Below, in pieces: positions 1 to 64,000 of a DNA stretch of 64,000 bases. The notes under the pieces are model-generated. The model was not told the origin of the DNA. It worked only from the letters and a program-made list of their open reading frames with translations, and did not search any database. A program made the position numbers and the translations under genes. The stretch is from positions 1-64,000 of the forward strand of contig JAQUHA010000014.1 of assembly GCA_028683855.1 (NCBI GenBank), written 5' to 3'. Each line of letters begins with the position of its first letter. The stretch's first letter is position 1. The DNA is from Desulfuromonadaceae bacterium (GTDB lineage: Bacteria > Desulfobacterota > Desulfuromonadia > Geobacterales > Pseudopelobacteraceae).

Positions 1-86
1 TCGTCCATTGAAGCCTCCTTTTCGTGTACTTTGAGCGGTTCACGTTAAGGAGGTTTCTACATATTTCAGGAACTGTCAAACTTTGT

Positions 87-116
87 GAGTCCCCCACCAA
101 AGGTGGGGGATTACTC
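87..116 (+). promoter_or_regulatory. Leader hairpin upstream of the large secreted protease-like gene
   Basis: A strong stem-loop lies in the 5' leader: a GAGT+CCCCCACC arm pairs with GGTGGGGG and ACTC across a 3-nt AAA loop, with one small bulge. It has no U-tract, so it is not a normal intrinsic terminator. It ends 15 nt before the Shine-Dalgarno GGAGG at 131-135. A similar GGAGGTTTC string also occurs at 51-59, upstream of the hairpin. It could protect the mRNA or tune translation; the role is inferred from position only. Confidence 0.45.
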
Positions 117-143
117 AAAAGAATTTACATGGAGGTTTCATAT

Positions 144-3100
144 ATGGACAGGGTCATCAAATTTTTCATTGTTCTGTTCCTCATGCTCCAATCAACCTTC
201 TCCATTGCCGCTACGGTTCAACTGCCGCGAACCGGGCAGACCACCAGTTATGTGGCAGCTGATGACGGAGCGTTGAAAACCGGTGCAGTCTGGCCAACGG
301 TGCGTTTTACGGATAATGGCAACGGTACGGTAGACGACAATCTGACCGGACTGGTGTGGAGTAAAAATGCCAATCCGGCAGGAACAACCAAGAGTTGGCA
401 GGGAGCGCTCGATTATATAAAAACCCTCAACAGCAGCAGTTATATGGGGTACAACGACTGGCGACTGCCCAACGTGACAGAGCTGGAAAGCCTGATTGAC
501 GCAGAAAAATACAACCCCGCACTCCCTGGCGGTCATCCCTTCAGCGGCGTTCAGTCTTTCAACTATTGGTCATCTACCAGCTACGCAAGCAATAGTACCT
601 ACGCCTGGTACGTCTATATGTACAATGGCTACGTGTTCAACTACTATAAGTCAAATAGCTTCTATGTCTGGCCCGTTCGGAGTGGACAGTCTGGGTCATT
701 TGGTTATTTGACCATTTTAAAAGCCGGTAGCGGCAGCGGAATCGTAAGCCCGGATAGCGGTACGATAACCTGGTCCGGCAGCACAGGAAGTGCAAGTTAT
801 CTTAAAGAGAGCGTAGTCACCCTGACCGCTACGGCTGACAATGGCAGTAGTTTTGGCGGCTGGAGCGGATGCGACAGCAACACGCCTACAACCTGCACCG
901 TAACAATGTCTGCAGCAAAGAGTGTAACAGCCACTTTCACCGACACACAAGTTCCGGTAGTTTCCACGTTCAGCCTGCCCGCCACATCCACCACTGCAGC
1001 AGCATCGGTCACGCTGAGCGCCAGCGATAACGTAGCAGTAACCGGTTACTGCCTTACCGAAGCCAACGACAGCGCCGGTTGCAGTTGGCAAACTGCAAAA
1101 CCGGCAAGCTATAGCTTCGGAGGACTTACCCAGGGGGTAGCAGCCGGCAAATCGCTCTACGCCTTTGTCAAAGATGCTGCAGGACTTATATCACCGGTTG
1201 CCACAGCAACCACAACCATAACCCTGCCGGACACAACAGCGCCAGTTATAAGCGCTTTTACACTCCCTGCCAGTGTCGGCGGACTCACCGCAACCGGCAT
1301 AGGCATTACATCCAGCGACAATATTGCCGTAACCGGCTACTGCCTGACTGAAACCAACAGCAGCACAGCCTGCAGCTGGCAGACGACAAAACCTGCAAGC
1401 TATACCTTCAGCAACACTTATGGCAGCCGTACCCTTTATGCTTTTGTAAAAGATGGAGCCGGTAATCTATCGGCAGCGAAAAGTGCAGTTACAACACTTC
1501 TGCAGACAGGTTTTGCGCTCACCACGCCTGCAGCCGTTGCGCTGGTACAGGGTGAATCTGACGAGCGCACTCTTACTATTACGGCAGTGGGCGGCTACAA
1601 TAGCGTCACATCAGTTGCCGCTTCATTTGTCGGCACTACGCCAACCGGAGTCACCGCTGGGCTTTCAACCGCCAGCATTACCCCGACAACGGGGGGGAGC
1701 GATATTACCATAACCGTAACAACCACGGCTGCTGCCGCTGTCGGCAGTTATACTCTCCGCATAACTGCCAGCGGCGGGGGTGATACAAAAACCGTCGATA
1801 TTCCGCTGACTGTTGCGGAACCGCTTGCCGTAAGCTCCGCTACACTGGCAAACGGCATCAAAGGGACACCCTACAGCGCACCGATAACCACCAGCGGCGG
1901 TGTCGGCACAATAAACTGTTCCCTTGCAAACGGCAGCATACTCCCTGCCGGTCTCGCATTAACCGGCTGCAGTATCACCGGTACACCGACTACAAGGGTT
2001 ATCACCGCTCCGTTTGGCATAGCTGTCAGTGACAGCTCAACTCCGGCACATACGGCTACCGGTAATCTCGATATCAGAATCTATGATCCGGCGTATCGCG
2101 CCCTCCGTCTTGAATCAGCATCATGGAGCTTTGCCAAAGCAGGGGCGCTGGCAGGAATTATTGCCCGCATTGTTGATGATTACGGCACAGAAACAGCGGT
2201 TTCAGCTTCAACAGCGATAACTCTGGCATCATCATCAGCCACCGGCAGATTCAGTGCAGACGGTATGAGCTGGAGCCTCGCTAACACCGTATATCCAACT
2301 ATAACCGCCGGAGCTGCGATATATGAATTCATGTACAGCGACACAACCGCAGGCACATTCACCCTGACAGCTTCCGGCAAGAGCGGCAGTGCAAGTGCCT
2401 TATACGGCAGCGACAGCCATGCTGTGACGGTAACCGGCTCAACAGTTTCTGATACTACTCCGCCATCCATAACCGCTTTTACCATTCCGTCTACGTCAAA
2501 CAGCCTGACGGTTGCAATCACCAACCTGAGTGCTACTGATGCAAACGGTGTCTCAGACTACTGCATTATGGAAACTGCCAGCAGCAGCAACTGTTCATGG
2601 GGTGCTACTCCACCTGTCAACCACACTTTTGCTTCATCCGGCAGCAAAACTCTCTATGCCTATGCCCGTGACGGAGCCGGCAACATATCCGCCCCATCCA
2701 GCCAGAGCGTCACCATAAGTTTTGATCCTACACAAACCGTGACGCTTAATGTCAACTCACTCGCATCAACAATTGCTTACGCTCAATCATTCAGTATCAG
2801 CGGCACTCTTGTTGAAAATGCCACTGTTACACCACTTGCATATAAGGAAATCTGTTTTGTATTCACCACCCCTTCCGCTACCAAATCAGCGGAAAACTGC
2901 GCCCAGACCATGAGTAACGGAACTTTCAGCTATCCGGTTGATGTAGCCACGGTTGATATGGCTGGGGGGTGGAGCGTCGCCGTAGCTTTTAAAGGGGATT
3001 CAACCTATAAAACGGCATCTGTAAACAGAACATTTACAGTAACCAGGCTTGATACCAGTATAACTGCATCATCCGCCCCGACATTTGTATCTCCAAGCGG

Positions 3101-5264
3101 CAGCGTCGTAATCAGCGGTAAATTAAGCACAATATCAAGTAACGCCATAAACCTGAACGGACTGAATGTTAACGTGACTGTAACCGACAGTAACAATAAA
3201 GAGTACACTCTTAATCCGACCACCAGCGATAGCGCCGGTCGCTTCAGCATCGGTTTTAACCAGTTTGGCGGTGTTACCGGCATCTGGAGTGTGCGGGCAG
3301 CTTTCGCCGGAAATGTCAATCTGAACGCATCACCAGCATCCACCCCGCAGAGTTTCACCGTTGCAGCTTCCACCGGCTATGCAATTCTGATTCAGGGGGA
3401 TCTTAACGGAGGGAGTCGCGACAGCTATACCGCCAGTATGCAGCGCATTCACAGCCAGCTTACCAATCGCTTTATAACCGCAGATAATATCTGGTCTCTC
3501 TCGCCAGAGGGGACAAGTCGCGCAAATGTCGATGAAACCTTAAGCAGAACCGCTATCCAGAATGCTATTACTACCTGGGCGTACAACCGGATATCTACAT
3601 ACGGAGATGCTCCGCTCTACATCATAATGCTCGATCATGGTGGCAGGGGTGGCAAATTCTACATCGGCGATGACAATACCTACCTGACTCCTGGCGAGAT
3701 GAACGGCTGGATAACGACTCTGGAGAACAATCTTAAAACCAATTTCAATATCACTTCCAAAATCGTTATCATCAACGGTTCCTGCTACTCCGGCAGCTTT
3801 ATACCGGGTCTGAAGAAAGCCGGGCGCACGATTATAACCAGCGCTGCCGCTGACAAAACTGCAGCTCAGGGACCCAGACCGTCACGTTTTGCTGCTGATC
3901 AGACCATACTCGGCGATGCCTTCATTCATGCTTTTATCGATCACCTTTCCGGTAACTCAAATCCGTCTCTAGTCGAAGCTTTCAAAGAAGCTTCAGAAAC
4001 AATCGAACGAATGAGCAGACAGTCTCCGCTCTTTGAAGATGGGAGTGATGACGGAACAGCATACGAGTATCTTGCCGATAACGACGGAATACCCAGTTGG
4101 AATGTGCCGTTCGGCATATCCCGTGCGGCTTCGCTGATTGAATGGAAACAGACGATGCCGGCAGCTACAGCGATGCTCGGAACTGCGCCGGAGATCTATG
4201 CAGCTACAAACGGTGATGCAAACGGCGAAACTGCCGCTGTCTGGGCTGAGGTGAAGAAGCCGTCGTTCGTTATGCCGGAGGGTGACACCGGACAGATCAA
4301 CCTGAACCTCCCGCAGTTGACGGCTCGCTATAATCAGGATACCGCCCGCTGGGAGTTCCCTGCTGATCTGAACCCAGGCATCACAGACACAGTATTCAAC
4401 GAAGCCGGAACCTACACCATCATTCTTTATGCGGAAGATCTGAGCGGAGAACAGCTGCCGCCGACTGTCGCTACGGTATACATAAATGATACAGCCAATA
4501 CTGCACCTTCTGCTCCGCAACTCTTTGAACCTGCCGCAGGTGCAGAGCAGAAGGAGCCGCTGATCCCTTTCAGTTGGAGTGAATCAACCGATCCGGAAAG
4601 CAATCGGGTCACCTACACGCTCGCAATACTTGCTGATAACAGCGGAACTGTTGGGGGGGAGCTGAAGCGTTTTGAAGGTATTTCGCAGGGTGCTACTCTG
4701 CTTGATGCAGAGTCCGAACTTAAAGCTGACGGATCAAAACTCTTTACTGCCGCTGATTACTGGTGGCAGGTGACTGCTGTAGATAGCAAAGGTGCAAAGG
4801 GAGAATCGCAACCGGTTAAATTCACCTATACTCCGCAGAATGCACTGCTTGCCTTTATTCTCGGCACGGTAATCGATCAGAGTGGTAATGGTGTTGCCTC
4901 TGCAAAGGTTAAAATGGCAACGAAAACTTATACTTCACTCTCCAACGGCTACGTGCTGATTCCAAGCTTTGCAGGAATCTACAGCCTGACGGCTGAAAAA
5001 ACAGGCTATACATCGGCAACTCAGAGCGTTACAGCCAGTAGCGGCAAAGTTTCAAGAGTGGTATTTACTTTGACGGAGGTGGTAGCACCCACAATTCCGG
5101 GCGACTGCGACGGAGACGAAAAAGTAACCATTGCTGAAGTACAGTCTGCTATCAATATGTTCCTGGGACTAAAAACGGCAGAAGCGTGTGTGGATACGGA
5201 TGGATTGAATGGAGTCTCAATCGCTGAGGTGCAGAAGACGATCAACAGCTTTTTGGGGTTGTGA
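144..5264 (+). CDS. Large secreted protein: DUF1566 domain, Ig-like repeats, C13-like caspase-fold peptidase domain, dockerin-like C-terminus
   Basis: The ATG at 144 follows GGAGG and opens a signal peptide cut near residue 22 (ending SIAA). Residues about 45-190 match DUF1566 (DNGNGTVDDNLTGLVW, NDWRLPN, YWSSTSYA, VRSG). A glycine-rich InlB-like bacterial repeat follows, then several Ig-like repeats built on 'D..APV.S.F.LP' and 'YAFVKDGAG'. Near residues 1080-1300 lies a caspase-fold region like peptidase family C13: His1165 in LDHGGRGG and Cys1214 in NGSCYSGSF form the likely dyad. The last 55 residues carry two Ca-loop/helix units (GDCDGDEKVTIAEVQ, DTDGLNGVSIAEVQ) resembling a type I dockerin. 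The protein is probably exported and works outside the cell; the substrate is unknown. It stands alone, with no partner genes visible upstream in the window. Domain calls come from motifs only. Confidence 0.85.
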   Translation: MDRVIKFFIVLFLMLQSTFSIAATVQLPRTGQTTSYVAADDGALKTGAVWPTVRFTDNGNGTVDDNLTGLVWSKNANPAGTTKSWQGALDYIKTLNSSSYMGYNDWRLPNVTELESLIDAEKYNPALPGGHPFSGVQSFNYWSSTSYASNSTYAWYVYMYNGYVFNYYKSNSFYVWPVRSGQSGSFGYLTILKAGSGSGIVSPDSGTITWSGSTGSASYLKESVVTLTATADNGSSFGGWSGCDSNTPTTCTVTMSAAKSVTATFTDTQVPVVSTFSLPATSTTAAASVTLSASDNVAVTGYCLTEANDSAGCSWQTAKPASYSFGGLTQGVAAGKSLYAFVKDAAGLISPVATATTTITLPDTTAPVISAFTLPASVGGLTATGIGITSSDNIAVTGYCLTETNSSTACSWQTTKPASYTFSNTYGSRTLYAFVKDGAGNLSAAKSAVTTLLQTGFALTTPAAVALVQGESDERTLTITAVGGYNSVTSVAASFVGTTPTGVTAGLSTASITPTTGGSDITITVTTTAAAAVGSYTLRITASGGGDTKTVDIPLTVAEPLAVSSATLANGIKGTPYSAPITTSGGVGTINCSLANGSILPAGLALTGCSITGTPTTRVITAPFGIAVSDSSTPAHTATGNLDIRIYDPAYRALRLESASWSFAKAGALAGIIARIVDDYGTETAVSASTAITLASSSATGRFSADGMSWSLANTVYPTITAGAAIYEFMYSDTTAGTFTLTASGKSGSASALYGSDSHAVTVTGSTVSDTTPPSITAFTIPSTSNSLTVAITNLSATDANGVSDYCIMETASSSNCSWGATPPVNHTFASSGSKTLYAYARDGAGNISAPSSQSVTISFDPTQTVTLNVNSLASTIAYAQSFSISGTLVENATVTPLAYKEICFVFTTPSATKSAENCAQTMSNGTFSYPVDVATVDMAGGWSVAVAFKGDSTYKTASVNRTFTVTRLDTSITASSAPTFVSPSGSVVISGKLSTISSNAINLNGLNVNVTVTDSNNKEYTLNPTTSDSAGRFSIGFNQFGGVTGIWSVRAAFAGNVNLNASPASTPQSFTVAASTGYAILIQGDLNGGSRDSYTASMQRIHSQLTNRFITADNIWSLSPEGTSRANVDETLSRTAIQNAITTWAYNRISTYGDAPLYIIMLDHGGRGGKFYIGDDNTYLTPGEMNGWITTLENNLKTNFNITSKIVIINGSCYSGSFIPGLKKAGRTIITSAAADKTAAQGPRPSRFAADQTILGDAFIHAFIDHLSGNSNPSLVEAFKEASETIERMSRQSPLFEDGSDDGTAYEYLADNDGIPSWNVPFGISRAASLIEWKQTMPAATAMLGTAPEIYAATNGDANGETAAVWAEVKKPSFVMPEGDTGQINLNLPQLTARYNQDTARWEFPADLNPGITDTVFNEAGTYTIILYAEDLSGEQLPPTVATVYINDTANTAPSAPQLFEPAAGAEQKEPLIPFSWSESTDPESNRVTYTLAILADNSGTVGGELKRFEGISQGATLLDAESELKADGSKLFTAADYWWQVTAVDSKGAKGESQPVKFTYTPQNALLAFILGTVIDQSGNGVASAKVKMATKTYTSLSNGYVLIPSFAGIYSLTAEKTGYTSATQSVTASSGKVSRVVFTLTEVVAPTIPGDCDGDEKVTIAEVQSAINMFLGLKTAEACVDTDGLNGVSIAEVQKTINSFLGL

Positions 5265-5277
5265 AAGAAATTTTGAT

Positions 5278-5316
5278 AACCCCTCACCATACCCCTCTCC
5301 CGCAAGGGGAGGGGTG
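5278..5316. repeat. REP-like palindrome / terminator-like hairpin (CCCCTCACC..CCCTCTCCC..GGGGAGGGG type)
   Basis: ACCCCTCTCC (5291-5300) pairs with GGGGAGGGGT (5306-5315) over a short loop, preceded by CCCCTCACCATA. This matches a style of dispersed intergenic palindrome common in proteobacterial genomes. It sits 14 nt after the stop of the preceding gene and may stop transcription, although no clean T-run follows. Only this copy is in the window. Confidence 0.55.
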
Positions 5317-5412
5317 GCAAAGAATGCAGCAGAGGAAATCTTTTCGTATACCGGTGAACGGCTCTGGGATGGTAACCGGCAGTAACAATCTGTTCCCCTT
5401 GAGGCTGTTTTG

Positions 5413-5455
5413 TTATGCATAGTATGTCGAATAAATCTAGACATACTATGCATAA
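5413..5455. promoter_or_regulatory. Perfect 16-bp inverted-repeat operator of the abiE operon
   Basis: TTATGCATAGTATGTC (5413-5428) is repeated in perfect inversion at 5440-5455 with an 11-nt spacer. The right arm covers the predicted -35 box and the start of the promoter spacer of the antitoxin gene. AbiEi antitoxins are known to bind inverted repeats in their own promoter and repress it, so this is the expected operator. The arms are read directly; binding by this AbiEi is inferred. Confidence 0.75.
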
Positions 5456-5467
5456 ATAGCATAAAAT
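5438..5467 (+). promoter_or_regulatory. Predicted sigma70 promoter of abiEi-abiEii, possibly giving a leaderless mRNA
   Basis: TAGACA (5438-5443) and TAAAAT (5462-5467) are spaced by 18 bp; each matches its consensus hexamer at five of six bases. The expected transcription start, about 7 nt after the -10, falls on the A of the antitoxin ATG at 5474. No Shine-Dalgarno sequence precedes that ATG, which supports a leaderless transcript. Confidence 0.5.
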
Positions 5468-5473
5468 ACCCCC

Positions 5474-6148
5474 ATGGCAACTACCATTGAAAAATTACGA
5501 AAACTGATTCCGGATGAAGAGTTTGACTACCAGACGCTCATGGATCTGCTGTCAGGCTATGCCGCGCCTCGCGATCATATCTCGGCACTGCTGCGCCGGG
5601 GAACAATCATCAGAGTAAAAAAAGGGCTATATGTTTTTGGCGAGGGGTTGCGTCGCCGGCCGGTCTGCCGGGAACTTCTGGCAAATCTGATCTACGGCCC
5701 TTCCTATCTCTCTCTCGACTTTGCCCTTCAATACCATGGCCTGATCCCTGAAAGAGTGACCACTCTTACCTCGGTCGCAACCGGCAGATCACGACTGTTC
5801 GATACACCGCTGGGGCGCTTTGATTACCGGATGATTCCGCTGGCGGCATATCGAACCGGCATGGACCGGGTAGAGCGGGCTGATGGCGGTTCATTTCTTA
5901 TTGCCATCCCGGAGAAGGCGCTGGCGGACAAGCTGTTGTGCGAACGGGGGATCGGCATCAGGAGTCAGCGTGGGCTGCTGCGGTATCTGGAGGAAGAGTT
6001 GCGGATAGACTCTGCCGCGCTATGCCGGCTAGATCCTGATCGACTTGATGAAATAGCCGGTCACTGCGCTGTAGGCCGGGTCTCTCTCCTGGCCGGTCTG
6101 GTAAGGCAGCTTCGCCAGGGGCCAAAAGGGGGGCTGCGCGATGCATGA
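5474..6148 (+). CDS. AbiEi-family antitoxin of a type IV toxin-antitoxin system
   Basis: This 224-residue protein has the AbiEi layout: an N-terminal winged helix (about residues 1-70, with LLRRGTIIRVKKGLYVFG forming the recognition helix and wing) and a C-terminal domain with YLSLDFALQYHGLIPE and IAIPEKALADKLLCERG. It should bind its own operator and oppose the toxin encoded next. It overlaps the toxin gene by 8 bp, so translation is probably coupled. The start lacks a ribosome-binding site; ATG 5474 is kept because it is the first residue of the conserved domain and sits where the transcript is predicted to start. The pair's codon use looks more GC-rich than the genes after it, which fits acquisition by transfer. 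Confidence 0.85.
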   Translation: MATTIEKLRKLIPDEEFDYQTLMDLLSGYAAPRDHISALLRRGTIIRVKKGLYVFGEGLRRRPVCRELLANLIYGPSYLSLDFALQYHGLIPERVTTLTSVATGRSRLFDTPLGRFDYRMIPLAAYRTGMDRVERADGGSFLIAIPEKALADKLLCERGIGIRSQRGLLRYLEEELRIDSAALCRLDPDRLDEIAGHCAVGRVSLLAGLVRQLRQGPKGGLRDA

Positions 6149-7007
6149 AGCTATCGGACGAATGCTGGCAAAATATGAGCGTAACGGCAGCGACGATACC
6201 TTTCAAGCTCTGCGGGAGATTATTCAGGAAATCGCCTTGCTCGGCTTGTGGCGCAGCCGGTTTTTTGAACACGCCGCATTTTACGGCGGCACTGCACTGC
6301 GCATTATTCACGGTCTTGACCGCTTTTCTGAAGATCTGGATTTCTCACTGCTGGCACCGGATGCTGAATTTGATCTGTCACGTTTTACCCATGCAATCGA
6401 GACCGAACTTGCTGGCTTCGGATTTGACATCAGGGTGGAACAGGTGGTGAAAAGTGCTACAACAGCGGTGCAGTCAGCGTTTCTCAAGGGGGATAGCGTC
6501 CAGCAGCTCTTGGTAATAGAGGCTGCTGCGGCGGTAACCAGTGCGATTCCGCGCGGGCAGCTTCTGAAAATCAAACTGGAGGTGGACACCGATCCGCCAC
6601 CCGGATTTGCAACCGAGACCAAGTATCTGCTTCAGCCGGTCCCCTGCGCCGTGCGGCTCTATACTCTTCCCGATCTGTTTGCGGGTAAGATGCACGCGGT
6701 ATTGTGCCGACGCTGGAAGAACCGGGTGAAGGGGCGAGATTGGTATGATCTGGTCTGGTACTGTGCCAACCACCCGGAGCTGCACCTGGCCCATCTTGAA
6801 AGCAGAATGCGTCAGAGCGGGTACTGGCAGGAAGCTGGATCGCTTCGTCCGGAGGAGTTCAGCGAACTGTTGCATACTGCCATCGAAAATCTCGATGTGT
6901 ATCAGGCTCGCCGGGATGTTGCAGCTTTTGTGCGCCAACCAGCCACGCTTGATATCTGGTCTCGGGAGTTCTTTCATGATGTGGTCGGGCGTATACGGGT
7001 GGTCTGA
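6141..7007 (+). CDS. AbiEii-family nucleotidyltransferase toxin (DUF1814)
   Basis: This 288-residue protein carries the DUF1814/AbiEii nucleotidyltransferase signature: FYGGTALR at residues 47-54, then RFSEDLDFSL at 61-70 with Asp65 and Asp67 as metal ligands, and a later acidic strand LKIKLEVDTDPP. LYTLPDLFAGKMHAVLCRR and VKGRDWYDLVWY are also typical. Relatives act as cytostatic toxins, some giving phage abortive infection and at least some modifying tRNA. All visible catalytic motifs are intact, so it is likely active. It is the second gene of the operon and overlaps the antitoxin by 8 bp. Confidence 0.88.
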   Translation: MHEAIGRMLAKYERNGSDDTFQALREIIQEIALLGLWRSRFFEHAAFYGGTALRIIHGLDRFSEDLDFSLLAPDAEFDLSRFTHAIETELAGFGFDIRVEQVVKSATTAVQSAFLKGDSVQQLLVIEAAAAVTSAIPRGQLLKIKLEVDTDPPPGFATETKYLLQPVPCAVRLYTLPDLFAGKMHAVLCRRWKNRVKGRDWYDLVWYCANHPELHLAHLESRMRQSGYWQEAGSLRPEEFSELLHTAIENLDVYQARRDVAAFVRQPATLDIWSREFFHDVVGRIRVV

Positions 7008-7273
7008 TTTGTTTATTGTGATGTTGTGATGTGCTGTTTGCACGATTAATCCATGGTTACCGCGAAAACAGCCCGGTCTTTCGCCTCCCCTCTTCACTGT
7101 ATGGGCACGGTGCGCCGTATACAGATAGAAATTGCCGCAATCGACCATTTGTGGTTTCAATCCATAAGGCATTCAGATTTTAGCCTCTATCTGCTTTACC
7201 GCTTTACTTTAAACCTCTTATTATATGATTATAGCCACGGAACTTTCTGATTAACATCCGATGGAGTCTGTAA

Positions 7274-8230
7274 ATGAGTGAAGCAGTCCCGGTTGTACCA
7301 AATAAATTTCCGATTCTTATTGTTGATGATGAACGGCTTCAGCGCTCTGTTCTTGAAGCGAACCTGAAGGCAATCGGTTATGAAGTGGTCTCCGCCGCAA
7401 ACGGCAGAGAGGCTCTTGAGATATTCCGCAAGGGACATTTTCCGATAGTTATGACTGACTGGGTTATGCCGGAGATGAGCGGAGTGGAGTTGTGCCGTGA
7501 AATCAGGCAGGATGATTCAGGTCGCTATACCTATATTATCATTCTTACTGCTCTTGATTCCAAAAATGACATTGTTGCGGGGCTGGAAGCCGGAGCAGAC
7601 GAGTATGTTGTAAAACCCGCCCATCAGGCGGAGTTGACATCCAGACTTCGTACGGCAAGGCGTATTATCGAACTTGAAAAGGCGCAGCGTAAGTATATAG
7701 AAACAATAAATAATCTTTCTCATTCCGATGCTCTTACGGGGGTGTTCTGCAGACGTTACATGGATGAGAGGGTTCAGCAGGAGATAAAGAGGGCTTATCG
7801 TTACGAGCGCCCGCTTTCTGTTATTCTTGTCAGAATCAATCAGTTTGATGAGGTTGTTTCATCTCATGGCAATTATGCAGGTGATGTCATTATTAAGGGG
7901 TGTGCCGAAAGTCTGCTTGAGGCTGTGCGTAAGGATGTTGACTGGGTGTCAAGGTATGGGGTGGACTCTTTCGCGGTTGTTATGCCTGAGACGGATTCGG
8001 CGGGGGCGATGATTGTTGCAAAAAGGCTGCGTATAAGAATAACTTCCTTGCAGATACCGATAGACGTTAATGAGTTGAAGGTTACTGCCAGTTTCGGTGT
8101 TGCCGGTTTTACGGCAAGTCAGCAGAAATTGGGTTTTACTGCTGATATTCTGCTTGGTACGGCGGATAAAAATCTCTCTCTTGCAGTAGAGGAGGGGGGT
8201 AATACAATTAAAGGGGTGCAGCTCGGATAG
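7274..8230 (+). CDS. Response regulator: REC domain plus degenerate GGDEF domain
   Basis: Residues 12-130 form a receiver domain: acidic pocket DDE (18-20), phospho-acceptor Asp62 in MTDWVMPEMSG, and Lys114 in VVKPAHQ. Residues 150-310 form a GGDEF fold (LTGVFCRRYMDE onward). The signature loop reads GVDSF (229-233) instead of GGDEF, and the usual metal-binding Asp of the 'DID.FK' strand is replaced (VRINQFD). Both changes argue against diguanylate cyclase activity, so the output domain probably senses or docks. It is a single gene after a 266-bp intergenic stretch, with no kinase adjacent. RBS GGAG (7263-7266) precedes the ATG. Confidence 0.9.
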   Translation: MSEAVPVVPNKFPILIVDDERLQRSVLEANLKAIGYEVVSAANGREALEIFRKGHFPIVMTDWVMPEMSGVELCREIRQDDSGRYTYIIILTALDSKNDIVAGLEAGADEYVVKPAHQAELTSRLRTARRIIELEKAQRKYIETINNLSHSDALTGVFCRRYMDERVQQEIKRAYRYERPLSVILVRINQFDEVVSSHGNYAGDVIIKGCAESLLEAVRKDVDWVSRYGVDSFAVVMPETDSAGAMIVAKRLRIRITSLQIPIDVNELKVTASFGVAGFTASQQKLGFTADILLGTADKNLSLAVEEGGNTIKGVQLG

Positions 8231-8317
8231 TGAGTGCTTAATGTTGTTGCGAATAAAGTTTTATACGGCAGGCTGAATTACTAAATTCCTACTGCAAAAC
8301 TGATAAGGAGAATGAAC

Positions 8318-8473
8318 ATGGCCAAGCCGAATTATTCATTTGAAAAGCGAAAGAAGGAGTTGGAGCGTCAGAAGAAGAAAGATGAGAAGAGGGCTCGTAA
8401 AAGTGAGCAGAGTGTCGATGATGTAGTTCAGGATGAGGATTCTGCTGATGATTCTACGGCATCAGAGGAATAG
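8318..8473 (+). CDS. Small highly charged protein (51 aa)
   Basis: The ATG at 8318 follows AAGGAG at 8305-8310. It encodes a 51-residue protein with a basic Lys/Arg/Glu-rich first half (SFEKRKKELERQKKKDEK) and an acidic, Ser/Asp-rich tail. The first half should form a charged helix. Small proteins beginning MAKPNYSFEKR recur in Geobacter-type genomes, as far as I recall, with no known function. The next gene begins 27 bp later, so they may be co-transcribed. A binding role for nucleic acid or ribosome is possible but unsupported. Confidence 0.7.
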   Translation: MAKPNYSFEKRKKELERQKKKDEKRARKSEQSVDDVVQDEDSADDSTASEE

Positions 8474-8500
8474 CCTGAATTGTAGGGAAATGGTGAATTT

Positions 8501-9478
8501 ATGACTGCAAATAGAATCGTGGTGCTGGATGGTTATACGATAAACCCGGGGGATAATCCCTGGAGTTCGCTGGAGGCGCTTGGCGACTGCACGGTTTATG
8601 ATCGGACTCCTGACGGAATGAAGCTGGAGCGGGCAGCTGAAGCGGATATACTGCTGATCAGCAAGGTTAAGCTTGACGAACCTACTCTTGCCGGTTTGCC
8701 GAAACTCAAGTTTATTTCAATGCTGGCTACCGGTTACAATAATGTCGATGTTGCTGCCGCCGGAAAACTGGGAATTCCTGTCTCCAACGTGCCGGCTTAC
8801 TCTACCGAGTCTGTTGCACAGACAACTTTTGCCCTTCTTCTTGAGCTGGCTATGCACGTCGGGCTGCACGATACATCTGTAAAATCTGGTGATTGGTGCC
8901 GCTGCCCGGATCATTCGTACTGGAAAACACCGCTTGTTGAACTGGATGGCATGACATTGGGGATCGTAGGGTATGGAACAATAGGGCGGGCGGTTGCCCG
9001 TGTCGCAGCTGCATTTGGAATGAAGATTATTGCGTATTCTCCACGTTTACCTGTTGATTGCGGAAGTACTCCAGTAAGTTTTGTTTCGCTGGAGGAGCTG
9101 TTTGCAAAGGCAGATGTGATAAGTCTCAACTGTCCGCAAACTCCGGAAAACGGAGAGTTTGTTAATGCGCGTCTTCTTGGAATGATGAAGTCGACCGCTT
9201 ATCTGCTTAATCTTGCGCGCGGCGGACTTGTTAATGAGGCTGATCTGGCAAATGCGTTAAAAAATGGGAAAATTGCCGGTGCAGGGTTGGATGTTGTAGC
9301 TCATGAGCCGATGATGTCTGATAATCCGCTATTATCTGCTCCAAACTGTATCTTTACCCCTCACATTGCGTGGGCTTCACTTGCAGCAAGGAGGCGCTTG
9401 ATGTCAATTGTTACCGCAAATGTTGCAGCTTTTCTGGCTGGCTCTCCAATTAATCTGGTGAATGAGAAGTATCTTTAG
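8501..9478 (+). CDS. D-2-hydroxyacid dehydrogenase (glycerate/hydroxypyruvate-reductase type)
   Basis: A 325-residue protein with the two-domain D-2-hydroxyacid dehydrogenase fold. The NAD-binding motif is [20 protein letters not shown], and the substrate/catalytic parts are ATGYNNVD, LNLARGGLVNEADL (Arg), DVVAHEPM (Glu) and TPHIAWAS (His). This would reduce a 2-keto acid such as hydroxypyruvate or glyoxylate with NAD(P)H in the cytoplasm. The precise substrate cannot be read. Its 3' end overlaps the convergent helicase gene by 29 bp. Confidence 0.9.
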   Translation: MTANRIVVLDGYTINPGDNPWSSLEALGDCTVYDRTPDGMKLERAAEADILLISKVKLDEPTLAGLPKLKFISMLATGYNNVDVAAAGKLGIPVSNVPAYSTESVAQTTFALLLELAMHVGLHDTSVKSGDWCRCPDHSYWKTPLVELDGMTLGIVGYGTIGRAVARVAAAFGMKIIAYSPRLPVDCGSTPVSFVSLEELFAKADVISLNCPQTPENGEFVNARLLGMMKSTAYLLNLARGGLVNEADLANALKNGKIAGAGLDVVAHEPMMSDNPLLSAPNCIFTPHIAWASLAARRRLMSIVTANVAAFLAGSPINLVNEKYL

Positions 9479-10850
9479 GGAGAGTAGCGTCGATTTTATT
9501 TTCTCCGGTCGGTTTCTTTTTTCTTCTCTTCCGTTTTTTCTTTAAAGTATCGCCTGCTACAGATTCGGTTGTCGGTTTGACAGCCGTTTTTGCTGCAATC
9601 TTTAGAGAACCTGATTGAGGTTTACTTTTATTCCTATCCGGAGTTCTGCCGCTCCCCGGTTTCTCGCGTTTTACATCCACAACCCGTTTAGGTCTGACCG
9701 TGTGAACATATTCAGTAACATACAGTTCGTCATCAGCCCATTCCGTGGGTATTTTTGTTTTTATGTACTCTTCTATTGCTTCAAGAAAGAAAGCTCCATC
9801 CTCGTCAGCAAGTGAGATGGCTTTACCTTCGGCGCCAGCCCGTGCGGTACGTCCTATACGATGTACATAATCTTCGCAATCCTGTGGCAGGTCGTAGTTA
9901 ATAACATGAGAAACTCCGTCAATGTGCAATCCGCGTGACGCAACATCTGTTGCAATCAGAATCGGCAGTGTGCCGTTTTTGAAGTTATCCAGAATTTTCA
10001 TTCTTTTTCTCTGTTCAACGTCGCCTGAAATAACTTTGCATGGAAAATTGTTCGCGTTGAGAAGATTATGCAGATGTTCTGCCTCACGTTTAGTATTTAT
10101 AAAAATCATGGTTCGTTCCATACCTTCCCGACGAAGGAGCCCCAGCAAGAGAGAAAACTTCTCTTTACGCGAGCAGTGGAAGAGCAGCTGTTCTACACGC
10201 TCTGCCGTCATGGTTTCAGGGGTTACTGAAACTTTGGTCGGAGAGTTCATAAACTCGTATGCCAGTTCCATTACTCTCGGGTTTAGAGTTGCGGAGAACA
10301 TCATATTCTGACGTTTCTCAAATGGTGGGAGCTTTCTGAGTATATAGCGGAGGTCTGCAATAAATCCGAGGTCAAACATCCGGTCTGCCTCGTCTATTAC
10401 CAATACTTCAATCTCTTTCAGACTGTAGATTTTCTGTTTAAGGTAATCGATCAATCTTCCAGGTGTGCCGACAATAATATCAGCCCCCTCAAGAAGAGCG
10501 TTTTTCTGCTTCATATAATCCACTCCGCCGTAAATAGCCTGTACAGCGAAACCGCAGTGAACTCCAAGCTGTTTGGCATCGGCTTCTATCTGAATTACCA
10601 ACTCTCTGGTAGGGGCGAGTATTAAGGCTTTTGGGTGTCCGGATCTTGTCCTGTTGGCAAGCAGGCGGGTAAATAGCGAAATGAGAAAAGCTGCGGTCTT
10701 GCCGGTTCCGGTTTGTGCCTGACCTGCAATATCAACCCCTTTCAGGGTTATTGGGAGTGTCTGCTCCTGTATCGGTGTGCATACAGTAAAGCCTGTTTCT
10801 GCTATTCCCTGAAGAACCTGTTCAGGAATCGGAAGTTCTGTAAAAAGCAT
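9450..10850 (-). CDS. DEAD-box ATP-dependent RNA helicase (RhlB/RhlE type)
   Basis: This 466-residue helicase has the ordered motifs Q (CTPIQEQTLP), I (AQTGTGKT), Ia (PTRELVIQ), TPGRLIDY, II (DEADRMFD), III (SATL), and the second RecA domain with IATDVASRGLHID and VI (HRIGRTARAG). The last 85 residues are a disordered basic tail (KKKRKRRKKKP) typical of RNA-binding extensions. It probably remodels RNA in decay, ribosome assembly or cold adaptation. The start at 10850 is preceded by an AAAGGA ribosome-binding site. It is transcribed alone and divergently from the prenyl synthase gene. Confidence 0.93.
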   Translation of the reverse strand: MLFTELPIPEQVLQGIAETGFTVCTPIQEQTLPITLKGVDIAGQAQTGTGKTAAFLISLFTRLLANRTRSGHPKALILAPTRELVIQIEADAKQLGVHCGFAVQAIYGGVDYMKQKNALLEGADIIVGTPGRLIDYLKQKIYSLKEIEVLVIDEADRMFDLGFIADLRYILRKLPPFEKRQNMMFSATLNPRVMELAYEFMNSPTKVSVTPETMTAERVEQLLFHCSRKEKFSLLLGLLRREGMERTMIFINTKREAEHLHNLLNANNFPCKVISGDVEQRKRMKILDNFKNGTLPILIATDVASRGLHIDGVSHVINYDLPQDCEDYVHRIGRTARAGAEGKAISLADEDGAFFLEAIEEYIKTKIPTEWADDELYVTEYVHTVRPKRVVDVKREKPGSGRTPDRNKSKPQSGSLKIAAKTAVKPTTESVAGDTLKKKRKRRKKKPTGENKIDATLPKDTSHSPD

Positions 10851-10974
10851 AAATTTATCCTTTGGTAATTACATATTATTTTACCGGTTACCATATACTG
10901 TGGCGCTGCGTCTGGCAATCTAAAGATGTTAGCGAGTGTGGGTGTAAAACAGCATAAATACAGCTAAAAATGCT

Positions 10975-11004
10975 TTGACAAACGGGAAGCTGTTCCTTTA
11001 GTAT
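10975..11004 (+). promoter_or_regulatory. Predicted sigma70 promoter of the polyprenyl diphosphate synthase gene
   Basis: A perfect TTGACA (10975-10980) is followed after 18 bp by TAGTAT (10999-11004). The start codon is 31 nt downstream of the -10. It is the best promoter match in the divergent intergenic region. Confidence 0.6.
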
Positions 11005-11035
11005 AGCCCGAATTTACTTAAAGGATGTTATCTGT

Positions 11036-12004
11036 ATGCAGCCTGCTCTCAATATTATCGGTGAAGATCTTAAGTCGGTTGAACTTCAGTTCCGCATGGA
11101 TCTGCAGTCGGATGTTCCACTGATTCGTAAGGTAGGCGAATATGTTCTCTCCAGCGGCGGAAAGCGTGTTCGCCCTGCACTTCTGCTTCTTGCCGCCCGT
11201 TTGAGCGGTTATGAGGGGGATAAGGCTGTACCGCTCGCCAGTGTTATTGAGTTTATACATACTGCAACACTGCTGCATGATGATGTGGTTGACAGCGCAA
11301 CTCTGCGCCGTGGCATTGCCTCTGCCAATACTTTGTGGGGGAACGAGGCATCGGTGCTGGTTGGTGATTTTCTCTTTTCCAAATCATTTCTGTTAATGGT
11401 TAAAGTCGGCAGTATGGATATCCTCCGTGTTCTCTCTGATGCTACTACTGTTATAGCGGAGGGGGAGGTGATGCAGCTTCTCTGTACAGGCGAGCTTGAT
11501 CTTACAGAAGAGCAGTACATAAATGTAGTTCGCTCCAAGACAGCAATATTGATGTCCGCTGCCTGTGAAGCCGGAGCAATTCTTGGGGCTGTGCCCTCTG
11601 AACAGCAGAAGGCGTTAGCCGATTTTGGTATGGATCTTGGGGTCTCTTTTCAGCTGATGGATGACATTCTTGATTATGTGGCAACTGAAGAGGAGTTCGG
11701 TAAGTGTATAGGTCACGACCTTGAGGAGGGTAAAATCACTCTTCCTCTTATACACACCCTACTGCACTGTAATGATTCCGAACGCGCTCTTATTGGGACC
11801 GTAGTAGAACAGGATGAAATGTCTCTGGATGATTTCCGCTCTGTCTCAGGTTTAGTCAAGCAGTACGGTGGGATAGAGTATACTGTGAAACAGGCACGTT
11901 TTTATATAGATCGATGCAAAAAACATCTTCAACAATTTCCTGCATCTTCTGTTCATGATGCAATGATCAGTCTGGCTGAATATGTTGTCACACGGAGTAA
12001 ATAA
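11036..12004 (+). CDS. ispB: Octaprenyl/long-chain polyprenyl diphosphate synthase
   Basis: A 322-residue trans-isoprenyl diphosphate synthase with the first Asp-rich motif LLHDDVVDSA, the GGKRVRP isopentenyl-diphosphate site and the second motif LMDDILDYVA. It extends farnesyl diphosphate with isopentenyl units to make the side chain of menaquinone, the main respiratory quinone expected in this group. Chain length cannot be read from sequence with certainty. It starts a run of same-strand genes (thioredoxin-like, CcdA). Confidence 0.9.
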   Translation: MQPALNIIGEDLKSVELQFRMDLQSDVPLIRKVGEYVLSSGGKRVRPALLLLAARLSGYEGDKAVPLASVIEFIHTATLLHDDVVDSATLRRGIASANTLWGNEASVLVGDFLFSKSFLLMVKVGSMDILRVLSDATTVIAEGEVMQLLCTGELDLTEEQYINVVRSKTAILMSAACEAGAILGAVPSEQQKALADFGMDLGVSFQLMDDILDYVATEEEFGKCIGHDLEEGKITLPLIHTLLHCNDSERALIGTVVEQDEMSLDDFRSVSGLVKQYGGIEYTVKQARFYIDRCKKHLQQFPASSVHDAMISLAEYVVTRSK

Positions 12005-12025
12005 GTCCTGATTACCGGAGGTTTC

Positions 12026-12556
12026 ATGCAACGAACTCTTTGCTATTTAACATTTTGTCTGTTTCTGTCGCTTACTGCCTGTAATAAAACTACAGATGCT
12101 CCAAAAGTAGCTGCGGTGTCTGTAGCGGCGGAAAAAAGTCCCGCTCCCGATATTTCTGTCGTTTCAATGTCTGATGGCTCTGTTCTCAAATTATCTGATT
12201 TAAAAGGTAAGGTTGTTCTGCTTAATTTCTGGGCTACATGGTGTCCCCCATGTCGTGAAGAAATTCCTTCTATGATGAAGTTGAATGAGAAAATGTCAGG
12301 TAAACCGTTTCAGATGGTTGCCATTTCGATTGATGAGGGTGGTAAGCCTGCTATAGAGTCGTTTTTCAAGGAGTCAGGGTTTAAGCTACCCACATATCTT
12401 GACGAATCCGCCGCTTCCGGAAAAGCGTATGGTATTACAGGGGTGCCTGAATCTTTTATCATCGATAAGCAGGGTGTTCTGGTTAAGAAGATTATTGGTG
12501 GTGCTGCGTGGGATTCTCCCGAAGTTGAAGCATTTATGGAAAATCTCATGAAATAG
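12026..12556 (+). CDS. TlpA-like thioredoxin-fold lipoprotein
   Basis: This 176-residue protein has a lipoprotein signal peptide with lipobox LTAC (Cys19) and a TlpA/ResA thioredoxin fold. The active site is WCPPC (Cys73 and Cys76) in NFWATWCPPC, and the cis-Pro loop is GVPESFII. It should be a periplasmic, membrane-anchored thiol-disulfide reductase that keeps cysteines reduced, for example of apocytochrome c. The next gene encodes CcdA, 9 bp downstream, which would pass it electrons from cytoplasmic thioredoxin. RBS GGAGG lies before ATG 12026. Confidence 0.9.
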   Translation: MQRTLCYLTFCLFLSLTACNKTTDAPKVAAVSVAAEKSPAPDISVVSMSDGSVLKLSDLKGKVVLLNFWATWCPPCREEIPSMMKLNEKMSGKPFQMVAISIDEGGKPAIESFFKESGFKLPTYLDESAASGKAYGITGVPESFIIDKQGVLVKKIIGGAAWDSPEVEAFMENLMK

Positions 12557-12565
12557 GTATCTGCA

Positions 12566-13294
12566 ATGAATACACCGGAAGTAACCTATATAGGAGCCTT
12601 CATCGCAGGGCTCCTCTCTTTTCTTTCACCATGCGTACTTCCACTCATTCCATCTTATGTAATGTATATCACTGGAATTTCATATTCCGATCTGCACGCT
12701 GAAAACCCTTCCCATATAATCCGCCAGAAAACAATCGTACACTCATTATCTTTCATATTGGGATTTACCTCTGTTTTTGTTCTGTTAGGTGCCTCTGCAA
12801 CCTATATAGGCTCTTTTCTTCATCAGCACTCTACCGTTATCAGGAAGGTAGGGGGGGTGATTCTTGTGCTGATGGGAGTTCACGTTACCGGCATTTTTCC
12901 TATAAGATTTCTTCTTGGTGAGAAAAGGGTTCAGATCAGACATAAGCCTGCAGGGTATGTTGGCAGTTTTCTTGTTGGTATAGCCTTCGCTGCTGGCTGG
13001 ACTCCATGCATAGGTCCCATATTGGCTGCCATTCTTGCAGTTGCCGCTACGGAAGAGAGAGTATATCAGGGGATAATGCTGCTGCTGGTTTATTCTGTTG
13101 GGTTGGGGTTGCCTTTTTTTCTTTCGGCGCTTGCCATGGATCGTTTTTTGGCACTATTTAACAGATTTAAAAAGTATATTCACATTTGTGAAATTATAAC
13201 AGGAATTTTACTTGTTATAGTTGGGATACTTATTTACAGCAACTGGCTTTCCAGACTGTCAGCGTACGCTACAATTTTTTACGAGGGTATTTAG
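12566..13294 (+). CDS. ccdA: Cytochrome c biogenesis protein CcdA (DsbD-like thiol transporter)
   Basis: A 242-residue integral membrane protein with about six transmembrane segments. The two conserved redox cysteines appear in LSFLSPCVLPLIPSYVMY near the N-terminus and AGWTPCIGPILAAIL in the fourth segment. It carries reducing power across the inner membrane to periplasmic thioredoxin-like proteins such as the TlpA-like lipoprotein encoded just upstream. The pairing fits multihaem cytochrome c maturation in this lineage. Its stop overlaps the GTG start of the next gene (TAGTG). Confidence 0.93.
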   Translation: MNTPEVTYIGAFIAGLLSFLSPCVLPLIPSYVMYITGISYSDLHAENPSHIIRQKTIVHSLSFILGFTSVFVLLGASATYIGSFLHQHSTVIRKVGGVILVLMGVHVTGIFPIRFLLGEKRVQIRHKPAGYVGSFLVGIAFAAGWTPCIGPILAAILAVAATEERVYQGIMLLLVYSVGLGLPFFLSALAMDRFLALFNRFKKYIHICEIITGILLVIVGILIYSNWLSRLSAYATIFYEGI

Positions 13295-13725
13295 TGCTGA
13301 AAGTACACCGTTCACAGCATTCTATTCAACTGGCAGTTACACAGCTGGTGGTTACTGAGGCTTTTTATGCCGGTATACTTGAACTTCCTGTCAGACGTTC
13401 ATTTACTTCCAAGGGTGCGCCGGATCATCTGATTATAGATATGGACGGGGTAGCAATTATTTTTGTTGAAGAGAGCGATGTTATAAAAGCACATCCGGTG
13501 CTTGAGCCTCGTTTCAGTATGTTTCCACGTGGAATAGGCATTACGCTTCATTTTGAAGTAACTGAGATTGAGGATATTCGTGATGCTGTAATGGAGGAGG
13601 GGCTCGAAATCCTCTATCCGCTTGAATTAAAGCCGTATGGGGTTAAAGAAATGTGGTGTTTTGACCCTGATGGTTATCTTATTGTGCTTGATGAAATTAT
13701 ACAGCTGAACAAGAAGGTATTATAA
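13294..13725 (+). CDS. VOC/glyoxalase-fold family protein
   Basis: A 143-residue protein starting with GTG, sharing one base with the ccdA stop codon. It shows the VOC pattern of beta-alpha-beta-beta-beta modules (TQLVVTEAFYAGILELPV early; GITLHFEVTEIEDI and EMWCFDPDGYLIVLDE late). The late 'DPDGYLI' is typical of glyoxalase/bleomycin-resistance folds. Metal ligands are not clearly complete, so the reaction is unknown. Tight overlap suggests translation coupled to ccdA. Confidence 0.75.
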   Translation: MLKVHRSQHSIQLAVTQLVVTEAFYAGILELPVRRSFTSKGAPDHLIIDMDGVAIIFVEESDVIKAHPVLEPRFSMFPRGIGITLHFEVTEIEDIRDAVMEEGLEILYPLELKPYGVKEMWCFDPDGYLIVLDEIIQLNKKVL

Positions 13726-13761
13726 ATCATCAAGTTTCTATTTGTGGAGAGGTAAAATTAT

Positions 13762-15852
13762 ATGCGCAAATACCTCATTTTCTTTTTATTAGCCATAATA
13801 TCCTCTATTTCTGTTTTTTCCGTTGAGCTTGCATCAATCCCCTTTATTAATAATGTAGATCTTAAAATGAAAGACCTCCGTTTTTTGTTGCGTGGTCAGA
13901 TAAAACCTCCAGATTCTGTCGTGGTTGTTGCTATAGACAACAAAAGCGTTAAAGAGATCGGTCGCTGGCCATGGTCACGTGAATATATTGGTAGACTTAT
14001 AAGCGGTATGGCTGAATACGGTGTTAAAGTTACCGCTCTTGACGTGGTTTTCTCTGAAAAACAGAATCCTGTGTCAGACAGCTCTCTTGCCGATAGTATT
14101 GCGCTTTCAGGAAATGTAATAGCCGGATATTTTTTTAGAAATGAAGTGCAGCCTGTTGATTATGAAAGTCTTGAACAGATTCAAACATCAAAAATTCAGA
14201 AACTCCAGATTGACTCAGGTGTTACATCCGTACCTCTTATTGAGTATGAAAATCTGGATGCGAACATTGCCTCAATTACTCAATCTGCTTTAGGGTTTGG
14301 TTTCTTTAACGTAATATCCGACTCAGACGGTCTGTTTCGAAGAGCGCCTTTACTAATGCTTTACGATGGAGATATATACCCGTCAATCGTTTTACAAGCA
14401 TTGGAGCGGTATACTGAAAACAGTGCAGCTATTACTATCGGCAAAACCGGTGTGCGCTCAATAGAGCTTGGAAAATATATAATTCCAGCCAGTCATGAAG
14501 GGACTCTACCGGTTAATTATTATGGACCTACAGCTAGTATAAAGACATATTCCGCCGTTGACATAATTAAGAGGCGTCTTCCCGTAAATGAATTGAAGGA
14601 TAAACTGGCATTTGTCGGTTTTACTGAGATCGGAATATATGATGTGCGCCCGACCCCTTTTGATCCTATACTTCCAGGGGTTGAAATTCATGCCAGTATT
14701 GCCGCAAATACCCTTGAACAGAATTTTATCATACACAATAACAAAACCATTCTTGCTGAACGGATTCTGTTGTTTAGTTTGCCGATCCTGCTTGCTCTCC
14801 TGCTTGCCTTTGCTCCGAGTGCCTCGTTCGGCTTTCTAACTGCCGGGGCTTTTTCTCTCCTCTATCTTGTCTGCAACTATTTTATTTTAACCATTTACAA
14901 GCTCGATCTATCTATTTTCTCTCCTTTAATGGCTCTGGGACTCTCTACTGTAAGCTCCGAAATTTATCGTAGTCTTGTTGTTGACCGCAAAGGTCGTTAC
15001 ATGAAGAAGGCTTTCAGTAATTATGTTTCAGCAGATCTTGTCGCACAGATTATGAAAAATCCGGAGAGTCTTAAGCTTGGTGGTGAAAAAAGAGAGATAA
15101 GTATTCTTTTTTCCGATATCAGAGGGTTTACCTCTATATCGGAAAAGCTCTCACCTGAAGAGCTGGTATGTTTGCTGAATGAGTATCTAAACCCTATGAC
15201 TCTTATCGTTCTTGAAGAAAAAGGCACTCTTGACAAGTATATTGGCGATGCTGTTATGGCAATATTTAATGCGCCGCTTGATGTAGATGGTCACGCTGAT
15301 CATGCCTGTCGTGCAGCGTTAAAGATGATGGCTAAGCTTGCGGAACTCAATAAATCTTTTCTTGAAAGAGGTATGCATACAATTGATATAGGTATTGGAA
15401 TAAATACAGGAGATGCAGTAGTTGGAAATATGGGCGCTGCCATGAGGTTTGATTATACTGCTATTGGAGATAATGTTAATCTTGCATCCCGATTAGAAGG
15501 GCTGAATAAAATGTATGGTACTCATATCATCGTTAGTGAAGCAACTAGGTTGCTGGCTGGAGATGATATGTTATTCCGTGAAATTGACCTTGTTGCTGTA
15601 AAGGGTAAACAGCTGCCCATTCCAATTTATGAGCTTATGATTTTACATGATGCTGAACTGATGAGTCACTTTTCCCATGCACTGAACCTGTACAGGGAGA
15701 GTAAATTTGAGGCTGCACTTAAAATTTTTGATGACCTGAGTGTAACAAAGCAGGATTATATTTCTGGTTTGTATATTCAGCGCTGTATTGATTTCATTGC
15801 AACTCCGCCACCTGAAAACTGGGATGGTGTTTTCGTGGCAAAAACAAAATGA
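13762..15852 (+). CDS. CHASE2-domain adenylate/guanylate cyclase
   Basis: This 696-residue protein has an N-terminal transmembrane helix, a large extracytoplasmic CHASE2 sensor domain (about residues 25-320, with VVVVAIDNKSVKEIGRWPW), three membrane helices near 330-410 and a class III nucleotidyl cyclase domain (about 440-625). Catalytic motifs are intact: ILFSDIRGFTSISEKLSPEE with its metal Asp, KYIGDAVMAIF, GIGINTGDAVVGNMG and DNVNLASRLEG. It should sense an envelope signal and make cAMP or cGMP. The next gene encodes a FecR protein; CHASE2 cyclases and FecR proteins often sit together. It lies at the head of the fibre locus and may regulate it. Confidence 0.93.
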   Translation: MRKYLIFFLLAIISSISVFSVELASIPFINNVDLKMKDLRFLLRGQIKPPDSVVVVAIDNKSVKEIGRWPWSREYIGRLISGMAEYGVKVTALDVVFSEKQNPVSDSSLADSIALSGNVIAGYFFRNEVQPVDYESLEQIQTSKIQKLQIDSGVTSVPLIEYENLDANIASITQSALGFGFFNVISDSDGLFRRAPLLMLYDGDIYPSIVLQALERYTENSAAITIGKTGVRSIELGKYIIPASHEGTLPVNYYGPTASIKTYSAVDIIKRRLPVNELKDKLAFVGFTEIGIYDVRPTPFDPILPGVEIHASIAANTLEQNFIIHNNKTILAERILLFSLPILLALLLAFAPSASFGFLTAGAFSLLYLVCNYFILTIYKLDLSIFSPLMALGLSTVSSEIYRSLVVDRKGRYMKKAFSNYVSADLVAQIMKNPESLKLGGEKREISILFSDIRGFTSISEKLSPEELVCLLNEYLNPMTLIVLEEKGTLDKYIGDAVMAIFNAPLDVDGHADHACRAALKMMAKLAELNKSFLERGMHTIDIGIGINTGDAVVGNMGAAMRFDYTAIGDNVNLASRLEGLNKMYGTHIIVSEATRLLAGDDMLFREIDLVAVKGKQLPIPIYELMILHDAELMSHFSHALNLYRESKFEAALKIFDDLSVTKQDYISGLYIQRCIDFIATPPPENWDGVFVAKTK

Positions 15853-15886
15853 TACGCTTGATGACCACAGCGAATAGGAAAATAAT

Positions 15887-15914
15887 TTGACATGAGAATG
15901 ATAACAAGTATAAA
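15887..15914 (+). promoter_or_regulatory. Predicted sigma70 promoter of the FecR-domain gene
   Basis: A perfect TTGACA (15887-15892) and TATAAA (15909-15914) with a 16-bp spacer lie in the gap after the cyclase gene. It would give a leader of about 90 nt to the GTG start at 16012, so the FecR gene can be expressed apart from the cyclase gene. Confidence 0.6.
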
Positions 15915-16011
15915 AGTTTAGAATATAATAAAGTTGTAACATCACTTGAATAAGTTCAGTTTTGTTATAAAACTGTATTTTATTATGATCCTGATCGAAA
16001 GGGAGGTGCTT

Positions 16012-17070
16012 GTGCTTAGAATACTACTTTTTTTAATTACAGTAACGCTTCTGTCTTCAACGCAGTCGGCTTTTTCAGCAACGGTTGGATCTGTAAAGAA
16101 GTTCAGTGGTGAAGTTTATTTCAGAGATAAAGACAATACCCCCTACTTACCAATAAAAGCCGCAATTGAACTGTCACCTGGGAGTTGGATTAAAACAGGT
16201 AAAAACGGTTGGATTGAGCTTGATCTTGTTGATAAAAGCAGATTCACTATAGCCAATAATTCTGAACTGGAACTAGTGAAATTTGATTTTAACAAAACAA
16301 CAAGGGATGGGCTTTTCACTCTCACTCATGGAAAGTTGAAAGCTTCGGTTTCTAAGACAAAAGGGCTGACATCATCTCTTAAAGTAAAAAATAAAGGTGT
16401 TGTGGCGGGTGTAAAAGGTACGGAGTTTTTGATGTTGTCTGAGGGACCGGCAAACGTCTTTTTTGGAAATGAAGGTAAAGTTTCAATAAGTGGTAATGAT
16501 GAAAAAGAGAAATTTCTTTTGTCGCAAAACATGACTCAGACTACAAGAGGGTACACACCTATCGACCCGGTATCGGTAGAACCAAATACTCCCATTGCGG
16601 AAGCAAAAGCCGCATTTGACTCGGCTACGAGTTCAATTCCTCCCGAAGATTGGTCTGTTGCAGATAATCTACCAAATATTATCGCCAGATGGAATATAAC
16701 TTATGGACACTATCTTGCTGATACCGGAAAATACGAGCAGGCATTACAGGTTTTTCAGATAGCGCTTGATCTTAGCAATATCTCCGATATACGTTGTGAC
16801 GCAAGATTGGAGCGTAGTGCAGTATACTCTCGCTTTTTAAGTAATCTGGAGGCGGCTCTTGCCGAAAATCTACTTATACTTGAGGAGTATCCGACCTCAT
16901 TACAGTCCGAGTCCGCGCTTTTCAATACGGGTCAGATACTTTTTGACCTTTCATTGAACGAACAGTCAAAGAAGAGATTCAAGGAGTATCTGGATAAATA
17001 TCCGGAGGGTAAACATAGAAATAATGTTGATACATTACTGGGAATTTTAAATAAACCAGATAACCAGTAG
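16012..17070 (+). CDS. Secreted FecR-domain protein with C-terminal TPR-like repeats
   Basis: GTG 16012 is chosen because GGGAGG lies 5 nt upstream and a clean signal peptide follows (LRILLFLITVTLLSSTQSAFSA); an in-frame TTG at 15946 lacks both. The 352-residue product has a FecR-like domain (about residues 25-165; ELSPGSWIKTGKNGWIELDL, GVVAGVKGTEFLM), then TPR-like helices (YLADTGKYEQALQVFQIAL; YPTSLQSESALFNTGQI). There is no sigma-factor gene beside it, so a classical FecI/FecR role is unlikely; it may be an envelope sensor or scaffold working with the CHASE2 cyclase. An AT-rich gap separates it from the repeat-protein gene. Confidence 0.85.
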   Translation: MLRILLFLITVTLLSSTQSAFSATVGSVKKFSGEVYFRDKDNTPYLPIKAAIELSPGSWIKTGKNGWIELDLVDKSRFTIANNSELELVKFDFNKTTRDGLFTLTHGKLKASVSKTKGLTSSLKVKNKGVVAGVKGTEFLMLSEGPANVFFGNEGKVSISGNDEKEKFLLSQNMTQTTRGYTPIDPVSVEPNTPIAEAKAAFDSATSSIPPEDWSVADNLPNIIARWNITYGHYLADTGKYEQALQVFQIALDLSNISDIRCDARLERSAVYSRFLSNLEAALAENLLILEEYPTSLQSESALFNTGQILFDLSLNEQSKKRFKEYLDKYPEGKHRNNVDTLLGILNKPDNQ

Positions 17071-17221
17071 TTTTCGAAAAATAGGAAACTATAGCCAAAT
17101 ACTCTGTCCGCATTTTGATTTTTTAAATATAACGCATTTGTTGTGTATAGGATGTTACTGCGAGTAATTATTTCTTATTATTAAATTCAAAAGAAATTAA
17201 ATATGATTATCGAGTTTTTTA

Positions 17222-17248
17222 TTGAAAATATTTTTCAAATAGTATTAT
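17222..17248 (+). promoter_or_regulatory. Possible promoter of the repeat-protein gene
   Basis: TTGAAA (17222-17227) and TATTAT (17243-17248), spacer 15 bp (or TTATAT at 17245-17250, spacer 17), lie in a very AT-rich stretch. A short inverted repeat TTGAAAA..TTTTCAA overlaps the -35. The leader to ATG 17297 would be about 40 nt. Confidence 0.35.
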
Positions 17249-17296
17249 ATGAAAAAAAGTGTAGTTAAATTGTTTCAAATATCAAAGGGGGAAAAA

Positions 17297-18118
17297 ATGA
17301 AAAAAATAGTATTTATGGCAGCAGGGTTGTTGTTAGCGCAGTCGGCAGTTTCTTTTGCAGCTTCCGATGTAAGGGGAGCGGTAGTAAATCAGTCAAACAA
17401 TCAAGGATCAGCAAACGTTGCAATTGGTGCTGATAACAACGCAAATCTCGGTTCAACCAGCATTGGAAATTCTTCGGTACGTGGAGCTGTGGTTAATCAA
17501 TCCCAAAATCAAGGATCAGCAAACGTAGCAATTGGTGTAGGCAATACAGCTAATCTCGGTTCAACAAGCATACAAAACTCAGATGTTCGTGGAGCTGTTG
17601 TAAATCAGACAGAGAATCAAGGTTCAGCAAACGTCGCCATTGGTGTTGGTAATACTGCAAATCTTGGCTCGACCAGTATTGGTGGTTCATCTGTTCGCGG
17701 AGCGGTAGTTAATCAGTCACTTAATCAGGGAGCTGCAAACGTAGCTATTGGTGTTGGTAACACCGCAAATCTTGGATCTACAAACATTCAGAACTCGGAT
17801 GTTCGTGGAGCAGTCGTTAATCAGTCAGATAACCGAGGTGCAGCAAACGTTGCAATTGGCGTAGGTAATAAGGCAAATCTTGGCTCTACAAACATTGAAA
17901 ATTCAAATGTTCGTGGAGCGGTTGTTAATCAGTCACAGAATCAGGGTTCGGCAAACGTTGCAATTGGTGTAGGTAACAAGGCAAATTTAGGTTCTGTTGA
18001 TATACAGAATTCTAACGTCCGTGGTGCCATTGTAAACCAGTCAAACAATCAGGGTGCAGCAAACGTTGCAATTGGCGCAGGCAATGAAGCCAATATGGGA
18101 TCAATAGTTGTAAAATAG
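17297..18118 (+). CDS. Secreted curlin-like repeat protein: seven 36-residue repeats
   Basis: ATG 17297 follows AAAGGGGG and starts a 22-residue signal peptide (ending VSFAA). All of the remaining 251 residues are seven near-identical 36-residue units, each reading roughly S-x-VRGAVVNQS-x-NQGSANVAIG then VGNTANLGSTSI. Each unit splits into two 18-residue halves with regularly spaced Asn, Gln, Gly and Val/Ile and no Cys, Pro or aromatic residue in the repeats. This is the pattern of a beta-solenoid or curli subunit (curlin repeats are also short, with spaced Gln/Asn). DNA repeats of about 108 bp have diverged at wobble positions, showing selection on protein. A strong terminator follows, and the downstream genes encode a CsgG-like channel, so it is the likely major fibre subunit. 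No family name is certain. Confidence 0.85.
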   Translation: MKKIVFMAAGLLLAQSAVSFAASDVRGAVVNQSNNQGSANVAIGADNNANLGSTSIGNSSVRGAVVNQSQNQGSANVAIGVGNTANLGSTSIQNSDVRGAVVNQTENQGSANVAIGVGNTANLGSTSIGGSSVRGAVVNQSLNQGAANVAIGVGNTANLGSTNIQNSDVRGAVVNQSDNRGAANVAIGVGNKANLGSTNIENSNVRGAVVNQSQNQGSANVAIGVGNKANLGSVDIQNSNVRGAIVNQSNNQGAANVAIGAGNEANMGSIVVK

Positions 18119-18132
18119 ATTTATGCTTCTTT

Positions 18133-18182
18133 CTCTCTACAACATACTAACTACTTATTAGTATGTTGTAGAGAGTTTTTTA
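18133..18182 (+). terminator. Strong intrinsic terminator after the repeat-protein gene
   Basis: CTCTCTACAACATACTA (18133-18149) pairs perfectly with 18159-18175 over a 9-nt loop and is followed by TTTTTT. It sits between the predicted fibre subunit and the export genes, so the subunit can be made in excess of them. Partial read-through or a separate promoter would be needed for the next genes. Confidence 0.9.
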
Positions 18183-18210
18183 TAATTAACCGGCTGTATT
18201 GGAGGTAATA

Positions 18211-18558
18211 ATGAAAAAATATGGTTTTTTTTCATTTCTAGTTATCTGTCTGTTTTTAATTAGTGCGTCGGTATTTGCTTCAGACCTTGATGATGGAATA
18301 TCAAAGTCGTTGGACGAATCAATTTCAAAGGATGATGAGCTAGGACAGAAAGACAGGAATATAAGTTTTATAAAATTAAAAGCTAAAAGCGATGCTGCTG
18401 TTCGATCTAAAAAAGGTACTGATCAGGGTAGTGCGGCAGGAAATACTCCTGCAACTGGAAATATGAATAGTGTAGTGCTTGGACCTGGTGGCAATGTTCG
18501 TGGAGATATTATAATTATTGATCAGAGTCGCGGAGATAAAACGCAGGTTGTTGAGTGA
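18211..18558 (+). CDS. Small secreted protein with one C-terminal repeat-like motif (candidate minor subunit)
   Basis: ATG 18211 follows GGAGG (18200-18204). The 115-residue product has a signal peptide (FLVICLFLISASVFA), a charged middle and a C-terminal segment GGNVRGDIIIIDQSRGDKTQ. This echoes the VRGAVVNQS-x-NQG motif of the preceding repeat protein (VRG + hydrophobic strand + Q-S). It may therefore be a minor, capping or nucleating subunit, as CsgB is to CsgA; that is inference from one motif and position. No other family is recognised. Confidence 0.7.
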   Translation: MKKYGFFSFLVICLFLISASVFASDLDDGISKSLDESISKDDELGQKDRNISFIKLKAKSDAAVRSKKGTDQGSAAGNTPATGNMNSVVLGPGGNVRGDIIIIDQSRGDKTQVVE

Positions 18559-18634
18559 AAACTGGTCAAAAAGTTTTGAGTTGGCATCAAGTATAACCGG
18601 AAAGCTTGTCTACTGAAACATAATCGAGGGAAAT

Positions 18635-20233
18635 ATGAAAAAAAACAACTCACAATCATATTCAAGTGCAATTAGACTCTGCGGAGCTATTCTTCTATCA
18701 TCAATGTTTCTTTATGGTTGTGCTTCCGTGGATCCTGCCAAAGTGGATGTGGCGCTTCCGGAAACAGCGCCAGTCACTAAGATTACTAATTATTCACAGT
18801 CATTGAGAAATCTCGGTTTGATGACTGAAATTTATGATACCGGTACTCTGAAAATTCAGAGCAATCCAATTGGTGATAACACCGGAACTTCAAATGCTAC
18901 TGGTGGCGAGATTCCAAAAGATATTACAGAAATGATTAAAAGCGCACTGAATTCTATTGGTGGTGGAGTAATTTTTATTCCATATGATCCCGCTTTTATT
19001 CAAAATCAGATGGTTACAGGTTATTCTAATTTTGATAATAAGTTGATACCTGATGTGGTCGTATCGGGTGGGATAACTGAATTTGATAGAGGCTTGGAAA
19101 CTCGTGGCTCTGGAACTGATGTTGGAGGAGAGGGCGAGATTGCAGCCATGCCAGCTGGTTTTCCTTCCAAAAAAGTAGGTTTTGATTATTCTGACTCCAA
19201 TAAGACCGGAGTTGCAAGAATTACACTTGATTTTAATCTGCTTGACTTTAAAACTATGGCGGGCATAGCCCGTATGAATACCACTAATAGTATGGAAGTT
19301 ACCAAGGCGTTGAGCGAGAAGGAGTTCGGAATTACTCTTTTTGGACCTACATTTGGTCGCAAAGGTTCTATTAAGCGTGTTCAGGGTAGGCACAATGCTG
19401 TTCGTCTTCTTGTTGAAGTTAGCATGATTCAGGTGGTCGGTAAAAATCTGGTATTACCTTATTGGCGTTTAATTGGAGATGACACCTTGCCGGATGATGT
19501 TGTCTTAAGCTCTCTGAAGAAAAGTTACTATCGTATGACAGAGCTTCAGAGAAATCACAATTCTCAGCAATGGTTGTATCTTCACGGTTATGACCTGATA
19601 CCTACCGGTGTTATTGATGAGCCTACTGTAGCAGCTTTGAAAAAATTTAAACCTACATATGTACAACAGGGTAAAACAGTCGATATAGATACATTCGTTG
19701 ATCTTTATTTCAGTATACCAATTGATGAAAAAACTCTGGGTCGCCGTATGGCTTTGACTAATTTAATGCAGGCTCAGGCGAATTCCTCACAACCGCCTGC
19801 TGCCACAGCCAATGCTGCACCTGTTGAAGTCGAAGCAAATGAGTATAAAAACCTGACTAAAGAAGAGAGGCAGACCAAAAGTCTCGAATTAATTATTGAG
19901 GCTGGTCGCTATTTCAGACAACGTAATTATGGCAAGGCATCGGGACTGTTTGCGGAAAACTTAAAAGTTCTTCCGTCACCGGAAACTTTCTTTTATCTTA
20001 GCCTCTGTTATCAGGAGATGAAAGACACCGACAATGCTCTAAAGACTCTAAAAGATGGATCTAAGAAGTTTGCAACAGATCCGCTGCTCTTGAGGTCACT
20101 AGGTCTTCTTTCATACGAAAGGGGAGATGTTGCAACCGCAACTCAAGCATTGAACGAAGTTATTAGACTTTCACCTGATGACAGGCAGGCGAAGTTTTTA
20201 CTTGAACGAATTGAAAACTCCAAGAAGATGTGA
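18635..20233 (+). CDS. CsgG-like outer-membrane lipoprotein with peptidoglycan-binding-like and TPR regions
   Basis: This 532-residue protein has a lipoprotein signal with lipobox LYGC (Cys29) followed by Ala, favouring outer-membrane sorting. Residues about 45-310 resemble CsgG/HfaB: IPDVVVSGGITEFDRGLETR, then a long strand-rich region GVARITLDFNLLDFKTM and RLLVEVSMIQVVGKN. CsgG forms a nonameric export pore for curli subunits. Next comes a short peptidoglycan-binding-like segment (LYLHGYDLIPTGVIDEPTVAALKKF) and a TPR-like C-terminus (about 415-530). The fused cell-wall and TPR parts are absent from E. coli CsgG. Position just after the two repeat-motif proteins points to their export. Confidence 0.8.
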   Translation: MKKNNSQSYSSAIRLCGAILLSSMFLYGCASVDPAKVDVALPETAPVTKITNYSQSLRNLGLMTEIYDTGTLKIQSNPIGDNTGTSNATGGEIPKDITEMIKSALNSIGGGVIFIPYDPAFIQNQMVTGYSNFDNKLIPDVVVSGGITEFDRGLETRGSGTDVGGEGEIAAMPAGFPSKKVGFDYSDSNKTGVARITLDFNLLDFKTMAGIARMNTTNSMEVTKALSEKEFGITLFGPTFGRKGSIKRVQGRHNAVRLLVEVSMIQVVGKNLVLPYWRLIGDDTLPDDVVLSSLKKSYYRMTELQRNHNSQQWLYLHGYDLIPTGVIDEPTVAALKKFKPTYVQQGKTVDIDTFVDLYFSIPIDEKTLGRRMALTNLMQAQANSSQPPAATANAAPVEVEANEYKNLTKEERQTKSLELIIEAGRYFRQRNYGKASGLFAENLKVLPSPETFFYLSLCYQEMKDTDNALKTLKDGSKKFATDPLLLRSLGLLSYERGDVATATQALNEVIRLSPDDRQAKFLLERIENSKKM

Positions 20234-20286
20234 AGCATTTTTTAAATCGTATCAATAAATCTGCGGGTTAAGAGGGGGATTTCAAT

Positions 20287-20580
20287 ATGGACAAATCAGG
20301 TTATAAAGAAAAACTCCTTTACATTGCTTTTGGTGCTGTTATTGCCGCAACATCTTTTATCTTACTTGCAGCTACAGATGTTAGTGCTCCTAATTATGGT
20401 CGTTATCAGATATCGTCATGGAGCAGTCCAACCGGTAAGGACTCAGTAGCAGTCGGGGCTTTTGTTCTTGATACTGCCACAGGAGAGACAAAGGTTGTAT
20501 ATCATAAGACCATCAGCGCTGCCGAAACGGGACTGCATGGCAAAGATAATCTTCGTAAGCAATTTTATACAATTAAGTAG
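20287..20580 (+). CDS. Small exported or membrane-anchored protein, unknown function
   Basis: A 97-residue protein with an N-terminal hydrophobic segment (LLYIAFGAVIAATSFILLAA) and a short soluble part containing NYGRYQISSW and GAFVLDTATGETKVVY. The 'GRYQ ... DTATGE.K' pattern recurs, as I recall, in small proteins of related bacteria, but I know no function. AGAGGGGG lies just before ATG 20287. It lies between the CsgG-like gene and the protease gene, so an accessory role in the same system is possible. Confidence 0.65.
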   Translation: MDKSGYKEKLLYIAFGAVIAATSFILLAATDVSAPNYGRYQISSWSSPTGKDSVAVGAFVLDTATGETKVVYHKTISAAETGLHGKDNLRKQFYTIK

Positions 20581-20632
20581 ATATGCTGATAATACCGAAT
20601 ACAATTATTATACAATGGCATATATAAGTTTA

Positions 20633-22159
20633 ATGATTAAGTCTTATGTGAATACTGTAATACCGGGTCTTTTGGGCTCGGTATTTCTTTTTTGTTTTCT
20701 TGTGATGCCGACTTCAGTGTATGCAGATGAGATTAAATTTGAAACAGCACGTTCAATAGTTAAAATATATGTAGTAAAAAATCAGTATAATTATCATGAA
20801 CCATGGCAGAAAATAGGTGTCCGACAGTACCAGGGTTCTGGAAGCATTATTTCAGGTAAACGAATTCTTACGAGTGCTCATGTCGTAAGTGATCAGACCT
20901 TTATTCAGGTTCGCCGCTCTGGAATTGCTAAAAAATATACTGCAAATGTAGAGTCGATAGAGAAGGCTAGTGATTTAGCCATATTAAGCGTTGATGATCC
21001 AGATTTTTTTGACGGGAGTGTTCCTCTTGAAATAGGTACTTTGCCATTTGTGAGAGATAAGGTTGCTGTGTATGGGTATCCTGATGGTGGAGATACTTTA
21101 AGTATTACTGAGGGTGTTGTCTCACGTATTGAACATCAGGAATATATTTACAGTAATACAAATTTGTTGGCGTGTCAGATAGATGCACCTATAAACTCTG
21201 GAAACAGTGGTGGTCCTGCCATAGTAAATAAAAAATTAGTCGGTGTTGTTTTTCAGGGGTTGTACGGTCCTACAACTGAGAACATTGGTTACATGGTTCC
21301 AACTCCGGTCATTCTACATTTTTTGAATGATATATCAGATAATACTCTGGATGGTATACCCGAGCTTGGCATATCAATGCAGAAGATGGAAAACCCCAGT
21401 TTACGCAAAAAATTTGGTATTTCAGGGAAAAAAACCGGAGTTTTGGTTAACAAAATATATCCAGAGTCTCCTGCAAAAGGATTGTTACTGCCAAACGATG
21501 TAATTATAGCAATTGATGGTGAATTAGTTGAAAATGACGGAACGATACTTTTTCGCCAGGAGGAGCGTACTTTTTTAGGTTATCTATGGCAAAAAAAACA
21601 AATTGGCGAATCTATCTCAGTAACTGTCTTGCGAGGAGATAAAAATATTGTTATTGAAATAATCCTTTCAAAATCAATTGGTTTTGAAAGATTGGTGCCT
21701 CATAAACAGTATGATATAGCACCTTCATACTATATCGTAGGTGGACTTGTTTTTGCACCTTTAACACGTAATTATCTTGAAGAGTATGGAACTGAACAGA
21801 ATTGGGCTTTACAAGCACCTAAAGAGCTGCTCTCATATTATCTGAATGGTGAACCTACAACTGATCACCGAGAAATTTTACTGCTTATAAATGTTCTGGC
21901 AGATGATATTAATATTGGTTATCATGCTTTCACAAATGGCATAATCAACAGGGTAAATGGTCATGATGTGGCAACACTTGAAGATCTCGTTGAAGCATTT
22001 GAAACAAATAAAGAAGAATTTCATACTATAGAAGATGTGCATGGATATCGAATTGTTCTTGATCGAATAAAATCAGTGGATCGCAATAAAACTATCTTAA
22101 AGCGTTATCTTGTTCCGGCAGGCCGCTCCAAGGATTTGGTGGAAAGACAATTTAATTAA
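20633..22159 (+). CDS. HtrA/Deg-like secreted serine protease with PDZ domains
   Basis: The start is uncertain: ATG 20633 gives a clean signal peptide (ending SVYA) and ATG 20615 adds six residues; neither has a good Shine-Dalgarno. The trypsin-like domain has the full triad: His in ILTSAHVVSD, Asp in KASDLAILS and Ser in INSGNSGGPAIV. One PDZ domain follows (GVLVNKIYPESPAKGLLLPNDVIIAIDG) and a second, weaker PDZ-like region lies near the C-terminus (NGIINRVNGHDVATLEDLVEAF), similar in layout to plant Deg9-like proteases. It should act in the periplasm, perhaps as quality control for fibre subunits or assembly factors. Confidence 0.88.
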   Translation: MIKSYVNTVIPGLLGSVFLFCFLVMPTSVYADEIKFETARSIVKIYVVKNQYNYHEPWQKIGVRQYQGSGSIISGKRILTSAHVVSDQTFIQVRRSGIAKKYTANVESIEKASDLAILSVDDPDFFDGSVPLEIGTLPFVRDKVAVYGYPDGGDTLSITEGVVSRIEHQEYIYSNTNLLACQIDAPINSGNSGGPAIVNKKLVGVVFQGLYGPTTENIGYMVPTPVILHFLNDISDNTLDGIPELGISMQKMENPSLRKKFGISGKKTGVLVNKIYPESPAKGLLLPNDVIIAIDGELVENDGTILFRQEERTFLGYLWQKKQIGESISVTVLRGDKNIVIEIILSKSIGFERLVPHKQYDIAPSYYIVGGLVFAPLTRNYLEEYGTEQNWALQAPKELLSYYLNGEPTTDHREILLLINVLADDINIGYHAFTNGIINRVNGHDVATLEDLVEAFETNKEEFHTIEDVHGYRIVLDRIKSVDRNKTILKRYLVPAGRSKDLVERQFN

Positions 22160-22194
22160 CTTCATACTAACTGGAAACGAAAGGTGGGTGTCAA

Positions 22195-22824
22195 ATGAAA
22201 AAGAAGATATTATTTGCTGTCTCATGTTTATTATTAGCGCAATCCTTTGGATGCTCGAATGTGCCTGTTGTACCTGAGCGCCCATATAAGGTTGGTGTCA
22301 CAGGCTTTCAGCAATGTAGTCCTCAATTGACTCTTAAAGAAATCGGATATTTGGAAATTCCGATCAGGAATGAGGCAAATGATTGTACCAGAAGGGGTAT
22401 GCCGGTAATATTTGCTGCTGAGCTTGCTAAAAACATTAAGGATAAAATTAGTAAAGAAGTTGTTATTGTTCCTCTTGACGTGCCTTATAATTATAACATT
22501 CGGTCACAGATAGACATAGCAAAGACAATGGATGTAGATTACCTGATTGGTGGAAAGATTGATAAATATGTGGATCCTTCCGCTCCTCAACGAGCTAAAT
22601 ATTCAGGTATACTGCCTAATACCGCAACCCTCTCACCAACACCATCGAAAATAGCTGACGATGAATCTACAGATTTGGTAATCGACCTCAAGTTAGCTCG
22701 TGTTCTGGATGGAAAGATTATTTCGGAATATAAAGATGAGTTTATCGGAAAAAGGAGTGGTTACGAATATACAAAGGAACTGGCAGAAAAAATAGCTGAA
22801 GAAATTATTGATAATAACAAATAA
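22195..22824 (+). CDS. Probable lipoprotein with CsgG/TolB-like domain
   Basis: A 209-residue protein with an N-terminal signal ending SFGC (Cys20, a non-canonical lipobox). The mature part contains VGVTGF, then IFAAELAKNIKDKI, VDYLIGGKIDKYV and a C-terminal VIDLKLARVLDGKII. This order matches the periplasmic nucleotide-fold-like domain shared by CsgG and related lipoproteins, without a transmembrane-barrel hairpin. It is the fourth gene after the CsgG-like lipoprotein in the same direction. It could be an accessory of the export pore. The domain call is tentative. Confidence 0.6.
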   Translation: MKKKILFAVSCLLLAQSFGCSNVPVVPERPYKVGVTGFQQCSPQLTLKEIGYLEIPIRNEANDCTRRGMPVIFAAELAKNIKDKISKEVVIVPLDVPYNYNIRSQIDIAKTMDVDYLIGGKIDKYVDPSAPQRAKYSGILPNTATLSPTPSKIADDESTDLVIDLKLARVLDGKIISEYKDEFIGKRSGYEYTKELAEKIAEEIIDNNK

Positions 22825-22883
22825 TACAGGACAGCCTGAAGCGTCTTAGCAGGTTTCTGGTTTATGAACACTCTCAATCAGTC

Positions 22884-22940
22884 AAAAAAAATAATCTGTT
22901 TAGTGCTGTTGCAAGGTGCACTAAACAGATTATTTTCTTC
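22884..22940. terminator. Bidirectional intrinsic terminator
   Basis: A perfect 19-bp stem (22888-22906 with 22918-22936) and 11-nt loop lies between two convergent genes. It has an A-run on the left and a T-rich right flank, so it can stop transcription from both sides. Confidence 0.92.
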
Positions 22941-22961
22941 GTTCAGGATTTAAAACAAATT

Positions 22962-23933
22962 CTATTTAAGTACAAATGCCACCTGAGCTTTAGCAATGAA
23001 TCCTGTGGACTGGTTTGCCGCATATATCTTTGCGGCATCTGCGTCGCTCACTTTTAGATCAGACTTGCTTTGTATTCCCGATGCCTTAAGAACGAGTGGG
23101 TTTGAAACTCCACGAGTGCCTAAAGCAGCCTTTGCTTTGTCGATATTATTAGTATATTCACCGCACCCCTGCTCAATTAAAACCTTTTGGCTGATTTTAG
23201 CCGGATCGTATAGAACTTCACCCGCCATAGAAAATATTCGGTTAATAAGAGCTGGTTGGAAGTTCTCTTCTGTTGCATCAACAATCAGACCATCATAAGG
23301 AGCTGCGTTGACCACCTCTTTCTGTTTAGTGGTTGGATCTGCTTTAGGAGTCTCAGCTGTTGCTACAGGTGCCGGTTTGGTTGGTGTCGGTTCTACAGGT
23401 GGAGGTACATATACAGGTTGATTGAGTTCTTTTTTAATTGTCGGTTCATCAAGAATCTTCTCATACATTGTAGCAGAAATGCTTCGTGGTCCCTTTGTGC
23501 CTATTTTCATTACTACAAGGGCGGTCTCTTCTGCTTCATTCCATTCCTGTACAACAATATGTGCGCCTTTCACTAACCCTGTAACCGCACTTTTAATTGT
23601 GTCAGAAACCAGCTCGGAGTCCTGCACGGTTGTTTCACTGACTATTGCGACTCCGGAAATCATCTCGGCAAGATGACGTTGAGCAACAACTTTTGCTGCG
23701 GTTAGTGCGGTCAAGCGTTTCTGTCCCTTTACAGATCCTTTCTTTGGTGAACCTTCACCTACAACAATAATGTAGTCTTTGGTAAATACCTCTTCAACGC
23801 TGGTACTTACCTCTTCATTATTGTCACGAAGATACTTTTGAGCTGTCTTAAACCTGTCGTCAACTTCTCCGGCAAAAGTTAAAGTTGAAAAAATCAATAG
23901 CATTAAAACTGTAACTAAAAACTTGATTTTCAT
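22962..23933 (-). CDS. Secreted LPP20-like protein, paralogue A
   Basis: A 323-residue protein with signal peptide ending LTFAG. Residues about 75-160 resemble the LPP20 lipoprotein domain (AAKVVAQRHLAEMISGVAIVSETTV, VVQEWNEAEETALVVMKIG), but no lipobox Cys is present. A Pro/Thr-rich linker of about 45 residues (PPPVEPTPTKPAPVATAE) leads to a C-terminal domain (YDGLIVDATEENFQPALINRIF, YDPAKISQKVLIEQGCGEY). That C-terminal part is almost the same as in the divergent gene at 24126. The function is not known. RBS GGGGGG precedes the start. Confidence 0.75.
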   Translation of the reverse strand: MKIKFLVTVLMLLIFSTLTFAGEVDDRFKTAQKYLRDNNEEVSTSVEEVFTKDYIIVVGEGSPKKGSVKGQKRLTALTAAKVVAQRHLAEMISGVAIVSETTVQDSELVSDTIKSAVTGLVKGAHIVVQEWNEAEETALVVMKIGTKGPRSISATMYEKILDEPTIKKELNQPVYVPPPVEPTPTKPAPVATAETPKADPTTKQKEVVNAAPYDGLIVDATEENFQPALINRIFSMAGEVLYDPAKISQKVLIEQGCGEYTNNIDKAKAALGTRGVSNPLVLKASGIQSKSDLKVSDADAAKIYAANQSTGFIAKAQVAFVLK

Positions 23934-24125
23934 TTTACCCCCCCTATTTTTGTGTGATTCAAAAAAACTATTTTCTGCTAACCAGTTGAATAATTTTTAT
24001 CAAAACATTCGTATATAATCAAGCTAATTGTGGATATTATGATATTAACGGATTGCTCAAATAGTAAATATGTTTTATTGTAAAAAAGTTAAGTTCATCA
24101 ATAACAAATAGAGGAGGGGTTGAAG

Positions 24126-25049
24126 ATGAAAACCATTATAGTTACGGCGTTTCTTTCCTTGATGTTTACTATACCTGCTTTTGCTGAAAGGATTAATATT
24201 GACCTTGCTTTCACCAAAACTAATAATTACCTCAACAATAATAATCTTGCCCTTACCGCGGGGGCTGGCGGTGAAACTGATGACACATCTGCCTATAATC
24301 AGGGTGTGCTTCTTTTTTATGGACAAGCTGCCGGTAATCCAAAACACTCAAATCCAAAACGAGCACTGGCTGCAAAACGAGCCGCTGTTGTTATAGCTCA
24401 GCGGGCAGCTTTGGAATATCTGGAAAATGTTCTGGTGGTCGGAGTGACCAATGTTAAAGACTGTATGGTACAGGATGATGTAGTTGTTTCCACAGTCTCT
24501 GGTATGGTTAGAGGTAGTCAGGTTGTTGTTCAGGAATATAATAAAGAAACTGATACCGCTATTGCAGTTATCAAGCTCGGAATGAGGGGGCCAAATGGTT
24601 TTGCCTCTTCGTTTTATGAAAAAATATCTAAAGATCAGAAGTTCAGGGATAGTGTAAACATAGACAAGAAACAATTCCAACCTTCTGAACAGATGGTTAT
24701 GCCCGATGTTGCGTATGATGGTCTTATAATCGATGCAACAGAGCAGAGCTTTAGACCGGCACTTATAAATAGAATCTTTGCTGCCAAAGGGGAAGTTCTC
24801 TACGATCCTGCTAAAATCAGTCAAAAAGTTCTTGTGGAGCAGGGGTGTGGTGAATATAGCAATAGTATTGAGAAAGCAAGAGCTGCACTCTCTGTCAGGG
24901 GGGTGACTAACCCGTTGGTGATTAAAGCCTCTGGGGCGATAAACAGCTCGGATCTTCAGGTGAGTGATGAAGTTGCAGTAACTGTATATTCGGCAAATCA
25001 AAAAGGTGGTTTCATGGCATCGGCTAAGGTGGCTTTTGTATTGAGATAA
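24126..25049 (+). CDS. Secreted LPP20-like protein, paralogue B
   Basis: ATG 24126 is chosen over TTG 24120 because GAGGAGGGG ends at 24119. The 307-residue product has a signal peptide (ending PAFAE), an LPP20-like domain (AAKRAAVVIAQRAALEYLENVLVVGVT) and a C-terminal domain beginning YDGLIIDATEQSFRPALINRIFAA. It aligns along most of its length with the divergent gene at 22962-23933 but lacks its Pro-rich linker. The two genes face away from a shared 192-bp AT-rich region and probably arose by duplication and inversion. The transglutaminase gene follows 21 bp downstream. Confidence 0.75.
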   Translation: MKTIIVTAFLSLMFTIPAFAERINIDLAFTKTNNYLNNNNLALTAGAGGETDDTSAYNQGVLLFYGQAAGNPKHSNPKRALAAKRAAVVIAQRAALEYLENVLVVGVTNVKDCMVQDDVVVSTVSGMVRGSQVVVQEYNKETDTAIAVIKLGMRGPNGFASSFYEKISKDQKFRDSVNIDKKQFQPSEQMVMPDVAYDGLIIDATEQSFRPALINRIFAAKGEVLYDPAKISQKVLVEQGCGEYSNSIEKARAALSVRGVTNPLVIKASGAINSSDLQVSDEVAVTVYSANQKGGFMASAKVAFVLR

Positions 25050-25070
25050 ATAGTAAATTCGAGGTTTGTT

Positions 25071-26765
25071 ATGGTACAGCTCAATATTCTTATTATCGTT
25101 ATCTCAATAATTACCTGTTGCACCTCAGTTTGGGGTAAAACATTGGTTGTTGAGGGTAAGCTTGACGGAACAGTTACCGTTAAAAAAGATGTTACTTTCT
25201 CTGCCGATGAACCTATTCGTCAGTTTACTTACCAATTTTCACTCCCTTCCAGTTACGATAATGCCGGAAATATTCAAAGTCTTGATGATTTTCAGGCTTC
25301 TGCAATACCTCAGCCTGATGAATCAAAAGAGACGACGGACGAATATGGAAATCGCTCTCGCAAAATGATTTGGAAACAACTTGAGGGAGATGCAAGGATT
25401 TCCATTAAATATACAACATCCATTACGGCAAATATTTCCCCCAAAACCAGTAATTCTGCTTATCCGTTAAGTGCTGTTCCAGTAGGGGAACAGAAGTTTT
25501 TAAAAAAGAGTAAACTTGTTCAGAGTGATGACAGAAAAATTATTGAACTGGCTGAATCACTTACCTCTGGTGCAGTTACAGAGCATCAGGCGATAATTGC
25601 AATTCTGACCTACGTTGCAGATGCTATTAAGTATAAATATAATCCGCAACAGTATGATGCTCTATACGGACTTACAACTGGTACAGGGAATTGTCAGAAT
25701 TTTTCTCATCTGGCGGTAGCGCTTTTGCGAGCATCCGGAATACCGGCAAGAATATCAATAGGTCAGGCTCTTAAAGATAAATGGAAAATCCCATTGGAAA
25801 AGAAAGGTTCGTCACTTGTTCAGGGAATAGGTGAAGGGTTGCACGCCTGGATTGAGGTGTGGTACCCGGATTTGGGGTGGTTACCATGTGACCCTCAACA
25901 GTCACGACTTTTTACTTCTACCCGTCATATCAAGTTCGGGCATGGTTTGGATGCTTCTGATGTTCTTGAATATTGGAGTGCAGTACCTACTCTGCCACGT
26001 ATGAATGAGAGTTTAGAGGCGACCTACTCTACGGATAAAGTAAATCTTACTTTGCGGGATACCTTTGATCAGCCCGCCAGCTATCTGCTTGCCGGTTTAG
26101 TGACGTCTAAAGTTGTTGTGCCAGATAAAATAAAAGATAAACAGGCTGAGCCAAAGCTGACAACTCCAGCTAAAAAAGATAAGCCTTTGCCGCTTATAAT
26201 TAAGCCTCCTCCTGTAAAGCATCAGTTTGGGATGTCGGTCGAAATAGGTAATATCGAATTTCCTTCGTTGGTTGAGACTTTCAAGGTTGACGGTAATATC
26301 GGACAGCGAAGCTTTGATCGTGAAACTGCCGAATACGCAACATCAAAATATCTTTTCGCACAGGCTTTCACTCTTGAAGAGCCTATTATGGTTAAAGATA
26401 TTGCACTGGCTATGCGCAAGTTTGGCGGTGATGGTACGGTATACATTGATGTTGTAAAGGATGAAGAGGGGAAACCTAGTCTTGACGGGTTGCGCTCTAT
26501 GCCGGTACCTCTGGAAAAGATAACACGCAGGCCCGGTTACTATTGGGTGGATTTCTCTTTGCCAGAGAAAACAATTATGCCTCCAGGTAAGTATTGGCTT
26601 GTATTGCGTCACTCCGGCGAGGCGATCATGAACTGGTTTTACACACCGGGTAAACGTGTTGGCGGACCTGATGACAGCAGGTCTACAGCTAAAGGGTGGC
26701 AGTGGGAGGATATACTCTCAGGAGAGTTTGTTTACAGGGTGCGGGGAGTCGTGAGTAAGCTTTAG
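25071..26765 (+). CDS. Secreted transglutaminase-like (protease-fold) protein
   Basis: A 564-residue protein with a signal peptide and a transglutaminase core (about residues 170-285). The Cys-His-Asp triad is visible: TGTGNCQNFSHLAVALLRASG, GLHAWIEVWYPDLGW and LPCDPQQ. A Pro/Lys-rich linker (about 350-385) precedes a C-terminal beta-rich domain with PGYYWVDFSLP and GKYWLVLRHSG. Such domains either crosslink Gln and Lys side chains or cleave peptides. The fibre repeat protein is rich in Gln but has almost no Lys in its repeats, so direct fibre crosslinking is possible but unproven. The gene is followed by a terminator and ends the locus. Confidence 0.88.
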   Translation: MVQLNILIIVISIITCCTSVWGKTLVVEGKLDGTVTVKKDVTFSADEPIRQFTYQFSLPSSYDNAGNIQSLDDFQASAIPQPDESKETTDEYGNRSRKMIWKQLEGDARISIKYTTSITANISPKTSNSAYPLSAVPVGEQKFLKKSKLVQSDDRKIIELAESLTSGAVTEHQAIIAILTYVADAIKYKYNPQQYDALYGLTTGTGNCQNFSHLAVALLRASGIPARISIGQALKDKWKIPLEKKGSSLVQGIGEGLHAWIEVWYPDLGWLPCDPQQSRLFTSTRHIKFGHGLDASDVLEYWSAVPTLPRMNESLEATYSTDKVNLTLRDTFDQPASYLLAGLVTSKVVVPDKIKDKQAEPKLTTPAKKDKPLPLIIKPPPVKHQFGMSVEIGNIEFPSLVETFKVDGNIGQRSFDRETAEYATSKYLFAQAFTLEEPIMVKDIALAMRKFGGDGTVYIDVVKDEEGKPSLDGLRSMPVPLEKITRRPGYYWVDFSLPEKTIMPPGKYWLVLRHSGEAIMNWFYTPGKRVGGPDDSRSTAKGWQWEDILSGEFVYRVRGVVSKL

Positions 26766-26770
26766 ACATT

Positions 26771-26804
26771 AAAAGAGGTGTCTGAAGTCAGACACCTCTT
26801 TTTT
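26771..26804 (+). terminator. Intrinsic terminator after the transglutaminase gene
   Basis: AAAAGAGGTGTCTGA (26771-26785) pairs with 26788-26802 and is followed by further Ts. The symmetric A and T runs also let it end transcripts from the opposite strand, after tRNA-Asp. Confidence 0.9.
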
Positions 26805-26807
26805 AAA

Positions 26808-26884
26808 TGGCGGGGTTGACGGGGCTCGAACCCGCGACTTCCAGCGTGACAGGCTGGCACTCTAACCAGCTGAGCTACAACCCC
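26808..26884 (-). tRNA. tRNA-Asp (anticodon GTC)
   Basis: The reverse strand folds as a 77-nt tRNA: acceptor stem GGGGTTG/CAACCCC, D-loop AGCTCAGCTGGTTAGAGT, anticodon stem CCAGC-CTGTCAC-GCTGG giving GTC at positions 34-36, T-arm GCGGGTTCGAGCCCCGT, and an encoded 3' CCA (26808-26810 read in reverse). It lies between the transglutaminase terminator and nrdJ. Confidence 0.97.
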
Positions 26885-26968
26885 AATATCGACAGTTCAG
26901 TTAATCCGAAGATATATCTCATATAACGATAGCTTTTGTCAATATACTTGTACATTTTTTTGAAGAAA

Positions 26969-29209
26969 TTAAGCACATTCTGAATAACCACATACATGAC
27001 ATACAGAACAACCACCTTCGTGTTCAACTATCCCGCCACACTCAGGGCACGCACCGCGTTCCTGAGTTGCAATTTCAGCTTCAATCTCATAGCCATGATC
27101 CAGCATATGATTCTGTATTGCTTTCGCAACGGCATCAGCACATGATGTTACCCGATTATCGCCAAAACCGGATGGGCAGTGGCATGAAATACCGAGCAAC
27201 TGTTTTATGACCTGTCGAGCCTGAATGCCGCTACGCCATGCCAGTGATACCATACGCCCGATTGCCTCGCTTTGTGAAGCAGCGCACCCACCGGCTTTCC
27301 CCATTGTTGTGAAAAGTTCAAATAAGCCATTTTTATCTTCGTTAATTGTTATATAAAGTGGGCCGCAGCCGGTTTGCATCTGGTGAGTACAACCTTTTAA
27401 CGCTTTTGGCCGCTCACGCTTTACAGCTTTTTTATCCTCTGTCGCAGGTGTGACTGCCACAGCTGCAGTCTGTTCTTCTTTTTTGCCGGTAGACAGCACC
27501 TGCTCATCTCTTGAGCCGTCACGGTAAATTGTAACACCCTTACAGCCGGTTTCGTATGCCAGCATATAAACCTTTTCAACGTCTTCAATTGTTGCAGAGT
27601 GTGAGAAGTTGACTGTTTTAGAAACTGCATTGTCTGTATAGAGCTGAAAGGCTGACTGCATCTGTATGTGATACTCAGGGGCAATTTCGTGTGATGTGAC
27701 AAAGACCGACCTTACATCAGCCGGTATTTCAGTAATATCCTGTACGGTTCCATGTTCAGCAATTTTCTTCATAAGTTCAGCGGAGTAGAAACCGCGTTCT
27801 TTTGCTATCTTCTCAAAAATCGGATTAACCTCAACCAGAACATTCTTATCCATTACTGTACGTATGTACGACACAGCAAAGAGAGGTTCAACACCGGAAG
27901 ATGCGTTTGCTATAATTGAGATTGTTCCTGTTGGAGCTATTGTAGTTACTGTTGCATTCCTTTGTGGTGCTGAACCCTTTTTATCAAAGATAGAACCGGT
28001 GAAATTGGCAAATGAACCCCGTTTTCTACCCAGTTCCTGAGATGCAAGATGCCCTTCATCATTTATGAATTTCATGACTTTTTTGCCAAGTTTTACCGCT
28101 TCGTCGGAACCGTAAGAAATTCCCATAAGAATAAGCATATCTGCCCATCCCATTACCCCTAGTCCTATTTTGCGATTCGCGTGAGTCATGTCATGAATCT
28201 GCTGTAGTGGATAGTTGTTTGCTTCAATTACATTATCAAGAAAGTGTACGGCGTTATGAACGGTCTCTTTCAATCTTTTCCAGTCAACAGTACCTTCTTT
28301 GACAAAATTGCCTAAATTGATAGAACCTAGATTGCATGACTCATACGGAAGGAGTGGTTGTTCGCCACATGGATTTGTTGATTCAATTTCGCCTATTAGC
28401 GGAGTTGGATTGTCCCTGTTCAAGCGGTCTAAAAACACTATTCCAGGTTCACCGTTTTCCCAGGCCTGTTTGACAATCCTTTGAAATACCTTGCGCGCAT
28501 TCAGCGTGCCAAGAACCTTTTTGTCGCGTGGATTTATAAGGCTGTACTCTTCATCACGTTCAACTGCCTGCATGAACTTTTCTGTCAATCCAACTGAAAT
28601 ATTGAAATTATTCAGCTGTTTTTGATCAGCTTTACACATTATAAAATCCATAATATTAGGATGATCGACGCGCAGAATTGCCATGTTTGCGCCACGTCTT
28701 GTGCCACCCTGTTTAATTGTTTCAGTTGCAACGTCAAAAACCCGCATAAACGAAAGTGGACCGCTCGAAATGCCTGTCGTTGTACTGACAACATCATTTG
28801 CCGGTCTCAGACGTGAAAATGAGAATCCTGTGCCTCCTCCAGATTTATGAATAAGAGCGGTAAATTTAACTGCATCAAAAATCTCTTCCATAGAATCACC
28901 AACAGGGAGAACAAAACAGGCTGAAAGCTGTCCAAGCGGCCGGCCGGCGTTCATAAGTGTTGGTGAATTCGGGAGAAACTCAAATTTTGTCATCATGTTG
29001 TAAAAAGTGTCTGCTACACTCTCTACGTCGGCTTTTTTTTCAAATTTTTTATCAACGGCTGCAATGGTGTCTGCAACTCTCCGAAACATATCGGCAGGTG
29101 TTTCAAGTGTTTTACCCGCTTCATCCCGTCGGAGATAGCGTTTTTCGAGAACAGTCCTTGCATTTTTAGTAAGGCCGGGAATGTCATCTGTCAGTAGATT
29201 TTTTTTCAT
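26969..29209 (-). CDS. nrdJ: Adenosylcobalamin-dependent (class II) ribonucleotide reductase
   Basis: This 746-residue class II ribonucleotide reductase makes deoxyribonucleotides with a B12-derived thiyl radical, needing neither oxygen nor a second subunit. Visible motifs include LMNAGRPLGQLSACFVLPV, STNPCGEQPLLPYESCNLGS with catalytic cysteine region, TIAPTGTISIIANASSGVEP, and a C-terminal Cys-rich tail CPECGG-x-CSVCHVCGY that recycles the active-site disulfide or binds zinc. Length is normal. Two NrdR-type boxes lie on its promoter. AAGGAG precedes the ATG at 29209. Oxygen independence suits a mainly anaerobic lifestyle. Confidence 0.95.
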   Translation of the reverse strand: MKKNLLTDDIPGLTKNARTVLEKRYLRRDEAGKTLETPADMFRRVADTIAAVDKKFEKKADVESVADTFYNMMTKFEFLPNSPTLMNAGRPLGQLSACFVLPVGDSMEEIFDAVKFTALIHKSGGGTGFSFSRLRPANDVVSTTTGISSGPLSFMRVFDVATETIKQGGTRRGANMAILRVDHPNIMDFIMCKADQKQLNNFNISVGLTEKFMQAVERDEEYSLINPRDKKVLGTLNARKVFQRIVKQAWENGEPGIVFLDRLNRDNPTPLIGEIESTNPCGEQPLLPYESCNLGSINLGNFVKEGTVDWKRLKETVHNAVHFLDNVIEANNYPLQQIHDMTHANRKIGLGVMGWADMLILMGISYGSDEAVKLGKKVMKFINDEGHLASQELGRKRGSFANFTGSIFDKKGSAPQRNATVTTIAPTGTISIIANASSGVEPLFAVSYIRTVMDKNVLVEVNPIFEKIAKERGFYSAELMKKIAEHGTVQDITEIPADVRSVFVTSHEIAPEYHIQMQSAFQLYTDNAVSKTVNFSHSATIEDVEKVYMLAYETGCKGVTIYRDGSRDEQVLSTGKKEEQTAAVAVTPATEDKKAVKRERPKALKGCTHQMQTGCGPLYITINEDKNGLFELFTTMGKAGGCAASQSEAIGRMVSLAWRSGIQARQVIKQLLGISCHCPSGFGDNRVTSCADAVAKAIQNHMLDHGYEIEAEIATQERGACPECGGIVEHEGGCSVCHVCGYSECA

Positions 29210-29280
29210 AACTCAACTCCTTGTATGTTTATAGCCAAACAATAGATAATACGGAAATCTTGAAGATATAAAATCATAAA

Positions 29281-29296
29281 CCACAATATTTTGTGG
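29281..29296. promoter_or_regulatory. NrdR-type box 1 (nrdJ operator)
   Basis: CCACAATATTTTGTGG is a near-perfect palindrome very close to the known NrdR consensus (ACACWATATATWGTGT). It starts 32 bp, about three helical turns, from the second box at 29313, the usual spacing of NrdR tandem sites. It lies just after the predicted transcription start on the minus strand. Confidence 0.8.
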
Positions 29297-29306
29297 AAGG
29301 GTGTGA

Positions 29307-29335
29307 AATAAACCACAACATGTATGTGCTGTCAA
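29307..29335 (-). promoter_or_regulatory. Predicted nrdJ promoter
   Basis: On the minus strand TTGACA (29335-29330) and TTTATT (29312-29307) are spaced by exactly 17 bp. NrdR-type box 2 fills the spacer, so a bound repressor would block RNA polymerase. Confidence 0.65.
29313..29328. promoter_or_regulatory. NrdR-type box 2 (nrdJ operator)
   Basis: CCACAACATGTATGTG is an imperfect version of the first box and lies between the predicted -35 and -10 of nrdJ. NrdR is the ATP/dATP-sensing repressor of ribonucleotide reductase genes; its own gene is not in this window. Confidence 0.75.
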
Positions 29336-29491
29336 CAAATTTATTTTTCGAAATATAACGTCTTGAAACAACTTGGAAAGCTCTTGAATTCAAAATATCG
29401 GCTTAGAATATTTATCATAATAAATAACATTGAATTTACAGCTTTGAGTAATCATGCTAGTTATGCAGACGGTTATTTTTTGGAGCTTTAA

Positions 29492-30568
29492 GTGAAAACC
29501 CTTATTTCATTAATTGTTTTTTTGTTTCTAGGATCAGTTGCGTCTGCAGCTGAAAATTCCGGCACTGTATACGACAGCGCAATTTTGAAGGAAGATGTGA
29601 CTTGGCGCGGCACAGTTCTAGTTCGTGGGTCGGTTGTTGTTGCTCCACACTCAACTTTGCGAATCGAACCCGGTACTGTAATAAGGTTTGCGGCTGCAAC
29701 GGAATCACGTCTTTCAAACCTTGTGATTCAAGGTAGACTCCATGCTGCCGGGACCGTTGAGCGGCCTGTAGTTTTTACTTCTGAGTTTTCAAAAATGTCA
29801 CGTGCCGCTTGGGGTGGTTTGGTTTTTATTTCGACGGCAAAACGTAATGTGATTGAACAGTCCCGTATAGAAAATGTTGATGTAGGCATAGATGTACGTT
29901 TCTCAACGATAACCTTGAAAGGTGTATCAATACTGCACGCAGAGACCGCTTTTTCATCACAGGATGGAGTCGTTCAGGCTGAGGACTTCAGAATATCCGG
30001 TTCAGAAACTGGCGCACTAATTTTTGACAGCGAATTTGAGGGTAAGAATATATCAGTTGATTCATGCAAGGATGGTCTAATTTTTAACAGATCAGCCTTT
30101 GTTCTTGTATCTCCCAAACTTTTGAACAATAAGCGTTTTGGCATTAATTCAACTGAATCACGGGTTAAAATAACCGATGGTGAATTCGCTGCTAATGCTG
30201 TTGGGGCTCAGTTAAAAGGGGGTGAGGGGCAAATATTCATGTCAGCTTTTCTTCAAAACAGAGATACAGCTCTTCATCTGAATGACGCACGTATTAGAAT
30301 AGAGAGATGTCTCTTTTCAGAGAATAAAAAAGATGCTCTTCGTGTTGAAGACGGCAGATCCCTTCTTTTCAATAATGCATTTTCTGCAAATACTGGTTTT
30401 AATCTTTACAATGCAGGGAATGAAGTCGTATCAGCCCGTCAGAATTGGTGGGGCGGGGGCGATAGAGATTTTATTTATGGAAAGATTTATGATGCCGCTA
30501 AAAATAAAAACAGCGGTGTTGTTCAGATTTACCCCTGGTTGAACGAAAAACCGCAACTCCTGCCATAG
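29492..30568 (+). CDS. Secreted right-handed parallel beta-helix protein
   Basis: A 358-residue protein starting at GTG 29492 after a TGGAG ribosome-binding site, with signal peptide ending VASAA. The sequence shows repeated short strand-turn units of a parallel beta-helix (LRIEPGTVIRFAA; FEGKNISVDSCKDGLIFNRSAF; IRIERCLFSENKKDALRVEDG; LFNNAFSANTGFNLYNAG). No polysaccharide-lyase active site can be picked out, so it may bind or shape surface polymers rather than cleave them. The next gene starts 13 bp later. Confidence 0.82.
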   Translation: MKTLISLIVFLFLGSVASAAENSGTVYDSAILKEDVTWRGTVLVRGSVVVAPHSTLRIEPGTVIRFAAATESRLSNLVIQGRLHAAGTVERPVVFTSEFSKMSRAAWGGLVFISTAKRNVIEQSRIENVDVGIDVRFSTITLKGVSILHAETAFSSQDGVVQAEDFRISGSETGALIFDSEFEGKNISVDSCKDGLIFNRSAFVLVSPKLLNNKRFGINSTESRVKITDGEFAANAVGAQLKGGEGQIFMSAFLQNRDTALHLNDARIRIERCLFSENKKDALRVEDGRSLLFNNAFSANTGFNLYNAGNEVVSARQNWWGGGDRDFIYGKIYDAAKNKNSGVVQIYPWLNEKPQLLP

Positions 30569-30581
30569 TACGGAGATTTTA

Positions 30582-31733
30582 ATGTATTTCGACAATGCTG
30601 CCACATCATATCCGAAACCTGATACTGTCTATGAAGCAGTTTTAGATGCAATGCGTAACGTAGGCGCGTCACCTGGGAGAGGCGGTTATCGCCAGTCTCT
30701 TGAGGCGGGGCGTATCGTATTTAACGCTCGCGAGTCAGCTGCAGAAATGTTTTCGATTTCAGACTCCTCACGGATTATTTTTACTCATAATGCCACTGCC
30801 TCACTCAATCTTGCATTAAAGGGTAGTTTAAAGCAGGGGGATCATGTGATTACTACTTCCATGGAGCATAATTCTCTGATGCGACCGCTTTATGCTCTGG
30901 AATCAAAGGGAGTTGAATTGACAATTGTAACTGCCCGGGGTGATGGAGTTGTTTCTGTCAGTGATCTCAGAGATGCTGTTAAGGAAAATACAAGATTAAT
31001 AGCAGTTGCCCATGTTTCAAACGTATGCGGAGTAATTCAACCGATTCAGCAGATATCCGATTTATGTAGAGAGGTTGGGGCTTTCTTTCTGCTTGATGCC
31101 GCTCAGTCGGCAGGCTACCTTCCTATTAATGTAGAAAAACTGCCTGTAGATTTATTGGCAGTACCAGGTCATAAGGGTCTGCTTGGTCCTTCAGGAACAG
31201 GTCTTTTATATGTAGGAAACAGTATTGAACTGCAACCTATTATTCAGGGAGGAACCGGTGGCTATTCAACTGCAACTGAACAACCATTAATAGTTCCTGA
31301 CGGATTTGAGGCAGGGACACATAATCTCTCCGGGATTGCGGGGTTGCAGGCTGGGATACAATTTATTCTTCAGACAGGAATAGAAAATATACATGATCAT
31401 GATCAATCCTTACTTTATCAAGCGGAACAGGCACTTAGAAAAATTAAGGGTTTGACTGTATACGGTCCCGAAGATCCTTCCTGTCGTTGTTCTGTATTAT
31501 CTTTTACTGTTTCAGGCGTAGACTCTGCTTTATTAGCCGCCGAACTTGATCATGGTTTTGATGTTGCGGTCAGGGCTGGTCTTCATTGCGCTCCTCTGGC
31601 TCATAAGACATTAGGAACCCTTCCAGGCGGTACACTTAGAATGAGTCCCGGTTGGTTCAATACAAGGGAAGAGATTGCATTCTTTGTTGATGCAGTTGTA
31701 CAATGCACGCATAAATTACGAAAATCAGAGTGA
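30582..31733 (+). CDS. Cysteine desulfurase-like PLP-dependent aminotransferase (class V)
   Basis: This 383-residue class V aminotransferase starts MYFDNAATSYPKPD. The PLP-binding features are HNATASLNLALKG (phosphate), TSMEHNS (His stacking), DAAQSAG (Asp) and PGHKGLLGPSGTG (Schiff-base Lys). A C-terminal LHCAPLAHKTLGT supplies the Cys expected of desulfurases. It probably takes sulfur from cysteine (or selenocysteine) to an acceptor, making alanine. It belongs to a subfamily distinct from IscS/NifS; no scaffold gene is adjacent. GGAG lies before the ATG. Confidence 0.88.
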   Translation: MYFDNAATSYPKPDTVYEAVLDAMRNVGASPGRGGYRQSLEAGRIVFNARESAAEMFSISDSSRIIFTHNATASLNLALKGSLKQGDHVITTSMEHNSLMRPLYALESKGVELTIVTARGDGVVSVSDLRDAVKENTRLIAVAHVSNVCGVIQPIQQISDLCREVGAFFLLDAAQSAGYLPINVEKLPVDLLAVPGHKGLLGPSGTGLLYVGNSIELQPIIQGGTGGYSTATEQPLIVPDGFEAGTHNLSGIAGLQAGIQFILQTGIENIHDHDQSLLYQAEQALRKIKGLTVYGPEDPSCRCSVLSFTVSGVDSALLAAELDHGFDVAVRAGLHCAPLAHKTLGTLPGGTLRMSPGWFNTREEIAFFVDAVVQCTHKLRKSE

Positions 31734-31759
31734 AAAATATCATCAAGAGGAGTTCTGAC

Positions 31760-32023
31760 ATGAAAACATTGTCAGCTTTGTTATTGTCCATTTTAGTTCT
31801 TGTATCCTGTTCCCTTGCTCCTGAAAAACCGTTTACCAAGGAACAGCTCTATAAAACCGGCATTTATACCTATTTTGCCGTAAATGATTCGCCTGAGAGT
31901 GTGCTTTCGGCAATAAATAAAGATGGTGAAGTTATTCTAAGCGCTAAGTATCGTAACCGCGATGTATGGATTAAGTTACTTGGTAAACTAGAGGGTATTA
32001 CAGTTCAAATTATAGAAAAATAA
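31760..32023 (+). CDS. Small lipoprotein, unknown function
   Basis: ATG 31760 follows AAGAGG and begins a lipoprotein signal with lipobox LVSC (Cys17). The 87-residue product has a short mature domain (YTYFAVNDSPESVLSAINKDGEV, RNRDVWIKLLGKLEGITVQII) of likely alpha/beta type. I do not recognise the family. It lies between the desulfurase-like and PhoH genes. Confidence 0.7.
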   Translation: MKTLSALLLSILVLVSCSLAPEKPFTKEQLYKTGIYTYFAVNDSPESVLSAINKDGEVILSAKYRNRDVWIKLLGKLEGITVQIIEK

Positions 32024-32073
32024 GTCTGTTTTGGTGAATATTAAAGTTAAGGTCTGTTCAACTAGAGGAGATT

Positions 32074-33390
32074 ATGAAAAATTTTATTTTAGACACCAAC
32101 GTACTGCTTCACGACCCTCAGTCATTATTCAAGTTTGAGGACAACAACATTATTATCCCGATTACTGTAATTGAAGAGGTCGATCGTTTTAAAAAAGATA
32201 TGAACGAGACAGGACGTAATGCGAGGATGGTCTCAAGAATTCTGGACTCCATGCGTGAGAAAGGGTCACTTGCCGGTGGCGTAACAATGCCTGGCGGAGG
32301 AACTCTGCGAATAGAGATGTTTGCGGAAAAATATTTTAAGAATCTTCCGCTTGATCTAAGGGTTGATAATGGTGACAATCGTATTATTGCGGTTGCCCAG
32401 GAAGTTAGAGACCGCTTTGCTGATGCGATCACTATTTTTGTAACCAAAGATTCCAACCTTCGTATAAAGGCTGATGCTATAGGTCTTATGGCTGAAGATT
32501 ACGAATCCGATAAGGTTGATATTCAGGATCTTTATTCAGGCACAAGAACAGTTGATGTGTCATCAGAGGCGGTAGACCGTTTTTATGGTCAGGGCTGGAT
32601 AGAAGCTCCACCCGACTTGGAGTGCAACGAGTTTATAACGATTGTGGACAGCGCAAACCCCAATCATTCAGCTATCTGTCGTAATGACCCTGACAACAGC
32701 CGGATTATTCCGGTAAAAAAAGTTCCTAAAGAGGGAATTTGGAGTCTTTTCCCTCGTAACAGGGAACAATCTTTTGCTTTAGATGTTCTGATGGATGACA
32801 CTATTAAGCTGGTAACACTTGTTGGTAAGGCAGGTACAGGCAAAACGCTGCTTGCTATTGCCGCTGGACTTCATAAAACTGCCGAAGAGAATGCTTATAA
32901 TCGATTGCTGGTTTCCCGTCCTGTTTTCCCAATGGGTAAAGATCTGGGTTTTCTACCCGGCGATATTGAAGAAAAATTGACGCCATGGATGCAACCTATC
33001 TTTGACAATGTAGAGCTGCTTATTTCAGGGCATGAGTCTGAAAAGCGTCACAGCAAAGGCTACAAAGAGTTAATGGCGATGGGGCTGTTGGATATAGAAC
33101 CATTAACCTACATCCGTGGTCGTTCCATACCGAATCAGTATCTTATCGTTGACGAAGCACAAAATCTGACTCCACATGAAATAAAAACTATTGTAACAAG
33201 GGCTGGTGAGGGGACGAAAATTGTTCTGACCGGTGACCCATACCAGATAGATAATCCTTATGTTGACTCGTCGAGTAATGGTCTTACCTATCTTGTGGAA
33301 AAATTCAAGGGGCAGCGGATTGCCGCTCACGTAACTCTTAACAAAGGCGAACGCTCCGAACTTGCAGAGCTGGCCGCCAATCTTTTGTAA
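32074..33390 (+). CDS. PhoH-family protein with N-terminal PIN domain
   Basis: A 438-residue fusion of a PIN ribonuclease-like domain (about 1-140; LDTNVLLHDP, PITVIEEVDRFKKD, DNRIIAVA, VTKDSNLRIKA) and a PhoH ATPase domain (about 230-438; TLVGKAGTGKTLLAIAAGL Walker A, YLIVDEAQNLTPHEIKTIVTRAG Walker B, LTGDPYQID). This PhoH2-type layout is linked to RNA unwinding and cleavage. Its stop codon directly abuts the tsaD ATG, so the two are probably translated together in an RNA-centred operon. Confidence 0.92.
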   Translation: MKNFILDTNVLLHDPQSLFKFEDNNIIIPITVIEEVDRFKKDMNETGRNARMVSRILDSMREKGSLAGGVTMPGGGTLRIEMFAEKYFKNLPLDLRVDNGDNRIIAVAQEVRDRFADAITIFVTKDSNLRIKADAIGLMAEDYESDKVDIQDLYSGTRTVDVSSEAVDRFYGQGWIEAPPDLECNEFITIVDSANPNHSAICRNDPDNSRIIPVKKVPKEGIWSLFPRNREQSFALDVLMDDTIKLVTLVGKAGTGKTLLAIAAGLHKTAEENAYNRLLVSRPVFPMGKDLGFLPGDIEEKLTPWMQPIFDNVELLISGHESEKRHSKGYKELMAMGLLDIEPLTYIRGRSIPNQYLIVDEAQNLTPHEIKTIVTRAGEGTKIVLTGDPYQIDNPYVDSSSNGLTYLVEKFKGQRIAAHVTLNKGERSELAELAANLL

Positions 33391-34410
33391 ATGCTTCTGC
33401 TCTCAATTGAAACTTCCTGTGATGAAACAGCCGCCGCAGTTGTACGTGGCGGTCGTGAAATTCTCTCCTCAGTAGTATCCTCCCAGATAGCCATTCATGC
33501 TGAATATGGTGGTGTAGTACCTGAAATTGCGTCAAGAAAACACCTTGAGTCAATTACTCCGGTTATAAAAGAAGCTCTTCATATTGCTGAAGTCGGCATG
33601 GATGCTTTCGATGGGGTGGCTGTTACCCGTGGTCCAGGGCTGTCAGGTGCCCTGCTGGTCGGATTTTCGGCAGCCAAATCAATTGCCGCCGCCCTCAGGA
33701 TACCTTTGATTGGTGTTCATCATATTGAGGGGCATATTTTTGCAGGTTTTCTGGAAAAGCCGGTAGCTTTCCCCTTTCTGGCACTGGTTGTTTCCGGAGG
33801 TCATACGCATCTTTACTACGTCGAAGGATTCGGACAATATTCTACGCTTGGCAGAACCATTGACGATGCAGCCGGAGAAGCTTACGACAAGAGTGCTAAA
33901 ATAATGGGGATGCCTTATCCGGGTGGCGCAGTAATAGATAAAATGGCTCAGAGCGGAAATCCTGATGCGGTCAAACTTCCGCGCCCGCTTCTCCATGACG
34001 GCACTCTTAACTTCAGCTTTAGTGGTTTAAAAACAGCTGTACTTCAATATGTTATGAAAAATCCAGTCATAATACCCGGTAAGGCTGCTAACGATCTTTG
34101 TGCATCTTTTCAGAATGCAGTATGTGATGTATTGACGGCAAAAACAGAAGCAGCCATTCGTCAGACCGGCGCGGAACGTCTTGTCGTCGCTGGAGGAGTT
34201 GCCTGCAATAGTGGTTTGCGTAGCGTAATGTCATTGTTATCAGATAAGCTTGGCGTTGAACTGTATATTCCTTCGCCCTCATTGTGTGGAGATAATGCTG
34301 CAATGATTGCTGTTCCGGGAGATTATTATCTATCGCAAGGTATAGTTTCTCCTAATACTCTGGATGTAACTGCAACATGGAATATGGATAGTATAAAGGA
34401 GATGTTTTAG
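33391..34410 (+). CDS. tsaD: tRNA N6-adenosine threonylcarbamoyltransferase TsaD
   Basis: A 339-residue ASKHA-fold enzyme with LLSIETSCDETAAAVV at the N-terminus, metal-binding HIEGHIFAG (two His), LALVVSGGHTHLYYV and GDNAAMIA near the end. With TsaB and TsaE it moves the threonylcarbamoyl group onto A37 of ANN-decoding tRNAs. A Sua5/YrdC-type gene, which makes the donor, lies 2.2 kb downstream. Stop and start codons abut with both neighbours, indicating a tight operon. Confidence 0.96.
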   Translation: MLLLSIETSCDETAAAVVRGGREILSSVVSSQIAIHAEYGGVVPEIASRKHLESITPVIKEALHIAEVGMDAFDGVAVTRGPGLSGALLVGFSAAKSIAAALRIPLIGVHHIEGHIFAGFLEKPVAFPFLALVVSGGHTHLYYVEGFGQYSTLGRTIDDAAGEAYDKSAKIMGMPYPGGAVIDKMAQSGNPDAVKLPRPLLHDGTLNFSFSGLKTAVLQYVMKNPVIIPGKAANDLCASFQNAVCDVLTAKTEAAIRQTGAERLVVAGGVACNSGLRSVMSLLSDKLGVELYIPSPSLCGDNAAMIAVPGDYYLSQGIVSPNTLDVTATWNMDSIKEMF

Positions 34411-35223
34411 ATGTCTGCTGTTCGTCGTCCCTTAAAATCACTTGGTCAGAACTTTCTGGTTGATGGCAATGTAATCGATAAAATTATTCAGGCAGCTGAA
34501 ATCAGACAGGGTCAGTCAGTACTTGAAATAGGTCCCGGTCGAGGTGCTTTGACTGCTACACTTTCCGTGTGCGCTGGAGAACTTGTACTCATAGAATTTG
34601 ATCATGCACTGGCATCCTGGCATCAAGAACAGTTTAAAGATCAGAGGAATGTTAGAGTAATCGATGGTGATGTGTTGAAAGTTGATCTTTCTGACCTACT
34701 TGCAGAAAGAGCCGACAGATGGAATGTTGTTGCAAATCTCCCCTATAATATTTCAACGGAAGTTCTCTTTCGTCTCTACGGAGTTCATAACAGAATATCG
34801 AGAATGACTCTTATGCTTCAAAAAGAGGTTGGTGACCGTCTTATTGCTCCCCCGGACTGTTCGGCGTATGGTGTTACAACCGTGCTGCTTGGACTCTGGT
34901 TTGACATCAGCCGTGCTTTTGTAGTTCACCCCGGTTCCTTTCATCCGAGTCCCAAAGTCGATTCGGTAGTACTTAATTTTATACCGCGTTCAGAGGCGCG
35001 CGCTGAAGTTGGTAATGAAGATGTTTTCAGATCAGTTGTTAAAATTGCTTTTTCGATGCGTCGCAAGACCCTTGTCAACTGTCTTAAATCTGCGGAATTT
35101 GCAAAAAAAATCAACTGTCTCGAACTGCTTGATGTCTGTGGTATTGATGGCAGAAGAAGAGGAGAGACGCTCTCGCTGGAGGAGTTTGCAACGCTCTCCA
35201 GATGGGTTACAAAACATATATGA
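34411..35223 (+). CDS. rsmA: 16S rRNA (adenine1518/1519-N6)-dimethyltransferase RsmA
   Basis: This 270-residue SAM-dependent methyltransferase starts right after the tsaD stop. LGQNFLVDGNVIDKI, the SAM site VLEIGPGRGALT, acidic IEFD and the catalytic NLPYNIST are all present, as is FHPSPKVDSVVL. It dimethylates two adenosines in the 3' end of 16S rRNA during small-subunit maturation. Its TGA overlaps the rmuC ATG (ATGA). Confidence 0.95.
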   Translation: MSAVRRPLKSLGQNFLVDGNVIDKIIQAAEIRQGQSVLEIGPGRGALTATLSVCAGELVLIEFDHALASWHQEQFKDQRNVRVIDGDVLKVDLSDLLAERADRWNVVANLPYNISTEVLFRLYGVHNRISRMTLMLQKEVGDRLIAPPDCSAYGVTTVLLGLWFDISRAFVVHPGSFHPSPKVDSVVLNFIPRSEARAEVGNEDVFRSVVKIAFSMRRKTLVNCLKSAEFAKKINCLELLDVCGIDGRRRGETLSLEEFATLSRWVTKHI

Positions 35224-36566
35224 CTGAAGTTTTGGCATACTCCATTTTTTTGCTTTTATTATTCTGCTCTGCTTCTCTTTGTCTGCTGTTAATGAGAAAC
35301 AGAGGTGGCAATTCGGAGAGTTTAGAACTTCAAAATAGAACTGACGCTGTCGAAAAAATACTTGAACGTCATGAACGACTTTTGAGAGAAGAGCTAGCGC
35401 TAAATCGTGGGGAGTCTCAGGAAAATTCTCGCAGGACACGTGAAGAGATGACAGCAGGTATTGCCTTACTTGGTGACTCACTCTCCAGACGAATGACTGA
35501 TATTGCCGGTCTTCAGAAGAATCAGCTGGAGCTGTTTTCATCCCAATTGAAAAGTCTGACTGCCAGTAACGAGGAGCGGCTTGACAAATTACGCGATGCA
35601 GTTGACGCCCGTTTAAAACTTATTCAGGAGGATAATTCACTCAAGCTTGAACAGATGCGGGTTACCGTGGATGAAAAACTGCACGATACCCTTGAAAAAC
35701 GTCTTGGCGACTCCTTTAAGCTTGTGAGTGAACGTCTTGAGCTTGTACAACGTGGTCTGGGGGAGATGCAGACGCTTGCAAACGGTGTCGGTGATCTTAA
35801 AAAAGTGCTGACCAATGTTAAAACGCGCGGAACTTTTGGAGAGATCCAGTTAGGGAGTCTACTTGAGCAGATTTTAGCCCCCGGACAGTATGACTCTAAT
35901 GTTGAAACAAGGAAAGGCAGCGGTCAACGTGTGGAATATGCTTTGAAACTTCCGGGTCGTGACGGTACAACAGACGGTATGGTCTGGCTGCCTTTAGACG
36001 CAAAGTTTCCGCAGGAGGATTATCTTAGATTGATTGATGCCGTTGAAGCGGCAGATGTTTCAGCGGCAGCAGATTCCAGAAAACGGCTTGAACATTCTGT
36101 GCGCGAAATGGCAAAGATGATTCGTGACAAGTATCTTGACCCACCTCATACAACAGATTTCGGAGTTATGTTTCTCCCTACAGAGGGGTTGTATGCCGAG
36201 GTGTTACGTCTTCCTGGACTCTTTGAGTCTCTTCAGCGTGATTTTAAAGTAGTGATATCCGGTCCAACAACGGTTGCAGCTCTTCTTAATAGTCTGCAGA
36301 TGGGTTTCAGGACTCTTGCTATCGAAAAACGTTCGGCTGAAGTCTGGAATCTTCTTGGTGCTGTGCGTACCGAGTTCTCAAAGTTCGGAGTTACTCTCGA
36401 TAAAACCCGTAAAAAACTGCTGGAAGCCGGCAATCATATTGATCAGGCAGCAAGCCGCACCAGAGTTATTGAGCGTAAATTGCGTGATGTGCAGGATTAT
36501 TCAGGCTCTGAAGCAGAGGATATTTCTGAGCTGGAAGAAATTACTGAAACTTTAGACGATGTGTAA
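35220..36566 (+). CDS. rmuC: DNA recombination protein RmuC
   Basis: ATG 35220 overlaps the rsmA stop as ATGA, which is a better start than ATG 35202 inside rsmA. The 448-residue product has an N-terminal membrane anchor, a long coiled coil (about residues 35-200) and a C-terminal RmuC nuclease-like domain: KTRGTFGEIQLGSLLEQIL, LPLDAKFPQEDYLRL, MFLPTEGLYAEVL and GPTTVAALLNSLQMGF. RmuC restrains recombination at inverted repeats; mechanism is not well settled. The family length is about normal. Confidence 0.93.
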   Translation: MTEVLAYSIFLLLLFCSASLCLLLMRNRGGNSESLELQNRTDAVEKILERHERLLREELALNRGESQENSRRTREEMTAGIALLGDSLSRRMTDIAGLQKNQLELFSSQLKSLTASNEERLDKLRDAVDARLKLIQEDNSLKLEQMRVTVDEKLHDTLEKRLGDSFKLVSERLELVQRGLGEMQTLANGVGDLKKVLTNVKTRGTFGEIQLGSLLEQILAPGQYDSNVETRKGSGQRVEYALKLPGRDGTTDGMVWLPLDAKFPQEDYLRLIDAVEAADVSAAADSRKRLEHSVREMAKMIRDKYLDPPHTTDFGVMFLPTEGLYAEVLRLPGLFESLQRDFKVVISGPTTVAALLNSLQMGFRTLAIEKRSAEVWNLLGAVRTEFSKFGVTLDKTRKKLLEAGNHIDQAASRTRVIERKLRDVQDYSGSEAEDISELEEITETLDDV

Positions 36567-36583
36567 TTACAGAGGAACCATTA

Positions 36584-37192
36584 ATGATACTGGAAATTAA
36601 TCCGCATAATCCAAAACCCCACCAAATTTCACGTATAGTTGAAAGCCTTAAAGATGGTAAGGTAATCGCCTACCCGACAGATACTACCTACGGCATAGGC
36701 TGCTCTATATTTTGTAAAAAAAGTATCGAACGAATCTACCTTATGAAACAGCGCGACCGTCGTAAACCATTTTCGGTTATCTGTTCATCGCTCTCTGAAA
36801 TTTCTCAGTATGCTCGCGTGAGCAATTCTGCATTTAAGATAATAAAGCGATATCTTCCAGGTGCTTATACGTTTATATTCGAGGCTACCAGAGAGGTGCC
36901 GGATCTTCTGTTGACACGCCAGAAAACGGTCGGAATTCGTATGCCTGATAACAAAATATGTTGTGATATTGTTTCAGCACTCGGTAATCCAATAATTACA
37001 ACCAGCGCAAATATTTCAGGAGAAGAGCCTGAAGGTGATCCGCGCAACATTGCTGACACTTTTGGTAAACAGATAGACTATGTTATCGACGGCGGTATCC
37101 TGGCTACTGATGTCAGTTCTGTTGTCAGTCTGATAGGGGATAAACCGGAAGTCCTCCGTTTGGGGCTTGGTGATGTTTCGTGGTGTGCTTGA
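36584..37192 (+). CDS. L-threonylcarbamoyladenylate synthase, Sua5/YciO/YrdC family
   Basis: A 202-residue YrdC-fold protein with YPTDTTYGIGCSIFC, KQRDRRKPFSVICSS, the PGAYTFIFEAT strand, GIRMPD and TTSANISGEEPEGDP. It probably makes threonylcarbamoyl-AMP from Thr, bicarbonate and ATP for tRNA t6A formation, feeding TsaD encoded nearby. The YciO branch of the family can have another role, so the call is at family level. GAGG lies before ATG 36584. Confidence 0.88.
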   Translation: MILEINPHNPKPHQISRIVESLKDGKVIAYPTDTTYGIGCSIFCKKSIERIYLMKQRDRRKPFSVICSSLSEISQYARVSNSAFKIIKRYLPGAYTFIFEATREVPDLLLTRQKTVGIRMPDNKICCDIVSALGNPIITTSANISGEEPEGDPRNIADTFGKQIDYVIDGGILATDVSSVVSLIGDKPEVLRLGLGDVSWCA

Positions 37193-37198
37193 TCTGGG

Positions 37199-37570
37199 GT
37201 GTGTGTGCGTAAAACTACCGTAAGAAATGGTATGCGTTTTGTGGCAACCGCCTTGATACTTATAATAATCTCAAGTTTTTATCATGTGCAGGTATCGGAA
37301 ATATTATCGCTCTCTCTCTCTGCTGAGAATCGTTTGTATAGTCTCGGTATTTTCTGGGCAGCAGCTATAGGAGTTTACGGTGTTCTGCTAATAACCATCG
37401 GTCTGCTTCTCTCGCCGCTCAAGAATGATTTTAAAATTCGTCTTACCCCTCTTTTTATAGGTATCTCTTTAATGGTCTGCCTGTTTTTTTATCTGCTCTC
37501 CGCAGCAATCGAGAGACCGTTCAGAGACGAACAGAGGCGGTTACGCCCCGGAGAAACTATTAATATCTGA
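37199..37570 (+). CDS. Small integral membrane protein, unknown function
   Basis: A 123-residue protein starting at GTG 37199 (GTG 37205 is also possible). It has about three hydrophobic segments (FVATALILIIISSFYHV; IFWAAAIGVYGVLLITIGLLL; LFIGISLMVCLFFYLLSAAI) and a charged C-terminus. It follows the Sua5-type gene by 6 bp, so they are likely co-transcribed. I do not recognise a family. Confidence 0.65.
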   Translation: MCVRKTTVRNGMRFVATALILIIISSFYHVQVSEILSLSLSAENRLYSLGIFWAAAIGVYGVLLITIGLLLSPLKNDFKIRLTPLFIGISLMVCLFFYLLSAAIERPFRDEQRRLRPGETINI

Positions 37571-37672
37571 TTTCAGATTATAAACCTTGTTCATATTAAA
37601 TTGGCTATATGCTTGAAAGTTATTATAAAATCCCGGGCAGTAAAGCTCCGGAGCAGATAAACGGGATAGATA

Positions 37673-38998
37673 ATGAGGAACATTAAATTCCAACACCTTA
37701 TTAAGACGGATAAACCCGATGACTGGTTCGGTCTTAAGGGGCGTATCTCAACTTCTCTTCAGTTTATACATCTGATTCTAAATAATTTCGCGATCCATAA
37801 AGGTGCGCTTCGTGCCTCCGCACTAACCTATACGACAGTACTTTCTCTTGTTCCATTTCTTGCTATTGCTTTCTCAGTCCTCAAAGGTCTTGGTGCACAA
37901 AATGCGCTTGAACCGCTATTGCAGCAGCTGGCTGGAGATTCAGAGGAGACTATTTCGCGTATTATCGCTTATGTGAACAATACCAACATGAAGTCGATGG
38001 GAGCCATCGGTCTTGTAATGCTCGTTCTTACTGTGGTCTCGCTTATGGGGAGTATAGAGGAGGCGTTTAATGCCGTATGGGGGGTAAGTGAAACCCGATC
38101 GCTTCACAGACGTTTCAGTGATTATCTTGGTGTTGTCATTGTTGGTCCTATTCTCCTTCTTGCAGCTACAAGCATGACCTCCTCTCTACAGAGCCAGTGG
38201 TTGCTGCAATGGCTTGTTCAGAACACGTATATAGGTGATGCAATACTTTTCCTGTTCCGCTTCCTCCCCTATCTGAGCGTCTGGATTGCAATGGTTTTCA
38301 TGTACATTTTCATACCCAACATCAAGGTCCGCTTTCTTTCCGCGGTAACAGGAGGGGTGATTGCAGGTACAGCCTGGGAGTTGGCTCAGTGGGGATACTT
38401 TCACTTTCAGATAGGGGTTGCAAAATATAATGCTATATATGGCACCCTGGCTGCTGTTCCTGTGTTTTTGGTCTGGATATATACAAGCTGGTTGATAGTG
38501 CTTTTTGGTCTTGAGATAGTATTTGCCCATCAGCATAGAAGCCATCTTATTTCGCTGAATACTGATACACGTCTATCTACAGTAGACAGGGAACAGCTTG
38601 CCATAGCTTTGCTGCTTCAGGTTAATCTGCATTTTCAGAAAGGCGGCAGAGCACCCTCATCACAACTTCTGGCTGATGAACTGAATGTACCTCTTTTGCT
38701 TCTTGAGCCAATATTTGAAGAGTTCAGGCAATCGGGCAATCTGGTAACCACCTCTGGAGATGAGCCCGGTTGGTTGCCTGCAAGTGACTCATCAGTCGTA
38801 CAGCTTGCAGCAGTTGTATCACTGCTTCGTGGTACCTCTTCAATCAAGGCTGAGACTCCTGTCATGCAGCTTGCCGAACGTATTGTAAAACAGGTATGTA
38901 ATAGCGGTATGGATAGTCTTAAAGGGGTTAATCTGCGAGATCTGTTAGTAAAAGCTGAAAATGAGATTTCTGGTTTTAACGGAGATACAATTAAATGA
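37673..38998 (+). CDS. YihY/BrkB-family inner membrane protein
   Basis: A 441-residue protein with the YihY fold: HKGALRASALTYTTVLSLVPFLAIAFSVL, an SEETISRIIAYV amphipathic stretch, VLTVVSLMGSIEEAFNAVWGV and YGTLAAVPVFLVWIYTSWLIVLFGLEI, with about six membrane segments. The last 140 residues are soluble and resemble a winged-helix-like extension (LLADELNVPLLLLEPIFEEFRQSG). Function of the family is not settled; it is not the RNase BN it was once named for. It overlaps sucA by 4 bp. Confidence 0.9.
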   Translation: MRNIKFQHLIKTDKPDDWFGLKGRISTSLQFIHLILNNFAIHKGALRASALTYTTVLSLVPFLAIAFSVLKGLGAQNALEPLLQQLAGDSEETISRIIAYVNNTNMKSMGAIGLVMLVLTVVSLMGSIEEAFNAVWGVSETRSLHRRFSDYLGVVIVGPILLLAATSMTSSLQSQWLLQWLVQNTYIGDAILFLFRFLPYLSVWIAMVFMYIFIPNIKVRFLSAVTGGVIAGTAWELAQWGYFHFQIGVAKYNAIYGTLAAVPVFLVWIYTSWLIVLFGLEIVFAHQHRSHLISLNTDTRLSTVDREQLAIALLLQVNLHFQKGGRAPSSQLLADELNVPLLLLEPIFEEFRQSGNLVTTSGDEPGWLPASDSSVVQLAAVVSLLRGTSSIKAETPVMQLAERIVKQVCNSGMDSLKGVNLRDLLVKAENEISGFNGDTIK

Positions 38999-41688
38999 TA
39001 GAGAATTTTCTAGCCGCAGTTTCAGGTGAGCAGCTTGATGCTCTTTACCGTAAGTGGCAGAGATCGGAAGATTCAGTTCCAGAGGAGTGGCGATTCTTAT
39101 TTTCCGGTTTTGAGCTTGGTATGGATTTGCCGACTTCTCTGAATAATAAGTTTGATGAAACCGCTGCGCTGAAACTGTCCGGTGTCCAGTCTCTCATATA
39201 CCGCTACCGTTCCATAGGACATCTCATAGCCTGTACGGATCCTCTATCCAGTTGCAGAATTTCTCATCCACAGTTGGAGCTATCCAATTTTGGACTTGAA
39301 GAGAGAGACCTGGAAAAGCAATTTGTCTGCAGGCGCTTTATAAAAGAGAGAGCAACACTGGCTGAAATTTTGAATACAATGCGAGAAACCTACTGCCGCG
39401 AAATAGGCGTTGAATTCATGCATATTGAAAATCCGGATGAACGCCAATGGTTGATAGACAGGATGGAACCGAGTCGTAATCATCCGAATCTCACAGCTGA
39501 TGAAAAATTGCATATTCTTGAAATGCTGCATAAAGCAGCCCTGTTTGAGGCTTTTCTGCATAGAAGATTCATTGGGCAGAAAAGATTTTCGCTTGAAGGT
39601 GGAGAGATTCTTATTCCTGTTATGGATCGGATTGTTTCAAGCTCTCCGGAATCTGGCATTACCGACATAGTTATGGGTATGTCGCACAGGGGTAGATTGA
39701 ATGTTCTGGCACATATTTTACACAAGCCTTATCAGACAATTTTTGCCGAATTCAGGGAACTCAACTCGCTCGGTTTCACCGGTGACGGGGATGTTAAGTA
39801 TCACAAAGGCTATTCATCTGATGTTGATGCTAATGGGAAGAGCGTGCACATCACAATTGCTGCAAACCCGAGTCACCTTGAAGCAGTAAATGCTGTAGTT
39901 GAGGGTAAAAGCAGAGCCAGACAGGATCGGTATGGTACTAATGGCAATTCCCGTGTACTCCCCCTACTGATTCACGGTGACGCTGCTTTTGCAGGGCAGG
40001 GCAGTGTAATGGAAGTTTTGAATATGTCGGGACTGGCCGGCTATTCAACCGGTGGCACAATACACCTGGTGCTTAATAACCAGATAGGTTTTACGACGCT
40101 TCCAAAGGATGCAAGATCCACAAATTACGCGACAGATGTTGCCAAGATGCTCTCCTGCCCTATTTTCCACGTTCAGGGGGAGTCTCCTGAAGCTGCAATG
40201 CAGGCGGTGGGGCTTGCAATGGAATATCGCAGAGAATTCAAGCGTGATGTAGTTATAGAACTTATCTGCTACCGTCGTCATGGTCACAATGAAGGGGACG
40301 AACCGGCATTCACTCAGCCTAAAATGTATGGGCAGATTGCAGCACGTACTCCCGTTAACTTCATGTATGCAGCCTATCTTGCTAAAGAGTGCGGTATTTC
40401 AGCCAACAGGCTCGAGATGCTTGAACAGAATGTTAATAATGCTCTGGAAACTGCCTTTAATCTCCCCTCGAAGGATGTAGCTGTTGGTTTTGCTGATCGT
40501 TGGAGTGATTTTCAGAAGAAATATGTAAATGCAGCAGTTGAAACGGAAGTTGCAACTGAAAAACTTGTAACATTGGCAAGGAGGCTTGCTGCGCTGCCTG
40601 CCTCGTTTTCACCTCATAAAAAAATTGAGACACTTATACAGAAACGTTTTGAAGCGGTTTTAAAAGGTGTGGGGATTGATTGGGGTAACGCCGAAACGCT
40701 TGCATACGCCACCCTTCTTGACCAGGGTTATTCTGTCCGTTTGTCAGGACAGGATTCGCAGCGTGGTACATTTAATCATCGTCACTGTGTGCTGGTAGAT
40801 GGCAGCAGCGAGTATAATTATAAACCTCTTGAATCAGTTGCGCGTGAAGGGGCGGTTTTTCAGGTTTGGAATAGTTTGCTCTCAGAATTTGGTGTTATGG
40901 GTTTTGAATATGGTTACTCATTGGAAAATCCAAAATGTCTTACAATATGGGAAGCGCAGTTTGGAGATTTTGCCAATGGAGCACAGGTTGTAATAGATCA
41001 ATTTATATCCAGCGGTGAAACTAAATGGAATAGAGCCAGCGGTTTGATATTGCTGCTTCCACATGGATATGAGGGGCAGGGGGCTGAACATTCGAGCGCC
41101 CGTATAGAGCGTTTTCTGCAGCTTTGTGCAAACGAAAATATGTTTGTTGTATGCCCGTCTACTCCGGCACAGATGTTCCACCTTTTGCGGAGGCAGATGC
41201 TTCAGACATTTAGAAAACCGCTTATCGTTTTCACCCCGAAAAGTCTTCTGCGCAATCCTTTGTCTGTTTCGAGTATCTCTGAATTCAGCGAAGGAAGTTT
41301 TAAAAAATGTATAGTTTCCAACGGTAACATTTCTACGGCAAGGCAACTGCTTTTCTGCAGTGGTAAAATATTCTATGAGCTTCAGGAAGAGCTTGTCAAG
41401 GCGGGCGTGGTGGATACTGTTATAGTTCGTATTGAACAGTTATATCCTTTAGATACCGTCGAGTTACTTGGGATTGTTGAACTATGTAACTCAGAGTGTC
41501 GATTCAGCTGGGTTCAGGAAGAGCCTGAGAATATGGGCGCATGGTACTTTGTTGAGCGACAGTTCAGAAAGCTCTCTGTTACATTAAATTATATAGGTCG
41601 AGCGGCAGATTCATGTCCAGCTGTAGGCTCTCATCATATTAACGCTGAGCAGCAGATTGAGATAATAGGTAAAGCTTTTATGTTTTGA
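38995..41688 (+). CDS. sucA: 2-oxoglutarate dehydrogenase E1 component
   Basis: An 897-residue thiamine-diphosphate-dependent E1. Key segments are SIGHLIACTDPL, MGMSHRGRLNVLAHIL, IAANPSHLEAVNAVVEG, GDAAFAGQGSVMEVLNMS with the TPP/Mg site NNQIGFTT, CYRRHGHNEGDEPAFTQP and SGQDSQRGTFNHRH. It decarboxylates 2-oxoglutarate and passes the succinyl group to the E2 lipoamide. Length is normal for the family. The usual E2 (sucB) and E3 genes are not adjacent, and the partner is a YihY gene with an ATGA overlap. Related bacteria often also use a ferredoxin-dependent oxidoreductase. Confidence 0.95.
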   Translation: MIENFLAAVSGEQLDALYRKWQRSEDSVPEEWRFLFSGFELGMDLPTSLNNKFDETAALKLSGVQSLIYRYRSIGHLIACTDPLSSCRISHPQLELSNFGLEERDLEKQFVCRRFIKERATLAEILNTMRETYCREIGVEFMHIENPDERQWLIDRMEPSRNHPNLTADEKLHILEMLHKAALFEAFLHRRFIGQKRFSLEGGEILIPVMDRIVSSSPESGITDIVMGMSHRGRLNVLAHILHKPYQTIFAEFRELNSLGFTGDGDVKYHKGYSSDVDANGKSVHITIAANPSHLEAVNAVVEGKSRARQDRYGTNGNSRVLPLLIHGDAAFAGQGSVMEVLNMSGLAGYSTGGTIHLVLNNQIGFTTLPKDARSTNYATDVAKMLSCPIFHVQGESPEAAMQAVGLAMEYRREFKRDVVIELICYRRHGHNEGDEPAFTQPKMYGQIAARTPVNFMYAAYLAKECGISANRLEMLEQNVNNALETAFNLPSKDVAVGFADRWSDFQKKYVNAAVETEVATEKLVTLARRLAALPASFSPHKKIETLIQKRFEAVLKGVGIDWGNAETLAYATLLDQGYSVRLSGQDSQRGTFNHRHCVLVDGSSEYNYKPLESVAREGAVFQVWNSLLSEFGVMGFEYGYSLENPKCLTIWEAQFGDFANGAQVVIDQFISSGETKWNRASGLILLLPHGYEGQGAEHSSARIERFLQLCANENMFVVCPSTPAQMFHLLRRQMLQTFRKPLIVFTPKSLLRNPLSVSSISEFSEGSFKKCIVSNGNISTARQLLFCSGKIFYELQEELVKAGVVDTVIVRIEQLYPLDTVELLGIVELCNSECRFSWVQEEPENMGAWYFVERQFRKLSVTLNYIGRAADSCPAVGSHHINAEQQIEIIGKAFMF

Positions 41689-41784
41689 GTTTATAAAGTT
41701 TGCTTATAACGTATGTTTTCTATTGCTGTTGACAATTAAGAAGAGTAAGTGTAAATAAAACCCACTTAAATTTAAAGGTATCTC

Positions 41785-43269
41785 ATGCTTAACTTACTTT
41801 TAATATCAGACAGTTCCAAGATTGAAAACATTAAAACCATTCTTCAGCCTGGCTTAAAAGTCATCATCGATGTCGTTGCCGATTTTGATCAGGGGCTTAA
41901 AAATGTTTTCGAGAAACGTCCTGCAACAGTCTGTATTCAGGATCAGATTGGCGGTGTTACCGGTGAGAGTGTAGCCAGGCACATTCAGATGTTGCTTGGT
42001 AACAGTGCTCCTACGTTCATTCTGCTTCATACTGGCAGCGGTAGTGCAAAGATGGTGAAAGGTCTTTATGCCCATTTTATTGATCTCTCAAAATCTAATG
42101 AAGTGGTAGCTGAAGATGTGAAAAATACTCTCAAAATGCTGCTTGGCGATCAGTGGGAAAGGGTCTGTATACACCCTGAAAAACCATTATCAGTCGGGAG
42201 TTTTTCTGATGAATCGCGTGAGGATGCAGACAAGCTTGTTGACGATCTGTTGTCAGATCTTGAGAAGTCCGGCTTTTCGCATCTTGACGAAGTTCCAGCA
42301 GTCGGGGAAGCTATCTGTCCTGCCGACTCTTCCCCTCTTGATTCAGAGAAACGTAAAATTAGCTCTTCTGACGGATCTGCTAATGTGGTTTCAGAAAAAG
42401 TACAACCTACTACTGACGAACTGGCTGATCTACTGCTTGCTAATGCAAGCAAGAGCTTAAATGAAGAGCAATCTGTTCGTACGAAGGCCGCTCCGGTTGC
42501 TCCGACTGCTCCAAAACCTTCTGAACAGCAGGTTAGTGCGCCGCTTAAATCGCCCGCTGTTGTGCCCAAGAAAGCTGACCCACCTGTGGCGCCTCAGGCA
42601 GCTGAGTTTGTTATTAAGAATGATAAACCTGCATCCGATGAGACTATACCTGAGGATCTGCTTCTAGCCTTTGAAGATAATTATCGATCTGAATCCAGAT
42701 TTTTTAATAGAACTGTCGCAAGCGCCCTTATAATTCTTTCCTGTGCAGGTGCCGGTTGGTATTTTTTAAAGCATCCACCCGGATCAACCAGCTCTGTTAA
42801 AAATAATGTTTCTACAACTTCGTCAAAGCTCGCTGCTCCGGCTAAGGTTATACCAGTTGAGAGTACGAAAAAAAAGGTCTCTGCGTCTGCTGCTGTACCT
42901 GACAAAAAAACCGGCGCTGTTGCTTCAGCGATGCCGAGCTTTATTCCAACAGAAGGCAAAGACAGCTCATACTCGGCAAAAAATCCGGGATGGGAGAGAT
43001 ACCTTGGAAAGAAGGCGGAATTCAGAGTCTTTAAGGATTCAGGTAAAATTAAAGCAATACAGGTTCTTTCAGTTAAAAAACAGATTATACAGGACGAATT
43101 TATCGAATCAATACTGCAGGAATTTACCGGTAGTCAGGAATACAAAGTTACGTCTCAAAAAACAAAAGCAGGTTTTCATATTGATAGTGGCAGAATCCAG
43201 AATAAACATGATATCCTGATATACAGGAAAGGCGGCGTGACAAAAGCTTTTGTTGTGTCACTCAACTGA
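41785..43269 (+). CDS. Membrane protein with receiver-like N-terminal domain
   Basis: A 494-residue protein. Residues 1-120 look like a receiver-type alpha/beta domain (LNLLLISDSSKIENIKTIL; ATVCIQDQIGGVTGESVARHIQ; PTFILLHTG) but the phospho-acceptor pattern is not clear. A low-complexity Ser/Pro/Ala/Lys stretch (about 180-310) precedes one transmembrane helix (TVASALIILSCAGAGWYFL), another Ser/Lys linker and a small C-terminal domain (AEFRVFKDSGKIKAIQVLS). It begins a run with a LysM protein and a PilB/GspE-type ATPase, suggesting a part in a pilus or secretion apparatus; that is inferred from position. Confidence 0.6.
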   Translation: MLNLLLISDSSKIENIKTILQPGLKVIIDVVADFDQGLKNVFEKRPATVCIQDQIGGVTGESVARHIQMLLGNSAPTFILLHTGSGSAKMVKGLYAHFIDLSKSNEVVAEDVKNTLKMLLGDQWERVCIHPEKPLSVGSFSDESREDADKLVDDLLSDLEKSGFSHLDEVPAVGEAICPADSSPLDSEKRKISSSDGSANVVSEKVQPTTDELADLLLANASKSLNEEQSVRTKAAPVAPTAPKPSEQQVSAPLKSPAVVPKKADPPVAPQAAEFVIKNDKPASDETIPEDLLLAFEDNYRSESRFFNRTVASALIILSCAGAGWYFLKHPPGSTSSVKNNVSTTSSKLAAPAKVIPVESTKKKVSASAAVPDKKTGAVASAMPSFIPTEGKDSSYSAKNPGWERYLGKKAEFRVFKDSGKIKAIQVLSVKKQIIQDEFIESILQEFTGSQEYKVTSQKTKAGFHIDSGRIQNKHDILIYRKGGVTKAFVVSLN

Positions 43270-43346
43270 TCTCTTTCTCTTTACCGGTCGTTAGTTCTGC
43301 TAATGTTTAACATTCATAGTTTTAAGAGTTTCTGCATGGAGACTAA

Positions 43347-44876
43347 ATGCTACTTTTTTTAAAGCCGCAGTTTTCACAAATATATTTATTTGTCCTCCTT
43401 TCTTTCTGCGTATCAAATGTCTTTGCAGCAATGGACCCGCGTTTTGAACTTGATACAGTCACCCTTTCCGGGTCTGTCGTTAAAACAGAAAAATTGCCAA
43501 ATCGAGCAGTAAAACAGCGTACTCATCGCAGAGACCTGGCTGGCGCGGCAAGTGGGGATGTATACACTGTAAAACGGGGTGACAATATCTTCAAAATATT
43601 GATGCGTGATTATAATCTGAGCAATGATGATGCAGAGTCTTTTGTTGAGGATATAAAGCGTGAAAACAACATTTATGATATCAGACGCCTTAAAGTCGGA
43701 AGCAAAATAATTATTCCACCTCTTCGTCGAAATTCTGACGGCTCGATTAAATCCTCGCACTCTATAAATGAAGAGCAATCAACAACGGTCGGTTCAGACT
43801 CGGTTCCTGAACAGCGGTTTAAGCTTGAAGCTCCAATAACTGCTCTTTCAGAGCATGAAATTGTTACTAAAGTGCATGATGTCTGGAGTGAAATTGTGCC
43901 GGCTAAGAAAGAGCAGCAGGCACCGATTTCTATTAAAACCCCCAATTTTTCCCTCTCTCTTGATCCTTCCCGTTATCCAACTTTTGCCAAGATGGATGGT
44001 GGACGGATAATCCTTGATCAAAATGGTACAATTCCCCCGCTTGTAAAATCGCTGATCGAAGATAAAGACTCATCATTGCGGATTGTTTCTGAACCACCAT
44101 CCGGTACTAAACAGTTTATGAGATCTCTGCTCGGAGCTGCCGGTTTCTACTCTGTTGAAGAAAATTACAGTATGGAATTCGGTTATGACCCTAAACTTTC
44201 AGTAAAAGCGGACTTTAAAGTTGAAAAGACCCCTGAAAGCTTGATCAATCAGGATGTATTACTGCTTAACAGTAGCAGGAGATCGCTCCCGCCTACTCTG
44301 AATGAGTTCTTAAAAAAAGGGGGTTTTACCGTTTATGAACCTTTCGCCTCTCTCAAGCCATTTGCGCAACGCGATTCGCGCACCATACACTACATATCTG
44401 CAAATAATCAGTCAGAAATGATTGACTCAATACTTTCAGCATTTGCAGTCTCATCTGAACGAAATCGAAATCTGGATGTTTTTGCTGCGGAAAATAATGG
44501 TATATCACTCTCTGTAAATGCTGAACGATATTTTGAGCGGGCTGGAAAGCGTTTTGTTGTTACAAGCTTTGATGGTGACCCTGTGAATTATACTCTGTTC
44601 AGAATTCTTGAAACAAAGGGGTATAATGTCGTTATTCTCGAAGCCAGTGATGATTTTAAAAAAGTCGCAGAGAAAATTATTTCAAGAATGAAAATCAAAG
44701 GTTTGTATGCCCGGCACAATCTTATTCAGGATAAATCATCAGGGTATTCACTACAGATGTCAGGTTTTAAGCTGGATGATTCAACACTCCCGGGCGGTGG
44801 TATATTTTTAACTGATCGTGCTATGGATAGAATATTCAGAGATCTAGTTTCAGAAAATGGATTTTCCATTAAATAG
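43347..44876 (+). CDS. Secreted LysM-domain protein
   Basis: This 509-residue protein has a signal peptide (ending NVFAA) after GGAGA. Residues about 70-130 form a LysM-like domain (VYTVKRGDNIFKILMRDYNLSNDD ... LKVGSKIIIPPL), which would bind peptidoglycan. The remaining 370 residues show alpha/beta character (IILDQNGTIPPLVKSLI; RNLDVFAAENNGISLSVNAERYF; NYTLFRILETKGYNVVILEAS) without a family I recognise. It lies between the receiver-like membrane protein and the ATPase gene. Confidence 0.78.
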   Translation: MLLFLKPQFSQIYLFVLLSFCVSNVFAAMDPRFELDTVTLSGSVVKTEKLPNRAVKQRTHRRDLAGAASGDVYTVKRGDNIFKILMRDYNLSNDDAESFVEDIKRENNIYDIRRLKVGSKIIIPPLRRNSDGSIKSSHSINEEQSTTVGSDSVPEQRFKLEAPITALSEHEIVTKVHDVWSEIVPAKKEQQAPISIKTPNFSLSLDPSRYPTFAKMDGGRIILDQNGTIPPLVKSLIEDKDSSLRIVSEPPSGTKQFMRSLLGAAGFYSVEENYSMEFGYDPKLSVKADFKVEKTPESLINQDVLLLNSSRRSLPPTLNEFLKKGGFTVYEPFASLKPFAQRDSRTIHYISANNQSEMIDSILSAFAVSSERNRNLDVFAAENNGISLSVNAERYFERAGKRFVVTSFDGDPVNYTLFRILETKGYNVVILEASDDFKKVAEKIISRMKIKGLYARHNLIQDKSSGYSLQMSGFKLDDSTLPGGGIFLTDRAMDRIFRDLVSENGFSIK

Positions 44877-44914
44877 TAATTGAAACAGTTTGATTTTATT
44901 GGCTTGTCTGCTAT

Positions 44915-44952
44915 AACGCTCTTACCTTATTAAACAGGGGTGGGCGTTTTTT
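44915..44952 (+). terminator. Probable intrinsic terminator or attenuator before the ATPase gene
   Basis: AACGCTC (44915-44921) with ACC (44924-44926) pairs with GGTGGGCGTT ending at 44948, followed by a T-run. The stem has a bulge and G-T pairs, so termination may be partial. Confidence 0.5.
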
Positions 44953-44976
44953 GTTTGTACGGGGAGTGTTGAGAGT

Positions 44977-46911
44977 ATGAATATAAAAAAAGTTGGAGAG
45001 CTGCTGGTTGAGCAGAAGCTTATTACTCAGGAACAGCTTCTTGAAGCACTGGATCTACAGAAAGTGTTTCCTGATCAGCCGGTTGGTCAGCTTCTTTGTA
45101 AGCTTGGGTTTATCAAAGAGAATGACCTGAGTCTTCTGCTTGATCAGAAAAACAAACGTAGAAAACTTGCCGATATTCTTCTTGCAAACGGAATACTGGA
45201 TCAGCAGAAAATTTCCAGAGCCCGCGAAGCAAGCAAACAGCAGAACATCTCTCTTGAACAAGCCCTTTTGAAATTAAAGTATATTGATGACGAAACCTTA
45301 TCTAAAGCCATCGCAAGTCAGTATGATATGCCTTTCATTCAGATCAATCCGTCAATGCTCGATCTGAGTCTCGCACGTTATATCAGTGCAGTCTATGCAC
45401 AAAAGCAACGAATTGCACCCATTTCCAAAATCGGTAACACATTAACACTCGCTATGGCTCAGCCACTTAAAGCTCACGATACTCGTGAGCTGGAAGATAG
45501 TATCCGACTGAAGCTTCTGTCTGTAATAGCTACAGAGTCAGATATAGCGGCTGCAATCAAGCGCCTTTACAATATTGAGACAGGCAAAACCGAGAGTCAG
45601 GCTGTTGAACTCAGTATTGATCTGGGTCCGGACAGTATTGTAGATCTCTTGAGCAAAACTGGTGATGGAGATGAGCCGGAGGTTGCAGAGGAAACAAAAA
45701 AGGTTACTGAGAAAGACAGTGTAATTGTAAAGCTGGTTAATAAGATCATTTATGATGCCTGCATGAATAAGGCTTCTGATATACACATCGAGCCTTATCC
45801 GGGTAAAAATGATGTTGTAGTACGTACAAGAGTTGATGGGCAGTGCTCAATTTATCAGAGAATACCGTACAAGTACAAATTTGCTCTCCCTTCACGTCTA
45901 AAGATTATGGGGGATCTTGATATTGCTGAAAGGAGAAAACCGCAGGACGGTAAAATTGATTTCAAAAAATTCGGTCCGCTGGATATTGAGTTACGAATAG
46001 CAACTATGCCAACAGTCGGGGGGTTGGAGGATGTAGTAATCCGTGTATTGGCAAGCGGTGATCCAATAAGTTTCGACGACCTTGGTTTGACAGATCGAAA
46101 TAAAAGCGTCTTCATGGAGTCTCTGACAAGACCGCACGGCTTGATTCTTGTTGTGGGCCCAACCGGTTCAGGTAAAACAACCACTCTTCATTCCGGACTG
46201 GCTCAGATTAATCAGACAAACCGCAAAATATGGACTGCAGAGGACCCGGTAGAAATAACTCAGGCAGGTCTTCGTCAGGTGCAGGTTAATCCGCGCATAG
46301 GTTTTACATTTGCTGCAGCGCTACGCTCTTTTTTGCGACTGGATCCTGACGTAATCATGGTTGGTGAGATGCGTGACGAAGAGACCGCCAGTACTGCGGT
46401 AGAAGCGTCACTCACGGGGCATCTTGTATTTTCGACTCTGCATACCAATTCAGCCCCTGAAACAGTAACAAGGCTGCTTGAAATGGGGCTTGATCCTTAC
46501 AGTTTTTCTGATTCTCTAGTCTGCATACTTGCTCAAAGGCTTGCCCGTCGACTCTGTAAAGAGTGTAAACTAAGCCTGACTCCGTCAAAGGATGAGTTTG
46601 ATGAACTGGTAGATGAGTATGGACGGGAGGAGTTTGCCGCTACCGGATTGTCTCTGGATGATGTATCAATGTACAGTGCAGTAGGGTGTGACAGTTGCGG
46701 TCATAGCGGCTATCGCGGTCGTCTTGGTATCCATGAAGTACTTGAATGTACAAACGATCTTAAAATTCTCATCAAGCGCCGTGCAGAAACCGATCTGGTA
46801 AGAAATCAGGCGGCAACTGACGGTATGACAACGCTTAAGCAGGATGGTATCCTGAAGGTACTTCAGGGGCTTACAGATATCCATGAAGTGCGGAGGGTAT
46901 GCATAAAATAA
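44977..46911 (+). CDS. Type II secretion/type IV pilus assembly ATPase (GspE/PilB family)
   Basis: A 644-residue GspE/PilB-type motor. The N-terminus (1-200) carries tandem MshE-N-like regions (VGELLVEQKLITQEQLLEAL; LADILLANGILDQQKISRAR), which in relatives bind c-di-GMP. The ATPase domain has Walker A GPTGSGKTTTLHSGL, Asp box EDPVEI, Walker B DPDVIMVGEMRDEETA and His box LVFSTLHTN. A tetracysteine zinc motif is visible (CKEC ... CDSCGHSGYRGR). It powers pilus extension or secretion from the cytoplasmic face. Pilin and platform genes are not in the window, so which machine it serves is open. Confidence 0.92.
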   Translation: MNIKKVGELLVEQKLITQEQLLEALDLQKVFPDQPVGQLLCKLGFIKENDLSLLLDQKNKRRKLADILLANGILDQQKISRAREASKQQNISLEQALLKLKYIDDETLSKAIASQYDMPFIQINPSMLDLSLARYISAVYAQKQRIAPISKIGNTLTLAMAQPLKAHDTRELEDSIRLKLLSVIATESDIAAAIKRLYNIETGKTESQAVELSIDLGPDSIVDLLSKTGDGDEPEVAEETKKVTEKDSVIVKLVNKIIYDACMNKASDIHIEPYPGKNDVVVRTRVDGQCSIYQRIPYKYKFALPSRLKIMGDLDIAERRKPQDGKIDFKKFGPLDIELRIATMPTVGGLEDVVIRVLASGDPISFDDLGLTDRNKSVFMESLTRPHGLILVVGPTGSGKTTTLHSGLAQINQTNRKIWTAEDPVEITQAGLRQVQVNPRIGFTFAAALRSFLRLDPDVIMVGEMRDEETASTAVEASLTGHLVFSTLHTNSAPETVTRLLEMGLDPYSFSDSLVCILAQRLARRLCKECKLSLTPSKDEFDELVDEYGREEFAATGLSLDDVSMYSAVGCDSCGHSGYRGRLGIHEVLECTNDLKILIKRRAETDLVRNQAATDGMTTLKQDGILKVLQGLTDIHEVRRVCIK

Positions 46912-46999
46912 CTGCTATTGGCGTTGTCTGTCATTGATAAAAGTCTTTTAAACTGCCTAAAAACCTGCTGATCAGTTTCTTTTCTTGAGGGGGCTTCCC

Positions 47000-47806
47000 A
47001 TGCGTCGTCAGCCGGCGGTTGCAGCTCAGTTTTATTCAGGCAATACTGTTCAGCTTCGTGACGATTTATCAGCATTGATCCCAAAAAAGAGTGCTCTAAA
47101 AGCGCGAGTTAAAGGGGTTATCTCTCCGCACGCCGGTTATGTTTATTCAGGCGCGGTTGCCGGTGAACTATACGCTAATATTGATATTCCGGGGACTGTA
47201 CTCATTATTGGACCAAACCATCATGGTGTCGGTGAACCTGCTGCGCTTTATCCCGAAGGTGAATGGCTTACGCCGCTTGGAACAACATCTATTAATGTAA
47301 AGCTTAACTCCTGTCTGCTTAAACATACCCCCTATCTTAAATCTGACACGGCTGCACATAAACTGGAACACTCTCTTGAAGTGCAACTTCCATTCATTCA
47401 GTATCTGCGTCCTGATGTTACAATATCAGTTCTCTGCATAGGTCGTGGCGATTTTTCTGCTCTGAGCGCTATCGGTCAGGGGATTGCATCTGCTGTTAAT
47501 GAATATGCTGACGACGTTCTGATAGTGGCAAGTTCAGACATGACGCACTATGAATCAGCTGCTGCAGTTCGGGCAAAAGATGATATGGCTCTGGGAAAAA
47601 TACTTCTGCTGGATGCTGAGGGTCTGCTTGAGGTCTGTAACCGTAACAACATAACAATGTGCGGAGTTGCACCGGCTGTTGTAATGATTGAGGCGGCAAT
47701 AAAGCTCGGTGCGGATCATGCGGAGCTACTGGCGTACTCAAACAGTGGTGATGTTGCCGGAGATTATAGTAATGTCGTAGGGTACGCGGCAGTTTCAGTC
47801 TCGTAA
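47000..47806 (+). CDS. amrB: AmmeMemoRadiSam system protein B (MEMO1 family)
   Basis: ATG 47000 follows GAGGGGG; an in-frame TTG at 46985 is less likely. The 268-residue MEMO-like protein starts RRQPAVAAQFYSG and has ISPHAGYVYSGAVAG, IIGPNHHGVGEP, HKLEHSLEVQLPFIQYL, SSDMTHYE and MCGVAPAVVMIEAA. Conserved His residues resemble a metal-dioxygenase-like site. It normally works with AMMECR1 (A) and a radical SAM protein; neither gene is adjacent. The cellular role of the system is not settled. It converges with the kinase gene 3 bp away. Confidence 0.9.
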   Translation: MRRQPAVAAQFYSGNTVQLRDDLSALIPKKSALKARVKGVISPHAGYVYSGAVAGELYANIDIPGTVLIIGPNHHGVGEPAALYPEGEWLTPLGTTSINVKLNSCLLKHTPYLKSDTAAHKLEHSLEVQLPFIQYLRPDVTISVLCIGRGDFSALSAIGQGIASAVNEYADDVLIVASSDMTHYESAAAVRAKDDMALGKILLLDAEGLLEVCNRNNITMCGVAPAVVMIEAAIKLGADHAELLAYSNSGDVAGDYSNVVGYAAVSVS

Positions 47807-47809
47807 TGT

Positions 47810-50311
47810 TCATGTTTCACGGATATTGCGAAGCAGTGTAATCCTGAAGGTGGTGCCGTTGTAACTGTCACTTACAGCTGTCAAAGTACCGTGATGCTCC
47901 TCTATGATCCGTTGGGTTATTGAGAGACCAAGTCCTGTTCCAGCCCCCTTGCGTGTAAAAAACGGCTCGAAGATCAGAGGTAGACTCTCAGTATCTATTC
48001 CGGGACCGTTGTCATGTACTGCAAGGGTTACTGATGTGTCGTTAAAGTCGGTAGTAATAGTAATAATCCCCCCTGAATCAAGCATCTCAAGCGCATTTTT
48101 CAGAATATTTATCACCGCCTGCCTGATTTTTTCGGGATCAAATATAAACTCCGGCAGATCTATTAACTCTATATTCAGTTGAACACCCTGCTTTTCTGCT
48201 TGTCTTTTCATCAAGAGCAGAATGTCACTTAGGATGATGGTCAGATCACCCATTCTGAACGAAGTGCGAACAGGAGAAGAGTAGTTGAGCAACGCACTGA
48301 TAAGCCGCTCAACACGTTCAATCTCTGACAGCGCTCGCGCAAGCATTTCTTTGTCTTCACTGCTGAACCCCGGTCTGTCATGAAGATCATCAAGTAGAAG
48401 CGAAATCCCGGTAAGAGGGTTACGGACTTCGTGAGCAATTCCTGCTGAGAGTTTACCCAATGACGCCAGGCGATCCAATCGCACCGTCTCATCCCGAAGT
48501 CGCTCTCTTTCGGTTTCGTTCCGAAGCGTTACTGTAATACCCATCTCTCCGTTTGATCCAATAGGGAATAGACCGAAGTCGAAATATGCCGTTTCACCAT
48601 CTATTCTTCTGATTATTGAATTCCGCCCGAATCCGCTGTTTTTATCTAACACTTCAGCTATCCGGTCTTTCACATCCGGCCAATCCTCAAAAACCTCGAT
48701 GTAATCTCTGCCAATCCAGGTTGAATAAGGAAATAGAATCTGACCAACACCATTTATAGAGGTAAGTACTCCGGTTGGCGAAATAGTAACTATTGCACTT
48801 GTAATACTTTCAAGTACGCTCGCCTTGAAATTTCGTTCATTCAGGATATCAATGCGTGAACGCTGCAGTTCATCAAGAGTCGCCAGTAAGCTGTTTTTTC
48901 TGTTTTCCAGCTCCTCTGCCATAAAATTAAAAGTTTTCCCAAGATCTCCGATTTCATCCGTTGAGGTGACGGTCACGCGGCTGCTAATATCACCTTCGGC
49001 AAGTTTCTTTGCCCCCTCAGTCAGTTGAAGCAGAGGTTTTGTAATGCCACCTGAAAGCGCCCATGCAGCAATTGCGGCAAGAATCGATGTTATCAGCAGG
49101 ATTACACCGCTCTGTTGGCGGTGCTCGCCCAGTTGCTGATTAATCAGGCGACTCCCTTTTCTGGCGGTATTCTGAAATTCATCAAGCTGAAAACCGATGG
49201 TAATACCGCCGAATATTCCGTAGCGCTCGTAATCTCCGCTGCTGTATAAAATCGGAGCATAAGCCATGATTTTTTTTGCACCGCCAACATTTGTAGTATC
49301 TACAAAACCTGATTGATGTTTTCTTACCTGATTGGCAACAAAAGGGTAGTTAGGATGGATAAAACCTGCGTAGTCGAGGTTGAACGGTATTCTGCCGTTT
49401 TCAATATCAGATTTGCCTGATGATTCAGAATATGGCGGAATCAGCCTCCCCAGATGATCAACGCCCCTTATATCCCAGTATTTCGGGTGTGTTATAATCC
49501 AGCCCTCATCATCAAACATAAATGCATAGTTGCCGCTTTTGTAAGATGGAAAAACAGTAGAGAAATTGTGTCCTGAATCAATGTGCTGTGTAAACTCCAT
49601 TAGATGACGATGGTCAAGAGAGAGAACTATGGCGCCGTTAAAATTGCCATGGTTATCAAAAAGCGCTGCCGCAAAGCGTATAACCCCTTTATACAGCTTG
49701 CCGTCAAGAGCATCTTCCGGTTCTGCTGCACCGTTTAGCTGATCATTTTTTGAAATGTGGAATCCCGTAAGATGTGAGATATAGATTTTACCAGGCTGCT
49801 TACGAACCCTCTCAAAATAATCTTCATTGAGAAATTCGGTTTCACTCCGGTTTGAAACGTTTCTCAACTCAGTTGAGGGTGTAATCGTACCATCGGTAAT
49901 AACAAGCTTTTCCCTGCCATTTCTGTCAATCAGAGCAATGTTGCGGTATAACGGCAACTGATCCCGTACTTCGATAGGGGATGGTATCCCACCGGTTCTA
50001 TACCAGATTTCCCCCTTTCGGCTTCCATAGAAATTCAGTAAGGTTGATGTGTCAAGCTGGGATCTGGAAAGGAAAATAAGATCATTTTCACAGCTGCGTA
50101 ATAGCGCAGCCATATTCTCGGCTACCTGGGATGCACGCATTTGAAGTGATTCCAAAGCCTGTATGTCAGCTTTGTCTCCAATTTCTGAAGTAAGCCTTGA
50201 GCTAGTTGATTCAAGGTTTAACAATAGAATAAGAGAAGAGGCAACCAGAGGCAGCAGGGAGAGCATTAGGGTGATTATAAGAATTTTTTTAAAAATAGTG
50301 CGGCGTGGCAT
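47810..50311 (-). CDS. Membrane sensor histidine kinase (Cache-HAMP-PAS-HisKA-HATPase)
   Basis: An 833-residue hybrid-free kinase. A transmembrane helix (residues 10-30) opens a long periplasmic Cache-like sensor region (about 60-395; SLDHRHLMEFT, NYAFMFDDEGWIITHP), then a second helix, a HAMP domain (KLAEGDISSRVTVTSTDEIGDLG), a PAS domain (about 500-610), and the kinase core with phospho-acceptor His in LSAGIAHEVRNPL and ATP lid motifs NILKNALEML, HDNGPGID and GAGTGLGLSI. No response-regulator gene is adjacent. CTGGAG precedes the ATG at 50311. The signal is unknown. Confidence 0.92.
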   Translation of the reverse strand: MPRRTIFKKILIITLMLSLLPLVASSLILLLNLESTSSRLTSEIGDKADIQALESLQMRASQVAENMAALLRSCENDLIFLSRSQLDTSTLLNFYGSRKGEIWYRTGGIPSPIEVRDQLPLYRNIALIDRNGREKLVITDGTITPSTELRNVSNRSETEFLNEDYFERVRKQPGKIYISHLTGFHISKNDQLNGAAEPEDALDGKLYKGVIRFAAALFDNHGNFNGAIVLSLDHRHLMEFTQHIDSGHNFSTVFPSYKSGNYAFMFDDEGWIITHPKYWDIRGVDHLGRLIPPYSESSGKSDIENGRIPFNLDYAGFIHPNYPFVANQVRKHQSGFVDTTNVGGAKKIMAYAPILYSSGDYERYGIFGGITIGFQLDEFQNTARKGSRLINQQLGEHRQQSGVILLITSILAAIAAWALSGGITKPLLQLTEGAKKLAEGDISSRVTVTSTDEIGDLGKTFNFMAEELENRKNSLLATLDELQRSRIDILNERNFKASVLESITSAIVTISPTGVLTSINGVGQILFPYSTWIGRDYIEVFEDWPDVKDRIAEVLDKNSGFGRNSIIRRIDGETAYFDFGLFPIGSNGEMGITVTLRNETERERLRDETVRLDRLASLGKLSAGIAHEVRNPLTGISLLLDDLHDRPGFSSEDKEMLARALSEIERVERLISALLNYSSPVRTSFRMGDLTIILSDILLLMKRQAEKQGVQLNIELIDLPEFIFDPEKIRQAVINILKNALEMLDSGGIITITTDFNDTSVTLAVHDNGPGIDTESLPLIFEPFFTRKGAGTGLGLSITQRIIEEHHGTLTAVSDSYNGTTFRITLLRNIRET

Positions 50312-50387
50312 AGCAACTCCAGATTGTATTTTATTGATTACAATGATAACTTACGCTCGGTCAAGATATCTTTTTAAGGCAGGATTT

Positions 50388-51647
50388 ATGCGGATTTTTC
50401 TAAAGACTATACTTATTTGCTCCCTCTGCCTGATACCATTGTCTGTCTCTGCGGAGGTACGTCTTTTTAAGGGCAGCCTTGAAGTGGTAAAAACATCAGG
50501 AGGGGCGTGTTCAGACCAGAAAAATGTTTACGAAATTTTTCTCATAATAGGTGACGACGGAGTTGATACCCCTTTTTTCGGTTATCTTGGTGGAAATACT
50601 GTAACTGTCGCGCAGTTAAAAGGTTCTGCTCTTGATGGTACGCTTACGCTCAGATATCCATATTCAGATCCCGAACGAGCCGAAGGTAATACAATAAAAT
50701 TCGAGATTAAAGGGCCTGTGCTGAATGGAGAACTTCGTGATCGACATCTGGAGGCTACGGTCAAAGAGTGCAATTTTGACCTCGCACGTATAAAACTCGT
50801 TCAGTCGGAAGATAATTTTGCGGCAACAGAAATATATCAACGCCTGTCACTGGAGTATGAAGCTCAGCTGACCAGATCAAAGGCTATGGCAATTACCCGT
50901 ACGGCTGCAACTCCTGAAGCTGTGCGTCTTTTTGAAAAAGCTCTCGAGCTTGCCGACAAACTGTATTCCAGCCAGCCAGCCAGGTTGTATCCATATTTAA
51001 CTTCATTGGCAAACGCCTATATGCGCACCGGACAGCATCAGGAATTTATCAACCTCTATAAGGCTCGGATAAATTCCATCAACGATGAAGCCGTACGAAA
51101 TATATTTGATCATTACCAGATCCGCTCACTTAACCAGACAGGGCGCGCTGCCCTTGGGCGCGGGGAGTATCAGGCTGCTCTGGATAATTTCAGCCAGGCA
51201 TTGCAGATAGATTATAAAAATAAAGATTCCATAGCAGCCACCATGTCAGCTCTGGTTCGGAGCGGCAGGCATGACGAGGCAATCACTTTTCTCGAGAAAA
51301 CCGAACTCAGGCTGGATAGCGAACCTGACCGTAAGGATGTCAGGGAGGCAATTGCGCTTGTGCAGTATCAAAAAGCTAAAAAAGAGGAGAAAGATGGGCT
51401 GGCTCTTGATGCTCTTCGAGATCTTCGTAAGGCGATATCACTTGATCCAGGCACATCCTATTATCTCATTGCGCTTGCTCGATGGCTGCATAAAACGGGT
51501 CAATATTCGGAGGCGGATACCGTACTTAAGCGTGGAATTGAACTGTTTAAAGACGATGAACCGAGCAGTAAGGATTTAATTGAAGCGAGGGAAAAGCTCC
51601 GTTTGACTGAAATAATACTGGCAAAAATACGCAGAGCAGGGTTCTGA
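50388..51647 (+). CDS. Secreted TPR-repeat protein
   Basis: ATG 50388 follows AAGGCAGG and begins a signal peptide (ending SVSAE); longer in-frame starts run into the divergent kinase gene. The 419-residue product has a beta-rich N-terminal third (FLIIGDDGVDTPFFGYLGG) and TPR-like helices after residue 180 (RLFEKALELADKLYSSQP; LGRGEYQAALDNFSQALQIDY; DALRDLRKAISLDPG; GQYSEADTVLKRGIELF). It probably scaffolds protein contacts in the periplasm. The UbiD gene starts 2 bp after its stop. Confidence 0.8.
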   Translation: MRIFLKTILICSLCLIPLSVSAEVRLFKGSLEVVKTSGGACSDQKNVYEIFLIIGDDGVDTPFFGYLGGNTVTVAQLKGSALDGTLTLRYPYSDPERAEGNTIKFEIKGPVLNGELRDRHLEATVKECNFDLARIKLVQSEDNFAATEIYQRLSLEYEAQLTRSKAMAITRTAATPEAVRLFEKALELADKLYSSQPARLYPYLTSLANAYMRTGQHQEFINLYKARINSINDEAVRNIFDHYQIRSLNQTGRAALGRGEYQAALDNFSQALQIDYKNKDSIAATMSALVRSGRHDEAITFLEKTELRLDSEPDRKDVREAIALVQYQKAKKEEKDGLALDALRDLRKAISLDPGTSYYLIALARWLHKTGQYSEADTVLKRGIELFKDDEPSSKDLIEAREKLRLTEIILAKIRRAGF

Positions 51648-51648
51648 A

Positions 51649-53490
51649 ATGGGATACAGAAATCTACAGGAGTGCGTGGCAGATCTGGAGCAGCGTGGAA
51701 TGCTGCTGAAAATTGATGAACCGCTAGATCCTTATCTTGAGATCGGCGCGCTGCAGCGCCGTGTCTATCAGGCTGGGGGGCCGGCGCTTCTCTTAACCAA
51801 TGCGGTTGGCAGTAAATTTCCTATGCTTGGCAACCTATTCGGAACTATGGAGCGTACCCGATTTATCTTTCGGGATACTCTGGATGATATCCGCCGTCTT
51901 GTAGATCTCAAGATTAATCCCTTCACGCTTCTTAAACACCCTCTTGATGCCGTAAAAGCTCCGTTTGCCGCCTATAATCTGCTGCCGCGCAGCAGTTCCG
52001 CCGCTCCAGTGCTGGAGTGCAGAACATCGCTTTCAGGTCTGCCGCAGCTTGTCTCATGGCAGAGAGACGGAGGTGCGTTTCTAACACTACCTCAGGTTTA
52101 CACGGAGAGTCTGTCAAACCCCGGTTTTTCAAAATCCAATCTCGGTATGTATCGCGTGCAGATTTCGGGTAATCAGTATGAACAGGATCGGCAGGCCGGG
52201 CTGCACTACCAGATTCATCGCGGCATCGGCGCGCATCATGCCGAGGCTATCGCCCGTGGCGATCTGTTGCGGGTCAATATCTTTCTGGGGGGATCCCCCT
52301 CCATGACGGTTGCCGCAGTCATGCCGCTCCCTGAAGGTATGCCGGAGTTGTCATTTGCAGGTCTTCTTGCCGGTCACCGCATACCGATGACGAGAGTTCC
52401 AGATTCTCTGCCGGTCTCCTCCGAAGCAGATTTCTGCATCTGCGGAGTGCTCCACCCGGCAAAAACATTGCCGGAAGGTCCATTCGGCGACCATCTCGGC
52501 TACTACAGCCTGACGCATGATTTTCCCTATCTGGAAGTTGAGGCTGTCTATCATCGTCGTGATGCCATCTTCCCCTTTACCACTGTTGGTCGCCCGCCGC
52601 AGGAAGATACCAGCTTTGGCGCTTTCATACACGAACTGACCGGACCGCTCATCCCTACAGTTGTTTCCGGGGTGAAAGAGGTTCATGCGGTTGATGCAGC
52701 CGGTGTGCACCCGCTGCTGCTCGCCATTGCCAGTGAGCGTTACGTCCCGTATTCACCGAAGCGCCAGCCGCAGGAACTCTTGACAGTTGCCAACGCGATA
52801 CTTGGTCAGGGGCAGCTCTCCCTTGCCAAATACCTGCTGATTTCCGCTCACGAAGACGCACCAGCGCTGCATACTCATGATATTGCCGCTTTTCTCCGTC
52901 ACATTCTTGAGCGGGTTGACTGGCGCAGCTCCCTTCATTTTCAGACCGCCACCACCATTGATACCCTTGACTACAGCGGTTCAGGGCTGAACGAGGGGTC
53001 TAAGGTTGTGATCGCCGCCGCAGGTCCGGTACGGCGCAAGCTCGCAACCGAACTCCCTGCCGGACTTGAACTCCCCACCGGATTTGGTCCTGCCACTGTA
53101 TGTCTCCCCGGAATTATGGCAATTCAGGGACCTGCATCGCGCCAGGAGAGAGGGGAGGGGGATCAGCTCATCGCAGAGTTCTGCAATTACTACAGTGAAC
53201 GCTCCTTTCCGGAAGGTTTTCCGTTGATTGTGGTTTGCGACGACAGCAGTTTCACGGCAGATACCCTGAACAACTTCCTCTGGGTTACCTTCACCCGCTC
53301 CAACCCCTCAACCGACGTCTATGGCATTCATCCGGAGACGAGAGGGAGGCATTGGGGGTGTAACGGGCCACTGGTTATAGATGCCCGCATAAAGCCGTTT
53401 CATGCGCCTCCTCTTATTGATGATCCCGCCGTTGAGCGTAAAATAGACGCACTTGCCGCCCCAGGTTCCCCCTTGCACGGGATTATCTAA
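51649..53490 (+). CDS. UbiD-family (prenylated-flavin) decarboxylase
   Basis: A 613-residue UbiD-like decarboxylase. The prFMN/metal site is visible in NLGMYRVQISG, HRGIGAHHAEA, SPSMTVAAVMPLPEG, and LPEGPFGDHLGYYS with catalytic Glu, followed by PFTTVGRPPQEDTSF. Enzymes of this family reversibly decarboxylate aromatic or unsaturated acids using prFMN made by UbiX. A menaquinone-pathway role is plausible because this lineage respires with menaquinone, but the substrate is not readable. Codon use is more GC-rich than in neighbouring genes. It is co-transcribed with the TPR gene. Confidence 0.9.
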   Translation: MGYRNLQECVADLEQRGMLLKIDEPLDPYLEIGALQRRVYQAGGPALLLTNAVGSKFPMLGNLFGTMERTRFIFRDTLDDIRRLVDLKINPFTLLKHPLDAVKAPFAAYNLLPRSSSAAPVLECRTSLSGLPQLVSWQRDGGAFLTLPQVYTESLSNPGFSKSNLGMYRVQISGNQYEQDRQAGLHYQIHRGIGAHHAEAIARGDLLRVNIFLGGSPSMTVAAVMPLPEGMPELSFAGLLAGHRIPMTRVPDSLPVSSEADFCICGVLHPAKTLPEGPFGDHLGYYSLTHDFPYLEVEAVYHRRDAIFPFTTVGRPPQEDTSFGAFIHELTGPLIPTVVSGVKEVHAVDAAGVHPLLLAIASERYVPYSPKRQPQELLTVANAILGQGQLSLAKYLLISAHEDAPALHTHDIAAFLRHILERVDWRSSLHFQTATTIDTLDYSGSGLNEGSKVVIAAAGPVRRKLATELPAGLELPTGFGPATVCLPGIMAIQGPASRQERGEGDQLIAEFCNYYSERSFPEGFPLIVVCDDSSFTADTLNNFLWVTFTRSNPSTDVYGIHPETRGRHWGCNGPLVIDARIKPFHAPPLIDDPAVERKIDALAAPGSPLHGII

Positions 53491-53557
53491 CTGATTTCAG
53501 TCGCTATCAGCTCGTTGCAAGCAACTTCACTAGAGTTCTTTTCTTGATTTATGAACC

Positions 53558-53583
53558 AGTATGTACTATGTTATGTACATACT
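53558..53583. promoter_or_regulatory. yefM-yoeB operator overlapping the -10 box
   Basis: AGTATGTA (53558-53565) and TACATACT (53576-53583) form an inverted repeat with a 10-nt spacer; TGTAC cores match the TGTACA-type sites bound by YefM. A promoter TTGATT (53544-53549), 17 bp, TATGTT (53567-53572) lies over it, so bound antitoxin would block transcription. Confidence 0.6.
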
Positions 53584-53602
53584 AACCAAGGAGATAATAG
53601 CT

Positions 53603-53854
53603 ATGAATGCTTTGACCTATACATTTACGAGACAGCACCTGGCAGATGTCATGCGATCAGTCAATGAAGACCACGTTCCTGTGGTAGTGACCAGTCAGCG
53701 TGGCAAACCGGTTGTCATCCTTTCGCTTGACGATTTTCACTCATTTGAAGAAACAGCGTACCTACTCCGGAATCCCCAAGGGGCTAAGCGGTTGCTTGAA
53801 TCAGTCGAGGAACTACGTGCGGGTGGGGGGAAGATTAGAGAGTTGACGGAATGA
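53603..53854 (+). CDS. yefM: Type II antitoxin, YefM/Phd family
   Basis: ATG 53603 follows AAGGAG. The 83-residue protein has the Phd/YefM DNA-binding N-terminus (TFTRQHLADVMRSVNEDHVPVVVTSQRGKPVVILSLDD) and a C-terminal helix that would wrap the toxin. It neutralises the following YoeB toxin and represses its own promoter. A four-base ATGA overlap couples the two genes. It starts the accessory island after ubiD. Confidence 0.92.
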   Translation: MNALTYTFTRQHLADVMRSVNEDHVPVVVTSQRGKPVVILSLDDFHSFEETAYLLRNPQGAKRLLESVEELRAGGGKIRELTE

Positions 53855-54105
53855 TGATCAAATTTTCAACCGTAGCATGGGAAGACTACCTCTACTGGCA
53901 GATGGCTGACAAGGCAATGCTCAAACGCATCAATCAGCTTATTCGGGATATTCAGCGTGAACCCTTTTCCGGTATCGGCAAACCAGAACCGCTCAAGCAC
54001 CAACTAGCTGGTTTCTGGTCTCGCAGAATAGACAGTTGCCACCGTTTGGTATATTCAGTCGAAGGTGATACTCTCCTGATTGCGCAATGTCGCGATCATT
54101 ATTGA
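53851..54105 (+). CDS. yoeB: YoeB-family mRNA interferase toxin
   Basis: An 84-residue Txe/YoeB RelE-fold endoribonuclease. Conserved parts are WEDYLYWQ, IRDIQREPFSGIGKPEPLKH, the catalytic Glu/Arg region in GFWSRRID and HRLVYSV, and the C-terminal CRDHY with the catalytic His-Tyr pair. It cuts mRNA on the ribosome near start codons when the antitoxin is lost. Length and motifs are complete, so it is probably functional. Confidence 0.93.
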   Translation: MMIKFSTVAWEDYLYWQMADKAMLKRINQLIRDIQREPFSGIGKPEPLKHQLAGFWSRRIDSCHRLVYSVEGDTLLIAQCRDHY

Positions 54106-54119
54106 AAGGTAAAAATTAA

Positions 54120-55146
54120 GGGGGTCAGGTCTCAACTACAGACATATTAAGTTTCGCTTCTACTAATCCAACGATTCTTCGTACAGTTTCGTTACTCTCG
54201 TATTCTAGCCTAAATCTACGGCTTGCCTGTGTTATCGCTGCTTCGCTCAGACCACTCCGCTCACCAATTTCGCGTAATCGTGCGCCACTATGTCTATGGC
54301 AAAAGTAGATGCCGACTTTCTTTGCCAGGCTTTCATCGTGTACTTCATTTTTCACGACTTCTATGATTTCATCTATTGTAGGACGATTAAGAATTCGGAC
54401 TGCCGGAATATTCCGATCACCTTTTCTTTCGCCAAGGAGCTCCTGCGATTTCTCCCTCACAAACTCATTGCTTCCCAGTATGGTCGAAGCAATAACATTT
54501 TGTAACGGGTTGCTAATTTCCATGGTAATCGCATCATTGACAAATTTACGGTATTTATCTCTTGCATCTTCGCCATCGAAATATCCGAGCACAAAACTTG
54601 TCGTAAGCCATTTTGCTGTTTCAGTCATTCCGATTGTCTGACGATAGCTTGACCAGAGGTGTTCTTCAGGGTTGGACGTGATGCCGGCTCTTACTGGATT
54701 TAGATGGATGTAACGGGAAAGTTCGGTGGCATATCTATCAACTTCAACAAGTATTGCCTTGTAACGGCCCTGAAAAAGGTGACCGGACCTTTTTCGCTTT
54801 GTGTTGAAGTATGTAGTGTATGCACCGTTTATATGTCGCATGATCTGCGAAAGGTTGCCGACTGGGGTTTCCATCAAAAGGTGATAATGGTTGTTCATAA
54901 GACAATAGGAATGAATCACAGCGCCATAACGGGCAACAGCCGATTCGAGGTAAGATAGAAATTGTTCTCTATCCTTTTTACTTTTGAATACATCCCTCTG
55001 CTCGTTGCCGCGCGATGTTACATGATAAAATGCACCTGGATATTCAATACGTAATGGTCGAGCCATATTCTGCTCCTTTGCGGACTGTTATTTTTCACAG
55101 CATAGCAAAGAAACTATCAGATGTATAGAGTTGAGACCTGACCCCC
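54120..55146 (-). mobile_element. RAYT transposase unit with perfect 18-bp terminal inverted repeats
   Basis: GGGGGTCAGGTCTCAACT (54120-54137) is repeated in perfect inversion at 55129-55146. Between them lies one Y1 transposase gene on the minus strand, whose last codons and stop (TGA) lie inside the left repeat. The right repeat plus the transposase 5' flank recurs at 55158-55224, 56001-56121 and 56835-57026. The unit is 1,027 bp. No target-site duplication is evident. Confidence 0.8.
54125..55066 (-). CDS. REP-associated tyrosine transposase (RAYT, Y1 family)
   Basis: A 313-residue single-strand DNA transposase of the IS200-like/TnpA-REP group. It has PLRIEYPGAFYHVTSRGNEQ, the metal-binding HUH motif in NNHYHLLMET, the catalytic Tyr region INGAYTTYFN and SGHLFQGRYKAIL, then RYIHLNPVRAG. 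A C-terminal helix-turn-helix like that of DnaA (LREIGERSGLSEAAITQASRRF) is an extra domain seen in some RAYTs. All motifs are intact. Its C-terminal residues VVET are encoded by the terminal inverted repeat. Confidence 0.93.
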   Translation of the reverse strand: MARPLRIEYPGAFYHVTSRGNEQRDVFKSKKDREQFLSYLESAVARYGAVIHSYCLMNNHYHLLMETPVGNLSQIMRHINGAYTTYFNTKRKRSGHLFQGRYKAILVEVDRYATELSRYIHLNPVRAGITSNPEEHLWSSYRQTIGMTETAKWLTTSFVLGYFDGEDARDKYRKFVNDAITMEISNPLQNVIASTILGSNEFVREKSQELLGERKGDRNIPAVRILNRPTIDEIIEVVKNEVHDESLAKKVGIYFCHRHSGARLREIGERSGLSEAAITQASRRFRLEYESNETVRRIVGLVEAKLNMSVVET

Positions 55147-55224
55147 TTTGATTCCTCTTTTTCACAGCATAGCAAAGAAACTATCAGATGTATAGAGTTG
55201 AGACCTGACCCCATCTGATTCCTA
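55091..55224. repeat. Tandem duplication (67-bp period) of the RAYT right end
   Basis: Two adjacent copies (55091-55157 and 55158-55224) share TTTTTCACAGCATAGCAAAG through the terminal repeat AGTTGAGACCTGACCCC. They differ only at a few bases after the repeat. The second copy ends at the stop codon of the neighbouring antitoxin gene. Confidence 0.9.
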
Positions 55225-55479
55225 TTTCCACATATCCTCATCCACCTTTTCGAACACAGCCGTGGCTCGCAGAAAATCGTCGCTTTCCTGACCGCTCCAG
55301 GTGCCTGCCAACGAGTCAAGATCGTTGTATATGGCGGAGCGTTTCTTTTTGTCGATTCCGAGAGACTCCCTTAAAATTCTGAGCATCAGGGCATTGACGC
55401 TGGTTTCCTCCTGTCGGGCTTTTTCCTTTAATACTGCGGCAATGGTATCATCTACGCCGCGCAGCGTCATGGTTGTCAT
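55222..55479 (-). CDS. Antitoxin, FitA-like ribbon-helix-helix family
   Basis: An 85-residue protein with a ribbon-helix-helix start (TMTLRGVDDTIAAVLKEKARQEETSVNALMLRILRE) and a C-terminal extension (LDSLAGTWSGQESDDFL) that would occupy the toxin's active site, as in FitA/VapB antitoxins. A good ribosome-binding site (GGAGG) precedes its start. It is encoded 11 bp after the PIN toxin rather than before it. Its stop codon TAG lies at the edge of a RAYT end copy, so the 3' end may have been altered by that insertion. Confidence 0.85.
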   Translation of the reverse strand: MTTMTLRGVDDTIAAVLKEKARQEETSVNALMLRILRESLGIDKKKRSAIYNDLDSLAGTWSGQESDDFLRATAVFEKVDEDMWK

Positions 55480-55490
55480 GGATTCCTCCT

Positions 55491-55883
55491 TTATCGCAAC
55501 GCCAGCAAAATACTGCTGATATGTGTAAAATGATCGTCAAAGGTTGCCAGTGCCAGGCCATGCTGCAATGCCGAAGCCGCCAGCCACAGGTCATTGGACG
55601 GGGTCGGCCGCCCCTTCAGGCGCAATTCAGAAAACACCTGGGCATAGAACTCAGAAGTTTCATCATCTACCACAAGAAGGTTCACCCTGGCTGAATCCAG
55701 AAACCGGTCAAGCTCCGCCCGGTTATCCCGCTCCTTGTTGCCACAACGAAACCCGGCAAGCAGTTCACCGAGAATGACCGTATTGACGCCGATATAATCA
55801 GCCCGTTGCAGAAGGTTAACGGCTTCAGCGTCGTTTCTTTTAAAAGCCACGTAAAAATTTGTATCTATAATGATCCGTTTCAT
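55491..55883 (-). CDS. PIN-domain ribonuclease toxin (VapC/FitB-like)
   Basis: A 130-residue PIN-domain protein with the acidic metal site spread over IIIDTNFYVAF (Asp), VILGELLAGF (Glu), TPSNDLWLAASAL (Asp) and ATFDDHFTHI (Asp). It should cleave RNA, often tRNA. ATG 55883 is taken since the fold begins there; ATG 55895 adds four residues, and neither has a clear ribosome-binding site. The toxin gene comes first and the antitoxin second, the reverse of the usual order. Confidence 0.88.
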   Translation of the reverse strand: MKRIIIDTNFYVAFKRNDAEAVNLLQRADYIGVNTVILGELLAGFRCGNKERDNRAELDRFLDSARVNLLVVDDETSEFYAQVFSELRLKGRPTPSNDLWLAASALQHGLALATFDDHFTHISSILLALR

Positions 55884-55919
55884 GATTGCGTCCATGCACT
55901 GATGTCATATTTTAATGTC

Positions 55920-55948
55920 ATTATGCTATTACAATATGATTCTGTCAA
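55920..55948 (-). promoter_or_regulatory. Promoter of the PIN toxin-antitoxin operon
   Basis: On the minus strand a perfect TTGACA (55948-55943) and CATAAT (55925-55920) are spaced by 17 bp. Direct repeats ATGTCAT at 55902-55908 and 55915-55921 lie at and after the start point and may be operator half-sites. Confidence 0.7.
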
Positions 55949-56000
55949 ATGAGTGACGTTAATTTTGTCAATGTCAGTGCCTGACACCTGTTATTCTTCC

Positions 56001-56121
56001 CACCTGGATATTCAATACGTAATGTTCGAGCCATATTCTGCTCCTTTGCGGACTGTTATTTTTCACAGCATAGCAAAAAACTATCAGATGTATAGAGTTG
56101 AGACCTGACCCCCTTTGATTC
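56001..56121. repeat. Solo RAYT end copy (121 bp)
   Basis: This matches 55033-55155 of the RAYT unit: the first 11 codons of the transposase gene, its upstream flank and the terminal repeat (56096-56113). It has one substitution and a one-base loss in the parts compared. Its right edge is the point where the following secreted-protein gene lost its start. Confidence 0.88.
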
Positions 56122-56122
56122 T

Positions 56123-56668
56123 TCAATAATACTACTTTTCAACCTTACTATACCTGCCCTCGCCGCTGTCCCCAACACCCTCAGCTACCAAGGCACGCTC
56201 ACCGACACATCCGGCAACCCGATCACTGCCACCAAAACCATCGACTTCAAACTCTATAACGTTGCAAGCAACGGCACAGCGCTCTGGTCAGAGACGCAAA
56301 CCGTGACAGTAGCAAGCGGACGTTTTGGTGTAGTCCTCGGCATTGTGACTCCTTTCGATAGCTCTATACTAACCGGTGATACTTGGATCGGTGTTACTGT
56401 TCAGGGTGAAGCGGAAATGACTCCACGCCAAAAACTAACTAGCGTAGCATACTCAATGAAGTCTGGTGTAGCAGATGAACTATCAAAGACTTGCACTGAT
56501 GGTCAGATTCTTAAATATCAATCTGCTACAGGAGCAATCTCTGTGTCATATGGGGAAAGTGTGGCAGTAATATTTCTATGGGTAGCTGATGGAGTGCTGT
56601 TGCAGCTAACATTATTGTGGTGGATGCTCAGGAAGTCTCCTGCTCCTGGCATATGTGAGGTAGGTTGA
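56123..56668 (+). pseudogene. Beheaded secreted-protein gene ('NTLSYQG' module)
   Basis: In one frame the DNA reads the end of a signal peptide (LLFNLTIPALAA), then VPNTLSYQGTLTD, a segment with TIDFKLYNVASNGTALW, GRFGVVLGIVTPFDS and MTPRQKLTSVAYSMKSG. This N-terminal module recurs in large secreted repeat proteins of Geobacter-type bacteria. No start codon remains: the frame runs back through a RAYT end copy to a stop at 56099. The C-terminal part after KTCTDGQILKYQ loses the expected pattern and ends early. Both ends are therefore damaged. A terminator follows. Confidence 0.8.
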
Positions 56669-56702
56669 AAATAGACATCCACAAATATGGGAAAACACTA
56701 AG

Positions 56703-56736
56703 AGGCACTTTGACTTATCAGTTAGAGTGCCTTTTT
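56703..56736 (+). terminator. Intrinsic terminator after the beheaded gene
   Basis: AGGCACT (56703-56709) pairs with AGTGCCT (56726-56732), followed by five Ts. It probably served the original secreted-protein gene. Confidence 0.65.
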
Positions 56737-56750
56737 ACATTTCGGGCTTA

Positions 56751-56834
56751 ACTGAATGGGATACAGTCCTTGAGGCTCTGGCTACGGAAATAAAGGTGCG
56801 GCACTATTCTCGAAAAACGCTTCAAACTTATGCG
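56751..56834 (+). pseudogene. Fragment of a tyrosine recombinase (integrase, integron/phage-type N-terminal domain)
   Basis: One frame reads TEWDTVLEALATEIKVRHYS then RKTLQTYA. This matches the SAM-like N-terminal domain of tyrosine recombinases ('..EIK.RHYS.KTL..Y..W'), as in integron-type and XerC/D-like integrases. The reading frame is cut by the RAYT end copy that starts at 56835. Nothing of the catalytic domain remains in the window and no start codon is seen. The call rests on about 28 residues. Confidence 0.55.
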
Positions 56835-57026
56835 AATTGTTCTCTATCCTTTTTACTTTTGAATACATCCCTCTGCTCGTTGCCGCGCGATGTTACATGA
56901 TAAAATGCACCTGGATATTCAATACGTAATGGTCGAGCCATATTCTGCTCCTTTGCGGACTGTTATTTTTCACGGCATAGCAAAGAAACTATCAGATGTA
57001 TAGAGTTGAGACCTGACCCCCTTTGA
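56835..57026. repeat. RAYT 5'-truncated copy (192 bp)
   Basis: This matches 54960-55151 of the intact RAYT unit with one mismatch seen. It holds the first 36 or so codons of the transposase gene on the minus strand, its upstream flank and the terminal repeat (57004-57021). Together with the 56751 fragment it marks an insertion followed by loss of the rest of the element. Confidence 0.92.
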
Positions 57027-57031
57027 GACCC

Positions 57032-57071
57032 CTTTGATTTGCTTCTTTGATTTGCTTTCTTTGATTTGCTT
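57032..57071. repeat. Short tandem repeat (CTTTGATTTGCTT)x3
   Basis: Three units of 13, 14 and 13 bp follow directly after a RAYT end copy. The unit begins with CTTTGATT, the same bases that flank the terminal repeat in the other copies, so it probably grew by slippage at the junction. Confidence 0.8.
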
Positions 57072-57081
57072 GAGAGATTGG

Positions 57082-57357
57082 TTACTGGTATTTCATTGAT
57101 GTATGCAGTACTCGGAGAATAACGAGTTCCTCACATTGTACAGCATAAATGACGATGTACGGGAGACCGGCGACAACAAGTTCCCGTGTTCCGCGTTCTC
57201 GTCCTCGTTTACCGATTGTGGGATAGTCAGCTAGCATCTGAGCAGAATCGATGATCTTGTTTACTCTAGCAACCGCAGCCGGTGGATTGTCCTGCGCAAT
57301 ATATTCCTCTACTTGGTTGAGGTTGCCGTCCGCTCCTTCAGTCCAGCGTATTCTCAT
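57082..57357 (-). CDS. RelE/ParE-family toxin
   Basis: ATG 57357 overlaps the antitoxin stop as ATGA. The 91-residue protein has the RelE/ParE fold: RIRWTEGADGNLNQVEEYIAQDNPPAAV, the ADYPTIGKRGRERGTREL loop, VVAGLPYIVIYAV and a C-terminal VLHTSMKYQ. It may cut ribosome-bound mRNA (RelE-like) or block gyrase (ParE-like); the spacing of 'P..GK.GRERGTREL' leans to ParE-like. It is encoded after its antitoxin in the usual order. Confidence 0.9.
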   Translation of the reverse strand: MRIRWTEGADGNLNQVEEYIAQDNPPAAVARVNKIIDSAQMLADYPTIGKRGRERGTRELVVAGLPYIVIYAVQCEELVILRVLHTSMKYQ

Positions 57358-57632
57358 TGCCGAGCCGCCCATTTTTTGACAACATCGGAGTGGTCAATCA
57401 GCTTTCCGGCTCTCATCTCCTCAAGTCCTTTTTTAATTTCTTCCCTCTGCCAAGTGTCCAACTCCTCATCTGGCACCTCAACCGTAAATGGCAATCCGTG
57501 CCGCATATTCACTTGTTTGTAAAAGAGTGTCACCGCCTCGGTTGTGGTCATTCCCAACGCCCTGAAAATACTCTCAACTTTCTGTTTTAATTCCGGTTCC
57601 ATCCGTGCGTGAATCATTGCCGCCCGTGTCAT
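57354..57632 (-). CDS. RelB/DinJ-family antitoxin
   Basis: A 92-residue ribbon-helix-helix antitoxin with MIHARMEPELKQKVESIFRALGMTTTEAVTLFYKQV, typical of RelB/DinJ, and a C-terminal toxin-wrapping part (LEEMRAGKLIDHSDVVKKW). GGAGGAAACGAT precedes the ATG. It overlaps the toxin gene by four bases. It should neutralise the toxin and repress the operon. Confidence 0.92.
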   Translation of the reverse strand: MTRAAMIHARMEPELKQKVESIFRALGMTTTEAVTLFYKQVNMRHGLPFTVEVPDEELDTWQREEIKKGLEEMRAGKLIDHSDVVKKWAARQ

Positions 57633-57665
57633 ATCGTTTCCTCCGTAGCATTATTTATAAATTGG

Positions 57666-57695
57666 ATTGTATCTCGTTTGACACATCAGATGCAA
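57666..57695 (-). promoter_or_regulatory. Predicted promoter of the relB-type operon
   Basis: On the minus strand TTGCAT (57695-57690), an 18-bp spacer and TACAAT (57671-57666) lie 34 nt upstream of the antitoxin ATG. A palindrome ATTTATAAAT sits just downstream and could be part of an operator. Confidence 0.5.
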
Positions 57696-57728
57696 GCCAG
57701 AAAATTCAATGACGGTGACAAAGTAGTA

Positions 57729-57763
57729 AAACTTGGAGCCGCCTTTGCGGTGGCTCCAAGTTT
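57729..57763 (+). terminator. Orphan terminator-like hairpin in the 341-bp gap
   Basis: AAACTTGGAGCC plus GCC pairs with GGTGGCTCCAAGTTT over a TTTGC loop, followed by a T-rich stretch on the plus strand. No plus-strand gene precedes it, so it may be left from a deleted gene. The rest of the gap (57764-57973) is AT-rich leader of the next operon, with no further gene seen. Confidence 0.45.
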
Positions 57764-57973
57764 CATTTTCTTAGAATTTAATAACCGGCACGGTTTTGGA
57801 TCTGCCATTTTTTTTGTATTCTCCACAAATACGGGGGAGATTTAGAGGAAATCATTATCATCGGAGATAGAGTTGAAACGAAGGGAACAATAGTGAAATA
57901 TGAAGTTTTTATGCTATAAACTTGATAAATCTATTCATGTCATGTCTGCTGCATACCCACCGGAGAGTGAATC

Positions 57974-59173
57974 ATGTCCCTTGAAAACATCTCTAGACTT
58001 AAGATAGACCGTTCTGCACCTCTGCCGAATGTGAAGAGACGCAAGCGATTCAAATGGATTATTATCGCAGTTGTTCTGCTGCTGATTGCCGTTTCTGCAG
58101 GGTGGTTTTCCACACACCGGCCGGTAACTATCGAGACCGTTACTGTTTCGCGCAGTTATCCGACCCAGACCTTCACTCTGCTCAGCGCCAGCGGATATGT
58201 CGTTGCACAGCGGAAGGCGGCGGTTGCCTCCAAGACCACCGGCCGGCTTGAGTGGATCGGGGTCCGGGAGGGGAGCCGGGTTAAAATGGGTGAGGTTATC
58301 GCTCGGTTGGAAAACCGTGACAGTGAATCACTGGTAAATCAGGGCGTAGCCGGAGTCCAGTACGCCAGGGCAAATCTTGAACAGGCGAGGGCAGAGCGTG
58401 AAGATGCACGGCTCTCCTTTGAGCGCTACAAGATTCTCATCAAACAGGGGATAGTTGCCCAGGCCGATTTTGACTCTGCGGAAACCCGTTTCAAACTCGC
58501 CGTGGCAAGGGTCGCTGCAGCGGAAGCCTCACTGCACAATGCCGAGTCAGTACTGAACGGCGCCAGAATTGCTTTCGACTATTCACTGATCAGAGCCCCT
58601 TTTGACGCAGTAGTTCTGACCAAAAATGCCGATGAAGGTGACATCATCACACCCCTGGGGGCTGCTGCCAATGCCAAGGCGGCTGTTGTAAGCATTGCGG
58701 ATCTCGCCTCACTCCAGGTCGAGGCTGACGTTTCGGAGTCAAACCTTGCTCTGGTAAAAGCGGGGCAGCCTTGTGAGATTACCCTTGACGCTCTTCCTGA
58801 CAGCCGCTTCAAAGGCATACTGCAGACGATTGTTCCGACTGCTGACCGGACAAAGGCATCGGTTATGATCAAGGTAAAATTTAACAATATCGACCCAAGA
58901 ATTCTCCCTGAGATGAGCGCCAGAGTGGCGATTCTATCCCGTGAAGCGACTACTCAGGATCAGCAATCAAAGATCACTCTGCCAAAGAGCGCCATTATCA
59001 ACGGTTCGGTTTTTCTGGTTGAAAAAGGGCACGTCCGGATGGTCGCCGTAAAAGCCGGAGTTGCGCTTGGAGATCTGGTTGAGGTAAGCGGTGTAAATCC
59101 GGGTGATAAAGTTGCACTGTCACCGCTTGATAAACTGGCTGACGGACGTGCGGTCAGCGTGCCGGAGAAATAG
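57974..59173 (+). CDS. Periplasmic adaptor of a tripartite ABC exporter (MacA/HlyD-like)
   Basis: A 399-residue membrane-fusion protein. One transmembrane helix ([18 protein letters not shown]) follows a basic N-terminus. The biotinyl-lipoyl-like half-motifs are [41 protein letters not shown] and [25 protein letters not shown], enclosing a coiled-coil hairpin (about 115-200). It links the inner-membrane ABC pump to an outer-membrane channel. The operon continues with the ATPase and two permeases; no TolC-like gene is present. The substrate is unknown. Confidence 0.92.
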
Positions 59174-59176
59174 GTG

Positions 59177-59863
59177 ATGAGCGAGCGTGAAATTGCCGTC
59201 AGAATGAGTGGTGTCTGTAAATCGTACCAGCGTGGAAGCCAGAATGTGCCGGTGCTTGAAGATATCAATTTCGAAATTGCCTCAGGGGAGTTTCTGGCTC
59301 TGATGGGGCCTTCAGGCTCCGGCAAGAGCACTCTGCTCAATCTTCTGGCGGGTATCGACAAGGCGGACAGCGGCATCATTACCGTCGGCAACTGTAATAT
59401 TACCTCTCTCGACGACTCCGAGCTTGCTGACTGGAGAGCAGCCAACGTCGGTTTCATCTTTCAGTTCTATAATCTGATCCCGGTTCTTACTGCGTTTGAG
59501 AACATTGAGCTCCCGCTACTGCTTACCGGACTTACCAGGCGTGAGCGTCGTGAACATGTGCTTGCCGCGCTTGAAGTCGTCAGTCTTACTGACCGGATGG
59601 ATCATCGTCCATCGCAGCTTTCCGGTGGTCAGCAGCAGCGTGTGGCAATCGCCAGGGCGATCATAACCGATCCGGCCATACTTGTTGCGGATGAACCGAC
59701 CGGTGATCTTGACAGGGTTTCCGCCGGAGAGATTATGGATCTCATGGATCATATGGTAAGTGATTTCGGCAAGACAATTATCATGGTGACGCATGATCCA
59801 CGCGCTGCTGAAAAAGCTCATGTTGTCCGGCATCTTGAAAAGGGCATTCTTATGGAGAGCTGA
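59177..59863 (+). CDS. ABC transporter ATP-binding protein (MacB/LolD type)
   Basis: This 228-residue ATPase has Walker [21 protein letters not shown]-loop [12 protein letters not shown], signature [15 protein letters not shown], Walker [13 protein letters not shown] and the H-loop VTHD. The [10 protein letters not shown]-loop is typical of the MacB/LolD group that drives mechanotransmission rather than classical transport. ATG 59177 is preceded by an in-frame GTG at 59174; either could start. It lies directly after the adaptor gene. Confidence 0.94.
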
Positions 59864-59865
59864 CC

Positions 59866-61023
59866 ATGTTCATGCTCAAGCTCATCTTCCGCAACGTGTT
59901 CCGTCACAAATTGCGATCAACCCTGACTGTTGTCGGAGTCGCCGTCGCAATTCTTGCCTTCGGTCTGTTACGCACCCTGGTCGGCCTCTGGTATCTTGGT
60001 GTGGAATCTTCCTCATCCACCAGGCTTGTCACCCGCAACGCAATCTCCCTGGTGTTTTCACTCCCCCTCTCTTACAAGGAACGGATTCGTCAGGTGCCCG
60101 GAGTTACCGGCATCGGAGCAATGAACTGGTTTGGCGGCGTCTATATTTCCGAAAAAAACTTCTTCCCCAACTTTGCCATCGAAGCTGAGCCGTTCTTTGA
60201 TTTATACCCCGAATTCCGGCTCACTGATGAGGAGAAGAAAAGCTTTCTGCGTGATCGTCAGGGGGCGATTGTCGGGCGCAAGCTGGCGAAAAAATACGGA
60301 TGGAAAGTGGGTGACCGTGTTGTGCTGAAGGGCACTATTTTCCCCGGTCAGTGGGAATTTACCGTGCGTGGAATCTACAAAGGGGCGCAGCGAAGCACCG
60401 ATGAGACCCAGTTTTTCTTCAGCTGGGACTATCTGAATGAGACGATGCGCAGGACTGTCCCGCGACGTGCAGATCAGATAGGAATCTACGTGGTGGGTGT
60501 AGCCAACCCGGAGCGGGCCGCCGAGATATCTGAAAACATAGATATTTTGTTTAAAAACTCGCTGGCGGAAACCATGACCGAGACAGAGAAGGCATTTCAG
60601 CTCAGTTTCGTAGCAATGACTGAAGCAATTATGGTTGCCATTCAGATCGTATCCTATGTTGTCATTGTAATTATTATGGTCGTTGCGGCTAACACCATGG
60701 CGATGACCGCACGCGAACGGATTTCCGAGTATGCCACCATGAAATCTCTCGGCTTCAAATGGCTTCATATCGCAACGGTTATTGCCGGTGAGTCGCTCTT
60801 CATTGCCCTGCTTGGAGGGGCTGTCGGTGTGGGTCTCACTTTCCCTTTTTCCGGAATTATCGAAAGAGAGTTGTCGCAATTCTTCCCGGTTTTTCGTGTG
60901 GAACTGTTAACCACCTTCATGCAGATCATGGCGGCAGTTGTGGTCGGGACGGTCGCGGCAATTTTTCCTGTCTGGCGCGGTTCGACCATTACCATTGCTG
61001 ATGGTCTGAGGAGAATCGGATAG
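59866..61023 (+). CDS. ABC transporter permease (MacB-type), first of two
   Basis: A 385-residue permease with the MacB topology: an N-terminal membrane helix (LRSTLTVVGVAVAILAFGLLRTL), a large periplasmic domain with GAIVGRKLAKKYGWKVGDRVVLKG, and a C-terminal FtsX domain of three helices including NTMAMTARERISEYATMKSLGFKW. It starts 2 bp after the ATPase stop. With the next gene it probably forms a heterodimeric pump. It works in the inner membrane. Confidence 0.92.
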   Translation: MFMLKLIFRNVFRHKLRSTLTVVGVAVAILAFGLLRTLVGLWYLGVESSSSTRLVTRNAISLVFSLPLSYKERIRQVPGVTGIGAMNWFGGVYISEKNFFPNFAIEAEPFFDLYPEFRLTDEEKKSFLRDRQGAIVGRKLAKKYGWKVGDRVVLKGTIFPGQWEFTVRGIYKGAQRSTDETQFFFSWDYLNETMRRTVPRRADQIGIYVVGVANPERAAEISENIDILFKNSLAETMTETEKAFQLSFVAMTEAIMVAIQIVSYVVIVIIMVVAANTMAMTARERISEYATMKSLGFKWLHIATVIAGESLFIALLGGAVGVGLTFPFSGIIERELSQFFPVFRVELLTTFMQIMAAVVVGTVAAIFPVWRGSTITIADGLRRIG

Positions 61024-61025
61024 CC

Positions 61026-62192
61026 ATGAAGATTCCGATTTCATACAGCTTGAGAAACCTCTGGACCAGGCGAATGACGACCCTGATGACGGTTGCTGGC
61101 ATGGCTCTGGTAGTTTTTGTTTTTGCCGCAACACTCATGCTGACCGATGGCCTGCAGAAAACCCTGGTTGAGACCGGTTCTCCCGATAACGTCGTGGTCA
61201 TCAGAAAAGGTTCCCAGTCTGAAGTGCAGAGTGGCATTGAGCGGCTGCAGGCGTCAATTATTACCGGTCAGCCGGAAATTGCCATCGGCTCTGACGGCAG
61301 CCGGATGATTGCGCGTGAGATGGTTGTCCTGATAAACCTGCCAAAAAGAGGGAGCAACAAGCCGGCAAATGTCGTAATCCGGGGGATAGATTCTCACTCA
61401 CTGGCTCTTCGGCCGCAGGTAAAGCTGATCGAGGGGCGGATGCCGCGTGCCGGATCAGCCGAGATAATTGCCGGGAGCAGCGTTGCCAGACGCTTTCAGG
61501 GCACCGGAATAGGGGAACATCTCCGGTTCGGAATGAGGGAGTGGACGGTTGTCGGGATTTTTGAGGCGGGAACCACAGGCTTCAACTCTGAGGTGTGGGG
61601 TGACGCTGATCAGCTTATGCAGGCGTTTCGACGGCCGGTTTACTCCTCTCTGCTCTTTCGTCTCTCTGATGTCGGCAGTTTCTCGAAGCTGAAGGAGCGG
61701 CTTGAGGGGGATCCGCGACTGACTGTGGAGGCCAAGCTGGAACCAAGATTCTATCTGGATCAATCCGAGGTTATGGCGAAGTTTCTCCGTATTCTCGGCA
61801 TAACTCTGACCCTGATCTTCTCTCTCGGGGCAATCATTGGCGCGATGATCACCATGTATGCCGCTGTTGCTAACAGAGTCAGTGAAATCGGTACTTTGCG
61901 GGCGATAGGATTTCAGCGCTCCAGCATAATGATTGCATTTCTCAGCGAAGCGTTACTGCTGGGGTTGCTGGGCGGGATTACCGGTCTTGCAGCCGCATCT
62001 TTCATGCAGCTTATTACGATTTCGACCATGAACTGGCAGACTTTTTCAGAGCTTGCCTTCTCTTTCAGCCTCACTCCGGCAACGATCATTCAGTCACTCG
62101 GTTTTTCACTGGTCATGGGATTTACCGGAGGATTTATTCCGGCGGTCAGGGCGAGCAGAATGAGCATTGTCGACGCCCTGCGCGGAAGTTAA
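61026..62192 (+). CDS. ABC transporter permease (MacB-type), second of two
   Basis: A 388-residue permease paralogous to the one before it. It has an N-terminal helix (TTLMTVAGMALVVFVFAATLML), a MacB-like periplasmic domain (IIAGSSVARRFQGTGIGEHLRFG) and a C-terminal FtsX domain (AAVANRVSEIGTLRAIGFQRSS; GGFIPAVRASRMSIVDALRGS). Spacing of 2 bp to the previous gene indicates the same operon, of which it is the last gene. Confidence 0.92.
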   Translation: MKIPISYSLRNLWTRRMTTLMTVAGMALVVFVFAATLMLTDGLQKTLVETGSPDNVVVIRKGSQSEVQSGIERLQASIITGQPEIAIGSDGSRMIAREMVVLINLPKRGSNKPANVVIRGIDSHSLALRPQVKLIEGRMPRAGSAEIIAGSSVARRFQGTGIGEHLRFGMREWTVVGIFEAGTTGFNSEVWGDADQLMQAFRRPVYSSLLFRLSDVGSFSKLKERLEGDPRLTVEAKLEPRFYLDQSEVMAKFLRILGITLTLIFSLGAIIGAMITMYAAVANRVSEIGTLRAIGFQRSSIMIAFLSEALLLGLLGGITGLAAASFMQLITISTMNWQTFSELAFSFSLTPATIIQSLGFSLVMGFTGGFIPAVRASRMSIVDALRGS

Positions 62193-62379
62193 GCTCTGCT
62201 GCATTGGCGTAAAAGCCTCTCTCATCGCGGGTGAGACTACACTTTAAATTATGCTGTGTACGCGACATACCTTTTAAACTGCTTGATTTATGATTCCGGT
62301 TACATAATACTTGAGACCGATGCAACCCATCAGAACTATTCTATATCCCCCCATTAAACTATTATCCCGGGAAAATCCG

Positions 62380-63609
62380 ATGAGAAATTTTGCAAATCTT
62401 TTCCTGATCCTGTTTCTTGCAGACGGTGGTTTTTCGTTAGTTGACGAGTTAGTGCCACTTCTTACTCCGCTGATGCCGTTTACCGGTTTACGACTACTGC
62501 TTGCCGGCAATGTTATTGTCATGGCTGCAATTATCTATTTCTGTCTTGGTATTGACAGCAGACTCCCTAAAAAGCTCTTTATTCCGCTGATATTCTTCGC
62601 AATATTTTTTCCCCTTACTGTCTGGTTTTTCCCTGTTCTTGAAGGGTTGCCAGCGCTCGGTCTTATAGGTGCTCTACTGCAGCTGCTGCTTGGGATGCTA
62701 CCTCTCTACTATTTCCGTAAGGGTGACGACCGTTCCCTTATCATGCCGCCTGAGCTGTTCAGCGGCAGCTATTTCAAGCTTAAAAACAGCTTGATCTTCT
62801 TTGGTGTAAATCTGGTAATTGTCCCTTTTCTCCTGATTGTTTTTTCAATGTCGACAGTTGATGCGTATATGGCTGAATATACTTCAGGTTTTATGCATAT
62901 AAATCCCGGCGGACTTCGTATGTCTGAACGTACATATACACAAGGGGGGAAGAGTGTGCGGCTGGCTGCCATGATTCATATTGCCGACAAGGAGTATTAC
63001 GACTCGCTAACGTCTTCGCTCTCTACCGGAAGGGCGATCGTCCTGGCTGAAGGGGTTAGCGATACAGGAAAACTGCTCGGTAACAGCATAGATTATGGTA
63101 AGATCGCGAGCTATCTTGGTTTACAGTCACAGCATGATATGAATTTTGGCGGCAGACTGATTAACCCGGATGACCTGGAAAGCGTTAAGTCACCTCTCGT
63201 TAAATCTGAGGCTGGGAAGAAATCATTTTCTCTTGATATTCTAAGAGCCGATGTAGATGCCGCTGATTTTCGCCCATCCACTATTCTGATTCTTAACTCA
63301 CTTGGAAAAAAACTTCAGGGGAGTCCATCTTTTCTGGATGCTTTTACAGCGCTTAATAGATGGGGTGAAAAAAACATAACTCCGGAAATGTCAGAAATAC
63401 TTATGGATGACATCCTCTATAAACGAAATATCAAGGTAATCGGTTATCTGGATAGAGCGCTTCTTAATTACGATACTGTCGTAATCCCCTGGGGGGCGCT
63501 CCATATGAAAGAGATTGAAGCGGAGGTATTGAAGAGGGGCTTCAAACTTCAGAATGAGCGGGTACGCGTGAGCATTGATTTCGGTAAAATGCTTATGACT
63601 ATGCTATGA
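62380..63609 (+). CDS. Membrane protein with C-terminal TraB/TIKI-like domain
   Basis: ATG 62380 is taken because it starts at the first membrane helix; ATG 62311 would add 23 residues and neither start has a strong ribosome-binding site. The 409-residue product has about four to five hydrophobic segments in the first 190 residues and a soluble second half. That half has the order LAAMIHIADKEYYDSL, AIVLAEGVSDTGKLL, then VVIPWGALHMKEIEAEVLKRGFK, which resembles the TraB/GumN/TIKI fold ('HxG ... EG ... GALH'). Function, perhaps proteolytic, is not known. Confidence 0.65.
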   Translation: MRNFANLFLILFLADGGFSLVDELVPLLTPLMPFTGLRLLLAGNVIVMAAIIYFCLGIDSRLPKKLFIPLIFFAIFFPLTVWFFPVLEGLPALGLIGALLQLLLGMLPLYYFRKGDDRSLIMPPELFSGSYFKLKNSLIFFGVNLVIVPFLLIVFSMSTVDAYMAEYTSGFMHINPGGLRMSERTYTQGGKSVRLAAMIHIADKEYYDSLTSSLSTGRAIVLAEGVSDTGKLLGNSIDYGKIASYLGLQSQHDMNFGGRLINPDDLESVKSPLVKSEAGKKSFSLDILRADVDAADFRPSTILILNSLGKKLQGSPSFLDAFTALNRWGEKNITPEMSEILMDDILYKRNIKVIGYLDRALLNYDTVVIPWGALHMKEIEAEVLKRGFKLQNERVRVSIDFGKMLMTML

Positions 63610-63679
63610 TACTGCCGGATTGACTCAAATTTTACCGGATCAGCGCTCCACGGAGAGACTTAAGCCATAAGGAGATGAT

Positions 63680-64000
63680 ATGTTTCTGCGACTTTTCCTC
63701 ATCTTTGCAATTGTACCGATTATCGAGATCTGGCTGCTTATCAAGACGGGGAGGGTTATCGGGGCGCTTCCTACCGTAGCCATTCTTCTTTCAATTTCAA
63801 TGATCGGAGCCTGGCTGGCAAGATCTCAGGGGTTTCGGACAATAAACTCCATCCGTAATGATCTCTCATCAGGGCGTATGCCTGCGGCTCACTTTCTCGA
63901 TGGGGCAATAATTCTTGCCGGTGGAATTTTACTCCTCACCCCCGGTTTCTTCACAGATTTCATAGGGCTCTTCTTCCTTTTTCCCGTTACGCGTACGTTT
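63680..64000 (+). CDS. fxsA: FxsA-family membrane protein (cut by the window end)
   Basis: ATG 63680 follows AAGGAG. The 107 codons present encode a small membrane protein with FLRLFLIFAIVPIIEIWLLIKTG, a GALPTVAILLSISMIGAWLARSQG helix, and LLLTPGFFTDFIGLFFLFP, all typical of FxsA. The FxsA family is named after the E. coli protein that suppresses F-plasmid exclusion of phage T7; its normal role is unknown. The C-terminus lies beyond the window. Confidence 0.9.
   Translation, partial: MFLRLFLIFAIVPIIEIWLLIKTGRVIGALPTVAILLSISMIGAWLARSQGFRTINSIRNDLSSGRMPAAHFLDGAIILAGGILLLTPGFFTDFIGLFFLFPVTRTF

Follow-up and report, generated by a model that had tools for sequence, protein, structure and literature searches.

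What does a bacterium make and export from a locus that encodes a secreted protein built of identical-length repeats, followed by a small secreted protein and a CsgG-like lipoprotein? The question is raised by a gene cluster in a 64,000-nucleotide stretch of a Desulfuromonadaceae genome (contig JAQUHA010000014.1; hereafter, the window), which a sequence-only reading had interpreted as a curli-like fibre export system. Computation established the conservation of the operon, the register of the repeats, a stem-loop and the predicted folds. We consider it probable (about 60%) that the locus belongs to a patchily distributed, CsgG-fold export-assembly system in which solenoid subunits stack at the cell surface, with a small "DLDDGI" protein as the pore partner, a stem-loop that favours the subunit, and lineage-specific helpers. 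Of the sequence-only reading, the solenoid, the CsgG-like fold, the gene linkage and the lack of CsgE and CsgF stand, whereas a motif supposedly shared by the small protein and the repeats and a second CsgG are not supported; the transglutaminase, FecR and CHASE2 proteins do not recur.

The repeat protein is predicted to form a parallel β-solenoid

The proposed fibre subunit is encoded at positions 17297..18118 (+ strand), with 17297 being the likely start, given a signal peptide directly followed by seven 36-residue repeats. Self-identity reaches 0.81 at lag 36, whereas none of 1000 shuffles exceeded 0.24, and the top three values in the lag range from 5 to 119 belong to lags 36, 72 and 108, with 0.19 at lag 51 coming next; in the DNA, Tandem Repeats Finder detected a 108-base unit in 6.5 copies. 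The 251-residue mature part contains no Cys, Pro, His, Phe, Trp or Tyr, so that the earlier description (secreted, seven repeats of 36 residues each, free of Cys, Pro and aromatic residues) is confirmed. Structure prediction, which had been suggested along with that description, yielded with AlphaFold2 a parallel β-solenoid with one coil per repeat (best-model pLDDT 91.5), a fold resembling autotransporter passengers.

The same 36-residue register is common to 13 aligned repeat proteins, in all of which the repeats start immediately past the signal peptide. Two-coil subunits occur as several paralogous copies, and five loci (L022, L023, L026, L030 and L041) encode giant proteins that are complete and 656 to 972 residues long. 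Assignment to the pentapeptide-repeat proteins was rejected: a five-residue period was not observed, and pentapeptide models and structures matched weakly, which was read as a compositional effect. Composition noise was likewise taken to explain why the repeat proteins match many Pfam families unrelated to one another.

The gene order is conserved across distantly related bacteria

Related loci were gathered with a profile of the CsgG-like lipoprotein, which confirmed 26 out of 138 peptide-pattern matches; because the scan requires one of two peptide patterns, members with neither pattern are missed. Three of the 26 loci end at a contig boundary, and in all 23 uncut ones, 21 of them new, the repeat gene or genes are followed by the small DLDDGI gene and then by the CsgG-like gene, the proximity that the earlier interpretation called for. 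A wider comparison set consists of 28 distinct loci, including that of the window; 25 of these are uncut, and every one of the 25 contains a repeat gene. It was through the CsgG-like profile, not through short peptide patterns, that relatives of the repeat protein were reached: a peptide-pattern search for them confirmed none among 61 pattern matches in genome contigs and 2 in viral contigs.

The hosts include such distantly related groups as Geomonas, Nitrospirota, Scalindua and Methylotuvimicrobium, and within the order of the window the system is rare, being carried by 4 of 141 genomes, its own counted. The system is no speciality of the Geobacterales, and the distribution of the operon is widespread but patchy. 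One further order-level match (G126) was dropped as a pentapeptide-repeat protein adjoining genes that resemble type VI secretion. The 36-residue repeat is missing at the three most distant CsgG-like loci found.

A candidate export pore, its small partner and an intergenic stem-loop

The gene at 18635..20233 (+) encodes a CsgG-like outer-membrane lipoprotein with a TPR C-terminus. By sequence, the relationship to CsgG is marginal: the window protein scored 20.3 bits against Pfam CsgG, slightly below the 20.8-bit cut-off, and 21.6 bits, above it, in a genome-wide search, and 3 of 25 family members match Pfam CsgG at E 0.01. CsgG was not among the results when the CsgG-like alignment was searched as a profile against the PDB. 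The structural model (pLDDT 76.1) matched CsgG (6l7c) in Foldseek with E 3.8e-5, with 6l7a and 4uv2 also matched; in VIA-align, nearly all of the 50 matches listed for the model were TPR structures against the tail. Cys29, interpreted as the lipobox cysteine, is invariant in all 25 lipoproteins, four of which also match PG_binding_1. In line with the earlier assignment, the Foldseek match supports a CsgG-like fold for the lipoprotein, and we propose that it is the export pore. Given the solenoid model, this fold and the 23/23 linkage, neither of the two adverse outcomes envisaged earlier, namely, models lacking a solenoid or pore fold and a repeat gene never occurring near a CsgG-like gene, was encountered, although carrier genomes additionally contain repeat genes distant from the pore gene and the three most distant loci mentioned above have no 36-residue repeat.

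Adjoining the lipoprotein gene is that of the small secreted DLDDGI protein (18211..18558, +), which is present in 26 of the 28 distinct loci, the other two (L017 and L040) ending at a contig boundary. No convincing Pfam family was found for this protein among 24 members (best E 0.023), and comparison with Escherichia coli CsgF by hhalign gave a chance-level result. The motif through which it had been related to the repeats scored −1.4 bits against the repeat-unit profile, within the range of shuffled copies, and the C-terminus as a copy of the repeat unit was rejected as well, with a best score of 4.0 bits for the 24 real sequences and 9.7 bits for the shuffled ones (837 scored of 960 made). 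We propose that the DLDDGI protein is a pore partner, nucleator or anchor; with its gene sitting between those of the subunit and the pore, it might be bound to the pore as a nucleator, gate or anchor.

Between the subunit gene and the remaining operon lies a stem-loop of 18 pairs with a T-run (18133..18175, +), the longest terminator-like stem found within 15500-27000; the intergenic stretch behind the repeat gene has a folding z of −5.2. A strong stem-loop 3′ of the repeat gene was detected in 17 of 25 loci, whereas neither of the two genes that come next is followed by one in any of the 25. The T-run was rejected as a general feature, with a simple scan finding no terminator in 10 of the 25 loci; at several further loci, the terminator scan gave nothing exceeding shuffles. 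We infer that the stem-loop acts on expression, and propose that it is an attenuator or a 3′ stabiliser, through which far more subunit than pore would be made.

Further genes differ between lineages

The c6 gene (20287..20580, +), which, like the stem-loop, the sequence-only reading overlooked, represents a conserved family of partners of ~100 residues with one N-terminal hydrophobic segment discerned by eye, found in 13 of the 28 distinct loci. Weak Pfam CsgF matches were obtained for 4 of 14 members (best E 0.13); CsgF identity was rejected, given these weak scores and a chance-level hhalign result against E. coli CsgF. Next is a secreted HtrA-type protease (20612..22159, +; start approximate) with Pfam trypsin and PDZ domains, the C-terminal one being PDZ_3, and motifs that presumably contain the catalytic triad His, Asp and Ser. 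Recognized as HtrA-like from the outset, it proved to be a recurrent partner, with the family in 5 of the 28 distinct loci, the window counted, and also at L053 and L054. The product of 22195..22824 (+), a small lipoprotein common to two Geomonas-type loci, had been taken for a second CsgG/TolB-like protein; it has no Pfam match at E 1 or 0.1, and the CsgG assignment is therefore unsupported.

Two LPP20-related secreted proteins follow, a divergent copy on the opposite strand (22962..23933, −) and another at 24120..25049 (+). Neither has a Pfam match of its own, but a profile combining both with two Geomonas-type relatives found counterparts at 16 related loci, with E values between 3.5e-8 and 7.5e-12, and 13 of 16 such proteins aligned match Pfam LPP20; the family is present in 19 of the 28 distinct loci. 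OmpA-type partners occur in 5 of the 28. The neighbouring FecR/TPR protein (15946..17070, +; Pfam FecR, 45.5 bits), transglutaminase-like protein (25071..26765, +; 89.7 bits) and CHASE2 cyclase (CHASE2, 185.9 bits; cyclase, 88.7 bits) are indeed present at the window locus, but no counterpart of any of them was found in the neighbourhoods of the 27 further loci under comparison. The HtrA, LPP20-type, c5, c6 and DUF2807 proteins would be periplasmic or surface helpers that differ by lineage.

Relationship to curli and other known systems

The gene set may be a relative, so far undescribed, of the curli assembly machinery (CsgA-CsgG), with which it shares an outer-membrane lipoprotein of CsgG-like fold, a secreted subunit of glycine/asparagine-rich β repeats and a small secreted partner gene adjoining the pore gene. 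In contrast to curli, the subunit is built of a 36-residue coil in place of the curlin repeat (hhalign against E. coli CsgA, 0.3%), and some pore proteins bear TPR, PG-binding or DUF4384 parts. Furthermore, CsgA has an N-terminal targeting stretch, which the 13 aligned repeat proteins lack. Pfam curlin (PF07012), CsgE and CsgF were each found in 0 of 17 carrier genomes, with all E. coli controls positive, in agreement with the earlier statement that no CsgE or CsgF is recognisable.

The Fap amyloid of Pseudomonas also combines Asn/Gly-rich repeats of similar length with a dedicated outer-membrane exporter, FapF, which belongs to a different barrel family; the likeness is one of general description, and none of the Pfam and NCBIfam matches of the window proteins carries a Fap name. 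FapF is described as the transporter of FapC (PMC5137466). The autotransporter passengers share the predicted parallel solenoid, but here the repeat protein has no translocator barrel and consists of pure 36-residue tandem repeats. Among the matches listed in a search of open-licence PMC articles without preprints, no description of such a system was found, and the available portions of a methanotroph S-layer paper (PMC13274458) and of a functional amyloid review (PMC12520557) do not mention one.

Proposed model and alternatives

We infer that the repeat protein would cross the inner membrane by means of its signal peptide and then pass, unfolded, through the CsgG-like pore. Outside the cell, it would fold into a parallel β-solenoid with flat, near-identical ends, and such solenoids might then stack through these ends to give a fibre at the surface or a filament of the matrix. 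Alternatively, the same pore could export a solenoid that remains a monomeric adhesin or matrix protein and never polymerises, as suggested by the resemblance to the passengers of autotransporters, each of them a solitary solenoid on the surface, and by the giant proteins of the five loci, which could work singly; we regard this as unlikely, because the paralogous two-coil subunits and a stem-loop that would raise subunit over pore are both better suited to a polymer.

In the HfaABD holdfast anchor of Caulobacter, a CsgG-like protein, a curlin-similar protein and a surface protein retain polysaccharide, and the CsgG-like and surface proteins are needed for holding material at the outer membrane (PMC6707917). 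By this analogy, the repeat protein could be a surface tether for an exported polysaccharide, and the lipoprotein does register against NCBIfam HfaB, but the 15.0 bits fall far under the cut-off of 300, making such an anchor improbable. We assign a still smaller probability to a periplasmic envelope-stress or cell-wall module of HtrA, TPR, peptidoglycan-binding and LPP20 proteins, in which the repeat protein would stay unexported: HtrA and TPR proteins at the window locus, the PG_binding_1 matches and the OmpA-type partners fit it, whereas the restriction of HtrA to 5 of 28 loci, compared with a repeat gene in 25 of 25 uncut ones, and the resemblance of the lipoprotein model to the CsgG pore do not.

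A broader proposal can be put forward tentatively, at somewhat less than even odds: fibre-building machines of the CsgG type that form a class of their own, patchy across several phyla, with an unrelated 36-residue β-solenoid subunit whose coils number between 2 and about 24 (several lineages having a short and a giant form in one operon) and its own small pore partner, without CsgE, CsgF or curlin. If so, CsgG-fold pores would serve beyond curlins: in Geomonas, anammox bins, Nitrospirota and methanotrophs, all of them environmental lineages, they would export another class of repeat proteins, self-stacking and unrelated to the first. Such a simple, regular solenoid, with length set by repeat number, would be of interest for engineered protein fibres, and the cue by which a CsgG-type pore recognizes a substrate that has no N-terminal targeting stretch could be tested in cultured methanotrophs.

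A Conserved Gene Order Connects the Repeat Protein with a CsgG-like Lipoprotein

The repeat protein of the window (17297-18118) consists of a signal peptide followed directly by seven 36-residue repeats, and its mature part is devoid of Cys, Pro, His, and aromatic residues. Self-identity of the mature part is 0.81 at a lag of 36 residues, comparable at 72 and 108, and at most 0.19 at the remaining lags in the range 5 to 119, with a maximum of 0.24 over 1,000 shuffles. A search of the window's own genome with this protein returned a single match, the protein itself. In the window's order, Geobacterales, the repeat protein was matched in 5 of 141 genomes, one being a pentapeptide false match; in the remaining four, window included, genes for a small secreted protein with a DLDDGI motif (18211-18558 in the window) and for a CsgG-like lipoprotein (18635-20233) lie 3' of the repeat gene.

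A profile built from those four CsgG-like proteins, and thus containing no repeat protein, was used to scan a collection with one genome per species (84,980 species), yielding 26 loci, three of which (L017, L036, and L040) are cut at a contig end. All 23 uncut loci share the order repeat gene(s), small DLDDGI gene, CsgG-like gene; with the exclusion of L016 and L033, two records that had contributed proteins to the profile, this order holds in 21 of 21 new loci. Because the profile proteins were chosen as neighbors of repeat genes, this result covers the particular CsgG-like subfamily rather than CsgG-like proteins generally. The CsgG-like gene of L041 is split across two frames, and the repeats of L027, L029, and L035 are divergent. 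In five loci, giant repeat proteins of 656 to 972 residues (15 to 24 repeats, loosely counted) are encoded 5' of the short subunit gene (L022:3236-6154, L023:6101-8155, L026:5939-8137, L030:6579-8549, and L041:5910-8180). The methanotroph genomes carrying L037, L038, and L039 (G537-G539) hold 10, 11, and 6 matches, respectively, to two-repeat versions of the subunit, the majority distant from the CsgG-like gene.

The hosts are labelled Geomonas, Desulfobacterales, Desulfuromonadaceae, Nitrospirae, Candidatus Scalindua, Sulfurospirillaceae, and Methylotuvimicrobium, although some labels may be wrong because most loci come from metagenome bins (L016, L038, and L039 carry no such label). A profile of the 25-member CsgG-like alignment matched 9 of 394 genomes in the window's phylum, 15 of 151 in the family of L039, and 3 of 198 in the phylum of L026, counts that include weak or partial matches. 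Among the eight non-window matches in the phylum, a repeat gene of the 36-residue type lies directly upstream in L053 and L056, two repeat genes of a different pattern lie upstream in L055, and L042, cut at a contig end, duplicates L017 judging from its coordinates. In L054, the repeat gene is situated ~3.5 kb downstream, within one gene run that also encodes small, CsgG-like, c5 (a partner family), LPP20, DUF2807, and HtrA proteins. The 36-residue repeat was not seen at the three weakest matches, L057-L059, where more distant CsgG-like proteins are encoded next to different secreted proteins, either small or rich in repeats, that may represent additional families of CsgG substrates. The two repeat proteins adjoining the CsgG-like gene of L055 (7300-9100, + strand) show a GGNNNxANAxSI pattern that by eye is more curlin-like.

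In the tree, in which 8 of 22 inner branches remain open, the window and Geomonas group with full support, and another Geobacteraceae bin (L033) stands apart, paired with a Desulfobacteraceae bin. The patchy spread suggests transfer between lineages. Within the window, G+C is 0.38 to 0.41 from 14001 to 26000 (2-kb bins) and 0.41 to 0.54 in the remaining bins, and a tRNA-Asp gene (26808-26884, - strand) adjoins the end of the locus, as a transferred island might look.

Predicted Fold of the Lipoprotein and Comparison with Curli

The presumed lipobox cysteine of the CsgG-like protein is invariant (25 of 25 members). Only three of the 25 reach Pfam CsgG at an E value of 0.01, and the window protein passed the curated cut-off in one search and missed it by 0.5 bits in another. 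Its alignment with Escherichia coli CsgG (hhalign) is colinear over 183 columns, with an E value of 0.0016 and a probability of 16%. Structure prediction yielded a model of intermediate quality (pLDDT 76.1, pTM 0.54); among the best 50 Foldseek matches listed, CsgG is the sole secretion pore (6l7c, E = 3.8e-5; 6l7a, E = 4.8e-5; and many 4uv2 chains; rmsd 10.6 to 15.9, target TM 0.44 to 0.47), the others being TPR or similar helical proteins. A CsgG fold is considered likely, and CsgG membership by sequence is unproven. Three further Pfam CsgG matches in the window's genome, on contigs C19, C6, and C33, each outscore the CsgG-like protein of the locus.

Operon conservation and predicted folds together support the sequence-only reading, in which an unusual repeat subunit is exported by a CsgG-type system. 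The system differs from curli in its components: none of 17 carrier genomes gave a match to Pfam curlin, CsgE, or CsgF, with the E. coli control positive each time, which bears out the expected lack of recognizable CsgE or CsgF. The small protein showed no resemblance to E. coli CsgF, and the repeat-related motif attributed to it did not rise above shuffles and was rejected. We infer that the product would be a fiber, which may be amyloid. No description of this system was found among the open PMC papers listed; the nearest described case found is HfaABD, in which a CsgG-like protein serves non-curli surface proteins (PMC6707917).

A Stem-Loop and Further Partner Genes

RNA directly 3' of the repeat gene folds with z <= -3 relative to dinucleotide shuffles at 19 of 25 loci when the intergenic stretch (up to 120 nt) is taken. 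With a fixed 90-nt window, the same test picked out the stretch after the repeat gene in 17 of 25 loci. Neither the small gene nor the CsgG-like gene was followed by such a fold in any of 25 loci, and the LPP20-type gene was in 4 of 18, a contrast that is only indicative because the controls often enter coding sequence and several loci are closely related. The window stem-loop (18133-18175) has a stem of 18 pairs with a run of six T behind it. By eye, the stems vary among lineages; therefore, place and shape are kept rather than sequence. Such an element fits a need for subunit in excess of pore, and both attenuation and 3' protection are possible roles.

Partner genes were counted over 28 distinct loci (29 rows, with one contig listed twice, as L014 and L033), as lower bounds owing to contig ends: LPP20-type in at least 19, DUF2807 in at least 16, c5 in at least 15, c6 in at least 13, c8 in at least 7, and HtrA and OmpA-type in at least 5 each. 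Domain search gave no convincing match for families c5, c6, and c8. The window itself encodes c6 (20287-20580), HtrA (20612-22159, start approximate), and two LPP20-type proteins (22962-23933, - strand; 24120-25049, + strand).
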